Source: a virus. From it: a stretch of DNA of 32,987 nucleotides. The notes under the pieces are model-generated. The model saw only the letters and a list, made by a program, of their open reading frames with translations, was not told where the DNA came from and did no database searches. How positions within the stretch are numbered: position 1 is the first letter of the stretch; the number at the start of each line of letters is the position of its first letter. The translations under genes and the position numbers were made by a program. This document shows positions 1 through 32,987 of this stretch, in pieces. The DNA lies in IMG/VR virus record IMGVR_UViG_3300036985_004988, positions 1 through 32,987 of that record, one strand, 5' to 3'.

Positions 1-89
1 CTCTTGGCACCAGGAGGAGTCACGTCCATGATCTCCGCCAAGAAGCCACTCTCGAACGATATACTTGTCCCTGTACCTATAGTTCCCAT
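1..89 (-). CDS. Tail tube (major tail) protein, N-terminal fragment
   Basis: The reading frame begins with ATG at 89-87 and runs off the left edge of the window, giving 29 residues that start MGTIGTGTSISFESGFLAEI. The start is supported by a GGGAGGAC ribosome binding site 6-7 bases upstream. An opening of the form M-x-x-I-G-T-G-T-x-I-x-F followed by a 'gFtAeIldv' phrase is typical of siphovirus tail-tube proteins, and its position right after the tail terminator and gp10-like genes is the usual place for that gene. Only the N-terminus is visible, so the call rests on a short match and on gene order. Confidence 0.6.
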   Translation of the reverse strand, partial: MGTIGTGTSISFESGFLAEIMDVTPPGAK

Positions 90-138
90 AGTGAGTCCTC
101 CCTATCCTTTCTCTACCTGTTTTATTTCCAAACCAAAA

Positions 139-450
139 TCATGCTAACAAAGCACGATTCTCTTCAACACTTGAAGAGTTCACGTTACCCTTCCCAATTT
201 CAACCCAGCACATAGTTCGGTGAGGATCCAGAATCTTTTCCTCTACCGTAAGAGCTCTCTTTTGCTGAAGGACAATGCTCTCCCCAGAGATTGTCATCCT
301 TATGGGAGTTTTCACGTCCTCTTTCACATCCACGTTGCACAACCGTCCATAACTATCAACTACCCATCCTTGCGCTTTTGCATTTGCAACAAAAGCAATA
401 GATGCCTTCGACTTCATAACAGACGGATGATCTGATGCAGACTGTCTCAT
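139..450 (-). CDS. Hypothetical protein between tail terminator and tail tube genes
   Basis: A 103-residue frame starting with ATG at 450, preceded by GAAAGGAGTCGGT as ribosome binding site. Its start overlaps the stop of the preceding tail-terminator-like gene by ATGA, so the two are probably translationally coupled. The protein is soluble, with no signal peptide or membrane segment. I do not recognise a family. Residues 15-45 carry a short segment that reads like a Lys/Ala-rich helix followed by beta strands (AKAQGWVVDSYGRLCNVDV). Its place suggests a small tail or head-tail joining protein, but that is inference from position only. Confidence 0.75.
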   Translation of the reverse strand: MRQSASDHPSVMKSKASIAFVANAKAQGWVVDSYGRLCNVDVKEDVKTPIRMTISGESIVLQQKRALTVEEKILDPHRTMCWVEIGKGNVNSSSVEENRALLA

Positions 451-872
451 ACCGACTCCTTTCGCTTAACTTGGAAGTTTACTGTAAACACATACCTGTC
501 TTTGCCATCACGTTCCAGAAACATAATATCACTGCTTTGAAACACTCCTTCAAACCAAGAGGATCCTCTTGCAAACTTCCCCCACTGATTGGTCAGGTCT
601 ACTAAATCCTGCAACTTCTGATACCCAGCAATATACGTAGCCGCACGTGCACGCACCTGAATCTGCGGACTCATGATTGCTTTCTGAGACCTGTCCATCG
701 TTCTGTCTGGCTGAGGACCACCAGTATCATAGAGTGTAAGGCACTTCGTTGGCTTATCAGGAGAAGAACCTATAGTGATACACCAATCATTTTCATCCGA
801 AGAAGCAAACACTCCTACTGCGGCAGCAACCATCTGATCTTTAAGATCCACACTGGCAGGGTTTAGGCTCAC
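447..872 (-). CDS. Tail terminator / minor capsid-like protein
   Basis: A 141-residue frame with a GTG start at 872-870. The GTG overlaps the stop of the gp10-like gene (GTGA) and is preceded by GGAGG at 8 bases. The middle of the protein, with 'CLTLYDTGGPQPDRTMDRSQ', a 'PQIQVRARA...AGYQKLQDLVD' helix region and a C-terminal strand 'RYVFTVNFQV', matches the pattern of the small tail-terminator or minor-capsid proteins of siphoviruses, which cap the tail tube at the head-proximal end. Gene order (adaptor, stopper, gp10-like, terminator, tube) fits this role. The call comes from pattern and order, not a search. Confidence 0.65.
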   Translation of the reverse strand: MSLNPASVDLKDQMVAAAVGVFASSDENDWCITIGSSPDKPTKCLTLYDTGGPQPDRTMDRSQKAIMSPQIQVRARAATYIAGYQKLQDLVDLTNQWGKFARGSSWFEGVFQSSDIMFLERDGKDRYVFTVNFQVKRKESV

Positions 873-1348
873 TTGATTTCCTCCGCAGCAATCTTTGCTA
901 TCCTGTTTATATTTTCATTGATAGCTGCTTGTAAGAACTTCGACTGACCAGTAACGTGCTGAGCTTCTATATTTTCATGCACGTATAACGAATACGCAGC
1001 TGAGAAGCCAATAGCAACTTGCGGATGATCCTCACTCCTTGTCACTGCTCCACCTATTTCATTGAGAGCTTTCATGTGGTTGGAAACCATCCTAGCAACA
1101 TTCACCTTACCACCAGAAGGAGTAGTGCTTTTGAATACAGGTATCTTAACTTGCGTCTCAGGACCCCAAACGGTGAAAGCACTTGCCTTCATATTGCCTG
1201 TCAATACTGGGCAACGTTTCTGAGCTTCTCTTTGAATGAACAGTCCTGCCTTTATGAGACCCTTCCTATTTAAGAACTTGATCTTGCGTATCTCAGCATT
1301 CAGTTTCCTAATGGTCTTCTCAAGACCCTCCACTCGAATCTCTATCAT
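869..1348 (-). CDS. HK97 gp10-like tail completion protein
   Basis: A 159-residue frame, ATG at 1348, with a GAGG ribosome binding site lying over the end of the upstream gene. It has the hallmarks of the HK97 gp10 family: an N-terminal 'VEGLEKTIRKLNAEIRK' helix, the phrase 'A-x-x-x-x-x-R-C-P-V-L-T-G-N-M-K-A-S' at about residues 62-76, and a 'AYSLYVHEN' segment near residue 126 that usually precedes the C-terminal 'kFLqaAi' helix. These proteins complete the tail end that docks to the head. It overlaps the next gene by GTGA. Confidence 0.85.
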   Translation of the reverse strand: MIEIRVEGLEKTIRKLNAEIRKIKFLNRKGLIKAGLFIQREAQKRCPVLTGNMKASAFTVWGPETQVKIPVFKSTTPSGGKVNVARMVSNHMKALNEIGGAVTRSEDHPQVAIGFSAAYSLYVHENIEAQHVTGQSKFLQAAINENINRIAKIAAEEIK

Positions 1349-1349
1349 G

Positions 1350-1697
1350 TTAAAGCCTCGGATTCATCTGAGCCTTGTAAGTAACATCCTCTCCCTCTAG
1401 TTCAGGGACTTCGTCAGCAGAAACTATTTCCAAAGCATCTTCTTCGTCGTAAGGACTAAGTTCCAGACTAGTACCCAAGAACATGAATCCACCAGCAGCA
1501 ACGCTCTGTTCTAGAAATACAGAAGCTGTAGAAAGCTCTATCTCTCCCTGAGGATTTCTGTATCGTTCCTTCTTCTTCTCCCAACGGCAATTAAGAGTTA
1601 CTGGTTTTGCATGGGTCTTTTTTCCAAACCCATCAATTCCGACAGGTGCCCAGTAAGTGGCTGTCTGACGAAGATCTTCTGAATAGAACGTGGTCAT
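1350..1697 (-). CDS. Head closure (stopper)-like protein
   Basis: A 115-residue frame with ATG at 1697 overlapping the stop of the adaptor gene (ATGA). The protein opens with 'FYSEDLRQTATYWAPVGIDGFGKKTH' and contains 'NCRWEKKKERYRNPQGEIELSTASVFL', a run of strands with the 'c-R-W-e' element common in small head-closure/stopper proteins. These form the ring below the adaptor that seals DNA in the head. Position between the adaptor and gp10-like genes is exactly that of the stopper gene. Identification is by pattern and synteny. Confidence 0.65.
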   Translation of the reverse strand: MTTFYSEDLRQTATYWAPVGIDGFGKKTHAKPVTLNCRWEKKKERYRNPQGEIELSTASVFLEQSVAAGGFMFLGTSLELSPYDEEDALEIVSADEVPELEGEDVTYKAQMNPRL

Positions 1698-2059
1698 GAT
1701 GGATCTATAGCCTCTAGATACGGAACTCGTTTTCCTATGCTGGACAATATTCCTGTAGTGTCCAGCAACTTCACTTGCTGACCATAGGACGAGAAATCCA
1801 AACCCATAGCGGTCTGTCCTTCGTAGCTGACAGATGCACCACCTACACTTTTACTCGATGCACGTTTCTCTCGTATACAGACAAAGTGGGCAGTAAGCCA
1901 TTTCTCTATCTCTTTCAAAGTAGCATCGTCCAGAGTAGAACTACCCAACTTGTTAGTAACAAGAAGATTTGCTGGAGTGATAAATACTGTCACTTCATCA
2001 GCAGCCAGTGTAGTCTTTATGATCTGCTTAACTTCCACTCCTGTAACTCTGTTAGCCAT
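1694..2059 (-). CDS. Head-tail adaptor (connector) protein
   Basis: A 121-residue frame, ATG at 2059, with AGGAGAG upstream. It reads as the connector family: 'GVEVKQIIKTTLAADEVTVFITPANLLVTNKLG' (helical bundle), 'LDDATLKEIEKWLTAHFVCIREKR', and the C-terminal signature 'S-V-S-Y-E-G-Q-T-A-M-G-L-D-F-S-S-Y-G-Q-Q' followed by 'KLLDTTGILSSIGK'. Such proteins form a ring under the portal and bridge to the stopper. The start lies 8 bases inside the end of the upstream sulfotransferase-like gene, so the genes are coupled. Confidence 0.8.
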   Translation of the reverse strand: MANRVTGVEVKQIIKTTLAADEVTVFITPANLLVTNKLGSSTLDDATLKEIEKWLTAHFVCIREKRASSKSVGGASVSYEGQTAMGLDFSSYGQQVKLLDTTGILSSIGKRVPYLEAIDPS

Positions 2060-2726
2060 GGGAATCTCTCCTGTTCTGACTCCATAAAGCTGGTTCTACA
2101 AACGGAAGCACTTCTTTTTCATTCCAAGACAACCCTGCCCACTCAACTGCTTCCTTTATCTCACTGAAGTCTCCAGCAACATACTTACTTGGCCAAACTT
2201 CTTTGATAAGAAGACCAGCTTTTTTCATTTCCTCAAATCGTTGTTTGTGAACATCAATCCACTTCTGCCAACCAGGAGCATCACTGAACGCACGCATGAA
2301 CGTTGTCTTTAGGCAGGAGTTTATAATGTCCTCATCAGTCCTTCTAACAATGATCCACTTTGCATTTGGAAATGCCCAGATAATCGCAGTCCATATCAAA
2401 CAGAACTTCGCTTGCTTGACATACCAAGCACCAGAGGAATACCCTTCACTAATCATCAAGGACTCTACTTGCTCCTTAAGATTATCGATAGAGACCAAGT
2501 TGTCTATATCAGGCAGAGGCCACTGACCAAGAGCATCCATACCAATAGATCGCAAGTATGGCTTTACGATACCCTCTCTAACCTGAACATTTTCAAACAT
2601 CCCTCTTTTATTGTGTCTGTTAGGTCCAGACACTTCTCCACCAAAAGCACCGCATAGCTGAAAGATCCCAGCCGTCATGGATGTCCCTGAACGTGCACAT
2701 CCAGTAATAAGAATAGGAGGGATCAT
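2052..2726 (-). CDS. Sulfotransferase-like P-loop protein
   Basis: A 224-residue frame with ATG at 2726 overlapping the previous stop by ATGA. The N-terminus 'ILITGCARSGTSMTAGIFQLCGA' is the 5'-phosphosulfate-binding loop of sulfotransferase-family proteins (G-x-x-R-S-G-T-S), and 'NAKWIIVRRTDEDIINSCLKTTF' resembles the 3'-phosphate-binding segment (IVRRp.d...S). PAPS-dependent sulfotransferases move a sulfate to sugars, proteins or lipids. In this phage the substrate is unknown; the gene sits in the head-tail connector cassette and is coupled to an MptE-like gene upstream. The catalytic base cannot be assigned by eye. Confidence 0.7.
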   Translation of the reverse strand: MIPPILITGCARSGTSMTAGIFQLCGAFGGEVSGPNRHNKRGMFENVQVREGIVKPYLRSIGMDALGQWPLPDIDNLVSIDNLKEQVESLMISEGYSSGAWYVKQAKFCLIWTAIIWAFPNAKWIIVRRTDEDIINSCLKTTFMRAFSDAPGWQKWIDVHKQRFEEMKKAGLLIKEVWPSKYVAGDFSEIKEAVEWAGLSWNEKEVLPFVEPALWSQNRRDSHG

Positions 2727-3343
2727 ATTGGCTTCTCCAGAATGGTCTCTAAGCGAACCTTACGAAACAGGTTCAGAGCTGAATCCATATTTGCGTTGAT
2801 GACTTCTACTTCCGGATAATCTCTCCAGAGGCTATCAGCTAGGTTAGCTATGTTTTCCATAAATACCTGGTAACGCATAGCTTTAGGACGATCCTTCTCA
2901 TTGATATGCCAGTTAGATTGACCACTGTTACCTAACTTCATATCAAATCCCAAGAGAACAATCTTCTTAGCTCCGAGATTAACTGCTAGATTAATGGCTG
3001 AAGCACCAGTGTTACAGAACCAACCTACCTTCGGAAACTTTTCCAAAGTCTTACCATTGACTCTCTCTAGCATGTGCACGGAGGGATCCTCAATGTACTT
3101 CAATGAACAAGACACGAGGATCCCTTCGTACAGTTTCAATCTCTCACGATGTATCATCCACCATGCATAATCGCCAAAGTAACATATTGGAACCAACTTC
3201 TCTCCCAATACGTAGGCATCATTACAGCCTATAACACACTTCCCTTTTAATGGTGTAAGATTTACACCACATAAACTGGGACCACCCCCAACTATGTAGA
3301 CAGTTTTACCTTTCCACCAATTGGGAGGGTTCCACCAGTTCAT
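2723..3343 (-). CDS. MptE-like / DUF115-type phage protein
   Basis: A 206-residue frame starting at ATG 3343, with GGAG about 10 bases upstream. It opens 'WWKGKTVYIVGGGPSLCGVNLTPLKGKCVIGCNDAYVLG', the nucleotide-binding 'GGGPSL' motif and following 'cNdA' of the MptE-like family, a Rossmann-type fold related to glycosyltransferases and pterin pyrophosphokinases. 'GWFCNTGASAINLAVNLGAKKIVLLGFDM' is the second typical block. Such genes are often found among phage head genes, sometimes annotated 'norphogenetic protein'; their role is not settled. It is coupled by ATGA to the sulfotransferase-like gene, suggesting the two act on one modification. Confidence 0.7.
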   Translation of the reverse strand: MNWWNPPNWWKGKTVYIVGGGPSLCGVNLTPLKGKCVIGCNDAYVLGEKLVPICYFGDYAWWMIHRERLKLYEGILVSCSLKYIEDPSVHMLERVNGKTLEKFPKVGWFCNTGASAINLAVNLGAKKIVLLGFDMKLGNSGQSNWHINEKDRPKAMRYQVFMENIANLADSLWRDYPEVEVINANMDSALNLFRKVRLETILEKPI

Positions 3344-3360
3344 GGAAATGACTCCGTGTA

Positions 3361-3816
3361 TTACTTCTGACGACGAGTCTTCTTGGCTTCCTTCTTGACT
3401 CGTTCTCTCTCAGCTTTCGCCTCTTCCTTCTTCTGCTTCTCTTCTTCCTGGGCAAGCTTCTCAGCTTCCTCAGCATCCTCAATTGCCTTTTCGTTATTCG
3501 ACAGGACCAAGTCAGCTTCGTCTTCTGTCAGAGGCTTCGCATTGACACAAACCCCAGTGGCAACGTTGATGACATCAAAGGTACCATCACCCTTGCTCAC
3601 CTTCTGGAGTTCCAAAGGAACATAAGGAGCAGGTGCTTTCTTCTCTTCCTTCTTGTCATCATCCTCATCCACAACAGGAGCCTTGTCCGTGACAAGCTTC
3701 TCAAACCTACCACGGAAGATCTCCGGAAGGTTTCTGCTGGAACTTACGATGTCCCCTTTCTTGAACTGCTTACCCTCTTCGTCAACATACTTACCAGACT
3801 TGAGTACAAACTTCAT
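3361..3816 (-). CDS. Small virion-region protein with charged C-terminal helix
   Basis: A 151-residue protein. I start it at the ATG at 3816-3814 because AAGGAG lies 9 bases upstream; a GTG two codons earlier is only 3 bases from that site. The N-terminus (MKFVLKSGKYVDEEGKQFKKGDIV) looks like a small SH3-like beta domain. The middle contains an acidic/Lys linker with Pro, and the last 60 residues are a Glu/Lys/Ala-rich stretch likely to form one long helix. It follows the capsid gene and may be an accessory head protein. No family is recognised with confidence. Confidence 0.75.
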   Translation of the reverse strand: MKFVLKSGKYVDEEGKQFKKGDIVSSSRNLPEIFRGRFEKLVTDKAPVVDEDDDKKEEKKAPAPYVPLELQKVSKGDGTFDVINVATGVCVNAKPLTEDEADLVLSNNEKAIEDAEEAEKLAQEEEKQKKEEAKAERERVKKEAKKTRRQK

Positions 3817-3848
3817 TTCCACTTTCTCCTTGGTTAGGCAACATTAAA

Positions 3849-3880
3849 ACAACTGGAAGGCATGGTTAGCCACCAGTTGT
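3849..3880. terminator. Stem-loop after the major capsid gene
   Basis: Perfect 8-base inverted repeat ACAACTGG (3849-3856) / CCAGTTGT (3873-3880), with an inner GGC/GCC pair. Read on the minus strand, the direction of the head genes, the stem is followed by TTTAATG. It lies just after the capsid stop, so partial termination or mRNA 3'-end protection is plausible. A second small repeat, CTCGTAA/TTACGAG, spans the capsid stop codon (3899-3913). The T-tract is short, so this may be an attenuator rather than a full terminator. Confidence 0.45.
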
Positions 3881-3906
3881 GAACTACTAACACACAAACT
3901 CGTAAC

Positions 3907-4896
3907 TTACGAGTAGTGTACGATACCGCACCGCTGCTGGAAGTCAGATCTCAGCTGCGGAACCATGATGGCCATTACCTTGTAATGATGAACCATGCCA
4001 CCTTCACTGTCCCACTCAACGGTCGTAACTGGCATACCCTGAACGAGCCGAACGGTCTCGGAGTTCATTTCCACCAGCAACGCACGCGTTCCGGTCAACT
4101 TGTCGATGACCTTGATATCCTGAATACCTGCAACTTCCAGGATACGCTGCCGAATGGTAATCACGCGACCACTCGACGTATCATAGTCCTTGTCCATCGC
4201 AACTTCAAATGCGGTGGGGATGTAGAGAACCCAGGGACCATAATGACGATCATTGATACTGGCCTGTTTCATCGCCAACACATCCGTCAGGATATTGGCA
4301 CCAGTATCCGTTGCCCACGACGTACCAATTGAACCCAGATTTGCATCAGGGAAATCGGTATAGCCGTATATCGTACCACCACCGAACGAGTAGGAGCTGT
4401 AACCCATGAACAGAATTTCTTCTGCGAGTTCTGCAACCTTACGACCTGCACGTTCCGCCATCGTAGTGTCCAAGGGATCGCCCGTCGTACGCGAGGCAGC
4501 GAGGCTGCGTGCGTTGATCGTGTAATCCGCATGGATGATTGGCAGAGGGAGGTATCTCAACGTCCACTCAGGCCTATCACTACGACCGCGAGTTATCGCA
4601 TCCATGGACAACTGCGCCGAAAGAGGATCCGACTCCTCTTCGTATTCCAGAACGGTTTTACCCATTCCGTTTGTGATGCTGTACGTCAGACCCCTGCTGA
4701 TCAGGTCCGCAACACCCACGAGCCTCTGCTGCGCAGCCTTCACAACGGCCACGTCGTACTGCTTCCACTCATCCTTGCGGAGAGTAGCGCATGTCCTCAG
4801 CGCATTGATATTCATTCCACTGCGTTGAAGACGCTGGGCCACGGAGCCAAACGCTCTTCCACCGTGAATGAAATCGATTCCTGCATTTATCTTCAT
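3907..4896 (-). CDS. Major capsid protein (HK97 fold, encapsulin-like family)
   Basis: A 329-residue frame with ATG at 4896 and a purine-rich GAAGGGAAAAGGAA ribosome binding site. The order of segments matches the HK97-fold capsid family that resembles encapsulins: an N-arm, a 'LRKDEWKQYDVAVVKAAQQRLVGVADLISRGLTY' spine-helix block, 'RSDRPEWTLRYLPLPIIHADYTI' (the P-domain strand with 'lPlp..h.df'), 'ERAGRKVAELAEEILFMG', a 'GYTDFP' turn and the A-domain 'HYGPWVLYIPTAFEVAMDKDY' plus C-terminal 'QLRSDFQQRCGIVHY'. It follows the decoration protein gene. It forms the icosahedral shell; no N-terminal delta domain is present because scaffolding is fused to the protease upstream. Confidence 0.88.
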   Translation of the reverse strand: MKINAGIDFIHGGRAFGSVAQRLQRSGMNINALRTCATLRKDEWKQYDVAVVKAAQQRLVGVADLISRGLTYSITNGMGKTVLEYEEESDPLSAQLSMDAITRGRSDRPEWTLRYLPLPIIHADYTINARSLAASRTTGDPLDTTMAERAGRKVAELAEEILFMGYSSYSFGGGTIYGYTDFPDANLGSIGTSWATDTGANILTDVLAMKQASINDRHYGPWVLYIPTAFEVAMDKDYDTSSGRVITIRQRILEVAGIQDIKVIDKLTGTRALLVEMNSETVRLVQGMPVTTVEWDSEGGMVHHYKVMAIMVPQLRSDFQQRCGIVHYS

Positions 4897-4929
4897 TTCC
4901 TTTTCCCTTCTTTCTTTTTGTGAGAAACA

Positions 4930-4948
4930 ACTTACTACAGTAGTAAGT
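4930..4948. terminator. Palindromic hairpin between decoration and capsid genes
   Basis: ACTTACTA (4930-4937) and TAGTAAGT (4941-4948) form a perfect stem around CAG. On the minus strand it is followed by TTGTTTCTC and, about 35 bases further, by the capsid gene start. It is likely an attenuator or an RNA-processing hairpin that separates capsid from decoration-protein mRNA. The base match is seen directly; the function is inference. Confidence 0.4.
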
Positions 4949-4956
4949 ATTGGTTT

Positions 4957-5388
4957 CTACATGACTTCCGCGATGCAGAGACCTTCCGGATCTGCGCCAC
5001 TTGAGTTACTCATGTCCACGTCTTCCAACGCAATGAACAAAGCATACCCAGTAGTCAGCTTCTGAAGGGCACCGTCCCCATCAGACTCCAGCATGTCACC
5101 AATATGGATGTCCTCTCCATTCTTGATGCGTACCTGCACTTCATCTCCCGGCTGGAAGACGTTGTACTGTACGATAGCTGCAGATGCGTACGTCTCGCTG
5201 ACTTCTTTGCCTTGGAGATCATCTTCCACTGCAACAGCCCTCTGCGCACGACCGAGTGCCGTATTGTGCCGACCGACCTTATCCGTGCTGAGGATTTCCA
5301 CCAGTTGGCCTGGTGTAATTATTTCGCTCGCAACACGTTCCTTGCGAACTCCACAACCCTTCAGCGCTATGGTTCTTTGTGTTCCCAT
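4957..5388 (-). CDS. Capsid decoration / head stabilisation-like protein
   Basis: A 143-residue frame, ATG at 5388, preceded by AAAAGGAGAAGAGGTAGTT. The protein has the layout of small beta-rich head decoration proteins: 'ALKGCGVRKERVASEIITPGQLVEILSTDKVGRHN', 'RAVAVEDDLQGKEVSETYASAAIVQYNVFQPGDEVQVRI', and 'GDMLESDGDGALQKLTTGYALFIALEDVDM'. The 'i.pG.lve....gkv..h' opening and the 'f.pGdev.vrik.Ge.i..Gd.l.SdGdG.l.k' block are typical of cement proteins that bind the outer capsid surface. Placement immediately before the capsid gene supports the call. Confidence 0.75.
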   Translation of the reverse strand: MGTQRTIALKGCGVRKERVASEIITPGQLVEILSTDKVGRHNTALGRAQRAVAVEDDLQGKEVSETYASAAIVQYNVFQPGDEVQVRIKNGEDIHIGDMLESDGDGALQKLTTGYALFIALEDVDMSNSSGADPEGLCIAEVM

Positions 5389-5424
5389 AACTACCTCTTC
5401 TCCTTTTCTTTCTTTTTCTACTCA

Positions 5425-5449
5425 CTCATCCCAACTGCTTGGAAATGAG
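5425..5449. terminator. Stem-loop between protease and decoration genes
   Basis: CTCAT-CCAA (5425-5434, one unpaired C) faces TTGG-ATGAG (5439-5449, two unpaired bases) around a CTGC loop: nine base pairs in all. It sits in the 63-base gap just after the protease/scaffold stop. No T-tract follows on the minus strand, so it is more likely an mRNA processing or stabilising structure than a terminator. Confidence 0.3.
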
Positions 5450-5451
5450 AT

Positions 5452-8400
5452 TTACTTCTTGCTGAAGTCCATTACTGGCATTGCGTCTGCAACATTGTCG
5501 TCTGCATTCGCGTGCATACCAGTACCCTCACCGGAAGCCCGACCAACCATTGACTCGTCGACTTCCACTTCGGCCAATGCCGCAAGACCTTCAAGTTCAC
5601 CAACGGACTTCGCATTGAGCATCTCGTCCGAGAACTTGTTGCGCTTGCATGCCTTCAGACCCGCGATCAACGCTACCTTACGATCACGGTGCATCTTCAG
5701 ACCAGTACCCAAGATGTCCCTCATTTCACCAGGTGCACTGGCGATGAAGTCTTCGGCGGTCTTCGGTGCTGGCGGATTCTTCAAAGCAGCAAGCTGCTTC
5801 ATGTCTTCCGCTCTTGCCTGAGTCATCTGTTCAACCCGATCAAAGATCGAGTCTTCCATTACCTCAAGCTCCTCGCGATCTGACTCCACTACACCAGCAC
5901 TAAGCCCGATGAGTGAATCGATCCTCTGCTGTCTCTTCATACCTCTCCCTTTCTTTGTTTGTGACTTACCAAAGAACTTTTCCTTGGCAGGACCACTATC
6001 TTCCTCTTCCTCTTCCTCATCCTCGTCTATTTCCTCTTCCACCACATCTTCGTCGTCCATGTCCTCTTCGTCCATGTCCTCTTCGTCCATGGGCATCTTT
6101 TTCTTGTTCACCACTATTTCCACTTCCTCTTCGTCATCAGCAAGGGAAACAGTCTTGGAACCATCCTCCTCCTCATTTACAGTGTAAGACCTACGGAATG
6201 TTCCGTCAGGACTCTTATACACAAAGAATCCCTCCTCAGAGTTAATATGGAGAACTTCTTCCTCATCACCCATTATGGAAATGAGTGCATCACGTTCTTC
6301 CGTATTGATAGAGAGGTAATTGGTTACTGCCATTACTTCTTCCTCATCTCCATCAAGAGTAACATCGTCGTCCTTATCAATGGTGTATCCCTGCTGATAA
6401 GTTTTTCCATTGAGAGAGTAAACGAAAGTTTCGTCGTCGTTAATATCAACGACATGTCCGTATGGGACACTTACTCCAGCAGCTTCCTGGGTAGCAGTCC
6501 TCTTCGGAGAGATAAGATCCTGCAACCTTCTCCGCAACGTCTCAAACGAAAGGTTCACACTGAGACCCATCTTCTGCGCATTAAATACCTTCACTTCTGA
6601 CGCTCCTTCCTCTTCATGATGTTCCTCTGTATTATTCTTTACTCTTGATTGCAGTTTCTTAACTGTATTCTCAATCTTCCTTAAGCGAGTCTCTGCACGA
6701 GATGAACGTCCAAAGTCCCGAAGAAGTTCTTTCTGTGAACCAGTGGTATTCTTAGCTTGCCTCAAAGCACTTCTCTGCATCTTAGGAAGTGCTTGCCTGA
6801 ACATAGATGCCTTTGCTCCCGTATCAGAAATGAGTCTAGCTTCTGACGAAGTAAGAATAGTCTTGGTAGTATATGTTCCACGACCAAAAGAAGACGTAAC
6901 TTTATTCAAGTTACTTTCCATACGTTCGATATGGGAATCTACCCCATAGACAGCACGTTCTGCAGCAGCTGGTCCCGACTTGAATCTAGAATGCAATGCA
7001 TCTATCTTACGGTTCACATCTGCAGTATGTTGTGTTTTATGCACGTAGTCCAAAGAACCAGGAGTAAATAACTTACCACTACCCTTTCCCTTTTCATGAG
7101 GATTACCACTCCCTGGTCGCTTTGATCCTTCACTCTTTCCATCCCCATACTTCATCCGTTTTTCACCCTTAGCCATAGCACGATCATACTTCTTGTCGAA
7201 TGCTCTGTCCTTCTTACTCCTACTACCACCACCACTTGAACCACCACCAATCTGACCAGGACGACCAACATGACCAAAGGCACCGGAACCAGGACCACCG
7301 TGAGTTTTCAACATATCATCCAATCCAGCACGTTCCCATATTATATCTGCCTTACGAGCTAATTGCTCAGCCTTTCTAGCAGAAGGAGACATCTTTTCTG
7401 CTTTTCTACGAAGACGTTCCACTTCGCCACCCATCTTTTCAAACTTAGCCCACTCACTTTTACTCAACTTACCTTTCTTCCACAACTTATCATCCAATTT
7501 GAACTTCTCCTTTGCCAAAGCAGTTGCCTGATCTTTCAGCTCCTGAGCAGCTTCAGGGATACCTTCCTTATCAAGTTCTTTTACCTGATCATACAATGCG
7601 TTAGCTTCTGCCATAGCCTTTTTCTGTTTAGGAGTATAAATCCTCGAACTAGAAGATCTACCACCACCACTACTTGACCCACCTTGGTGACCTGGTATTC
7701 CTTCATGCCCAAAGTTGCCAGATCCACTTCCCCCAGCATCGTGCATCTGTTGGCTGTTCAACCTTGGCATTCCTGCCCCATCACTCCAACTACAGGCACC
7801 CTTCTGCTTAGGTAGCACTGCAAGATGGTCTGGACGGAAGTTGTGTGCAACAGCATTGTACTTTTCTTTCTGCCAGTTGCCAACGAGGAGATCGTCCTCA
7901 GTAAACACTCCAATGGAAACTTCCAGATGCTTACCAGCATTCAATGCAAGCATTACGTCCTTGTCTACTTCGTCTGCCTTGACAGGATCTATCCAGACTT
8001 CTCCCTTGAGCTTGCCACTGTCGAAGTTGCAGTTGAACGTTTTGCCTATTGTCTGTTTCTCCTGTAAGTGTGGCTGACTGGCAGTTACGGGAGCTCCGTC
8101 CTCAGTAGGATGATAAACAACTACCGGACGACCATTCCACGATTCAGGGAACTTACCCAGTTCTTCTGAGGAGTAGTACACATTGTTATGTACTCCTTCT
8201 GTCATGAAAATCGCAGGAGCTACAATATACTTCGTGCCTTCAAGCACTTCCCACCGGATCATGTCGCTCATGAGTGCGCGGAAGGAGCGAATAGCTGGCT
8301 GATCATCGTTCTTCTTCACTTTAGATTCAAGAGTCTTTGCAAATCTCTCCAAACTATCAGCCTTCTCTCTCATAACTTTGGCACTGGCCTTAATGAATCT

Positions 8401-9291
8401 GGGAACTGTTGATTTCCCGGTCTTTCCATACTGATCATAAGCATCTGCTGCTGCTCGATAGGCATCTGCTGCTGCTTGTGCTGCAAAAGGAGTCTTCTCT
8501 TTATACGCTCGTGCAGAAAGTTCAGCCGAAAGTCTTTCCGTAGAATGAGCTCTCTGTATAGAACCAATAGATCCTGTTACTTCTGGAATGTCTTCCCCTT
8601 CCTCAGGATTCTTATGGGAACCACGTTGAGGACCAAACTCTTGGACGTCGTCTCCCCCACGACCATGTTCATCTCCTTCCCCACCACCAATAAACTCGGA
8701 CCTACCACTATCATCATTACCACCACCACTGCCACCCACTTGTCCTTCCCTACCTTTGTGTCCGAAGTTGCCACTACCTGCTCCACCATGGGTAGATATA
8801 GAAGAATTATGCTTCTTACCCTTTCCACCAGTCTCCATCCAGTCTATTCGTTCCTTCAATCCCTTTTCTTTCTCTGGAGTCCAATTACTCACTGATTTGG
8901 GCTTTCCAGCAGCTTTTCTTGCCTTAGTAATCAATTTATCCAAAAGTTGGCCAGCCTTTCCTTCTGTCATATTAGGATTAGCTTTTCTAATCTTACCTAA
9001 AGCTCTCATCCAAGGAGCTATACTTTCATAAGGACCATCAACTTCCAAATCTGCATAGTTGATATTGGTTGGAATTGCAAGTTCTCCACCACCAGACTTT
9101 CCACCACCAGGACCACTACCACCAACATGTCCTGGGATCCCACTGTGTCCACGATTACCTGATCCCGGACCACCATTGTTCTTCAGATCTTCTTCTTCCG
9201 CGATGTGAAAACCAGGAGTCCGATCCTTCTTGGAAATGTCTTCCTTACTCATCACGTGAACGTTCATCTTCTTTTTCCCATGAATGCCCAT
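5452..9291 (-). CDS. Prohead protease (DUF2213-type) and scaffold in one multidomain protein
   Basis: 1279 residues; ATG at 9291 with AGGGAGACGGTC upstream. The recognisable protease core is about residues 345-511: 'YIVAPAIFMTEGVHN', 'SWNGRPVVVYHP', 'GKHLEVSIGVF', 'NFRPDHLAVLPKQKGACSWSDGAGM', as in DUF2213 prohead proteases. Two tandem copies of a small beta unit follow (near 'FVYSLNGKTYQQGYTI' and 'FFVYKSPDGTFRRSYTV'), then a very acidic stretch and a C-terminal scaffold-like part with 'RDRKVALIAGLKACKRNKFSDEML'. Unusually, the core is surrounded by extra segments bounded by four glycine-rich linkers (about residues 40-58, 169-188, 520-538, 665-683). Related proteases are usually several hundred residues shorter. 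The extra helical segments have no recognised function. Confidence 0.8.
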   Translation of the reverse strand: MGIHGKKKMNVHVMSKEDISKKDRTPGFHIAEEEDLKNNGGPGSGNRGHSGIPGHVGGSGPGGGKSGGGELAIPTNINYADLEVDGPYESIAPWMRALGKIRKANPNMTEGKAGQLLDKLITKARKAAGKPKSVSNWTPEKEKGLKERIDWMETGGKGKKHNSSISTHGGAGSGNFGHKGREGQVGGSGGGNDDSGRSEFIGGGEGDEHGRGGDDVQEFGPQRGSHKNPEEGEDIPEVTGSIGSIQRAHSTERLSAELSARAYKEKTPFAAQAAADAYRAAADAYDQYGKTGKSTVPRFIKASAKVMREKADSLERFAKTLESKVKKNDDQPAIRSFRALMSDMIRWEVLEGTKYIVAPAIFMTEGVHNNVYYSSEELGKFPESWNGRPVVVYHPTEDGAPVTASQPHLQEKQTIGKTFNCNFDSGKLKGEVWIDPVKADEVDKDVMLALNAGKHLEVSIGVFTEDDLLVGNWQKEKYNAVAHNFRPDHLAVLPKQKGACSWSDGAGMPRLNSQQMHDAGGSGSGNFGHEGIPGHQGGSSSGGGRSSSSRIYTPKQKKAMAEANALYDQVKELDKEGIPEAAQELKDQATALAKEKFKLDDKLWKKGKLSKSEWAKFEKMGGEVERLRRKAEKMSPSARKAEQLARKADIIWERAGLDDMLKTHGGPGSGAFGHVGRPGQIGGGSSGGGSRSKKDRAFDKKYDRAMAKGEKRMKYGDGKSEGSKRPGSGNPHEKGKGSGKLFTPGSLDYVHKTQHTADVNRKIDALHSRFKSGPAAAERAVYGVDSHIERMESNLNKVTSSFGRGTYTTKTILTSSEARLISDTGAKASMFRQALPKMQRSALRQAKNTTGSQKELLRDFGRSSRAETRLRKIENTVKKLQSRVKNNTEEHHEEEGASEVKVFNAQKMGLSVNLSFETLRRRLQDLISPKRTATQEAAGVSVPYGHVVDINDDETFVYSLNGKTYQQGYTIDKDDDVTLDGDEEEVMAVTNYLSINTEERDALISIMGDEEEVLHINSEEGFFVYKSPDGTFRRSYTVNEEEDGSKTVSLADDEEEVEIVVNKKKMPMDEEDMDEEDMDDEDVVEEEIDEDEEEEEEDSGPAKEKFFGKSQTKKGRGMKRQQRIDSLIGLSAGVVESDREELEVMEDSIFDRVEQMTQARAEDMKQLAALKNPPAPKTAEDFIASAPGEMRDILGTGLKMHRDRKVALIAGLKACKRNKFSDEMLNAKSVGELEGLAALAEVEVDESMVGRASGEGTGMHANADDNVADAMPVMDFSKK
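7243..7299 (-). repeat. Glycine-rich linker motif, protease copy 4
   Basis: Codes for GGPGSGAFGHVGRPGQIGG at residues 665-683 of the protease/scaffold protein. It ends a helical, Lys/Glu-rich segment and begins a Lys/Gly/Ser-rich stretch. Same motif as the other seven copies in this window. Confidence 0.9.
7678..7734 (-). repeat. Glycine-rich linker motif, protease copy 3
   Basis: Codes for GGSGSGNFGHEGIPGHQGG at residues 520-538, directly after the end of the DUF2213 protease core. It is nearly identical in protein to the first copy in the portal gene, including the following SSSGGG tail. Confidence 0.9.
8728..8787 (-). repeat. Glycine-rich linker motif, protease copy 2
   Basis: Codes for GGAGSGNFGHKGREGQVGG at residues 169-187, followed by a Ser/Gly/Asp-rich spacer. 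It separates the first inserted segment from a helical region that leads to the protease core. Confidence 0.9.
9118..9174 (-). repeat. Glycine-rich linker motif, protease copy 1
   Basis: Codes for GGPGSGNRGHSGIPGHVGG at residues 40-58, after a 39-residue N-terminal leader and before a helical segment of roughly 100 residues (74-168). The NR in place of F at position 7-8 also occurs in the second portal copy. Confidence 0.9.
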
Positions 9292-9333
9292 GACCGTCTC
9301 CCTGTTTATGACTGCCCTGAAAACTCACTCCGT

Positions 9334-9402
9334 ATCGTGTGGGTTCCTATAAGACTGTAATTAAGCCTTGTTACGGCTAATTTATGCAGGAACCCACACG
9401 AT
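9334..9402. promoter_or_regulatory. Long perfect inverted repeat with nested hairpin
   Basis: Two 15-base arms (ATCGTGTGGGTTCCT at 9334-9348 and its exact complement at 9388-9402) flank a 39-base loop that itself contains a small hairpin (AATTA-GCC / GGC-TAATT, loop TTGTTAC). It fills the gap between the secreted-protein gene and the protease/scaffold gene. No T-run follows on the minus strand, so it does not look like a classical terminator. It may be an RNase processing site, an mRNA stabiliser, or a regulator binding site. Confidence 0.6.
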
Positions 9403-9410
9403 CGCTCAGA

Positions 9411-9842
9411 CTACATTGATATCTTGGTGTAAATCTTCTTCCACGGATATATGTAGATGTTTGTATTCACATCTGTCAACTTAACCTGAAAGTTGCACTG
9501 ATTACCAACACTACCTGTAGGTACTGTGGCTGTCAGGAACCAAAGACCACCATTGGTATTCTGTATAGATGCTGTGTAGTCCACATTGGTTTCCGGTCTG
9601 CCAATGGTTACAGTGATCGTTACAGAAGCCAAACTCTGAGTTGCTCCTCCAGTAGTCTTCAGAAGACAATTGGTGAACAGAATAGAAGTACCCTCGTAGT
9701 ACTCAGTATTGCTCAAGAATGATACCGTATCCGTTCTTGCATTGGTGAACGTAACATTCAAAGGCTCCACTGCATCTGCTGCTCTCACAGGGAATGCAAA
9801 CAGAATACCAACCAAAACAATCGCTGCAACTAACTTATTCAT
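9411..9842 (-). CDS. Secreted beta-rich protein within the head operon
   Basis: I start at ATG 9842 (MNKLVAAIVLVGILFAFPVRA) because AAAGGAGGACGAG lies directly upstream; a longer frame to 9887 lacks this. The 143-residue protein begins with a clear Sec signal peptide ending in V-R-A, with cleavage likely before ADAVEPLN. The mature part is Thr/Val/Asn-rich, with alternating strands ('ASVTITVTIGRPETNVDYTASI', 'GGLWFLTATVPTGSV'), and two Cys residues that could pair. This looks like a small Ig-like or beta-sandwich domain. A signal peptide is odd in a head gene cluster; export, superinfection exclusion or surface display are possible. No family is recognised. Confidence 0.8.
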   Translation of the reverse strand: MNKLVAAIVLVGILFAFPVRAADAVEPLNVTFTNARTDTVSFLSNTEYYEGTSILFTNCLLKTTGGATQSLASVTITVTIGRPETNVDYTASIQNTNGGLWFLTATVPTGSVGNQCNFQVKLTDVNTNIYIYPWKKIYTKISM

Positions 9843-9883
9843 CTCGTCCTCCTTTTCCTTACGTTTATGTATTAACAGTTTAC

Positions 9884-12133
9884 TCACTTAAACAAATGCA
9901 AATCCTTATCTGGAACTGTGGTATAAGGACCTTCTTGCCATTCTTTCCAATTCAAACTGTTCTTCTCTGCTATCCTCTTCCATGCCTTATCGTTAGTAGA
10001 GAAATGAACAGCCATCTTACCAGAAAGATTAAGAGTCTTGTCCTTAACAATGGCAGACAATCCCGCAGAGAAGATACCCTTCCTCTGCATAGAACGTGGG
10101 ATGTCACTATCATTGATACGAATAACATTTCCATCCGCATTAGGATAGAGACTTATACTCAAGCCAAGACCAGGACCATCTACAGTCACATTGACTTTAG
10201 TAAGCTTCTCATTCTTAAGCTGAGGATGACCTTCCTTCAGGTATTTGCCAGTACTACGAACTTCAAGTTTTATCTTTGGGTCTACCTTGTGTATGGCCTT
10301 TACCCAAGCTTCTGCAACCTTATCTAACTTGGGAGCTATTCTTCGTGCTTCCTCATCCATCTTTTCAGGAGACATCTCAAAAGCACCTACAAGAATTGGT
10401 TTTCCATTGAACGTACCAACGAAACCATCCTTTGCATACTTACCACCAAAAGAAGAAGTCAGATCAACGGACTTCCCTCCAGTAGAACGTCCACCACCAA
10501 CCTGCCCAGGACGTCCTTTGTGACCAAAGGCACCAGATCCCTTACCACCAAAGACAGACAGACGACTGAACAGTTTCAGCTTACTTCTCTTCTCACCTAC
10601 ATTCGCAGGAATCGCTACGCACCTGCAATTTGGATGTAGTGGTATCCGTCCCTCTATGTCGTCAATGGAAAAGACCTTTCCCTCTAGTGCCTGACACTTA
10701 GTGCATACCTTGTCGTCCCCAGCAGTACTCCACTCAGCTTCTACTTCTACTCCCTCTATTTGGGCTGCTCGATACATCCCCATAGAAGCCATATGATGGG
10801 CTCGAATGATCTCCGTGCGTGCGATAGTGCGTGCGCGAGAGCGTCCTATGTCTGTGTCTTCACTGAGAGACCTTGCCATTTCCAAAGGACTAAGTCCCTT
10901 AGCCATTCCCTCTGCAAGAGTGTGGGCAATTCTGTTAGACAAGAACTGCGTAATTCCTTTCAAGTCGTCGTACGTGCGCATGTGCAGGAGAGCAACCCTG
11001 TCCACATGAAAAGGCATATTGAAAGCACTGTCGATGAAACGAGGAGCAAAGTCTGGCTTAGGAAACTTAATACCCTTCTTGTTGAGCTCTGTCTCCCCTC
11101 TCTGCATACCCTTCTTGTAGGCAGAGTCAATGTATACGTCTGTCCATCCAGTGGCAGTCCCTTGTAGTTGGGGACCTTTGACAATCTTCAGAACCTTGTC
11201 GTCTACTTCATCGTTTAGCCAGCGAATAAAGCGACGGATACCTGTTGCAGAGTTGTCGTAAGCAAACTCATACTTGTTCAGAGGAATGCTTGCGTGAACC
11301 TGAAGACCATCTTCTCTCCAAGGAATCTTTTCCACAGACCAACGAGGATCTTGCTCACTAACTTCAGTGAGCTTCTTCATCTTTACGCCTTGGGCAATTG
11401 CAAACTGCCTACTCTCTGCCTTGGACAACTGCACTCCGTAGTAAGCTTTGAACAGTCCAGCACCCTGACCTTCAAGAATCTTCCCATCCTTAACTGCCCA
11501 ACTATGCTGTCCCCAAAATGGAGACTGAGAAGTACTAAGAGCATACCCAGTAACTATAGCGTCTGCCTTGCCAGATCTAAACTGCAGAGAAGCATTGGTA
11601 TGACATTCATTAGGTATACCCTTGTAGTTAACAATACCTTTCGTGCTAAACTTCTGTCCTCTCTTAGCTATCAAGTCCAGATCACTGTCACTGTCCAGTC
11701 TTTGGTCAATATAAGCAGGACGAATACTTCTCATTGCCTTCTTAACAGACTTACGATCTTCACGACTGGGCTTGGGACCCTCTCCTGTAAAACGTTCCTC
11801 AAGAGGGATACCCTTCTCACTTCCTTCTACACTTGATCCTCCTCCTACCTGTCCTGGCCTTCCCTTATGACCAAAGGCACCTGAACCAGGACCACCAAAT
11901 GTCTTCAACTCTTCTTTTCCAAGACCCATCACATCCAGATCTACAATCGCATGTCGTATCGCTGCCTTAACTAGAGCAAAGCGTCTGTCCAGATCTCTGG
12001 TGAATCCTGTACGTATCGCTCCCGTGCGGGAGGGATCGTAGCGCAAGACTCTCTTAGCAAGAAGATGCAGATGGGAACCATTTCCACAACTACACTCGTG
12101 CTGTTCTAGCAGTGCTGGAGAGGCGTAAGACAT
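9884..12133 (-). CDS. MuF-type head morphogenesis protein with extra domains
   Basis: 749 residues; ATG at 12133 touches the stop of the previous gene (TAAATG). The head part is split: residues 30-75 ('YDPSRTGAIRTGFTRDLDRRFALVK') are the MuF/SPP1 gp7 N-terminus, and about 290-510 hold the core, including 'ARTIARTEIIRAHHMASMGMYR', CxxC at 477/480 and HPNCRC at 500-505. Between them, after a glycine-rich linker (80-99), lies an inserted domain with Cys177 ('NECHTNASL') and His210 ('GQHSWAVKDG'), resembling Cys/His hydrolase folds. After a second linker (529-548) comes a C-terminal domain of about 200 residues of unknown function. MuF proteins ride in the capsid near the portal, and MuF fusions can carry effectors. 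Confidence 0.82.
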   Translation of the reverse strand: MSYASPALLEQHECSCGNGSHLHLLAKRVLRYDPSRTGAIRTGFTRDLDRRFALVKAAIRHAIVDLDVMGLGKEELKTFGGPGSGAFGHKGRPGQVGGGSSVEGSEKGIPLEERFTGEGPKPSREDRKSVKKAMRSIRPAYIDQRLDSDSDLDLIAKRGQKFSTKGIVNYKGIPNECHTNASLQFRSGKADAIVTGYALSTSQSPFWGQHSWAVKDGKILEGQGAGLFKAYYGVQLSKAESRQFAIAQGVKMKKLTEVSEQDPRWSVEKIPWREDGLQVHASIPLNKYEFAYDNSATGIRRFIRWLNDEVDDKVLKIVKGPQLQGTATGWTDVYIDSAYKKGMQRGETELNKKGIKFPKPDFAPRFIDSAFNMPFHVDRVALLHMRTYDDLKGITQFLSNRIAHTLAEGMAKGLSPLEMARSLSEDTDIGRSRARTIARTEIIRAHHMASMGMYRAAQIEGVEVEAEWSTAGDDKVCTKCQALEGKVFSIDDIEGRIPLHPNCRCVAIPANVGEKRSKLKLFSRLSVFGGKGSGAFGHKGRPGQVGGGRSTGGKSVDLTSSFGGKYAKDGFVGTFNGKPILVGAFEMSPEKMDEEARRIAPKLDKVAEAWVKAIHKVDPKIKLEVRSTGKYLKEGHPQLKNEKLTKVNVTVDGPGLGLSISLYPNADGNVIRINDSDIPRSMQRKGIFSAGLSAIVKDKTLNLSGKMAVHFSTNDKAWKRIAEKNSLNWKEWQEGPYTTVPDKDLHLFK
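10490..10549 (-). repeat. Glycine-rich linker motif, MuF copy 2
   Basis: Codes for GGKGSGAFGHKGRPGQVGGG at residues 529-548, at the exact boundary between the MuF core and the unknown C-terminal domain. It differs at only one residue from MuF copy 1. Confidence 0.92.
11837..11896 (-). repeat. Glycine-rich linker motif, MuF copy 1
   Basis: Codes for GGPGSGAFGHKGRPGQVGGG at residues 80-99, between the MuF N-terminal helices and the inserted Cys/His domain. Confidence 0.92.
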
Positions 12134-12355
12134 TTATACCTGCAACTTATGGGCAGCTTCTACTTCATTGCTCGATGCAAAATCCAATGGGTCAAAGCCA
12201 AGAATAGCAATGACATCAGGAGGAGTAACAGGGAGCAAAGCATCTTCTGTGTCCTCTTCGTTGAGCAGTGCTTGGTCTTGTCTCCAGTCTGGCCAAGACT
12301 GATTGTCCGGACCAAAGTGAACATCTACTGGTAGTCCTGTAATTGCTTTGATCAT
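12134..12355 (-). CDS. Small acidic protein between portal and MuF genes
   Basis: A 73-residue frame. The start is ATG at 12355 (MIKAITGLPVDVHFG), which overlaps the portal stop (ATGA) and has GGAGGAAGG upstream; the five extra residues of the longer frame are not needed. The protein is acidic, with 'SWPDWRQDQALLNEEDTEDALLPVTPPDVIAILGFDPLDFA' and no membrane segment. It ends exactly at the MuF start. A small gene in this position is common in head operons but I do not recognise the family. Confidence 0.75.
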   Translation of the reverse strand: MIKAITGLPVDVHFGPDNQSWPDWRQDQALLNEEDTEDALLPVTPPDVIAILGFDPLDFASSNEVEAAHKLQV

Positions 12356-15324
12356 TTTACCTTCCTCCAAGCCAAGAACACATGTGGATCAATGTAGCTC
12401 TGTAAAGCGACAGTCGGTGTATTTCCAAGGTGTTGGCTTACGACGGTCGCAACTGCCTTCACAGACTTCTTATAGGACGCTCTGTTCTTAGGAGGATCCA
12501 TACGGTTTATTGTATCTACGGCCAAAGATGTTCCTCTGGCAGTGCGCATGTCCTTTGGCTTAAAGCCACCACCATCCAGTCCTCTCGTGTATACACGCAA
12601 GGTCTTCTCTGTAACAGTTGGGAAGAGGAGTCCTTTCGGACCTGCTGCCTTGGCTCTTGCCAGAACATCTTTACCTACTGCTTTGTCTGTTATTGAAAAA
12701 GTCTTGATCTCTCCATGAGACTTCCCAGGAACGAAACGTAGAGCGACTGCACCAGGACGACCTATCACATGACGTCCTTGCAAAGTAGTAGCACCAAACG
12801 ATTCGTGTTCAGCCTTCATGTCTCTCTGGTTACCAGGACGAATAGCTGTCTCACTGATTAACCGAAGGCAAGAAGCGTTCTCTCTCTTGGTCTTGTCACC
12901 ACTCTTTATGTCTTTGGAAATCTCTGCCGTAACAGCATCTAGCTTTGTTCGGAGCTCTTCTGTTCTGCCGAACTTAGTAGCAGAATTCTTTGTTCGTGCA
13001 TTGATACTCAGTATTGGCTGACGACGACCTTTCTCATCTCTTCCAGTAACCATCAAGTCTGCCTTAGGATCCGTAGATACTTCCACGTCTGTCCACGCAG
13101 GAGGAATAGGTCTTCCTGTTGCCTTCATCACATACTTGGGTATTGGCCTTCCATTAGCCATAACCAACTCAGTGATTTCTTTCCCGTCCTTGTCCTTCTT
13201 GCCTGTAGGGACTCTCTTGGTTGCTCCCATAGGTGCCGAACCACCAACTTCTCCCTGACGTCCTGCGTGATCTCTGTTACCTGATCCAGCACCACCATTA
13301 ATATGCAATGCATTTACCAGGAGAACTTCGGAAGTAAGATCTCTAACACGTTTCGCTCCCTTAATCATGCGAAGCTGATCCTTGGGAACAATATGCTTCT
13401 TTCCTGTCCTGTCCGTCATCTCCCACGAAGTGCTGTTCTCATGTCCTCCAGTAAGGATACCACCAATCACTGTCTTGCCACTAATGGTAATTACAGCATC
13501 ACCAAAAGAGATCTTCTTACTCAATGGCAGAGAACCCTTCTCGAACGTCTTACGCAGATGGGAAGCAATAGGCTCTACCTTATCTCCCTTAAGAGGCATT
13601 CCCTCTGGCTTAATTTCCATTCCACTACCACCACCACTGCTTGATCCACCTTGGTGACCTGGGATACCTTCATGACCAAAGTTACCTGATCCCTCTCCTC
13701 CGGCTATCTTAAATGCTCTCTTAGGAGGATTAGTGGATGGAGAAGACCCTCTGGTCGGAGGAGTAGGTGGTCTACCCTTTCCACCACCAGTTGGCGTTGT
13801 GTCAGGCTGTCCCTGCCCAGAAGCATCTTCCCCATCCTGATCGTCTGCCTGTTGGGCAGCAGCAACTTGAGCATCTTCTTCTATCTGGGCTTGCTCTTCT
13901 TCCATCTTCTTCATTGCTTCGTCAATGATCTCTTGCGCTTCTTCCTCATCCATATCAAGGAAGCGAGTAAGGAAGAACATCGGAGGTATCAGGGCATCCA
14001 GACCACCACTGATATATGCAGCAATCATGTCAACCTTGGACTTCTTAATGTCCTGCTGTTCCTTCTCCGTAAGCATCTGAGCATCAGGCCAATCCACCAT
14101 GAACTTATTGTTCTTGGGTGTGGGTAGAATTCCAAGATCAATCAGTCTCTGGACAAAGGGACGAAGAATGATTGGTTCTGCAAAGTCTGTTCGCCGTTCT
14201 GCTACTCGATTGTTCCAGTTCTCCTGATCTGTAGTAGAAGCAAGTTCTCCTCTCTCTGAACCAGTAAGTATTCTCTGGGGAATGCCAGTAGCAGCACTGA
14301 TCATCTGAATCTGGACAGTCACGTTTGGTGTAGGATCTGCAACAGGAGAAGAAAGGTTTCTTGCCGTAACTCCCTGCAAGCGCATATAACGGTTGATACC
14401 ATGGATGTACTTCTTTATCTCAGTATCCATGGCAGTCTTACCAGCAGCATCTAGCTCCTGGGAGTCTGCATCCATTTCAAAGGAAAAGCCAGGATAGCCT
14501 CCTCTCCAGAACATCTCCGCACTACCAGCTATCAGCTTCTCCAGATCGTCCAAACGATTGTATACAGCTTCCAAACGAGGAATACCGTAGACGTCACTAA
14601 TAAGACAATCTTCCGCAACATGGATTACTCGGGAGTGGTGAACTACGTATGTCTGTGAGGGAGCAACTCCTACTGAAGTCCGAGCCTCTCCTATTGAAGA
14701 CTGCCCCATGTCGTAAGTTATCTGGTAAGTAAGAGGAAGTCCATATCGGGGAGACTTAACGTTCTGATCCCAAGTGAGTATTACTGCATGGTCTTCTGGG
14801 TATGGTTGCGAGAACAGCAATTTGCTGGCCTTGGTAGCTGGAATCTCCAGTTTAGATACTTGGGAGGACGAACCTGAACTTTTCTTGTTAGGAGCGTCAT
14901 CAACGCCAAGCAATAGTATCGAGTACCGTCCAAGGCCAGCAAGCTTGTCAGCACGATTAAGGTAAGAGAAGACGCGAACCTTTTCCAAGAGAGCCTTCCA
15001 TGCCTTCTCGAAAACAGATTCCTTTGCTTCCTCTGTGTCGTATACCTCTGGCTCCATTCGCCACGTGGCATCAGGATAAGCATTAACTATTCGCTTGGCA
15101 ATGTCTTGCCGTTGATACTTAGCCTCAAAGTGTTCGTATTGAAGAGTCTTCTGATATCCTACTACTTCGTAGATATCCCTATCCCCACCAAAAGTCTGTC
15201 CTAGGAAAGATCCCAACTTGGATCTGGACAGCAACTCGTTGGACATAGTAGACAATTTCTGGTTAGCTGCCCGCAAGGACATCAATGCTCCAGCGTTAGT
15301 TTCAGGAAATCTTGTGCGTCTCAC
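12352..15324 (-). CDS. Portal protein fused to a type IB topoisomerase domain
   Basis: 990 residues with a GTG start at 15324 and TAGGAG 7 bases upstream, over the terL stop. Residues about 45-470 are a DUF1073-type portal ('YQRQDIAKRIVNAYPDATWR', 'GLGRYSILLLGVDD', 'VVHHSRVIHV', 'ATGIPQRILTGSERGELAST'). After a Gln/Asp/Pro linker comes glycine-rich motif 1 (542-561), a domain of about 110 residues, motif 2 (677-696), and then about 290 residues matching type IB topoisomerases: 'SETAIRPGNQ' (Arg829), 'FVPGKSHGE' (Lys868), 'KDMRTARGTSLA' (Arg927), 'LGNTPTVALQSYIDP' (Asn967, Tyr977). The Asn in place of the classic His is normal in bacterial enzymes. The portal makes the DNA channel; the topoisomerase part could relax or nick packaged or incoming DNA. 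Confidence 0.85.
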   Translation of the reverse strand: MRRTRFPETNAGALMSLRAANQKLSTMSNELLSRSKLGSFLGQTFGGDRDIYEVVGYQKTLQYEHFEAKYQRQDIAKRIVNAYPDATWRMEPEVYDTEEAKESVFEKAWKALLEKVRVFSYLNRADKLAGLGRYSILLLGVDDAPNKKSSGSSSQVSKLEIPATKASKLLFSQPYPEDHAVILTWDQNVKSPRYGLPLTYQITYDMGQSSIGEARTSVGVAPSQTYVVHHSRVIHVAEDCLISDVYGIPRLEAVYNRLDDLEKLIAGSAEMFWRGGYPGFSFEMDADSQELDAAGKTAMDTEIKKYIHGINRYMRLQGVTARNLSSPVADPTPNVTVQIQMISAATGIPQRILTGSERGELASTTDQENWNNRVAERRTDFAEPIILRPFVQRLIDLGILPTPKNNKFMVDWPDAQMLTEKEQQDIKKSKVDMIAAYISGGLDALIPPMFFLTRFLDMDEEEAQEIIDEAMKKMEEEQAQIEEDAQVAAAQQADDQDGEDASGQGQPDTTPTGGGKGRPPTPPTRGSSPSTNPPKRAFKIAGGEGSGNFGHEGIPGHQGGSSSGGGSGMEIKPEGMPLKGDKVEPIASHLRKTFEKGSLPLSKKISFGDAVITISGKTVIGGILTGGHENSTSWEMTDRTGKKHIVPKDQLRMIKGAKRVRDLTSEVLLVNALHINGGAGSGNRDHAGRQGEVGGSAPMGATKRVPTGKKDKDGKEITELVMANGRPIPKYVMKATGRPIPPAWTDVEVSTDPKADLMVTGRDEKGRRQPILSINARTKNSATKFGRTEELRTKLDAVTAEISKDIKSGDKTKRENASCLRLISETAIRPGNQRDMKAEHESFGATTLQGRHVIGRPGAVALRFVPGKSHGEIKTFSITDKAVGKDVLARAKAAGPKGLLFPTVTEKTLRVYTRGLDGGGFKPKDMRTARGTSLAVDTINRMDPPKNRASYKKSVKAVATVVSQHLGNTPTVALQSYIDPHVFLAWRKVK
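13237..13296 (-). repeat. Glycine-rich linker motif, portal copy 2
   Basis: Codes for GGAGSGNRDHAGRQGEVGGS at residues 677-696, directly before the topoisomerase IB domain. It is the most divergent of the eight copies, with D for G before the His. Confidence 0.88.
13642..13701 (-). repeat. Glycine-rich linker motif, portal copy 1
   Basis: Codes for GGEGSGNFGHEGIPGHQGGS at residues 542-561, after the portal core and its Pro/Thr linker. A SSGGGSG tail follows, as in protease copy 3. Confidence 0.92.
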
Positions 15325-15333
15325 GGTATACTC

Positions 15334-16887
15334 CTAGTCTGAACCCCAGACTCCTACCTTCTTCTTGTCGCTCTTCACTGCCAACTTGTTATAGGCACCA
15401 CTGGTTCCATCAACCTTATCCTTAAACTTACCTCTTGGAAAGTAACGCATCTCGTCTACGTAAGCTTTCGTCCATGGGCGAATGAGAACAGCAACGTTGC
15501 CTATGTATACTTGTGCAGAAAATGGTTCTGCTCGCTTTTCTTTACTGCCCTGACCACTCACACCATCCATGAATGCAGAGTACCCATCCAAGTTTTCAAC
15601 AGTACGCTCTGCGGATTCCTTACCACCACTGCCTGGTTCCTTCTCTGTCCAGACCGTAACTGCTTTTCCATCCATTTCTGCAGTGTCCTTAATGGTCTGT
15701 TCTCGCTGACCATGAGACCACTGCCCAGCAATGACGTCTGCAACGATATACTTGAAAGGACCTTGCTTCAACTTGTGCATCAGCACACCAGCCGTGAAGC
15801 ACCCACCACCAGTTGTCCCTGCCTTGTCCCAGTAACGGACACTCTTCTCTATCCATCGTTCATTGAAAGAATGCACAAGCACAAGATTGTCAACAGGAAT
15901 CATTGCTCCTTCACGTGGAACAGGACGCTGCTGTAATTGACCAGCAGAAGCATACGGACCTAACTCACCCTCCAGAGCCTTTAGTTCTACTTCTCCATAA
16001 CGCTCTGGGCAAAGAGGCTCTCCTTCTACTGTACGAGGATCCTTGAACTTCAATGGAGAGAGTGTTCTGTGATCGTTCCTTTCATACCTAGCAGGTAGAC
16101 AAAGAATATTCCATCCAGAATCCTTAGACAACACATGTCCTGCCAGATCCTCCTCATGCGAGCGTTGCATGATAATAAGGTAACGTCCCGTCTTGGGATT
16201 GTTCAGTCGTGTAGACATGACTTCATCCCACCAGAACAAAGTAGACTTCCTGTAGTTGTCGCTCTCTACCTCTCTTACGTTGTGGGCATCGTCTACAACA
16301 ATGATGTCACCACCTTCCCCAGTATTAGCACCGTTGACTGAAGTAGCAAGACGCACGCCTCCACGATTGTTAGCATACTTTACTTTGGTGTTCTCGTCAC
16401 CCAGGATTTCCATCCCTGGTTGGTAACGATTAACCAATCCCTGATATCGTTGTGACTGCAGAACACGACGACACTTAACGCTATCTCTTATGGAGAGAGT
16501 AGCTGCATAAGAAGAGAATAGCCAACGCAAACTAGGATATCTCAACCATCCATAAGATGGCAACATAACAGAAGAAAGCAAAGACTTAGTATGCCTAGGA
16601 GGCAGGTTGATAACCAACTTGCGAATCTGTCCTTCCAGTAATGCCTGTAAATGATCACAGACAGCATCCACGTGCCAACCACCAATATATGGGTCAGACT
16701 CTACAGTAGACCACATATAAGGTACATAATCACGCATGCTGCGGAAGGAGAGCTCTTGGTCTATTGTTTCCGCCGGAGGTAAGTTCTCCAGTAACGTCAA
16801 TAGCTCCCTGTCCGATTGCTGCTTCTCGTAATCCCTTTCTAATAATATCGCGGAGGGTGACAAGTTCGGTTCTCCCCAGTTTTCCAA
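15334..16887 (-). CDS. terL: Terminase large subunit
   Basis: 517 residues. ATPase part: Walker A-like 'PPRHTKSLLSS' (about 96-106, Lys101), 'WLFSSYAATLSI', Walker B 'DIIVVDDAHN' (194-203) and coupling 'YLIIMQRSHEEDLAG'. The nuclease part starts at 'RYWDKAGTTGGG' (Asp354). It cuts concatemeric DNA and drives it into the head through the portal. The start is uncertain: the longest frame begins with TTG at 16887 and overlaps terS by 158 bases; the first ATG, at 16737 (residue 51), overlaps by 8. The family's usual N-terminus extends above that ATG ('TIDQELSFRSMRDYV'), so an upstream start, such as the TTG at 16797 behind AGGGAG, is likely. The gene ends where the portal ribosome binding site begins. 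Confidence 0.9.
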   Translation of the reverse strand: MENWGEPNLSPSAILLERDYEKQQSDRELLTLLENLPPAETIDQELSFRSMRDYVPYMWSTVESDPYIGGWHVDAVCDHLQALLEGQIRKLVINLPPRHTKSLLSSVMLPSYGWLRYPSLRWLFSSYAATLSIRDSVKCRRVLQSQRYQGLVNRYQPGMEILGDENTKVKYANNRGGVRLATSVNGANTGEGGDIIVVDDAHNVREVESDNYRKSTLFWWDEVMSTRLNNPKTGRYLIIMQRSHEEDLAGHVLSKDSGWNILCLPARYERNDHRTLSPLKFKDPRTVEGEPLCPERYGEVELKALEGELGPYASAGQLQQRPVPREGAMIPVDNLVLVHSFNERWIEKSVRYWDKAGTTGGGCFTAGVLMHKLKQGPFKYIVADVIAGQWSHGQREQTIKDTAEMDGKAVTVWTEKEPGSGGKESAERTVENLDGYSAFMDGVSGQGSKEKRAEPFSAQVYIGNVAVLIRPWTKAYVDEMRYFPRGKFKDKVDGTSGAYNKLAVKSDKKKVGVWGSD

Positions 16888-17548
16888 GATCTAGTTCATG
16901 CCGATGATGCACGTCCACTTGCCCGGAAGTCTCGACGATTTGCCTATGTATATTCTTCCACCGTACAGGATCCCTGTTGCACAACCAGAAGATTGTAGCG
17001 ACAATGTTTGGAGGGATCCTGTGGGTTTTGGTTGTGCGCTTGACTGCTGGGATTCGTATCTTGTTTCCTTTTGCGTCTTCTGCTTTGACAGTGATGGTTG
17101 AAACAGTTTCGGACTTATACTCGTATCCGGTAGCTTGCCTAGAGAGGGAATGAGCAACTCTGTTAGTGATGTAATTCTCTCTAGCATTTTTAACTGCTCC
17201 CCTAAAGCGGGCAAGGAGCTCTCTGTACCGCACAATCCTAGCAACTTCTTCTGAGGACCTGCCTTGCATGTACTGTGATGCTGGATTGAGGAGGATATCT
17301 GTTTCGGGATCTTCTCCCATCCACTTATCAATGGTACTAGCGCCAACTCCGAGAAGCTTAGCAAGTTCTTTGTTGGTTGCTCCTGTAATTGTGCAAAAGT
17401 GTTTAGCTTTAGCAATGTAGCAACGTTTGAATTTACCAGTAGCAGGATGGGAGTGTTCGGGGTCATTGGATCTGACTATGCCTCTTTTGGTAATGTGTGT
17501 CCCGTACTCTCTTCCAGTATGGTTATCTGGATGGAGTGTTCTTCGCAT
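16730..17548 (-). CDS. terS: Terminase small subunit
   Basis: 272 residues, ATG at 17548. Residues about 42-75 form a helix-turn-helix of the terminase small-subunit type ('AKHFCTITGATNKELAKLLGVGASTIDKWMGEDPE'), and 'RIPPNIVATIFWLCNRDPVRWK' near residue 190 is the usual oligomerisation-end phrase of this family. It binds the packaging site and hands DNA to TerL. The N-terminal 40 residues are His/Arg-rich. No good ribosome binding site is seen for this ATG (CCCTCC lies there), so translation may be coupled to the gene that ends 10 bases upstream. Confidence 0.82.
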   Translation of the reverse strand: MRRTLHPDNHTGREYGTHITKRGIVRSNDPEHSHPATGKFKRCYIAKAKHFCTITGATNKELAKLLGVGASTIDKWMGEDPETDILLNPASQYMQGRSSEEVARIVRYRELLARFRGAVKNARENYITNRVAHSLSRQATGYEYKSETVSTITVKAEDAKGNKIRIPAVKRTTKTHRIPPNIVATIFWLCNRDPVRWKNIHRQIVETSGQVDVHHRHELDLGKLGRTELVTLRDIIRKGLREAAIGQGAIDVTGELTSGGNNRPRALLPQHA

Positions 17549-17557
17549 GGAGGGTTA

Positions 17558-17902
17558 CTACCTTTTGTTGTTGGCTTTGAATGGTTTTGCTGGTTCAGAG
17601 AGCTTTTCTTTTTCAGCAGGGACTTCTTTGACATTGGGGACATATGTGGCTTGATTTCCATCTACACGGAAACGAATGGGAAGGATACGGGGATCTGGAT
17701 GGGTGAATACAATGAAGACAACCTGAATCTGTGGATCTGTTTGGGTAGAGATTGTCAAGCGAGTGTCTCTTAGGCATTGGGCTAACGTTTGCATTGAGGA
17801 TCCTTTCGGTTGAGGAGCAGCGTTGCTTACTGTGAGGACGACCAACCATATCAACACTATTACACCTACGCAGGAAACAGTGAATCGTATATCCTTGTTC
17901 AT
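17558..17902 (-). CDS. Small membrane-anchored or exported protein at the head of the left arm
   Basis: A 114-residue frame with ATG at 17902 and CAGG upstream. Residues 8-28 ('TVSCVGVIVLIWLVVLTVSNA') form one membrane segment or signal anchor; the C-terminal two thirds are polar, with 'LAQCLRDTRLTISTQTDPQIQVVFIVFTHPDPRILPIRFRVDGN' and a Lys/Pro/Glu tail. It is the first gene of the leftward operon. A spanin, holin partner or envelope protein are all possible, but no family is recognised. Confidence 0.6.
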   Translation of the reverse strand: MNKDIRFTVSCVGVIVLIWLVVLTVSNAAPQPKGSSMQTLAQCLRDTRLTISTQTDPQIQVVFIVFTHPDPRILPIRFRVDGNQATYVPNVKEVPAEKEKLSEPAKPFKANNKR

Positions 17903-17924
17903 GATAATACCTGTTGATTAAAGT

Positions 17925-17992
17925 GTCGGCTGATCAACACAGACGAGTGAATCACAGACAAGTGAAATAACTCCCGCAATTGATCAGCCGAC
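17925..17992. promoter_or_regulatory. 13-base inverted repeat upstream of the leftward operon
   Basis: GTCGGCTGATCAA (17925-17937) and its exact complement (17980-17992) lie 42 bases apart, just upstream of the first leftward gene. Each arm contains TGATCA. Candidates are an operator pair for a regulator controlling the left arm, or a large hairpin in the 5' leader of that mRNA. No recognisable leftward sigma70 promoter was found by eye in 17903-18120. Confidence 0.5.
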
Positions 17993-18127
17993 GTTTCCCG
18001 GAACTGATGCTATATACAACCCTATCACGACGTCACTCTACATCAAATTGAGCTATATTGTATACCCTTTGCCAGGCAACCCGAGAGCTACGGGCAAATA
18101 TAGGTTAAGATTGTATCAGTTGCTTGC

Positions 18128-18156
18128 TTTACATGTAATACAGCAGGGTGTATAGT
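18128..18156 (+). promoter_or_regulatory. Sigma70-type promoter facing right
   Basis: TTTACA (18128-18133), a 17-base spacer and TATAGT (18151-18156) form a near-consensus promoter. The predicted start is near 18163. It is the best promoter seen in the divergent region and would transcribe the gene-free stretch that follows and possibly the whole right arm. Confidence 0.6.
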
Positions 18157-18162
18157 GTCTGC

Positions 18163-18785
18163 AGTTCTTTTACATAGTGGGTTCAGGCGGTACGAAGTAC
18201 TTGAAGACGGCAGTGATGAGAGCGGAAGTAGGAGCCGACCGAAGTTAGGAAGGCCACAGTAATCCGAAGCCGATCACTAGGATCAAACGATCGATGCCCA
18301 GAGTGAAGGAAAACTGGACCCATAGGTGGATACCGAGGATAGGGATCGAAATCACGGAACACGGTAATCAATGGGAAGAAGTGTTGGCGAATCCAACACC
18401 ATGCCCAATTACAAGTTGATGGAAACGAAGTGAATTAGGTGACCCTCTTGGTGGACAAATCCACTTGTGAGTTCCACGAGGAACAGTTGAGACATTCGAA
18501 GAAAATGTTTCCAACGCAAGCAAGCCACAGTTAGCCAAACAAAAGTTCATCTACGGATGACAATCCAAGCTACTGTGAACACTTCGCCGACGGATACGAA
18601 TGTTAAACTGTGGAACGCTAGAACTGACTACATGCCATGGGTAACGGCTATCAGGAATCAAGCAAACTAAACCGTGAGGAAGTTTGTCTGAGATTGGCCT
18701 GGTGGTGGTCGTCCAGTCAGTCTTTGAGAATCCTTTTCTTTTGTTAGTTCCGACGGGAGGCGGTAATCCTCCCCCAATTTATCTT
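18163..18785 (+). ncRNA. Candidate large structured non-coding RNA
   Basis: About 620 bases without a plausible gene, downstream of the 18128 promoter. Perfect stems seen by eye: AGTGAT/ATCACT (18212-18217 with 18273-18278); GTGTTGG/CCAACAC (18381-18399); GTGGA/TCCAC with a CAAA loop (18451-18464); GTTCC/GGAAC with an ACGA loop (18471-18484); CCACAGTT/AACTGTGG (18525-18532 with 18606-18613), which encloses TCATC-UACG-GATGA (18547-18560, a classic cUACGg tetraloop) and AACA(c)TTCG/CGAATGTT (18578-18604); and CAAACT/AGTTTG (18663-18686). CGAA occurs repeatedly in loops. It ends at the GGGAGG/CCTCCC hairpin (18755-18773). Size, phage context and density of stems suggest a ROOL- or GOLLD-class RNA, but I cannot confirm a family by eye. 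Confidence 0.55.
18755..18773 (+). terminator. Hairpin at the end of the candidate ncRNA
   Basis: GGGAGG (18755-18760) pairs with CCTCCC (18768-18773) around CGGTAAT, followed by CCAATTTATC. There is no run of T, so it may mark a processed 3' end rather than a terminator. The 18786-18920 stretch after it holds no gene I can support. Confidence 0.35.
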
Positions 18786-18924
18786 GCTAGAACTACTCCC
18801 ATTCAACAAGGAAAGGAAAGGAGGCTTCCATGGAGCGACGATAGTGTTGCCAAATGGTGGTGACGTCCCACTAACAATAGCAACATGACAATAGCCTATC
18901 ACTTCAATCTTTTACAACTTAAAA

Positions 18925-18960
18925 GGTAGGGTGAAAGTCCCTACCCCAATTTATTGGGTA
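18925..18960 (+). promoter_or_regulatory. Two mutually exclusive hairpins in the leader of the right arm
   Basis: Hairpin A: GGTAGGG (18925-18931) with CCCTACC (18939-18945), loop TGAAAGT. Hairpin B: TACCCCAA (18942-18949) with TTGGGTA (18954-18960), one bulged C. They share 18942-18945, so only one can form at a time. The layout is that of an attenuator or switch 52 bases before the first gene. Hairpin A is followed by CCAATTTAT, as is the 18755 hairpin. Confidence 0.45.
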
Positions 18961-19012
18961 CGAGTATCAGTTGGTCAACGGACAAAGTAACAAAGTAACA
19001 AGGAGGATGAGG

Positions 19013-19258
19013 ATGAGGACAAAGATTCATTTACTGAACAATAAGGTTCTTGGGGACATTCGGGAGAACCTTGGTGCTAAAAGCAGTACTGATACAAGTA
19101 AGGATCACCTGATTGAAAGAATGAGTGCACGGGAACTGTTCAATGAATATCTTCTGTGGAATGGTATCATTGGATACACGGACTCCATTCTCCTTGCGGT
19201 TGAAAATACAAACGACGCTTCTGGATGGGAAGATTCAAGCAAGGATAATTTTAAGTGA
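19013..19258 (+). CDS. Hypothetical protein, first gene of the right arm
   Basis: 81 residues from ATG at 19013, chosen because AGGAGG (19001-19006) lies 6 bases upstream; another ATG at 19007 directly abuts that site. The protein (MRTKIHLLNNKVLGDIRENLG...) is soluble and mostly helical, with 'HLIERMSARELFNEYLLWNGIIGYTDSILLAVE'. I do not recognise the family. It is the first of a series of short genes that are probably early functions. Confidence 0.8.
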   Translation: MRTKIHLLNNKVLGDIRENLGAKSSTDTSKDHLIERMSARELFNEYLLWNGIIGYTDSILLAVENTNDASGWEDSSKDNFK

Positions 19259-19302
19259 TCACTTCGTTCAAAAATCAAACCAAACAAAAGGAGGACAGGA
19301 CA

Positions 19303-19590
19303 GTGAACAGAAATAAGCAACATATGGAGTTGGCTGACAGGTTGTTAACTCTGGCTACGGAAATCGATATAGCGAAGAGCCCCTATACTCCACATCGTGT
19401 GGGCTATGTTTCAGATGAAGTCTGCCATAAGCTACGGTTTCTAATCCAGACATCTTCAGTGGATGAATGGAAATTCTGGTTTGGGTTTCAGAAACAGATG
19501 AACACCATATGGAATTCCATGCGTTGTGCAAATCCTGATATGGTATCGCTTACGCTGAAACTGCTGGCTGCTGAGATACGTCGTTCTTGA
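19303..19590 (+). CDS. Hypothetical helical protein
   Basis: 95 residues with a GTG start at 19303, chosen because AAGGAGG lies 8 bases upstream; the longer frame from 19255 has no such site. The protein is helical ('MELADRLLTLATEIDIAKSP', 'SVDEWKFWFGFQKQMNTIWNSM') with three Trp. No family is recognised. It has the AAAGGAGGACAGG leader also seen before the next gene. Confidence 0.75.
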   Translation: MNRNKQHMELADRLLTLATEIDIAKSPYTPHRVGYVSDEVCHKLRFLIQTSSVDEWKFWFGFQKQMNTIWNSMRCANPDMVSLTLKLLAAEIRRS

Positions 19591-19624
19591 GTAAGTAACA
19601 CTTCATCCAAAGGAGGACAGGGAA

Positions 19625-19885
19625 ATGACACTGCGTGACTTATTTGATGCTATCGAAGATCTGCGGAGAGAGAATCCAGACACAGATGTGGATGGGATGG
19701 AAGTCTACGTGTCCTGTGATTATGGGGATCACAGTCACACGCAACAGTTGGTTGGTATTGGTGATCCACGGATTATCAAACCCAGGAAAACTGCTTACAG
19801 TGAAACTGGGTTGGCTCTTCCTCATGAGGATGAGGAAGGCGAGGAACATGGTAGTGGGGATGAAGTGATTGTTCTATGTCAGTAA
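19625..19885 (+). CDS. Hypothetical acidic protein
   Basis: 86 residues, ATG at 19625 behind AAAGGAGGACAGGGAA. It opens with a helix (TLRDLFDAIEDLRRENPDTDVDG) and continues with strands and a 'VSCDYGDHSHTQQLVGIG' segment; the C-terminal third is rich in Glu and Gly. The layout resembles small phage early proteins with a helical front and an acidic end, but I cannot name a family. Confidence 0.8.
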   Translation: MTLRDLFDAIEDLRRENPDTDVDGMEVYVSCDYGDHSHTQQLVGIGDPRIIKPRKTAYSETGLALPHEDEEGEEHGSGDEVIVLCQ

Positions 19886-19903
19886 CAGAGAAAGGAGTAC
19901 GGT

Positions 19904-20215
19904 ATGGCCAGATGCAAAGTTGGTCAGTCTCGGGGTCGAGTCGTGGTGGATGTCTGGAGGAGGAATAAGAAAGGGTGGTGTGCAAGTACCTACATCCGTT
20001 GTGGGGTAATTGAACCTATCACTCCTGGTATGGTCAATAGGATCCAGAAGAAGTTAGAGGCTACACTTCGAGTATTCCTTGCTCATGAGAAGTTCCTCAG
20101 GGAGCAAGGTGTCCGTTGTAAAAAGTGTTCCTATCGTAAAACTGACTGGCCTACCAGATGTGGTGCTCTGTATCAGGAGTGTCCCCGAAACAAGAAAGGA
20201 GGAATCCGGAAATAG
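19904..20215 (+). CDS. Small basic protein with a Cys cluster
   Basis: 103 residues, ATG at 19904 behind GAAAGGAGTACGGT. It is basic, with a helix 'ITPGMVNRIQKKLEATLRVFLAHEKFLREQG' and a C-terminal 'CKKCSYRKTDWPTRCGALYQECP' block whose four Cys could hold a zinc ion. It may bind nucleic acid. No family is recognised. Confidence 0.75.
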   Translation: MARCKVGQSRGRVVVDVWRRNKKGWCASTYIRCGVIEPITPGMVNRIQKKLEATLRVFLAHEKFLREQGVRCKKCSYRKTDWPTRCGALYQECPRNKKGGIRK

Positions 20216-20262
20216 ATCAGTTCGTTGGTAAGTTCGGACATTAAGCAATAAGGAGCATGGAA

Positions 20263-20652
20263 ATGATAAATTGCATTGCTTGTGAAAATACAGGTTTAGC
20301 CAGTAATGGCTGTCCATGCGGAGTATGTGGTCACATAAACAGAAACAACAAGGAGAAAGTCATGTCGAAGAAGAACAGCAAGAACGAGAAGAATGAGAAG
20401 AAGTCAAAGGTCGAGAAGAGTGAGAAGGCAGCGGTCCGGACAAAGTTTGGGCATCTGCTTTCCACGATGAGTGGAATGATTGACAACCTGGTGCTGGCTG
20501 GAACTTCGCTGAAGGCAGCGGAAAAGGCCATCAAGAAGTTCAACAAGGACTGCGCGAATGCCGAGCGGAAGTTCAAGTTGCACGTTGCCCACCTGATCAA
20601 GGACAAGAACGTTAAGGTCGTGATCAAGGGTGATGTGTACAAAGCCAAGTAG
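20263..20652 (+). CDS. Zinc-knuckle leader joined to a phage early domain shared with the acidic protein
   Basis: 129 residues from ATG 20263, 7 bases after AAGGAG. The first 25 residues form a CxxC...CxCxxC zinc knuckle ('CIACENTGLASNGCPCGVCG'). A second in-frame ATG at 20362 also has AAGGAG 6 bases upstream and would give a 96-residue protein starting MSKKNSKNEK. The last 68 residues (FGHLLSTMSGMIDNLV...DVYKAK) match the C-terminal 71 residues of the very acidic protein encoded at 30599-31729, so they form a shared domain; the SD-ATG layout of that gene resembles the 20362 site. One frame may thus give two proteins. Confidence 0.75.
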   Translation: MINCIACENTGLASNGCPCGVCGHINRNNKEKVMSKKNSKNEKNEKKSKVEKSEKAAVRTKFGHLLSTMSGMIDNLVLAGTSLKAAEKAIKKFNKDCANAERKFKLHVAHLIKDKNVKVVIKGDVYKAK

Positions 20653-20669
20653 GATCACTTCAGTCCGAA

Positions 20670-20714
20670 ACGGTAAGGGTATGTTCCTTACCGTATGACA
20701 GTATTGTACTGTCA
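20670..20714 (+). terminator. Two adjacent perfect hairpins
   Basis: ACGGTAAGG/CCTTACCGT (20670-20678 with 20686-20694, loop GTATGTT) is followed after one base by TGACAGT/ACTGTCA (20696-20702 with 20708-20714, loop ATTGT). Neither is followed by a T-run. They fill much of the 100-base gap between two early genes and probably limit read-through or act as mRNA processing sites. Confidence 0.5.
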
Positions 20715-20753
20715 CTGATGAGGACAAGTCAGAAACAATAAAGGAAATGCATA

Positions 20754-20972
20754 ATGAGAACTCTGGAAGAGTTACGAGGATCTGCAAGTAAGAGTGCCCT
20801 AAGTCGTCAGCACAATATAGTATGGATGCCTCCATGTCATTCTGAAAGTAAGAGTACCCAAATTGGCCAGTGCTTAAAGTGCCAAAAGGAAGTCTACCTT
20901 TGTATGAACCCTTCCCCTAATGGAGTGGACATTGGGGGAGAAGCTATTTCCATGAACTGCAAATGCAAATAA
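20754..20972 (+). CDS. Hypothetical small Cys-containing protein
   Basis: 72 residues, ATG at 20754 behind AAAGGAAATGCATA. A zinc-ribbon-like CLKC (about 40-43) is followed by 'EVYLCMNPSP' and a C-terminal 'MNCKCK', giving two pairs of Cys that could bind zinc. No family is recognised. Confidence 0.7.
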   Translation: MRTLEELRGSASKSALSRQHNIVWMPPCHSESKSTQIGQCLKCQKEVYLCMNPSPNGVDIGGEAISMNCKCK

Positions 20973-20987
20973 GAAAGGAACTGATAG

Positions 20988-21239
20988 ATGCCTATCAAAA
21001 GAATAAAGGAATGTACAAACAAGTTCATCACGGTGGTCAAGACCGATGGACACTACCGAACACTTGTTCGGAAGGTAAGCGATCAGTCAGTCCTTGAAGA
21101 GAAAATAAGCAAAACAAAGAAAGGAGCATTCATCAGGGCAAGGAAGTTCGGTCAGAAGTATCTGATCTTCAGAGGAACTTACTTTGCTACCATCAGGCTG
21201 GGCAAGATGAAGGGTGCTAAGTGGATAAGGCAAAAGTAG
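20988..21239 (+). CDS. Hypothetical basic protein
   Basis: 83 residues, ATG at 20988 behind AAAGGAACTGATAG. Very basic, with strands 'KFITVVKTDGHYRTLVRKV' and 'KYLIFRGTYFATIRLGKMKGAKW'. It could be a small nucleic-acid-binding beta protein. No family is recognised. Confidence 0.7.
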   Translation: MPIKRIKECTNKFITVVKTDGHYRTLVRKVSDQSVLEEKISKTKKGAFIRARKFGQKYLIFRGTYFATIRLGKMKGAKWIRQK

Positions 21240-21252
21240 AAAGGAGTACAAC

Positions 21253-21465
21253 ATGATAGCGAAACAATACACAGTAATGGCAGTTCCTGGTATCACAGTG
21301 AACGGACAATGTCTTCTCACTATCGGTGAAGTGATACAAGTTGGAAATGGTCCAAAGCGATTCCGACGTGTTCCAAAGCAAATCGTCTCCGAGTACAGGG
21401 ACGAAGTAGTAAGGGAGGCTCAGAAACTTCAAGCCTTGGAAAACGAGTTGACAAAGGGGATCTGA
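21253..21465 (+). CDS. Hypothetical protein
   Basis: 70 residues, ATG at 21253 behind AAAGGAGTACAAC. It has an N-terminal beta region ('YTVMAVPGITVNGQCLLTIGEVIQV') and a C-terminal helix ('SEYRDEVVREAQKLQALENEL'). Its stop overlaps the next start by one base (TGATG). No family is recognised. Confidence 0.7.
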   Translation: MIAKQYTVMAVPGITVNGQCLLTIGEVIQVGNGPKRFRRVPKQIVSEYRDEVVREAQKLQALENELTKGI

Positions 21466-21614
21466 TGAAGATATACATCTACGACTGGTTAGTTACAATG
21501 TCTGATGGTACTTTGAAAATAGTATCAGCAGACAGGAGACGTAGGGCATTGATATATGCCAACGTCACCTTTATGGAAAAGCATGGTAGGGTGAAATCCC
21601 TAAGGAGAATGTAA
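21465..21614 (+). CDS. Small basic protein, coupled to its neighbours
   Basis: A 49-residue frame (MKIYIYDWLVTMSDGTLKIV... ending RRM) that starts inside the stop of the previous gene (TGATG) and ends one base before the next start. The tight fit on both sides makes it a real gene although it is short. Its last codons hold the AAGGAG used by the next gene and the hairpin TAGGG-TGAAAT-CCCTA (21587-21602), which shares GGTAGGGTGAAA with hairpin A at 18925. Function unknown. Confidence 0.65.
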   Translation: MKIYIYDWLVTMSDGTLKIVSADRRRRALIYANVTFMEKHGRVKSLRRM

Positions 21615-21615
21615 T

Positions 21616-22230
21616 ATGTCTATGGGGAAACTTCCAAACACCAGGAAGAAAACTGTGGATGAGTGTGTGGTCGTTATGTTTATTCTGGTAATAGTGTACT
21701 TCATTGCTAGTGATATAGCGACGAGGTATGTCTATAGCAGAATGAGACCTACTCAACCACAGAAAGCGTATTGGATATACCAAACGCCGCAAAGTGAAAA
21801 GATCAAAGTAAAAATATACAAGGAGAAACCAGTGAAACCTGAAACAGTAGCAAAGGTGATTGTAGCAGTATGCTTCGTTGAAACAGTAGCAAAAGTGATT
21901 GAAGCAGTATGCTTCGTTGAAAACCAAACAGGAAATCCAACTCTGTTAGGTGATGGTGGGGATGCTGTAGGTGTTCTCCAGATCCACACTGAAATGGTTG
22001 ATGAGTGTAACAGGATTATGGGTAAAAAGGTCTGGGGCTATGCAGACAGAAACGATCCTGTTAAGTCGCGAGCAATGGCCTGGTGCTTTTTCAACCATAG
22101 GCAAAATCATTATGGTCTTGGAGACGAGCTAGATGAACAGATACGCCTTGGTGGTCTGTGGAACAAGCCAAATGGTACTGCGAAAGCGGACTACCTAAAC
22201 AAGGTTAGAGTTGCTCTGGCTATGCTGTAA
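21616..22230 (+). CDS. Membrane-anchored lytic transglycosylase-like protein
   Basis: 204 residues, ATG at 21616, with AAGGAG inside the previous gene. Residues 18-34 ('VVVMFILVIVYFIASDI') form one membrane anchor; a Pro/Lys linker follows. About 89-200 resembles transglycosylase/lysozyme-like domains: 'AVCFVENQTGNPTLLGDGGDAVGVLQIHTEMVDECNRI' gives a candidate catalytic Glu102, a glycine loop and 'G-x-L-Q-I-H', followed by 'ADRNDPVKSRAMAWCFFNHR'. Such an enzyme cuts peptidoglycan glycan strands. A 39-base in-frame tandem duplication lies just before Glu102. The gene is in the early arm, not next to other lysis genes. Confidence 0.65.
   Translation: MSMGKLPNTRKKTVDECVVVMFILVIVYFIASDIATRYVYSRMRPTQPQKAYWIYQTPQSEKIKVKIYKEKPVKPETVAKVIVAVCFVETVAKVIEAVCFVENQTGNPTLLGDGGDAVGVLQIHTEMVDECNRIMGKKVWGYADRNDPVKSRAMAWCFFNHRQNHYGLGDELDEQIRLGGLWNKPNGTAKADYLNKVRVALAML
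21841..21918 (+). repeat. Tandem 39-base in-frame duplication
   Basis: Two direct copies (21841-21879 and 21880-21918) match at 37 of 39 bases. Each encodes a 13-residue unit, E-T-V-A-K-V-I-x-A-V-C-F-V, with V or E at x. The unit repeats the helix that ends at the candidate catalytic Glu102, so Glu residues recur at 76, 89 and 102. The near identity at the DNA level shows it is recent or kept by gene conversion. Confidence 0.95.
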
Positions 22231-22262
22231 ATAATCAGGAGGAAGAGAATTAGGAGACTACA

Positions 22263-22562
22263 ATGGTATTTGCAATAATGTTTATGGAAAAGGAGACTCC
22301 AGTAGTAATAGGATTCACTTCAGCATGTTCAAGACATAATGCTTGGAGACATGTAAGTCACAATAAGGAGTATATCAAATACGGATTGGATCAAATAGAA
22401 CTGTGTAAGTTAGATAAGAAGGGAGCGTATAATGCGACGGACACGAAGAAGGGTTCTCAGCAGGAGGGTGAGTCCTCCAATAAAAAAGCTAAGGAGGACA
22501 ATTCCTCCTCCAGTCAAAGTCTTAAGCAAACCTATCTCCAACTTGGTCCTTCCTCGCTATGA
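22263..22562 (+). CDS. Hypothetical protein overlapping the next gene
   Basis: 99 residues, ATG at 22263 behind TAGGAGACTACA. The first half ('MVFAIMFMEKETPVVIGFTSACSRHNAWRH') looks like a normal small domain; the second half is Ser/Lys/Gln-rich and overlaps the first 131 bases of the next gene in another frame. Perhaps only the first 55 residues are under selection. No family is recognised. Confidence 0.5.
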   Translation: MVFAIMFMEKETPVVIGFTSACSRHNAWRHVSHNKEYIKYGLDQIELCKLDKKGAYNATDTKKGSQQEGESSNKKAKEDNSSSSQSLKQTYLQLGPSSL

Positions 22563-23130
22563 AGACCTTTTGGAAATGCCTCCCGAACCCGGATGGTATG
22601 TCCCTAAGTACAGGATAGGTTCTGTTATCAAGAAAGGAGAATCTTCCTACACCATTATTGACGATCATGTAATGCCCTATAGAGATACTAGGTTTACGAT
22701 TGTCAAGTCTGATGGTAGGACAGTGATTCCAGGATTCTTTGGACCTAAGTCCTTATGGATTTATGGTTACCGAATAATGCGGAATCTGAGTTACGAAGAA
22801 CTGGTGGATCTGAAGTTGAGGATGAAAGGACTCTTGACAAAACGGACTGTCAGGAAAGCTCGTAAGTCCTGCAATCCTGAACAGTGTAATGAAGGGAATA
22901 GATATCCTCTGGCACAATGTGAAGTGGTGAAAGGAGAAAGTCCTCTCAAAGCAGGTGGTAGCAAGCCTTGCCTTAAAGGGACAAGAGTGGTTGGTCTAAA
23001 GGTTCGTTGTCCTCTATGTAGCAGAAAGGTTTCTGTTATCTACAGGCAACGTGATGGTGGATATTTCACCGTCAAGCACAAGAAGAAGTCTCTACGAAGA
23101 AAAGAAAAGAAATCCCGTCGCACTAAATAA
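22432..23130 (+). CDS. Hypothetical basic protein with zinc-ribbon-like Cys
   Basis: 232 residues, ATG at 22432 behind AAGGGAGCGTATA. The N-terminus is Arg/Pro-rich (MRRTRRRVLSRRVSPPIKKL). The middle has strands and a 'NLSYEELVDLKLRMKGLL' helix. The C-terminal part has a CPLC (about 196-199), other Cys and a Lys-rich tail. It probably binds DNA or RNA. No family is recognised. Confidence 0.75.
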   Translation: MRRTRRRVLSRRVSPPIKKLRRTIPPPVKVLSKPISNLVLPRYEDLLEMPPEPGWYVPKYRIGSVIKKGESSYTIIDDHVMPYRDTRFTIVKSDGRTVIPGFFGPKSLWIYGYRIMRNLSYEELVDLKLRMKGLLTKRTVRKARKSCNPEQCNEGNRYPLAQCEVVKGESPLKAGGSKPCLKGTRVVGLKVRCPLCSRKVSVIYRQRDGGYFTVKHKKKSLRRKEKKSRRTK

Positions 23131-23139
23131 GGAGCTACG

Positions 23140-23307
23140 ATGTTAAGTATGCGAGAACCGAAAAGATACAACGTCATGTTCAAAAGAGATATTGTTGCTT
23201 ACGACGAAGATCATATCAAGAAGCTGGTGAAAGAACTCTATGGGTTGGCAGAGATCATAAAGATCACTTGCCTAGAGCCAGAGAAGCGTCAACGAAGAAC
23301 TCGTTAG
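23140..23307 (+). CDS. Small basic protein
   Basis: A 55-residue frame from ATG 23140 (MLSMREPKRYNVMFKRDIVAYD...) with AAGGAG 6 bases before it, ending in QRRTR. It holds a short beta-alpha stretch ('VAYDEDHIKKLVKELYGLAEIIKI') that reads like a real protein. It is 9 bases after the previous stop. Function unknown. Confidence 0.65.
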   Translation: MLSMREPKRYNVMFKRDIVAYDEDHIKKLVKELYGLAEIIKITCLEPEKRQRRTR

Positions 23308-23399
23308 TTTGGAAAAGGACACAAACCCCGACTCAGAACTCTCTGACCTTCTATAAAAGGAATCAGACGGTGCTACGACACTGGTAAAGGAGGATTGTC

Positions 23400-23732
23400 A
23401 TGACAAAGCCTATCATACCGTGGACGCAATTCATTGGGTATTGCCCAAGATGCAACTACGCTCTTTCGGGAAGAGATGTCCCCAAAGAAAAGATGAAGGC
23501 CAACAACAAGACCATTGATATGGAGAACTCTATGGCTGAGTGTCTCCAATGTGGTTTAAGGGCAAGGATAAAGAAACTCTCCAAGAGAATTCAATTACCC
23601 AAATCAAGCAAGGGAGCATTACGTAGAGATCCATTCTATTTCTGGAAGGACAAAAACAGATTTCCAAAGGGAATCTCAACAACAGAAAAGGAGGTATTAC
23701 CGAAAAGAAAAACAAAGTACGTGCGTATCTAA
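23400..23732 (+). CDS. Small zinc-ribbon protein
   Basis: 110 residues, ATG at 23400 behind AAAGGAGGATTGTC. CPRC (about 15-18) and CLQCG (about 48-52) form a likely four-Cys zinc ribbon; the rest is Lys/Arg-rich. It resembles phage nucleic-acid-binding early proteins. No family is assigned. The 92 bases before it (23308-23399) hold no gene I can support. Confidence 0.75.
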   Translation: MTKPIIPWTQFIGYCPRCNYALSGRDVPKEKMKANNKTIDMENSMAECLQCGLRARIKKLSKRIQLPKSSKGALRRDPFYFWKDKNRFPKGISTTEKEVLPKRKTKYVRI

Positions 23733-23768
23733 CGGAACAGTTAACCAGTAAGTAAAAGGAGTACGATC

Positions 23769-23981
23769 ATGTGGTGCCCAAAATGTCATAATGGTTCAGA
23801 AGCAATGGTTGTGGAACAGGGTAGTTCTTGCCTTCAGTGTGGTGAAAAGGAACAGATGGTTTACCATAAGGGAATGAAAAGAAGCAATTTCCTGGAAAAG
23901 AATCCGTTCAATACCACTGATGGGAGAACCTTACACAACCGATTCAAGGAAGAAGAGGATAATGCAAAAGAAATCGGTTAG
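23769..23981 (+). CDS. Small zinc-ribbon protein
   Basis: 70 residues, ATG at 23769 behind AAAGGAGTACGATC. CPKC at residues 3-6 and CLQCG at 21-25 form a compact zinc ribbon, followed by a charged tail. It overlaps the next gene by 20 bases. Similar in layout to the protein encoded just upstream (23400-23732), so the pair may be distant relatives. Confidence 0.75.
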   Translation: MWCPKCHNGSEAMVVEQGSSCLQCGEKEQMVYHKGMKRSNFLEKNPFNTTDGRTLHNRFKEEEDNAKEIG

Positions 23982-24168
23982 TCCTAAGAAGACCAGTCTA
24001 TGGTCTATTAGAGGTATGAGTCGAAGTACGAGGAACATGTTTGTGGGACAATGCAAAACAGAAGGGATGAAGGTTGCAGAACTACTCGAGTTCATATGTC
24101 TCAAATACGTGAGAGAGAAAAGAGTGGGTCCAGATGACAAAACAACAGTTCACCCAACTATGGGATGA
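23962..24168 (+). CDS. Small RHH-like protein
   Basis: 68 residues from ATG 23962 (MQKKSVSPKKTSLWSIRGMSR...), behind AAGAGGATA; an ATG at 23920 lacks a ribosome binding site. 'WSIRGMSRSTRNMFVGQCKTEGMKVAELLEFICLKYV' has the strand-helix-helix rhythm of ribbon-helix-helix DNA-binding proteins. It overlaps both neighbours and lies just before the sigma-like gene, so it may be a regulator. The family match is weak. Confidence 0.55.
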   Translation: MQKKSVSPKKTSLWSIRGMSRSTRNMFVGQCKTEGMKVAELLEFICLKYVREKRVGPDDKTTVHPTMG

Positions 24169-24709
24169 TCATGAACGTCTTATTGGTAGCCGTATCAGTA
24201 AGATGTCCAGAATGACAGGCTACGAAAGCAGTGATCTGAAATCCGTTGCCCATGATTCTTTCATGAAAGCATGTGAATCATGGGATAAGGAGCGACCCTA
24301 CGGTACGTGGGTATTTCGGTGTGTGACTAATGCACTGATAGACCACGTCCGTAAGTTCGACAGGCCTCCTGCTGATGAGACTGCCATAACGGACCTTTTG
24401 GAAATATCTGACAAAGGTCAGCTACATCCTAGTGTCCGTATGATATTCTTAGAGGAGCTGAATGGGTTGTCCTGTGAAGCTCTCTTTGTAGTTGGTCTGG
24501 CATTGTCTGGAGAATTGTCCAGACTAGTTACAGACAAGGTAGAAGAAAGGATCACACCAAAATCAGCAAGAGGAATAATTAAGACATTCCTCGTTAAGCA
24601 CCTTGGTTGGAAAACCGTAAAAGTCTGGTTAGTGTTTGGGGAATTGCGTGACTTCCTGAGAAGGATACAAGATGAGAAAAGGAAAGCCTACTATAAATGT
24701 TGCTATTAG
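24134..24709 (+). CDS. Sigma70 region 2-like protein
   Basis: 191 residues, ATG at 24134. Residues about 12-76 read as sigma region 2: 'LWDDHERLIGSRISKM', 'SSDLKSVAHDSFMKACESWD' and 'YGTWVFRCVTNALIDHVRKFDRPP', the last matching the -10 recognition helix (f..W...v..N...D..R). The C-terminal half does not show a clear region 4 (-35 recognition) helix-turn-helix. It could steer host RNA polymerase to late phage promoters. It overlaps the genes on both sides by 35 and 38 bases. Confidence 0.65.
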   Translation: MTKQQFTQLWDDHERLIGSRISKMSRMTGYESSDLKSVAHDSFMKACESWDKERPYGTWVFRCVTNALIDHVRKFDRPPADETAITDLLEISDKGQLHPSVRMIFLEELNGLSCEALFVVGLALSGELSRLVTDKVEERITPKSARGIIKTFLVKHLGWKTVKVWLVFGELRDFLRRIQDEKRKAYYKCCY

Positions 24710-26300
24710 CGAAGACAGGTTAAACATCAAGTTCCCATACAATCGGTTCTTGATGTTTGCCTGTCGTCGGCTTTCCGGATGTCGCTATCACTCAGATAAG
24801 CGATGTTGGTCAGCAGACCTAACAGCAAATAACATCAACAAAATACGGCTATGGAAATATGCCGAAGTAAAGGAGACAGAAGATGTCGATGCCTATGCGC
24901 CAGTGGTGCAGTCGGTAAAGAAACTTCGATACCCACCTGTTCGTATTGACAGCATAGAAGGACTACGAGGAAAGCTGTATCCATTCCAGCATAAGGGAGT
25001 GGAGTTCCTAGAGTCCAGAAAGGGACGAGCTCTTCTTGCAGATGAAATGGGTCTTGGAAAAACCGTTCAGAGTATAGCCTATCTTCAATTGCATAAAGAG
25101 CTTCGTCCTGCTGTTATTGTAGTCCCTGCTAGTATTAAGATCAAATGGAAAAGGGATCTACACAACTGGATGCTTCCTAAAGAGAAAGTAAAAGTTCTGT
25201 CAGGTAGAAAAGGTCTCTCAAAGAAACTGAAGTGTTCAGTAGCTATAGTCAACTACGACATTCTGTCTGGATGGAAAAGGGAACTGAAGAAGTTCAGGCC
25301 AAAAGTAATCATCATAGATGAGTGTCACTACATCAGCAATCCAAAAGCCAAGAGGACTGCTGCTCTCAGAGGAATAGCCAGGAAGGCAGCCCATGTAATT
25401 GCATTGTCTGGAACCCCTATAGTGAACAGACCAATGGAGTTCTTCAATGTCATTCACATGATAGAGCCAAGGCTATTTCCAAGTCACTGGAAGTTCATCC
25501 AGAAATACTGTGACGCTACATGGACTGGGTATAAGTGGGACTGCTCTGGAGCCATCAATACCCAAGAGCTTCATCATATCCTCAAAGACAGTATCATGCT
25601 GAGGAGACTGAAAAAGGATGTTCTCACTCAGTTGCCTAGAAAAACTAGGACAGTAATTCCTGTGACTATAGACAATAGAGAAGAGTATGAAGAGGAAGAG
25701 GAACGATTTGCCAATTGGGTAAATGACAATCCAAGGGAAAAGTCAGCGATTGCCTTGGCCAAAACAGAAAGGTTAAAGCAAGTTGCTGTTGCCGGCAAGA
25801 TGAACACTTGCCTAAACTGGATTGCAGACTTCTTAGACAGTGGACAGAAGCTTATTGTGTTCTCTACGCACCGATCTGTCTCTATCCAAGTACATGACAC
25901 GTTCAAACAGTCTGTCATGGTTATTGGTGCCGTAGGGAAAACTCAACGACAAGAAGCCATCGATTCTTTTCAGAAGGATGATAATGTTAGACTATTCGTA
26001 GGAAGTGTCAAAGCTGCTGGAGTGGGTATTGATCTTACTGCGGCAAGTAACGTTTGCTTCTTGGAAATGGGATGGACACCTGCCGACCATGACCAAGCGG
26101 AAGACAGAGCTCACAGAATAGGTCAAACAAATGCAGTAAATATCTGGTACTTGGTGGCCAATGGAACCATCGAGAATAAGATACTTACTCTACTGGACAA
26201 GAAACGTTCTGTACTGGATCAAATACTGGATGGAAAAGTGGATGGTCATTCTTCGTTGCTACGAGACTTACTAAAAGAATACAGAAAGGAGCATAGGTGA
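24672..26300 (+). CDS. SNF2-family DEAD/H-box helicase
   Basis: 542 residues, ATG at 24672. It has all SNF2 helicase signatures: 'LLADEMGLGKTVQS' (Walker A, Lys130), 'VVPASIKIKWKRDL' (Ia), 'VIIIDECHYI' (II, 213-221), 'ALSGTPIVNRPMEFF' (III), 'LIVFSTHRSV' (IV), 'VGIDLTAAS' (V) and 'QAEDRAHRIGQ' (VI, 475-485). The domain order and the N-terminal YPFQ motif (103-106) resemble the SMARCAL1-like phage proteins that remodel forks or anneal strands. It likely acts in replication or recombination together with the primase and DnaB-like genes downstream. Confidence 0.9.
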   Translation: MRKGKPTINVAISEDRLNIKFPYNRFLMFACRRLSGCRYHSDKRCWSADLTANNINKIRLWKYAEVKETEDVDAYAPVVQSVKKLRYPPVRIDSIEGLRGKLYPFQHKGVEFLESRKGRALLADEMGLGKTVQSIAYLQLHKELRPAVIVVPASIKIKWKRDLHNWMLPKEKVKVLSGRKGLSKKLKCSVAIVNYDILSGWKRELKKFRPKVIIIDECHYISNPKAKRTAALRGIARKAAHVIALSGTPIVNRPMEFFNVIHMIEPRLFPSHWKFIQKYCDATWTGYKWDCSGAINTQELHHILKDSIMLRRLKKDVLTQLPRKTRTVIPVTIDNREEYEEEEERFANWVNDNPREKSAIALAKTERLKQVAVAGKMNTCLNWIADFLDSGQKLIVFSTHRSVSIQVHDTFKQSVMVIGAVGKTQRQEAIDSFQKDDNVRLFVGSVKAAGVGIDLTAASNVCFLEMGWTPADHDQAEDRAHRIGQTNAVNIWYLVANGTIENKILTLLDKKRSVLDQILDGKVDGHSSLLRDLLKEYRKEHR

Positions 26301-26561
26301 ATGCAACATCATACTTGGTGGGGCTTGTTCAGACCAATAGATGGCTCTAAAATACTATATCGGGATGGAAGTGGTCATGTTGATTTCGAATTATATGGAA
26401 TAGTATGTGGGGTCTGCTATAAAAAACATATTTTTGAAACACCAAAAGCAAAACCATCATACCTTATTGATATAGTTCCTGAAAACTTAGTTGAGGAAGA
26501 ATGTCCTGGAGGACTTATTTGCCTGAAAAAAGGAGACCAAAATGCTAAAGCCACTACGTAG
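26301..26561 (+). CDS. Hypothetical protein
   Basis: 86 residues, ATG at 26301, directly after the helicase stop, with AAAGGAG 13 bases upstream. It has an N-terminal 'WWGLFRPIDGSKILYRDGSGHVDFELYGIVCGVC' and a second Cys pair near the end. It overlaps the next gene by 20 bases. No family is recognised. Confidence 0.65.
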   Translation: MQHHTWWGLFRPIDGSKILYRDGSGHVDFELYGIVCGVCYKKHIFETPKAKPSYLIDIVPENLVEEECPGGLICLKKGDQNAKATT

Positions 26562-26844
26562 AACACGTTTTCCAAAACGTAAGTACAACCATGTTCATGT
26601 GGTCAAGCACATGACAGACCTGTTGAATCTAGCTGCAGAGTTGAAATCAATGCAGGTAGATATGGATACCCTGATTCGTGATCTCCACAACTATGGACGA
26701 TGGAGCTCCGAAGCAATCAAAAGAACATTCAAAGAAGCTGGACATCTGTCTATCTGGCAGAACAATGAGTTCGTAGAAACAAAAGTTCAGTTCACTGGGA
26801 AAGAGCCACTACCCACAATCAAAAAGAAGTTCCACCATGCTTGA
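26542..26844 (+). CDS. Hypothetical helical protein before primase
   Basis: 100 residues, ATG at 26542 behind AAAAAAGGAGACCAAA. A basic front is followed by 'LLNLAAELKSMQVDMDTLIRDLHNYGRWSSEAIKRTFKEAG', probably helical, and a short strand end. It overlaps the primase start by 8 bases. No family is recognised. Confidence 0.7.
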   Translation: MLKPLRRTRFPKRKYNHVHVVKHMTDLLNLAAELKSMQVDMDTLIRDLHNYGRWSSEAIKRTFKEAGHLSIWQNNEFVETKVQFTGKEPLPTIKKKFHHA

Positions 26845-27733
26845 TATAATATCACTGTATAGAGATCATCACATACCACATGCAACTTCTGGTCACAAAC
26901 ACTGCAGACCAGGTTGGGTGCAAACTCCTTGCCCATTCTGTATAGGCAATGAAGGGTTTCATCTTGGGTACAATACCAGCAAGGGATATTTCCATTGTTG
27001 GCGTTGTGGAGCTCACTCCATTGAAGAAGCCATTCCAAAGATTCTTCACATATCTTACTATCAGCTAAAGGGTCTTTTACGACCTTACAAGACTCACTTT
27101 ATTGCAGTAGAAGATGTCCCTGTAACAAAGCAAGCCAAGGTGTGTAAGCTTCCTGCAGGATGTTTACCCTTGGAAAAGCCACACAAGAACTATCTCAAGA
27201 AACGCAAGTTCGATCCAGATGTTGTTGCCTCTACTTGGGACTTATATGGCACTGGCTGGCTGGGTGAATACAAGTTTCGTATCATTGCTCCCATCTATTT
27301 CCAACATGAATTGGTCAGCTACCAAGGTAGAGACTATACTGGTCATTCCAAAGATCGCTACAAGACTTGTGCCAAATACAACGAAGTGATATTTCACAAG
27401 CACGTGCTATATGGAATAGACAAAGTTCCTGGTGAACGGATTGTCATCTGTGAAGGAATCACAGACGTATGGCGCCTCGGGGCAGGAGCTGTTTGTACTT
27501 TCGGTATCCAATTCAAAATGAGACAAGTTAAGTTGATGAAGATATTCAAGGAACGTTTCATTCTGTTCGATACTGCCGATGCCCAAGCCAGAGAACAAGC
27601 GGACAAGTTAGCCAGACTACTTGCAGTCTATCCTGGGGAGACAACAGTACTGGAACTCCCCTACAAAGATCCTGGTGAAATGCCCCAAAAGAAGGCAGAC
27701 CGTCTCATGGAAAAGGAACTCCAAATCCGTTAA
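26837..27733 (+). CDS. DnaG-like DNA primase
   Basis: 298 residues, ATG at 26837, overlapping the previous gene. A zinc ribbon (Cys32, Cys35, Cys54, Cys57: 'CPFCIGNEGFHLGY' and 'YFHCWRCG') is followed by a middle segment and a Toprim domain: 'RIVICEGITDVWRLGAG' (Glu206) and 'FILFDTADAQ' (Asp245, Asp248). It makes RNA primers at forks. It is about half as long as bacterial DnaG because the helicase-binding C-terminal part is missing, as in many phage primases. Confidence 0.82.
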   Translation: MLDIISLYRDHHIPHATSGHKHCRPGWVQTPCPFCIGNEGFHLGYNTSKGYFHCWRCGAHSIEEAIPKILHISYYQLKGLLRPYKTHFIAVEDVPVTKQAKVCKLPAGCLPLEKPHKNYLKKRKFDPDVVASTWDLYGTGWLGEYKFRIIAPIYFQHELVSYQGRDYTGHSKDRYKTCAKYNEVIFHKHVLYGIDKVPGERIVICEGITDVWRLGAGAVCTFGIQFKMRQVKLMKIFKERFILFDTADAQAREQADKLARLLAVYPGETTVLELPYKDPGEMPQKKADRLMEKELQIR

Positions 27734-27750
27734 CCAACGTAGAACTTAAT

Positions 27751-27834
27751 GGGTGCGTGGTGTAGCTGAATGAACCTGCCGTCCGTCAGGTTATCGTGCT
27801 CCGTTCTGTCTACACCACCACCCTTCTTTTTCTT
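27751..27834 (+). terminator. Long stem structure with T-rich tail
   Basis: GGGTG-c-GTGGTGTAG (27751-27765) pairs with CTACACCAC-CACCC (27810-27823): 14 pairs with one bulge. The loop holds a second hairpin AACCTG/CAGGTT (27773-27792, loop CCGTCCGT). TTCTTTTTCTT follows. It separates the primase from the organiser gene and looks like a factor-independent terminator or a small stable RNA. It lacks the arms of a tRNA. Confidence 0.6.
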
Positions 27835-27845
27835 GGGAGAGTGAT

Positions 27846-28790
27846 ATGAAATTGATTCCTACAAATGATAGTTCCTTTGCTGTTTCTCGTGACCTTTTTG
27901 GAAAAGTTATCAGGCTGAATAAGCCTAAGAATTATATCCTACTTTTGGTCGTTGAAAACTTCTTCTTTGGGAACATGCCACACCCATCTTTTAACAAGCT
28001 CTCTACCATACTTAATTGGCCTATCAAAAAAGTGAAAGATATCCATCATAAATTGGTCCTCTTGCTTCCCGGAAATAAAAGTGCCCCTCCCCCCTCGTAC
28101 TCCCCCCTCCCCTCCAAACCATATATTTCAGAGTTAATAAATACTAAATATTCTTTCGTGCGCGCATGCGCGAGGGATTCCAAATCTGAGGATTACTTGC
28201 ACCTATTCCCGGAGGACTTCCAAAAGAACAAAAATTTCTGTAGTGTTTGGGAGCAGTGGTTGGCTTGGCGTTCAGAGTCCAAAAAGCCAGTGAAGAAAAC
28301 CACAGCCAAGATTCATGCTAACATTCTCAAGGAATTAGAAGTTGAGGATGCGATAGAGACCATTAACCAAAGTCTGAACTGTGGATGGAGAGGATTATTT
28401 CCAAGGAAGAAGGGAAAGAAGAGAAGAGAGAAGTTGTCCACCAAAGATGAGAAGATAGTTCTCAGGGTGAAAAAGATTCTTGTCCGTGGAGTGGAAGAGT
28501 TCCACGGAAAGATCTCGGACATGGACAGAACTCATTTGGAAAACGTTGCCTTGGACATCCGAGAGTATTACCTGAAACTCCCCAAGAAGATCAAGAGTTT
28601 TCTGGACAGAGGATCTTACTCCCTAGCCAGAGAATACGTGAACTTCATTTCGGACAAGTATGCCAGTTGGGAAGAGTTTACTCCACAGAAGGTTGGTAAT
28701 CCAGAGTCCAAGATGTGGGGAAATTTTATTTCCTACATGGAGAAAGAAGTTGTTGGATGCAGTTTCCAGTCGGGACATTCGCTGGAGTAG
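27846..28790 (+). CDS. Replisome organiser-like initiation protein
   Basis: 314 residues, ATG at 27846 behind GGGAGAGTGAT. The front ('PKNYILLLVVENFFFGNMPHPSFNKLSTILNWPIKKVKDIHHKL') is a winged-helix-like DNA-binding part. A Pro/Ser linker of about 20 residues is followed by 'FCSVWEQWLAWRSESKKPVKKTTAKIHANILKEL...AIETINQSLNCGWRGLFP', a block found in phage initiation proteins that load the replicative helicase. The last third is charged and helical. Such proteins bind the origin in the linker-coding DNA in lambda-like phages; the DNA coding this linker is unusual here (see the origin entry). Confidence 0.65.
   Translation: MKLIPTNDSSFAVSRDLFGKVIRLNKPKNYILLLVVENFFFGNMPHPSFNKLSTILNWPIKKVKDIHHKLVLLLPGNKSAPPPSYSPLPSKPYISELINTKYSFVRACARDSKSEDYLHLFPEDFQKNKNFCSVWEQWLAWRSESKKPVKKTTAKIHANILKELEVEDAIETINQSLNCGWRGLFPRKKGKKRREKLSTKDEKIVLRVKKILVRGVEEFHGKISDMDRTHLENVALDIREYYLKLPKKIKSFLDRGSYSLAREYVNFISDKYASWEEFTPQKVGNPESKMWGNFISYMEKEVVGCSFQSGHSLE
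28084..28172 (+). other. Candidate replication origin inside the organiser gene
   Basis: Three elements in a row: a perfect homopyrimidine mirror repeat (CCCCTCCCCCCTC, 28084-28096, and its exact reverse, 28100-28112, around GTA); an AT-rich stretch (28116-28157); and the palindrome CGCGCATGCGCG (28161-28172). The other strand of the mirror repeat has four G-runs of 4, 6, 6 and 4, a strong G-quadruplex motif. It codes for the Pro/Ser linker of the initiation protein. The layout fits a lambda-like origin within the initiator gene, but no repeated binding sites are obvious. Confidence 0.45.
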
Positions 28791-28924
28791 TACAGACTCG
28801 TGTAAATCCGTATAGGCTGCCAAGGACAGTCTCTGAAGCACTCTCAGACGTTCGTAACGTGTTTATGGACAGGGTTAGGGTTTCGGTCATATGGGAACCC
28901 ACACCGTATGGTGGGAGCTCGTAA
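28757..28924 (+). CDS. Small hypothetical protein between organiser and helicase
   Basis: A possible 55-residue frame from ATG 28757, overlapping the end of the organiser gene and filling the gap before the helicase. It contains 'TRVNPYRLPRTVSEALSDVRNVFMDRVRVSVIWEP', which reads like a real beta-alpha protein, but the ribosome binding site is weak (GGAG about 15 bases upstream). Confidence 0.35.
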   Translation: MQFPVGTFAGVVQTRVNPYRLPRTVSEALSDVRNVFMDRVRVSVIWEPTPYGGSS

Positions 28925-28951
28925 GAGTTCAATAGAATGGAAAGGAACGCC

Positions 28952-30526
28952 ATGGTTACCAAAAGAAAAGTGGATGTGAGCATTGAAAAAGAAATTCTGA
29001 TAGGAATGATAGTTAACAGCAAGTTCATAAAAGGACTATTACCAATATACAAGTCCGAATACTTCTCCGCTCCCTTTGCTCGAACTGTTGCAGATTGGTG
29101 TATTGGGTATGCAAAGAAATACGACAAGGCACCAAAGAAGTCCATACAAAGTCTTTTCCATGTTCATTCTGCCAAGGATGAGGATGAGGACAAGGTAGAA
29201 CTTATCCATGATTTTCTGTCTACACTGTCGGAGGAGTTTGTCAAAGCCAAGAAGATGAACGTTGCTTATCTACTTGACAGAGCGGAAGCTTACTTCAAGA
29301 AAAGAAGTTTGGAAATACTGTCCAAGAATTTGCTGGGTACTTTGGTGGAGGAAGGCTCTGAAGAAGCTGAGAAGTTAGTTAGGGAGTATAAGCAAGTTGC
29401 CCGACCCACTTCTTCGGGTATCAATCCATTTAATAATCCTGATGCACTTCGAGAAGCGTTTGAAGAAGAAGGTCAGCGACTGATTTCCTTTCCTGATGCT
29501 TTAGGAGAATTGCTGAATGATGAATTGGTCAGGGAAGGCTTCGTAGGAATGATGGCTGCTGAAAAGAAGGGGAAGACTTGGCTAGCTGTAGAGTGTGCTA
29601 CAAGAGCTATGCGTTCACGATGCAACGTTGCCTTCTTTGAAACAGGAGATATGAGTGAACGAAGGTTAGTCCGCCGATTCGCTATGCGTATCACAAGAAA
29701 ACCTACCATGCAGAAATACTGTGGTACGGTATATATTCCTGTTCTGGATTGTCAACACAATCAAGATGGCTCTTGCAAACATCCAAGACGTTCAGGCAAA
29801 GGATCAGTTCCTCCCATAGATGAAGAAGGGGATGAACCTATCACTCCGGAACTCCTGATGTCCGGTGCCTCCAAGAATTACTTGCCTTGCTGTCGTTGCA
29901 TGAAGAGGGACAAGAAAGTTTACAGAGGAGCAGTGTGGTACAAGAAAAAGCGAATAGATGAACCACTGACATGGAGGGAGAGTTTTCAGATTGGCAATAA
30001 GTTCATGAAACAAGCCAGAGGAAAAGATTTCAAACTTATTATCAAGCCTACAAATACATATAGTGTCAACGACATCAGGAATCAGCTAGATACTTGGGAA
30101 CAGTCCGAAGGATTTATTCCTGACGTGATTATCATTGACTATGCGGATATCTTAGGACCGATGGACAAGAAAAAGGATTACCGTCAGCAACAGAATGAGA
30201 CTTGGTCTGCAATGCGTGCTTTAAGTTTGGAAAAGCATGCACTGGTTCTGACGTTCACTCAAGCAAACCAAAAGTCTTATAAGGCAAGAAGTCTTCAGTT
30301 GGGTCATGTGGGTGAAGACAAAAGGAAATACGCTCATGTAACGTTGATGGGTTCTATTAACCAAGTACCAAAAGAAAAGCGATTAGGTATATGGAGATTT
30401 GGAGTGCTGGTTATGAGAGAGGATTTCTTTACTGTAGATTCTGAAGTTTGTGTTCTTCAGAATTTAAGTATAGGATCTCCGTATCTGGGTTCTTATTGGT
30501 CTTACCAAAGAAAGGAGGAATCTTAA
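28952..30526 (+). CDS. DnaB-like replicative helicase
   Basis: 524 residues from ATG 28952, behind GAAAGGAACGCC; five more residues to 28937 lack a good site. The N-terminal part is helical. The RecA-like core has 'GMMAAEKKGKTWLAVE' (Walker A, Lys208), 'NVAFFETGDMSERRLVRRFA' (the DnaB H1a region) and 'PDVIIIDYADIL' (Walker B). A stretch rich in Cys lies in the middle (Cys267, 275, 313, 314, 316), which suggests a zinc-binding insertion between Walker A and B, absent from bacterial DnaB. It unwinds the fork 5'-3' and would be loaded by the organiser. Confidence 0.82.
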   Translation: MVTKRKVDVSIEKEILIGMIVNSKFIKGLLPIYKSEYFSAPFARTVADWCIGYAKKYDKAPKKSIQSLFHVHSAKDEDEDKVELIHDFLSTLSEEFVKAKKMNVAYLLDRAEAYFKKRSLEILSKNLLGTLVEEGSEEAEKLVREYKQVARPTSSGINPFNNPDALREAFEEEGQRLISFPDALGELLNDELVREGFVGMMAAEKKGKTWLAVECATRAMRSRCNVAFFETGDMSERRLVRRFAMRITRKPTMQKYCGTVYIPVLDCQHNQDGSCKHPRRSGKGSVPPIDEEGDEPITPELLMSGASKNYLPCCRCMKRDKKVYRGAVWYKKKRIDEPLTWRESFQIGNKFMKQARGKDFKLIIKPTNTYSVNDIRNQLDTWEQSEGFIPDVIIIDYADILGPMDKKKDYRQQQNETWSAMRALSLEKHALVLTFTQANQKSYKARSLQLGHVGEDKRKYAHVTLMGSINQVPKEKRLGIWRFGVLVMREDFFTVDSEVCVLQNLSIGSPYLGSYWSYQRKEES

Positions 30527-30598
30527 ATCGGGCGAATACCGTAGAACATATTGTTGGGTTTAGTGTAGGTAAAACAAAGTAACAAGGAGGAAGTGGTC

Positions 30599-31729
30599 AT
30601 GGGAAGTAAGAAGTCAAAGGTTGAAGTGGATGAGAAGGATCTGAAAGCTGCTGCGAAGGATATCAATGCGGTATTAGGTCCCGATCCCAAGATCGATCTG
30701 AAGCAGGGAGCCAAGGGTTTGGAAAAAGAAATCCGAACCATGGCTGAAGAGATCAAGTCGGACGATAAGTTGTCGAAGGAGACTTTCAAACTCCTGAAGG
30801 ATCTCGGATGCGCTCCTGAGGAAGATACGGGTACGGATGATGAGGATGAAGACGAAGAGGATGAGGATGAAGTAGAGGAAAAGAAGTCTTCCAAGCAAAA
30901 GAAGTCCAAGGATGAGGATGAGGACGAAGATGCTGATGAGGAAGACGAAGACGAAGAGGAAGAGGAAGAAGATGAGGATGAGGACGAGGAGAAGTCTTCC
31001 AAGAAGAAAAAGTCCAAAGATGAGGACGATGAAGAGGATGAGGAAGAGGAAGATGTAGACGAGGACGATGAGGATGAGGATGAGGAAGAAGAGAAGCCTT
31101 CCAAGAAGTCCAAGAAGTCCAAGTCTGATGATGAGGATGAGGAAGAGGACTCGGATGAGGATTCCGAAGAGGAAGACGAGGACGAAGAGGAAGATGCAGA
31201 TGAGGACGAGGATGAGGAAGAGGACGAGAAACCTTCAAAGAAATCCAAGAAGTCCAAAGATGCAGATGAGGACGAAGAGGAAGAGGAAGAAGAGGACGAA
31301 GAGGAATCAGACGAAGATGAGGACGAGGACGAAGAGGATGATAAAAAGTCCAAGAAGTCCAAGAAGTCTGATGAGGAAGACGAGGACGAAGAGGAAGAGG
31401 AAGAAGAGGACGAAGAGGACAAGGGTGAGGACAACAAAAAGGAGGGTAAAGTGAAGAAGGGAAAGAAAGAGAAGAAAGAGAAGAAGGAAAAGGGTGGTAA
31501 GGAGAAGTCCTGCTTTGGTCATAGGGCAAGCGGGATGGGTGGAATGATCGATGGTCTTGTCAAGGAAGGAACTACCCTGAAGAGTGCTGTTAAGGCATTG
31601 GGCAAAGCATTCAAGGGTAAGTCTGCGGAAACCCTGGCAAGCAAATTCGAGAAGCATGTCAAGCATCTCGAAGCTGACTGTGATGTGAAGGTCAAGATCT
31701 CTGACTCGGGAGTCTACAAGGCCAAGTAA
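30599..31729 (+). CDS. Very acidic protein with lysine islands and a shared C-terminal domain
   Basis: 376 residues from ATG 30599, behind AAGGAGG at 8 bases; a GTG at 30593 is too close to that site. Three parts: an N-terminal helical domain (1-75); about 200 residues that alternate between Asp/Glu runs and short islands such as KPSKKSKKSK; and a C-terminal domain (306-376) that matches the C-terminal domain of the protein at 20263-20652. The middle looks like a disordered charge-patterned region that could mimic DNA, bind basic proteins or phase-separate. It is the last gene before the tmRNA. No family is known to me. Confidence 0.8.
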   Translation: MGSKKSKVEVDEKDLKAAAKDINAVLGPDPKIDLKQGAKGLEKEIRTMAEEIKSDDKLSKETFKLLKDLGCAPEEDTGTDDEDEDEEDEDEVEEKKSSKQKKSKDEDEDEDADEEDEDEEEEEEDEDEDEEKSSKKKKSKDEDDEEDEEEEDVDEDDEDEDEEEEKPSKKSKKSKSDDEDEEEDSDEDSEEEDEDEEEDADEDEDEEEDEKPSKKSKKSKDADEDEEEEEEEDEEESDEDEDEDEEDDKKSKKSKKSDEEDEDEEEEEEEDEEDKGEDNKKEGKVKKGKKEKKEKKEKGGKEKSCFGHRASGMGGMIDGLVKEGTTLKSAVKALGKAFKGKSAETLASKFEKHVKHLEADCDVKVKISDSGVYKAK

Positions 31730-31758
31730 ACAGCCAAGACCCGAAGTCAGGTTTCACT

Positions 31759-31850
31759 GGAATGGTTGACTCACCAGTAAAGGCAATCAGAAACGGTTAG
31801 AGTGTTTTTCACTCGTGGTGAATTACCGTAGATTGCTACCATTCCTTTTT
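31759..31850 (+). terminator. Branched terminator-like structure before tmRNA
   Basis: GGAATGGT (31759-31766) pairs with ACCATTCC (31838-31845) and closes a fold with an inner stem GCAATC/GATTGC (31783-31788 with 31831-31836), then ACGGT/ACCGT (31793-31797 with 31825-31829) and GAGTG/CACTC with a TTTTT loop (31800-31814). TTTTT then CATTTTC follows. It would end transcription of the acidic gene or mark a processing site just before the tmRNA. Confidence 0.55.
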
Positions 31851-31861
31851 CATTTTCAATT

Positions 31862-32216
31862 GGGGATGTCGGGTATCGACTGGTTAGTAGTAATTATATT
31901 GGCATGCGGTGGTTGATCGGTGGCCACCTTAAACTCCGATCAAAAGCGAACTGACGAAGTCCGCGAACTCTTGGCTGCTTAATTGCACCAATAGGAACCC
32001 GGAGAGGTATGGTTAGTATCCGGTAGTACGACTCTTACCAACTAGATCCCGGTAGTCGCTCCGGTTATAGTGCGACTTGCATAGTGGTTGCAAACTAAAC
32101 ATCCACTTGGTGGAGGGTACACTTAGTACCCCTAGTTGCTGGACTTAAACCAGACAAGCATGTAGAAGATATAATGGCTCTTTCACAGGACGGGAGTTCA
32201 ACTCTCCCCATCTCCA
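31862..32216 (+). ncRNA. ssrA: Transfer-messenger RNA (tmRNA)
   Basis: 355 bases (E. coli: 363). The 5' GGGGATG pairs with 3' CATCTCC as the acceptor stem (31862-31868 with 32209-32215). The T arm is GGGAG-TTCAACT-CTCCC (32192-32208). The 5' domain has GGTATCGAC and GGCATGCGG as expected, PK1 uses GATCGG/CCGATC (31915-31920 with 31936-31941), and the 3' part holds AAGCATGTAG and GGACGGGAGTTCAACTC. The tag frame runs in the phase ...GAC GAA GTC CGC GAA CTC TTG GCT GCT TAA (31953-31982), ending in ELLAA, with resume codon near 31950-31953. CCA is not encoded (ACA follows the acceptor). tmRNA frees stalled ribosomes and tags the unfinished protein for proteolysis; no smpB was seen. Confidence 0.9.
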
Positions 32217-32244
32217 CATTATCATAAACCAAAAAGGAGTACGT

Positions 32245-32985
32245 ATGAAAGAACAGAACATAGACAAGTGCAAGATTGATAGCCTTTCGTTAGCCACACT
32301 TCTTGGAAGAGTGGTTCTCAAAGGCAGGATAGAAGAATGCGTTGTGATTTCCAAGGACGGTCGTGCATCAGTTCAGGCTATTGACTTGACGAACTCTGTG
32401 TTCGTATCGTGTTCCAGAAAGATTGAAGGTCTTCCTGACATGAAGATTGGTATGAGCAAACTGTCCATCGTCACCAAGTGTCTCTCATTAGGTGGAGATG
32501 TGTTGATATCCATTAAGGACAACAAGCTTACTCTGAAGAGAGAAGGTCTTGGGCTAATTAAGCTTTTACTGCTGGATCCTGCTCAGATAGCCACATCAGT
32601 CAAGGAAGAAGATGCTGAGAAGAAAATCTGTGCAACTCAGAAGGTTGAGTTCTCCATAGACAATTCAGTTGTGGAGAAGTTTCAGACCTACAATGGTTTG
32701 GTCTCTTCGGACAGCACCATAGTGTCAGTCAAGAACGGTCAGGTCACATTCCACAGTAGGAAGACTTCAGAAGCCCAGTTTTCCATTGTCGTTGCTACTA
32801 TCAAGGATGAAGCAGCGGAAATGAGTACTGAAGTTTATACTGCTTACCTGATGGAAGTTCTCAGTGTTCTTGAATTTCCAAAAGGAAAGTCTTGCACGAT
32901 TGGTTTGTCAGACAAGGGTCCTATCCTCATCAAGCAAGCTCATCAAGGAACAAGTCTTTGGGCATTGACACCTATAGCGGAGTAA
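32245..32985 (+). CDS. DNA sliding clamp (PCNA/gp45/beta-like)
   Basis: 246 residues, ATG at 32245 behind AAAAAGGAGTACGT; it ends two bases before the edge of the window. The sequence reads as a sliding clamp: repeating beta-alpha-beta units ('VVLKGRIEECVVISKDGRASVQAIDL', 'MGMSKLSIVTKC', 'DVLISIKDNKLTLKREG'), and a C-terminal 'KGPILIKQ...LWALTPIAE' like the last strand of clamps. At this length it is close to T4 gp45/PCNA (two domains per subunit, trimer), not to the three-domain bacterial beta. It would hold the polymerase on DNA. Confidence 0.72.
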   Translation: MKEQNIDKCKIDSLSLATLLGRVVLKGRIEECVVISKDGRASVQAIDLTNSVFVSCSRKIEGLPDMKIGMSKLSIVTKCLSLGGDVLISIKDNKLTLKREGLGLIKLLLLDPAQIATSVKEEDAEKKICATQKVEFSIDNSVVEKFQTYNGLVSSDSTIVSVKNGQVTFHSRKTSEAQFSIVVATIKDEAAEMSTEVYTAYLMEVLSVLEFPKGKSCTIGLSDKGPILIKQAHQGTSLWALTPIAE

Positions 32986-32987
32986 TT

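Follow-up and report, generated by a model that had tools for sequence, protein, structure and literature searches.

The window analysed here is the entire IMG/VR virus record IMGVR_UViG_3300036985_004988, 32,987 bases in length. On its minus strand, the genes for the terminase small subunit, the terminase large subunit (TerL), a protein of 990 amino acids, a MuF protein, a DUF2213 protein of 1279 amino acids, a decoration protein, and the major capsid protein follow one another. With Pfam and PHROG annotation, the order TerL, portal, MuF, protease, and capsid is present, which is the usual order of such head genes, and a matching order is seen in the haloarchaeal relatives Hardycor1 and Humcor1. 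The 1279-aa DUF2213 protein is a putative protease, judged from the gene order of these relatives; in Humcor1, a prohead protease is annotated at the corresponding place. The 990-aa protein joins a portal to a type IB topoisomerase (TopIB). Its parts and its neighbors are as follows.

12352..15324, minus strand: portal-TopIB fusion gene, 990 aa, GTG start, single open frame with no internal stop (Pfam Phage_portal_3 and Topoisom_I)
13834..15324, minus strand: portal domain, residues 1-497, folded at about 50-495 (Pfam, PHROG, Sf11 portal match, AlphaFold2 model)
13552..13833, minus strand: disordered tether, residues 498-591, 94 residues (pLDDT below 50 throughout)
13639..13701, minus strand: header motif 1, residues 542-562, GGEGSGNFGHEGIPGHQGGSS (motif search)
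13369..13527, minus strand: small middle domain, about residues 600-652 (weakly predicted beta strands in the full-length model)
13234..13296, minus strand: header motif 2, residues 677-697, GGAGSGNRDHAGRQGEVGGSA, more degenerate, directly before TopIB (motif search)
12355..13230, minus strand: TopIB domain, residues 699-990 (Pfam, PDB sequence comparison, AlphaFold2, Foldseek)
12838..12840, minus strand: catalytic Arg829, kept in 90 of 90 aligned sequences from the matches listed
12721..12723, minus strand: catalytic Lys868, 86 of 90 as aligned, from the matches listed
12544..12546, minus strand: catalytic Arg927, 90 of 90 aligned, from the matches listed
12421..12423, minus strand: catalytic Asn968, 89 of 90 aligned, from the matches listed; His in one cellular-type copy
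12394..12396, minus strand: nucleophile Tyr977, 90 of 90 aligned, from the matches listed
15334..16887, minus strand: TerL, upstream neighbor of the fusion gene (PHROG 38, E 8.9e-66)
9884..12133, minus strand: MuF head-morphogenesis protein; contains two header motifs plus two additional domains (Pfam Phage_Mu_F, E 1.5e-19)
5452..9291, minus strand: 1279-aa DUF2213 protein with four header motifs (Pfam, PHROG, motif positions)

The sequence-only reading had recognized one frame of 990 codons at these coordinates and interpreted it as a DUF1073-type portal fused to a TopIB, with two copies of a glycine-rich motif at the join. The coordinates, the frame, and both motif copies are correct, and Pfam, PDB sequence comparison, AlphaFold2, and Foldseek are concordant on a DUF1073 portal followed in frame by a C-terminal TopIB. 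The portal half matches Phage_portal_3 (DUF1073) at residues 67-434 (E 2.5e-32), PHROG 146 (E 7.5e-68), and, in PDB sequence comparison, the Sf11 portal (E 4e-24). In the full-length AlphaFold2 model, the middle domain (about residues 604-648) is weak, residues 653-695 are disordered, and TopIB is confident from about residue 699, in good agreement with the boundary at 697 proposed earlier. TopIB thus starts immediately after header motif 2, with beta strands from residue 699 on the N-terminal side of its core. The sole Pfam match of the middle domain has an E-value of 0.25, and no relatives of it were found in Pfam or among the 80 nearest portal relatives of the window.

The TopIB assignment is based on profile, sequence, and structure. 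Topoisom_I (PF01028) is matched at residues 776-973 with the E-value 1.2e-18, and residues 740-763 match part of Top1B_N_bact, the N-terminal domain that completes the clamp of these enzymes, over profile positions 26-49 of 49 with 26.4 bits, slightly below the cut-off of 27. PDB sequence comparison indicated the Deinococcus TopIB (E 5e-15). Residues 738-990 were modelled by AlphaFold2 from 34 sequences, that is, the window and 33 viral relatives, with pLDDT 90.9 and pTM 0.84, and the model has the TopIB fold. Its Foldseek matches to TopIBs range from E 1e-4 to 8e-13, with TM 0.80 to 3igc, and the best match by E-value is a poxvirus TopIB. Because the catalytic core is common to TopIBs and tyrosine recombinases, and recombinases do appear lower in the Foldseek list, the domain might be a misread integrase. 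The fold search rejects this identity and leaves it a negligible probability: no PDB match other than TopIBs reaches about E 1e-4, and recombinases come at 5e-3 or worse. In addition, the Pfam matches are to Topoisom_I and the TopIB N-terminal domain, the alignment with the Deinococcus radiodurans TopIB is near full length, and no integrase profile was matched by the fusion protein in Pfam. The D. radiodurans enzyme (2f4q, 3m4a) shares the fold, the catalytic Arg-Lys-Arg-Asn-Tyr, and about 31% identity over 252 residues with the window TopIB. It differs in that the window TopIB lies on a virion protein and falls in a separate phage group on the tree, and its match to the N-terminal-domain profile covers just the last part of that profile.

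Four of the five catalytic residues named in the sequence-only reading (Arg829, Lys868, Arg927, and Tyr977) are as it gave them, while its Asn967 is displaced by one position: residue 967 is Gly, and the Asn is residue 968. The four exceptions at Lys868 are alignment shifts and not losses of the lysine, since GK(N/S/H)KG(K/R) places it one alignment step off; the lysine is in effect present in 90 of 90. The C-terminal domain appears to be a complete type IB topoisomerase and has all five catalytic residues. The dN/dS of TopIB is 0.05-0.31 in the measurable pairs, indicating purifying selection, and the catalytic pentad is intact in practically every copy; by these sequence comparisons, the domain looks like an active enzyme maintained by selection. 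The same conservation and dN/dS speak against a non-catalytic plug or anchor that keeps the DNA end near the portal. Such a role would fit the fusion to a portal and the general ability of TopIBs to clamp duplex DNA, but it is considered highly unlikely.

The occurrence of this TopIB in other phages was analyzed in IMG/VR. A profile scan revealed 247 contigs with a relative of the window TopIB, of which the best 80 were examined together with a further 15 TopIB contigs from an earlier alignment-based scan. Alignment-based scans succeeded where single-sequence scans with TopIB or portal had not; the latter gave no confirmed relatives in IMG/VR, the peptide patterns being too strict. Genome contigs, scanned with one narrow pattern, yielded five loci. 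The 94 TopIB frames examined include a few bacterial-genome loci and a few near-duplicates, and the loci are biased towards TopIBs resembling that of the window.

A portal lies upstream in the same chain in at least 31 of these 94 frames (from the best 80 of 247 contigs, the 15 additional contigs, and the bacterial loci). The portals are of the DUF1073 (23), lambda (3), HK97 (3, one of them weak), and Mu (2) types; these counts are approximate, as Pfam confirms 12 and the rest were assigned by profiles built from few sequences. TopIB is the last domain in all 31 listed fusions, with no more than 10 residues after it, and the frames are 757-1304 aa in length except for L136, which is ended by the contig edge. 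One of the fusions, L181, is found in an Elusimicrobia MAG. Such recurrence bears on whether the fusion frame could have arisen by chimeric assembly or by accidental read-through from one gene into the next, a suspicion raised by the absence of TopIB from all 80 of the nearest portal relatives of the window (0/80). The sequence-only reading had named two possible objections, the lack of a TopIB fold and reads showing a stop or frameshift between the two parts, and neither applies. At least 31 other contigs, including L181, carry portal-TopIB frames that agree in domain order and linker grammar, and the portal and TopIB parts are alike in G+C, with no sign in this make-up of a recent transfer of the TopIB part. 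Intact fusions on independent contigs exclude an assembly join as a general explanation, and a chimera is considered extremely improbable. Given the absence from the 80 nearest portal relatives, the TopIB function is dispensable for the portal lineage of the window.

TopIB is also found on partners other than portals. It is fused to MuF in L103, L112, L131, and L147, to an ADP-ribosyltransferase (ART) in L107, and to a Nudix domain in L174. L095 encodes a polyvalent-type chain of ART (ART-PolyVal), a 2H-type domain, and TopIB; L098 has portal, InPase, and TopIB in one chain, and L149 has portal-InPase followed by a separate TopIB gene. Like polyvalent proteins, L095 and L098 combine several disparate enzymatic domains, whereas the window chain has only the middle domain besides portal and TopIB. 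In many of the remaining loci, a short TopIB gene adjoins portal, MuF, or terminase. The emphasis placed earlier on twelve copies at the DNA channel therefore holds in part: the portal fusion recurs, but the same TopIB clade also occurs on MuF, on polyvalent-type proteins, or as a short gene of the head cluster, so that the shared factor looks like location inside the head and not attachment to the portal ring.

In a tree of 110 sequences, the 89 phage-type TopIBs form one group with a long stem (SH-aLRT 98), apart from cellular TopIBs. This is a quick tree with many weak inner branches, on which the fused forms show at least 10 partner changes. Among the rows closest by path to the window TopIB are copies linked to MuF, to a lambda portal, and to an HK97 portal, rather than DUF1073-linked ones. 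Pairs of loci show the same discordance. TopIB is 96% identical between L168 and L178 against 69% for the portal, and between L106 and L118, too, the similarity of TopIB far exceeds that of the portal; in L130 and L136, portal and linker are identical while TopIB has diverged. By these comparisons of sequence, the TopIB module is swapped independently of the portal, and its repeated fusion with four unrelated portal types suggests that phages pack TopIB on purpose. A search of 50,697 phage records revealed no cultured phage with this family; the only matches there are distant TopIBs of the solo type. In a class-wide search of 369 genomes, phage-type TopIB was found nowhere beyond the seed genome, whose sole copy scores 352 bits against 187 bits or less for cellular TopIBs.

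The glycine-rich motif in the window occurs in eight copies: two in the portal-TopIB protein, two in the MuF protein, and four in the 1279-aa DUF2213 protein. All eight differ at synonymous sites, and they mostly precede apparent separate domains. A header of this kind stands directly before TopIB in 63 of 91 frames among the matches listed, where shuffling gives an expectation of 0.65; none of 17 cellular TopIBs has one. These counts were made with regular expressions partly written after viewing the same sequences. The commonest header before TopIB in other loci, ES.HPR...G.F..GGG, belongs stylistically to the same set as the window motif. In the GSGNFGH form, at least 29 of 126 frames among the matches listed bear portal, MuF, DUF2213, or TopIB domains. 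On this pattern of occurrence, the window motif is best described as a member of a wider group of linker headers that precede TopIB and other head-linked domains. That the headers are cleavage sites or cargo tags is a guess. The set of motifs brought to light here might be a general cargo signal; no paper on the motif GSGNFGH was found among open-licence papers.

Fusion of enzymes to portal or MuF proteins is itself a published class, and the enzymes are predicted to be packaged and injected (PMC5512222, PMC9503650). The available text of these two papers (Iyer et al. 2017 and 2022) names ART, PBECR, 2H, Nudix, InPase, and RelA/SpoT as partners and names no topoisomerase; the word appears once in that of 2017, in the reference list, and is absent from that of 2022. 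As in their set, so far as that text describes it, the enzyme domain in the window is C-terminal to the portal and lies in the packaging gene block, and TopIB shares chains or neighboring genes with InPase (L098, L149) and with ART-PolyVal and a 2H-type domain (L095). No portal-topoisomerase fusion was found in open-licence papers, in agreement with the earlier statement that no well-studied example was known. The best reading of the sequence data is that the fusion class is known and TopIB, as its enzyme, would be a newly recognized cargo.

It is probable, though by no means assured, that TopIB is a capsid-held cargo of this class and acts on the phage DNA while it is being ejected or soon afterwards. 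In P22 and SPP1, the C-terminal end of the portal points into the capsid, and P22 ejection proteins gather at that end (PMC4992974, PMC9701221), so a C-terminal cargo is expected inside the head beside the DNA. In the proposed mechanism, this end of the portal would bear TopIB on a disordered, header-motif tether of about 200 residues, and every virion would contain TopIB, in as many as about 12 copies, where the portal opens into the head. TopIB would then probably be freed by cleavage of the linker and, ahead of all phage gene expression, would relax the phage DNA and perhaps also host DNA close to where the genome enters. TopIBs relax supercoils of both signs and require neither ATP nor metal, so the enzyme could be active within the head or as soon as it has entered the cell. 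TopIB would be one of the interchangeable enzyme cargos attached to portal or MuF in tailed phages. Virion packaging, enzymatic activity, stage of action, cleavage, and delivery are what we infer in this mechanism. Portals normally remain in the emptied head, and delivery of TopIB thus needs the putative cleavage. Three points count against the mechanism: linear DNA with a free end can shed torsion unaided; to our knowledge, most phages eject their DNA without any topoisomerase; and the portal lineage of the window can do without TopIB.

The sequence-only reading had proposed relief of supercoils in packaging or ejection, or nicking and resealing of DNA in the new host, as putative roles. A role in packaging and a role in ejection are inseparable from sequence. 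TopIB may stay tethered at the inner portal mouth and relieve twist during packaging or exit, never being delivered. This role would suit an enzyme that needs no cofactors and is covalently joined, through a tether flexible in the full-length model, to the only head protein through which DNA has to pass; the orientation of the portal C-terminus would suit it as well. However, the ring attachment is not essential, as the same clade occurs on MuF or polyvalent-type proteins or in separate genes near the portal, and InPase, ART, and 2H, which take the same slot (PMC5512222, PMC9503650), have no obvious job in the capsid. Action confined to the virion is therefore regarded as unlikely, although it deserves some weight. 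Delivery or action at ejection is favored over a packaging role, since packaging and injection have been proposed for the enzymes that take this slot in other phages, and TopIB occurs in one chain with such enzymes.

A delivered TopIB could alternatively be directed mainly against the host or its defenses, by collapsing host supercoiling or by altering the topology of incoming DNA to escape recognition or cutting. The effector-type cargos ART, InPase, and 2H stand alongside TopIB in L095, L098, and L149, and its patchy spread and rapid module exchange resemble those of accessory or conflict genes. On the other hand, a dozen copies may not suffice to alter the host chromosome, and we know of no defense target for a delivered TopIB; this role is accordingly rated as quite improbable. 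As for why the portal has repeatedly come to bear TopIB, the reason might be twist control at the channel mouth, or header-cut release with the genome in a poxvirus-like manner, the headers being a general cargo mark or release signal. This broader proposal is possible and, on balance, doubtful.

Few genetic handles exist on whether phages need to control DNA twist in packaging, ejection, and first host contact. A portal-built TopIB that has changed its fusion partner at least 10 times, among MuF and four portal families, suggests that in some phages twist control may be selected for, and it would offer a single-residue handle (Tyr to Phe). The fusion would also add an enzyme class, from a family missing in the phage records searched, to the known head-delivered cargo.

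A TopIB inside a virus particle is known from vaccinia, whose topoisomerase is a virion component (PMC6336343); in the window phage, such a location is predicted. The poxvirus TopIB differs in being a separate protein, co-packaged with the transcription apparatus and not carried on a portal, and poxviruses are eukaryotic viruses unrelated to the window phage. Solo TopIBs of phages are already known as well (PMC7824862). Those of jumbo and other phages (Motura, Lu11, PaBG, Rhizobium phages, BS162P1) are distant from the window TopIB, with about 25-34% identity. Where annotated, they are named topoisomerase with no portal fusion noted, and that of BS162P1 is a solo gene of 254 aa.

A header motif precedes most of the recognizable domains in a long protein from another viral locus (L095) carrying a type IB topoisomerase (TopIB) frame:

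L095, 1222-6750: polyvalent-type protein of 1843 aa with ADP-ribosyltransferase, 2H-type, NTase-like, and TopIB domains

At locus L253, two long uncharacterized frames of 1012 aa and 1595 aa contain five and three GSGNFGH header copies, respectively, and probably represent further head cargo.

In the window, four header motifs are found in the DUF2213 protein (5452-9291, minus strand), along with several regions without a recognized domain. Its length of 1279 aa is unusually large given its position in the capsid-assembly block.

The head-morphogenesis (MuF) protein (9884-12133, minus strand) has an additional region at residues ~100-290, N-terminal to the MuF domain, which showed no match to Pfam. 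The Cys...His pattern in this region (ECHTNA at 176-181 and GQHSWAVKDG at 208-217) recalls papain- or transglutaminase-like peptidases, and cleavage of the header linkers is a possible role for the region.

Two MuF-TopIB proteins show intein-splicing matches in Pfam, indicating possible inteins within a virion protein:

L104, 750-5744: MuF-TopIB protein with intein-splicing match
L112, 2586-5738: MuF-TopIB protein with intein-splicing match

An adjacent gene pair adjoins the capsid genes of the window:

2052-3343, minus strand: sialyltransferase-like and sulfotransferase-like genes

The sialyltransferase similarity is to PHROG 4603 (E-value 3e-31), and the sulfotransferase similarity of the neighboring gene is weak. 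From these similarities, glycan modification is a possible function of the pair.

Follow-up and report, generated by a model that had tools for sequence, protein, structure and literature searches.

We tentatively read the sequence from position 18163 to about 18800-19012 of an environmental phage as a long and in part structured 5ʹ leader of a rightward early operon, a reading that we prefer and rate as somewhat short of probable. The window analyzed comprises 32,987 bases and corresponds to a linear viral record. A gap of about 1.1 kb (17903-19012) lies in it between the leftward terminase and structural genes and the rightward early genes, and neither the sequence nor the list of ORFs gave a credible gene for this gap (Table 1). 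The finding, a stretch of about 600 bases at 18163-18785, is placed inside the gap. A preliminary description of this DNA had proposed a large structured non-coding RNA there, with its own promoter and no credible gene. The last point held: when ORFs of at least 40 aa with common start codons were listed, those overlapping the stretch reached 62 aa at most.

Table 1. Coordinates of features in the window and of the conserved element in four related loci.
Feature	Position	Strand	Remarks
Major-capsid-like match	3907-4896		
Portal and head proteins		-	
TerL	15334-16887	-	
TerS	16730-17548	-	
Sigma70-like promoter TTTACA-17-TATAGT	18128-18156	+	10 of 12 positions
Non-coding stretch, presumed transcribed leader	18163-18785	+	ORFs of at most 62 aa; z of the fold between -1.62 and -0.92
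Predicted multibranched sub-domain, closing helix CCACAGT/ACTGTGG	18254-18613	+	z and entropy compared with shuffles
Predicted long imperfect rod, apical hairpin GTGTTGG-CGAAT-CCAACAC (18381-18399)	18321-18469	+	
Predicted second rod: CTGACT/AGTCAG, GCTATCAGG/CCTGGTGGT, GCAAACT/AGTTTGT	18624-18720	+	helix probabilities 0.87, 0.96, 0.95
Hairpin GGGAGG-loop-CCTCCC, then CCCAATTTAT	18755-18773	+	6 pairs, loop 7
Hairpin GGTAGGG-TGAAAGT-CCCTACC, weakly terminator-like	18925-18945	+	two overlapping matches (shuffled mean, 1.6)
First early gene, 81 aa	19013-19258	+	AAGGAGG Shine-Dalgarno upstream; no Pfam match
Small genes right of the gap		+	
Helicase	24672-26300	+	
DnaB-like helicase		+	
Conserved element with covarying hairpin	L019:3382-3449, L021:4933-4993, L030:4817-4879, L037:4312-4374	reverse strand of each locus	

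The promoter was also present as described, and it is the sole plus-strand promoter match from 17901 to 19013. Against the leader reading, promoter matches occur at the frequency expected by chance (3 promoter-like sites in 17550-19300, with a mean of 2.5 in shuffled sequences). No terminator-like site was found between this promoter and 18925, so the gene at 19013 is most simply read from 18128, and the simplest account of the structured stretch is that it forms the leader of the rightward operon, as four relatives described below suggest. A strong terminator was not found at the 3ʹ end of the stretch (18785) either. The hairpins at 18755 and 18925 have an identical 11-base tail, CCCCAATTTAT.

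If the stretch is transcribed, as we infer, host RNA polymerase would start at the 18128 promoter, traverse the folded region and continue into the small genes from 19013 on; the 3ʹ end of such an RNA and any function in cis are likewise putative. The folded leader would most likely act in cis, on polymerase read-through, on message stability or through processing to a shorter RNA. A further point against this reading is that other promoter types may be used, because the phage encodes a match to sigma70 region 2. This match, at 24134-24709 on the plus strand, scores 24.8 bits, barely above the Pfam cut-off of 24, and a relative of the protein is carried by the locus L008. At 18820-18844, a Shine-Dalgarno-like GGAGG is followed by a four-codon ORF (ATG GAG CGA CGA TAG), which by its sequence is a possible leader peptide or minigene.

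One argument for the leader reading came from the sub-domain 18254-18613. Its pairing entropy was 0.50 on the plus strand, against 1.04 on the other strand and 0.995 in shuffled sequences (0 of 40 as low), and its fold energy gave z values of -3.0 (0 of 80 shuffles) and -3.78 (0 of 100 shuffles). The sub-domain had been picked after folding, and as a correction the best minimum-energy domain was taken in 65 other tiles; 63 of them had a domain, and in 11 of these 63 it was as low as or lower than the -4.0 of the finding. On a fixed grid, the plus-strand tile at 18181 ranked 27th of 364 in entropy. The plus-strand fold is well defined, in about the top 7-20% of the window and no more. The main helices of its long rod mostly have mean pair probabilities of about 0.9-1.0, with two at about 0.5-0.6. 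The region 18600-18790, where the second rod lies, gave a z of -0.92.

Two helices named in the preliminary description are present as sequence. CCACAGTT (18525-18532) has its complement in AACTGTGG (18606-18613), and the UACG hairpin can be formed by TCATC-TACG-GATGA at 18547-18560. A preference for the named stems, however, was not confirmed: in minimum-energy folds, the partner of 18607-18613 is CCACAGT at 18254-18260, and that of the inner CACAGT (18526-18531) is ACTGTG at 18572-18577. Competing copies are available to these helices, CCACAGT at 18254 and 18525 and ACTGTG at 18572 and 18607. The UACG hairpin appeared in two predicted folds and was absent from a third, for which a slightly longer stretch was used.

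Taken as a whole, the stretch beats shuffled sequences in fold energy only mildly, with z values of -1.62, -1.21 and -0.92 in three runs (2 of 20, 5 of 60 and 8 of 40 shuffles as good, respectively). We compared it with a grid of 360-nt tiles, 364 in all (182 places on both strands), which have a mean z of -1.17 in the window, against -0.64 in 60 tiles from six relatives. The best plus-strand tile of the finding had a z of -2.25 (rank 77 of 364) and was outscored by an antisense tile over the gap (-2.65, rank 56 of 364). Both the unexceptional fold and the better antisense tile count against the leader reading. Five hairpins with at least five pairs were counted in the stretch, where shuffled sequences had a mean of 2.3 and 17 of 300 reached five; the same number was reached by 16 of 108 window tiles, one of which (18301) is within the finding. 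The exceptional helix density that had been claimed was not confirmed, as hairpin counts, fold z and domain scores are all ordinary for the window's own tiles. Neither helix density nor fold energy was accepted as an argument for an ornate RNA, since better folds are found in coding tiles of this window and since a genuine ROOL RNA does not stand out either. Folding of the gaps of nine relatives on both strands gave mixed results without a clear trend. Elsewhere in the window, very stable predicted RNA folds overlapping ORFs were seen at 3061-3420 (minus strand, z -7.2), 21421-21780 (plus strand, z -5.7) and 24661-25020 (plus strand, z -5.6), none of them equaled in 100 shuffles.

Fold energy close to background is also what could be cited for a role of the stretch as DNA, in which a divergent control region with promoters and operators, perhaps a packaging site or a replication origin beside the terminase genes, carries an incidental RNA fold. 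The gap borders directly on the small terminase gene and on a small ORF, it holds promoter-like matches on both strands, and a perfect intergenic 13-bp inverted repeat in it, at 17925-17992 (spacer 42 nt), surrounds a pair of near-copies of a 15-base repeat. This inverted repeat is, however, outside 18163-18785, origin-type repeats were not seen within the stretch, the three families of direct repeats reported being of 15-16 bases with 73-93% identity, and the well-defined fold is limited to one strand. We consider a role as DNA rather doubtful.

The stretch had also been likened to ROOL and GOLLD, which PMC12286853 describes as RNAs encoded by phages, without a known function and frequently located close to tRNA islands, with ROOL forming a homo-oligomeric RNA cage. 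Membership in either family found no support. When Rfam was searched with curated and permissive thresholds, a tmRNA at 31862-32219 was the sole match in the window, and the gap had no credible one. Run singly, neither the ROOL model (RF03087) nor the GOLLD model (RF02032) gave a window match reaching the gathering score; the ROOL model detected the known ROOL of the control plasmid pMP118 at 130.4 bits, and the GOLLD search was without a positive control. ROOL resembles the stretch in being phage-coded, about 570 nt long and multidomain, and their fold statistics are similar: the RNA strand of pMP118 ROOL, folded alike, had a z of -1.19 and an entropy of 0.82, beside -0.92 and 0.90 for 18163-18785. 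Since ROOL is equally unremarkable in fold energy, this measure speaks neither for nor against an ornate RNA. The stretch differs from ROOL in having no model match, no tRNA island and no conserved relatives, and from GOLLD, likewise a large structured phage RNA, in having no match to its model in that uncontrolled search.

These comparisons bear on whether the stretch is a free-standing structured RNA of about 600 nt, belonging to a new class, ending near 18720-18785 and acting in a ROOL- or GOLLD-like way. Its size, its multidomain predicted fold, its own promoter and fold statistics near those of genuine ROOL agree with this idea. We nevertheless think it unlikely, given that ROOL, GOLLD and other Rfam matches are missing, as is a strong terminator at the end, that its helix density does not stand out in the window, that no relatives and hence no covariation were found, and that ARAGORN detected no tRNA island in the window, which may be a fragment, but the tmRNA alone, 13 kb from the stretch. 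A new large RNA class is possible, though no positive support for it was obtained.

The phage-coded tmRNA scored 88.1 bits with its Rfam model, and the tag predicted by ARAGORN, APVIVRLA, is unusual. In 16 relative records, the tmRNA model gave matches at E ≤0.001 in three and matches over the cut-off in none; the control matches archaea too.

Relatives of the stretch itself were not found in the collections searched, which is a further point against the leader reading; near-identical records may be missing from these collections. The gap had no blastn match among phage and plasmid records, and megablast of 8000-32987 likewise gave none. A scan of viral contigs with the single TerL sequence found four distant relatives, and scans with TerS and the helicase found none. 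A scan with a TerL alignment gave 576 relatives, and the best 80 of the 576, which were kept, are at most 55% identical over long matches and 58% in one partial match; a later alignment scan with one genome per species gave 59 loci. Neither blastn nor nhmmer found a convincing copy of the stretch in the best 80 loci or in the 59 genome-record loci. Gap lengths were looked at in 51 of 84 loci, plus the window.

Three exact DNA patterns from the stretch occurred in 41, 28 and 5 viral contigs. The loci with these patterns showed no clear further similarity to the stretch: nhmmer gave no match at E ≤10, and the best blastn match (E 0.066, 45 bases, in L157) was distant from the pattern match of its locus. 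When the stretch was compared with 39 whole records of TerL relatives, 15 of them had a match at E ≤10, and the best match, with E 0.0035 over about 27 bases, was taken as chance.

The stretch might also be what is left of one or several small early genes that have decayed, in line with its lack of detectable relatives in the blastn search of phage and plasmid records. The early region is made of small genes, and nine of the ten small ORFs tested, one upstream ORF among them, had no Pfam match. Compact phage genomes, however, seldom retain remnants of 600 bases, and we regard such an origin as very improbable.

Support for the leader reading came from four TerL relatives. The loci L019, L021, L030 and L037 have a common non-coding core, CCCYGACAGG...CAAGA on the early strand, upstream of terS. 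The element sits between terS and the early genes, and its place and strand match those of the window's stretch. A scan with the core found seven records, which were copies or near-copies of the four types. At 16-23 bases past the core there is a hairpin with similar loops (ACTGA, TATTGA or ACTGG) and quite different arms; its own arms pair at 6, 5, 7 and 6 positions and swapped arms at 1 to 4. This apparent covariation, seen in four distinct sequences and without statistical proof, is suggestive, and we treat the element as a candidate structured RNA family. In the locus L037, 4203-4213 and 4300-4310 are also complementary to each other over 11 bp. At 309-533 bases downstream of the core start comes the first ORF of at least 25 codons that is preceded by a Shine-Dalgarno sequence. 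In L019, a promoter sequence, TTGACA-18-TATACT, matches 11 of 12 positions 192 bases upstream of the core; before the core, L030 had only 9/12 matches, and L021 and L037 had none. Rfam gave no match at the gathering score in these four loci and none over the core at E ≤1 in L136, L137, L138 and L140.

The element is like the stretch in place and strand, in a presumed non-coding leader ahead of small early genes, but differs from it in that the window holds no match by sequence or by model. The profile m0 of the element had no match in the window at E ≤10. The best window match of the model R1, with E 0.9, was outside the gap, in a weak test, as R1 captured little of the structure, having been built on an RNAalifold structure in which the covarying hairpin keeps only three of its pairs. 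The plus-strand-specific sub-domain, the absence of a gene and the structured element that four relatives have at this place make it plausible that a structured, untranslated RNA is transcribed from the 18128 promoter. The covarying element is a concrete candidate and is more readily testable than the window's own stretch.

PMC9378689 describes HK022 putRNA as a structured antitermination leader of about 70 nt with two stem-loops, which lies just downstream of an early phage promoter and acts on the polymerase. The stretch would resemble it as a structured RNA just 3ʹ of an early phage promoter, putative here, and differs from it in being about 600 bases long and in that any function is putative. 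If the stretch is a functional RNA, long structured leaders would head the early operon of phages in a little-studied lineage, and different members of this lineage would carry different leader RNAs. A bolder proposal is that a new class of large, multidomain phage RNA is seen here for the first time, and that phages of this terminase lineage habitually have a structured RNA, drawn from several unrelated kinds, where the terminase genes meet the early genes. This seems to us distinctly unlikely; if true, this border would be a hot spot for large phage RNAs.

Other repeats were seen elsewhere in the window. A second perfect intergenic inverted repeat, of 15 bp with a spacer of 39 nt, is located at 9334-9402. 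The ORF at 30593-31729 contains a long array of degenerate GAGGATGAGGAAGA-type repeats (30848-31440).

Follow-up and report, generated by a model that had tools for sequence, protein, structure and literature searches.

The DNA at positions 28084-28172 of the window (the whole stretch analysed, a viral record that is linear and 32,987 bases long) is probably a phage replication origin, placed in the linker-coding part of the phage's own initiator gene in a manner resembling lambda O and SPP1 gene 38; this judgement is drawn from comparison of sequences. Its C-rich part is better read as a pair of initiator-binding repeats than as a triplex or quadruplex. The site represents a candidate origin for a broad group of uncultivated phages (361 confirmed primase relatives in one viral scan), and it provides a small, clean test case for origin G-run repeats acting as protein sites as opposed to acting by DNA structure. 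The relevant features are the following.

26837-27733, plus strand: primase gene, upstream of the initiator gene (phrog_47, E 4.2e-36)
27846-28790, plus strand: O-like replication initiator gene, 314 aa (phrog_678, HMM relatives, AlphaFold)
28074-28178, plus strand: linker, residues 77-111, pLDDT below 50 (AlphaFold)
28084-28112, unstranded: C-rich mirror repeat with 13-base arms and centre GTA; quadruplex motif on the minus strand
28087-28096, unstranded: direct repeat CTCCCCCCTC, proposed iteron 1, with a C6 run
28100-28109, unstranded: direct repeat CTCCCCCCTC, proposed iteron 2, 13 bp from iteron 1, with a C6 run
28121-28156, unstranded: AT-rich stretch, proposed unwinding element, least stable 35-bp step of the window
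28157-28172, unstranded: alternating pyrimidine-purine tract of 16 nt, holding the palindrome
28161-28172, unstranded: 12-bp palindrome CGCGCATGCGCG, inside the 16-nt alternating tract
28937-30526, plus strand: DnaB-like helicase gene, downstream of the initiator gene (phrog_19, E 4.3e-32; Pfam DnaB_C, 3.1e-7)

The initiator gene consists of an N-terminal helical part, the linker and a C-terminal O-like part, with helices at residues 15-73 and 94-303 of an AlphaFold model whose pTM is modest (0.36). The profile phrog_678 ("replication initiation O-like") matches residues 134-199 (E 2.6e-7) and covers no more of the protein, for which reason the initiator as a whole is not classed as an O protein; by analogy, it may nevertheless be O-like in its way of working. 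The N-terminal helical part, for which no family match was obtained among Pfam and PHROG profiles, is probably DNA-binding. Foldseek searches with the model returned nothing significant from the PDB (best E 1.5) and weak HTH and replication proteins from BFVD (best E 2.9e-3). HMM relatives of the initiator sit, as it does, between primase and helicase genes. Residues 77-111 form one long low-confidence inner stretch of the model and enclose all of the DNA elements; the coincidence of such a linker with the elements in an O-like gene bears out the positional parallel with lambda O drawn by the sequence-only reading.

Just downstream of the initiator gene, at 28800-28816 (plus strand), lies GTGTAAATNCGTNTAGG, which is present also at L066:4514-4530, downstream of a small gene preceding the helicase gene, and in no other locus compared (L-numbers denote loci of relatives on viral contigs; the L066 contig is also L189). 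Farther downstream, the window encodes a highly acidic, low-complexity D/E/K/S repeat protein of 378 aa (30593-31729, plus strand) without a Pfam match, and a complete tmRNA gene in the phage (31862-32219, plus strand; Rfam RF00023, 88.1 bits, model positions 1-374). The tag APVIVRLA proposed by ARAGORN for this tmRNA looks wrong; on inspection of the sequence by eye, the true tag seems to be given by a frame near 31947-31982 that ends in RTDEVRELLAA-stop. On the minus strand (5452-9291, 9884-12133 and 12352-15324), the glycine-rich peptide GG.GSGNFGH.G.PG..GGS recurs many times, both within and between structural genes.

Along the initiator gene the repeats come first, followed by the AT-rich stretch and then the palindrome. 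The mirror repeat described earlier, with 13-base arms and a 3-base centre, is exact (arms at 28084-28096 and 28100-28112), and the two 10-bp CTCCCCCCTC direct repeats together make up both this mirror and the quadruplex motif. G-runs suited to a quadruplex had been claimed for the complement, and there a regular expression indeed found a G3+N1-7 motif, the only one in the window; likewise, the two C6 runs of the mirror are the only G/C runs of at least six. The AT-rich stretch said to follow the mirror ranks first among all 35-step stretches of the window (-34.6 versus -38.4 for the runner-up), and the palindrome said to come next was confirmed. That the rest of the gene is ordinary holds roughly, usage over 14 codons having z < -2 only in segments starting at 28056-28098 and 28161-28182. 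GC skew, which is close to zero between 26.5 and 28.5 kb, is uninformative, as the signal mainly follows the direction of the genes. As for an intragenic origin, then, the site lies inside the initiator gene and beside primase and helicase genes, with the two CTCCCCCCTC repeats as candidate initiator sites and, adjoining them, an AT-rich candidate unwinding element.

Judged against Markov sequences of window length, some of these elements are not rare in themselves: a quadruplex motif is present in 17% of such sequences, and the window contains 8 palindromes of 12 bp where 7.4 are expected. Homopurine mirror arms of at least 13 occurred in 0 of 300. For the contribution of codon usage, the protein was kept fixed and the gene resampled synonymously (20000 draws, early-gene or all-gene usage); a quadruplex motif anywhere in the initiator gene then arose in 52 draws with early-gene and 38 with all-gene usage, a mirror of at least 10 in the linker in 0 and 1, and a 12-bp palindrome in the linker in 18 and 52, respectively. 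The AT-rich stretch is less stable than codon expectation (p 0.005), and direct repeats of the window initiator exceed what codon usage gives (p 0.015). The DNA elements in the linker are unexplained by codon choice.

Relatives were obtained by means of the primase. Single-sequence searches of viral contigs with the initiator or the helicase yielded none; the window primase as query gave 54 viral loci, and with aligned primases as query 361 relatives were confirmed in one viral scan, of which the best 80 were taken. Genome contigs contributed 11 primase relatives, all in metagenome-assembled genomes of several phyla. The initiators of these relatives were picked by iterated HMM searches between primase and helicase: 38 of the first 54 loci were given an initiator, 34 of them non-redundant (L007 and L013 having been added by position and a BLAST match), while a held-out set of 62 distinct new loci supplied 22 with an HMM initiator for testing, L070 not being among the 22. 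L058 and L066 have no full-length initiator in the primase-helicase interval. With 10-24% identity to the window initiator, the initiators of the relatives are so diverged that base-by-base comparison of DNA patterns is impossible, and the protein sequence of the linker is not conserved among them. Each gene was tested against its own protein and local codon usage for its least stable 35-bp step and for local direct repeats; primase, helicase and SNF2 genes from these loci served as controls.

A melting stretch (p<0.05) was found in 14/34 initiators of the first set versus 0/34 primase, 0/32 helicase and 0/30 SNF2 genes, and in 9/22 held-out initiators versus 2/22, 0/17 and 0/19, respectively; it is not significant in 20/34 and 13/22 initiators. 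Direct repeats reached the same threshold in 13/34 initiators (2/34 primase, 4/32 helicase and 5/30 SNF2 genes) and, in the held-out set, in 11/22 (1/22, 1/17 and 4/19), a signal less clean than that of melting because the SNF2 genes show a mild excess of direct repeats too (Fisher 0.02 in the first and 0.006 in the held-out set). The least stable step of the whole locus falls inside the initiator in 15/34 cases (3.4 expected) and in 5/22 held-out ones (2.0 expected, p 0.04). In 15/34 cases of the first set, the 100 bp that precede the melting stretch hold more direct repeats than is usual for the locus (p<0.05); within the held-out set, repeats are more numerous upstream than downstream in 12/22, fewer in 4 and equal in 6. 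The window has this order too, its repeats preceding the melting stretch. G/C runs of at least four are enriched near the melting stretch 1.15-fold and 1.5-fold in the first and held-out sets, those of at least five 1.9-fold (p 0.05) and 4.2-fold (p 1.5e-5); for the latter, primase controls gave 1.6-fold (p 0.07), and helicase and SNF2 controls were below 1. This pairing of repeats and melting stretch in the initiator genes of relatives supports a putative origin there. Together with the phrog_678 match, the modelled linker and the least stable stretch of the window, it sustains the proposal, made at first sight of the DNA, that the initiator gene harbours an origin in its linker. An inverted repeat following the melting stretch was considered as a rule for the family and dropped, as it reached p<0.05 in 7/34 (Fisher 0.27).

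Nature has provided swaps of initiator halves. L046 and L050 share 92.7% DNA identity over the first 558 bases of the L046 gene, including repeats and melting stretch, with no DNA match beyond; L048 matches L050 (87%) in the C-terminal part only, and its repeats differ. Conversely, L093 and L096 are 87.7% identical over the remainder of the gene, starting just past the melting stretch, and no DNA match is found between their N-terminal parts, repeats or melting stretches. From these two recombined sets it follows that the repeats go with the N-terminal half, which is what would be expected if that half reads them. The O proteins of lambdoid phages show the same co-segregation of repeats with the N-terminal half. 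Given this link between the repeats and the half presumed to bind DNA, sequence alone may suffice for reading the repeat code of many initiators.

How far the G-rich character of the repeats extends can be followed in several relatives. L070, the best match to the window initiator (E 2e-20 over the C-terminal part), carries AGGGGGGATTTAGGGGGGA in its linker, a little ahead of the gene's least stable step; the two G6 runs therein are the only G6/C6 runs in the 12.5 kb of this locus, and they do not provide the four separate G3 tracts that a canonical quadruplex needs. The linker of L019 has CCCCCCCTC and CCCCCCTC. Close pairs of G6/C6 runs are present in 6/107 non-redundant loci, each time (6/6) within the primase-helicase interval, which makes up 17.8% of bases (p 3e-5, a value to be read knowing that the criterion came from three of the six, namely the window, L070 and L019; the other three, L015, L093 and L096, give 3/3). 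The quadruplex motif, searched with the same regular expression, is present in the initiator gene of 4/58 phages, of which the window and L040 alone have it at the linker; a homopurine mirror containing GC is confined to the window among these 58. Neither quadruplex nor mirror is therefore supported as a rule for the family. A quadruplex-forming G-tract kept in relatives, as would be expected of a CSB 2-like origin, was not found, similar G-rich elements being present only in L066 and L185. With canonical motifs so rare among relatives, a triplex or quadruplex is not established as the working part of the origin; the comparisons are better accounted for by protein binding than by either of these structures.

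Some further tracts were seen in the course of these comparisons. A GC-rich alternating purine-pyrimidine tract lies beside the least stable stretch of L058 (L058:8941-9038), and similar ones are located in the primase-helicase interval at L002:7234, L124:8820 and L125:8995; the tract at 28157-28172 of the window may be of the same kind. The exact window element CCCCCCTCGTACTCCCCCC has one match in viral contigs, L235, which shows no match to the replication proteins. A family of viral contigs (L149, L150, L155, L156, L163, L166, L173, L183, L184, L187 and L188) has GGGGGGGAGTCTGAGGGGGGG in common, as part of a longer G-rich tract; by the proteins tested, this contig family is unrelated to the window.

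It is conceivable, but unlikely, that the G-rich strand acts by its structure (quadruplex, triplex, or a transcript-linked R-loop as at CSB 2) and that protein binding is secondary. The window, L066 and L185 have in common G-runs around a central AGTNNGA, compatible with a quadruplex; the longer G-rich element of L066 and L185, near to the window form, is located between primase and helicase, outside any recognised initiator gene, and adjoins low-stability DNA. A pattern built from the window and L066, by which L185 was found, retrieved 44 stretches from the viral collection, two of them with primase and helicase relatives (one being L066's own contig), and both of these loci carry the element between those two genes. 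However, that pattern misfits the window at its last base, and a corrected, wider one brought no new primase or helicase relative among at least 120 stretches; L070 keeps its G6 pair without a canonical quadruplex, the motif has the low frequency in initiator genes given above, and sigma-70-like promoters, the only type searched, are not in excess at 27600-29100 (two versus 2.1 expected). We give an equally small chance to the narrower proposal that a conserved GGGG-AGTNNGA-GGGG structure opens or primes the origin in some of these phages, namely the window, L066, L185 and perhaps L040. Were this the case, a quadruplex or R-loop switch, inside or outside the initiator gene, would be a parallel of mitochondrial CSB 2 in a bacterial virus.

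The repeats might also be an operator by which the initiator controls itself, the origin being elsewhere, for example in the intergenic regions 27734-27845 or 28791-28936. Iterons of plasmids often serve as both operator and origin sites, and the former region, between the primase and initiator genes, encodes a strong RNA hairpin (plus strand, -38.6 kcal/mol, z -3.4, 0/200 shuffles as good), for which BLAST gave no match among the loci of relatives. Yet an operator leaves unexplained why the window has its least stable step right beside the repeats and why repeats and melting stretch are paired in relatives, which renders this explanation quite improbable. Hardly to be credited is the idea that the DNA has no function and that a proline-rich, structure-free linker is coded, by chance, with C-rich and AT-rich codons; linkers do tolerate odd composition, and the lack of conservation of this one is in keeping with it, but synonymous resampling, in the window and in both sets of relatives, argues against it, as do the similar G-rich elements outside initiator genes in L066 and L185.

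For the preferred reading, an origin with initiator-binding repeats, the following course can be proposed. The N-terminal domain of the initiator would bind the two C6/G6 direct repeats at 28087-28109; binding on supercoiled DNA would strain and melt the adjoining AT-rich stretch; the C-terminal part would bring the DnaB-like helicase to the bubble, and the phage primase would start synthesis. Protein-DNA contacts, melting, delivery of the helicase and any role of the palindrome are what we infer from the arrangement. Searches of the open-licence literature, judged by titles and the opening of abstracts, brought up nothing on this phage group or on G6 iterons in a phage origin.

Among known systems, mitochondrial CSB 2 has a tract of G-run, A and G-run beside a replication start (PMC5027508, in the part used here); the window likewise has a G-run tract on its candidate origin, but CSB 2 works by a transcript primer and without an initiator protein, unlike what is proposed here. 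For P1 oriL, the portion of PMC9948254 drawn upon reports that an AT-rich part of repL is needed in cis, as shown by synonymous changes; the likeness is one of layout, an AT-rich part of an initiator gene, and the gene context is unrelated. In SPP1, oriL in gene 38 (replisome organizer) has direct repeats and an AT-rich unwinding element (excerpt of PMC6316719): intragenic direct repeats, AT-rich element and a phage DnaB-type helicase are shared, whereas SPP1 possesses another origin besides and, in gp39, a separate loader, of which no counterpart was identified in the window. Ori-lambda lies midway along gene O and has iterons followed by roughly 40 bp of AT-rich DNA (PMC5043065 and PMC7466680, in the sections available); the elements of the window are also in the middle of the initiator gene, with repeats preceding the AT-rich stretch. 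Lambda has four iterons, 19-bp inverted repeats, as compared to a pair of 10-bp direct repeats, built on a C6 core, in the window, and its P protein brings the host helicase, whereas in the window phage the initiator gene is flanked by phage genes for a primase and a DnaB-like helicase. That the candidate origin has two repeats only was counted against it; two are not too few, though, since two lambda iterons with the AT-rich region suffice for unwinding and are the minimal unit for it (same part of PMC7466680). What sets this candidate origin apart as a variant is the G6/C6 core of its repeats.

Follow-up and report, generated by a model that had tools for sequence, protein, structure and literature searches.

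Does a phage genome that carries a tmRNA-like gene encode a complete and usable tmRNA and, if so, at which codon would a rescued ribosome resume, and from which host might the gene have come? The window analysed here is a whole IMG/VR virus record, a linear stretch of 32,987 bases that was treated as a possible fragment. Its genes are those of a phage, including terminase, capsid, portal, Mu-F-like, DnaB-like helicase, primase-like and SNF2-type helicase genes. A first-pass annotation had proposed that a phage-encoded tmRNA lies near its end, and had suggested a covariance search. A whole-window cmscan against 4227 Rfam families bears the proposal out: RF00023 is the sole family over its cut-off and matches bases 31862-32219 on the plus strand with 88.1 bits (cut-off 47, E 4e-33), the whole of the model, positions 1-374, being covered. 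The gene lies inside the phage genome, flanked by ORFs that run in the direction of the DnaB-like helicase. The tmRNA of this phage is real and apparently intact.

Its parts are listed in Table 1. The acceptor stem comprises seven pairs, the third of which is G3-U70 (31864/32213), the pair read by AlaRS, and the T-loop, TTCAACT, is identical to that of E. coli K-12 ssrA. CCA is not encoded at the 3' end, where CAT is found instead. Helix 5 is formed by 31971-31978 with 31985-31991, giving seven pairs with one bulge. Over most of PK2-PK4 the posterior probabilities of the covariance model (CM) alignment are low, about 0.1-0.4, and the minimum free energy of the whole tmRNA has a z of -1.94. ARAGORN calls the same gene only as 32001-32217, with the tag APVIVRLA; this call begins within the true gene, and both its 5' end and its tag are wrong.

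Table 1. Coordinates of the tmRNA gene, its parts and its surroundings in the window
Feature	Position	Strand	Remarks
DnaB-like helicase	28937-30526		upstream of tmRNA
Acidic low-complexity ORF	30593-31729	+	between helicase and tmRNA
Interrupted stem, then TTTTT	31759-31850	+	just 5' of tmRNA; -31.7 kcal/mol, z -1.68
One-piece tmRNA gene, 5' end to discriminator base	31862-32216	+	RF00023
Acceptor stem 5' strand GGGGATG	31862-31868	+	pairs with CATCTCC 32209-32215
Helix 2, 5' side: ATTATATT + GCATGC	31893-31907	+	pairs with 32168-32175 and 32158-32163; CM alignment
Pseudoknot PK1	31908-31943	+	two interlocked helices, 5 and 8 bp
PK1 stem 1, GGTGG/CCACC	31908-31912/31924-31928	+	
PK1 stem 2 (8 bp), TTGATCGG/CCGATCAA	31913-31920/31936-31943	+	
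GAACU, five bases 5' of resume codon	31948-31952	+	A at -4, equivalent of E. coli A86
Predicted tag frame GAC GAA GTC CGC GAA CTC TTG GCT GCT	31953-31979	+	DEVRELLAA
Stop codon TAA	31980-31982	+	within helix 5 loop; sequence
PK2-like element	31999-32023	+	first stem CCGGA/TCCGG; second stem weak
PK3-like element	32054-32077	+	first stem AGTCGC/GCGACT; second stem weak
Two hairpins at PK4 place	32102-32131	+	TCCAC/GTGGA and GGGTAC/GTACCC
Helix 2, 3' side, with conserved GCATGTAG	32158-32175	+	helix list, CM alignment
T arm GGGAG-TTCAACT-CTCCC	32192-32208	+	perfect 5-bp stem; sequence
Acceptor 3' strand CATCTCC + discriminator A	32209-32216	+	sequence
Downstream ORF, 246 residues	32245-32985		no family

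The first-pass annotation had also placed the gene in a replication operon. The DnaB-like helicase upstream fits this description, but neither of the two ORFs that flank the tmRNA matched a PHROG or Pfam family. For the downstream ORF, a sliding clamp was considered and dropped; three of its five PDB hits are ASFV E301R/sliding clamp entries, but the hits are weak (best E 0.18) and the single-sequence fold has a pLDDT of 32. No promoter-like plus-strand site precedes the tmRNA in 30400-31862, in agreement with the annotation, the whole stretch holding three such sites against 2.9 expected. The branched terminator-like fold said to stand just before the gene is instead an interrupted, mostly unbranched stem, as stable as which were 8 of 200 shuffles, and it is absent from the plus-strand list of the terminator scan. 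This stem is a possible terminator, or possibly a leader removed in processing.

Other features of the record are noted in passing. The acidic ORF before the tmRNA and a second plus-strand ORF, 20257-20652, have similar C-terminal domains (GMIDxLVxxGTxLKxAxKAxxKF...VYKAK), which in one of the two sits behind a long acidic low-complexity stretch. A minus-strand ORF of 990 residues (12352-15324) carries a portal domain (PF06381) and, towards its C-terminus (residues 776-973), the catalytic core of a topoisomerase IB (PF01028, E 1.2e-18). In this and two adjoining head genes (5452-9291 and 9884-12133, likewise on the minus strand), a Gly-rich motif resembling GGxGSGxFGHxGRPGQVGG is found several times over. 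Among the head-tail genes, a sulfotransferase-like ORF (2052-3343, minus strand; PF13469, below cut-off) lies beside an MptE-like ORF (PF01973, below cut-off).

Where would translation resume? The resume codon had been described as not evident: TTG GCT GCT TAA closes an open frame whose last residues are ELLAA, and the conspicuous GCG AAC before it is one base out of phase with that frame. Both of these observations hold, but the rule of an A four bases upstream solves the puzzle. In E. coli it is A86, in that position, that sets the resume codon, and its change is crippling, as described in the mutational work cited here from PMC2481249. For comparison, a set of 130 tmRNAs was assembled. Its Chlamydiota members were drawn from 93 that were not a random sample: about 30 were taken for their top Rfam scores, 3 from the pattern hits, and the others were picked by hand, mostly with lengths near 358. 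Of the 93, 82 were kept, after 7 that ARAGORN did not call and 4 whose tag position was implausible had been set aside. To these were added 30 of 33 Bacteroidota, 13 of 14 from one further phylum, 3 other outgroups and 2 viral tmRNAs. An A at -4 together with a G-first resume codon is found in all 130, as placed by ARAGORN, a count that is not wholly independent because the program may itself favour such positions.

From 5 to 16 nt after PK1 of the phage tmRNA, in any frame, GAC at 31953-31955 is the only codon that combines a first-base G with A at -4, and the covariance model independently aligns its own resume codon onto the same bases. This GAC lies 9 nt past the 8-bp PK1 stem and 11 nt past its inner six pairs; the distance is 12 nt in E. 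coli (according to PMC2481249) and about 9-13 nt from the PK1 arm in the comparators read. The base at -5 is G, as in one comparator (L067) and in one of the three other outgroups, and in E. coli the U85G change is reported in the same paper to be tolerated without adverse effect. GCG AAC was rejected as the resume site, as it stands 2 nt after PK1 and out of phase with the tag. We conclude that the resume codon, as predicted from these bases, is GAC 31953-31955. The predicted DEVRELLAA frame then runs unbroken to its stop, so that the interrupted tag named beforehand as a sign against the gene is not seen.

Nor does the tag look as unusual as had been supposed, since it starts and ends like several Chlamydiota tags. 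Aspartate comes first in 15 of 82 Chlamydiota tags, 5 of 30 Bacteroidota and 3 of 13 from the further phylum, while ELLAA ends occur in 5 of 82 Chlamydiota and in none of the 30 Bacteroidota, 13 of the further phylum, 3 outgroups or 2 viral tmRNAs. The comparison of tags that had been suggested finds both features together in four of the 82 Chlamydiota (DNHNGSQELLAA in L101, DNSQELLAA in L119, DNSEELLAA in L163 and DTDHSELLAA in L165) and in none of the 46 comparators from non-Chlamydiota genomes. A length of nine is common among the comparators; in the large database described in the consulted portion of PMC11915505 the commonest length is 10. The exact tag DEVRELLAA was not found in the literature searched. 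On its predicted residues, DEVRELLAA is a tag of ordinary style, seen in some bacteria. The first-pass annotation had raised replacement of the host tmRNA during takeover, or a phage-specific degradation tag, as possible roles. The LAA end of such tags is read by host proteases and, because the phage tag keeps it, nothing points to an altered fate of the tagged proteins.

What, then, would the phage do with this RNA? Very probably it is an ordinary, working, one-piece tmRNA that uses the SmpB of the host. It would be made during infection and then trimmed and given its CCA by host enzymes, and host AlaRS would charge it with alanine via G3-U70. Together with host SmpB, the charged molecule would reach ribosomes that had stalled on mRNAs left cut or incomplete. 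The ribosome would add alanine, switch to GAC four bases past the conserved A, translate DEVRELLAA and terminate at the helix 5 TAA. Host proteases would then receive the tagged protein and the ribosome would be freed, and the phage would benefit in that ribosomes stay usable. As the annotation had remarked, no smpB is in view, Pfam scans of the 38 window ORFs finding no SmpB family, an absence that says little because the record is a 33-kb linear piece.

It is very unlikely that the gene is instead a degenerate, non-working passenger copy of a host ssrA, left for example by imprecise excision. Its score is low relative to those of bacterial genes (Chlamydiota matches reach 96.9-172 bits), its pseudoknots have diverged, and GCG AAC is out of register with the frame by one base, all of which such a copy might display. 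Every essential part is nevertheless unbroken, and there is exactly one consistent resume codon. The GCG, moreover, follows PK1 far more closely than the resume codon does in E. coli or the comparators (2 nt as against 12 and about 9-13), so there is no sign of an in-frame ANDE tag broken by an insertion.

Very unlikely, too, is a decoy, an RNA that would bind host SmpB or stalled ribosomes and so block trans-translation by the host. There is a precedent in the RNA of mycobacteriophage DS6A, which resembles the tRNA-like domain only, and such a molecule inhibits tmRNA (as set out in parts of PMC4131195 and PMC11915505); in the window tmRNA, likewise, the tRNA-like domain is well kept and PK2-PK4 have diverged. 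A decoy would need no reading frame, yet the frame, the resume determinants, the stop hairpin and PK1 have all been kept. Experiments described in PMC2481249 and PMC4236655 found tmRNA pseudoknots to be replaceable or swappable with little or no loss of activity.

An alternative tag, whether begun at an earlier codon (TDEVRELLAA, RTDEVRELLAA) or at the GCG (A-N-stop), is most improbable, for although the frame is open back through PK1, CGA at 31947 likewise has an A at -4 and GCN AAC is a common tag start (as in ANDENYALAA among the comparisons), ACT has G at -4, CGA and GCG stand only 2-3 nt past PK1, neither CGA nor ACT is G-first, and the 130 comparators agree without exception on both features of the rule.

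A working phage tmRNA of this kind has known counterparts. One study counts tmRNA in 402 of 18,146 phages and suggests that it serves to maintain the translation machinery or to recycle host proteins (PMC9004378, in the sections drawn on here). Among the phage tmRNAs listed in PMC4131195, together with the inhibitor-like form of DS6A, those of the mycobacteriophages Bxz1, Cali, Catera and others and of Bacillus phage G are, as far as that account goes, likewise complete one-piece tmRNAs in tailed-phage genomes; the window tmRNA differs from them in its tag and phage family, and the blastn search described below found no phage DNA similar to it. For methylophage Melnitz, full function of the phage ssrA was proposed and its origin argued from ssrA similarity, but its gene, as described in the relevant part of PMC9004378, is permuted, in two pieces and placed behind a glutamine riboswitch, whereas the present gene is in one piece, with no other Rfam family over cut-off anywhere in the window. 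The DS6A RNA, on the description in PMC4131195, has no tag frame; the frame here is complete.

Relatives among viruses are few. A blastn search with the phage tmRNA against 50,697 phage records gave no match at E 1e-5; the tag and PK1 patterns found no stretch in viral contigs, among which searches also found no relative of the DnaB-like helicase or of ORF 32245-32985. The 5'-end pattern found 16 viral stretches, only one of which has a tmRNA over cut-off, with an unrelated tag (L011, 157-547 on the minus strand, 93.6 bits, tag ANNNNNFFIAQVAMAA, adjoining a tRNA-Tyr). In conserved segments the phage tmRNA is 0.50-0.51 identical to the two viral tmRNAs of the comparison set. A Chlamydiota tmRNA used as query found nothing in plasmids, and in phages a single short match that was tRNA-like. 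Another viral contig (L006, 2582-2646, minus strand) carries a type II hammerhead ribozyme, which scores 42.3 bits against a cut-off of 37.

The capsid offers a wider family. Its closest annotated relatives are capsids of Brevundimonas phages (37%), and a search with a capsid alignment gave 253 relatives in viral contigs, of which 80 were kept (best 70%). The tmRNA gene is rare in this family, since RF00023 exceeds its cut-off in only 1 of the 50 other capsid-family records searched whole (L254, tag ADSYYQLKAA), and ARAGORN found no tmRNA in the retrieved stretches of the 80 loci. Three further records of the 50 have RF00023 matches below cut-off. One capsid relative (L255, 1270-1704) has a clear tmRNA 3' end, from GCATGTAG to CCA, with the matching acceptor 5' strand before an ORF of about 94 codons; this element may be a split gene, a relic or an attachment site. 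In another (L256, 1501-1593, minus strand) nothing more than a T arm and the 3' end of an acceptor stem, of tRNA/tmRNA type, is present, possibly as an attachment site. Both were considered as decoy tmRNAs and rejected; what they keep is chiefly the T arm together with the 3' strand of the acceptor.

Which host does the tmRNA point to? After a length filter, 79 Chlamydiota entered a comparison of conserved segments (5' domain plus 3' end), made on an alignment dominated by Chlamydiota rows and with few phyla sampled. The identity of the phage tmRNA to Chlamydiota (mean 0.605, maximum 0.669) is the nearest found, against 0.516 for 30 Bacteroidota, 0.468 for 13 of the further phylum, 0.524 for the three outgroups and 0.525 for E. 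coli, an excess that is modest because unrelated groups are 0.50-0.55 identical to Chlamydiota and Chlamydiota 0.787 among themselves. Shine-Dalgarno-like motifs precede 28 of 39 likely gene starts, compared with 17% of random stretches; Bacteroidota rarely use such motifs, so this speaks against a host in that phylum.

The ends of the molecule tell otherwise. All 35 Chlamydiota tmRNAs with flanks have the acceptor GGGGGTG/CACCTCC and none has the GGGGATG/CATCTCC of the phage, although GGGGATG occurs in two fetched without flanks (L100, L128); the TTCAACT T-loop is likewise absent from the 35. Among 31 Bacteroidota the GGGGATG acceptor is found in 15 and the T-loop in 2, so the acceptor stem and T-loop fit Bacteroidota better than Chlamydiota. 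In a FastTree tree the phage tmRNA pairs with a single Chlamydiota sequence (support 0.26); a sequence of the further phylum joins this pair (0.67), and the enclosing clade of 82 includes all 79 Chlamydiota (0.81). The tree was not accepted as proof, being a quick one with the phage resume codon placed one base off. The terminase was rejected as a host marker because it is not specific: of 232 Chlamydiota genomes 4 have a match, and of 148 Bacteroidota genomes 7, one of which gives the best (41%). Capsid homologues were found in none of 232 Chlamydiota and none of 230 Bacteroidota genomes, an empty result that, without a positive control, shows little.

The nearest conserved-segment identity, the D...ELLAA tags of a few Chlamydiota chromosomes and the Shine-Dalgarno-like motifs would be compatible with an environmental Chlamydiota host, or a close sister lineage, from whose ssrA the tmRNA would be descended. 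Set against the acceptor stem, the T-loop, the capsid result and the phyla outside the sample, this origin is tentative and rather doubtful. The literature searched held nothing on point for tailed phages of Chlamydiae, though we do not claim that they are absent from print.

We conclude that this is a new, divergent member of an already known class of phage tmRNAs. The unrelated tag of the other capsid-family tmRNA suggests separate gains within the family. As ARAGORN misplaces the 5' end of the gene and gives it a false tag, phage tmRNAs as divergent as this one may be annotated wrongly. Should the Chlamydiota origin prove true, the record would represent a tailed dsDNA phage of an intracellular bacterial phylum, and would matter far more.
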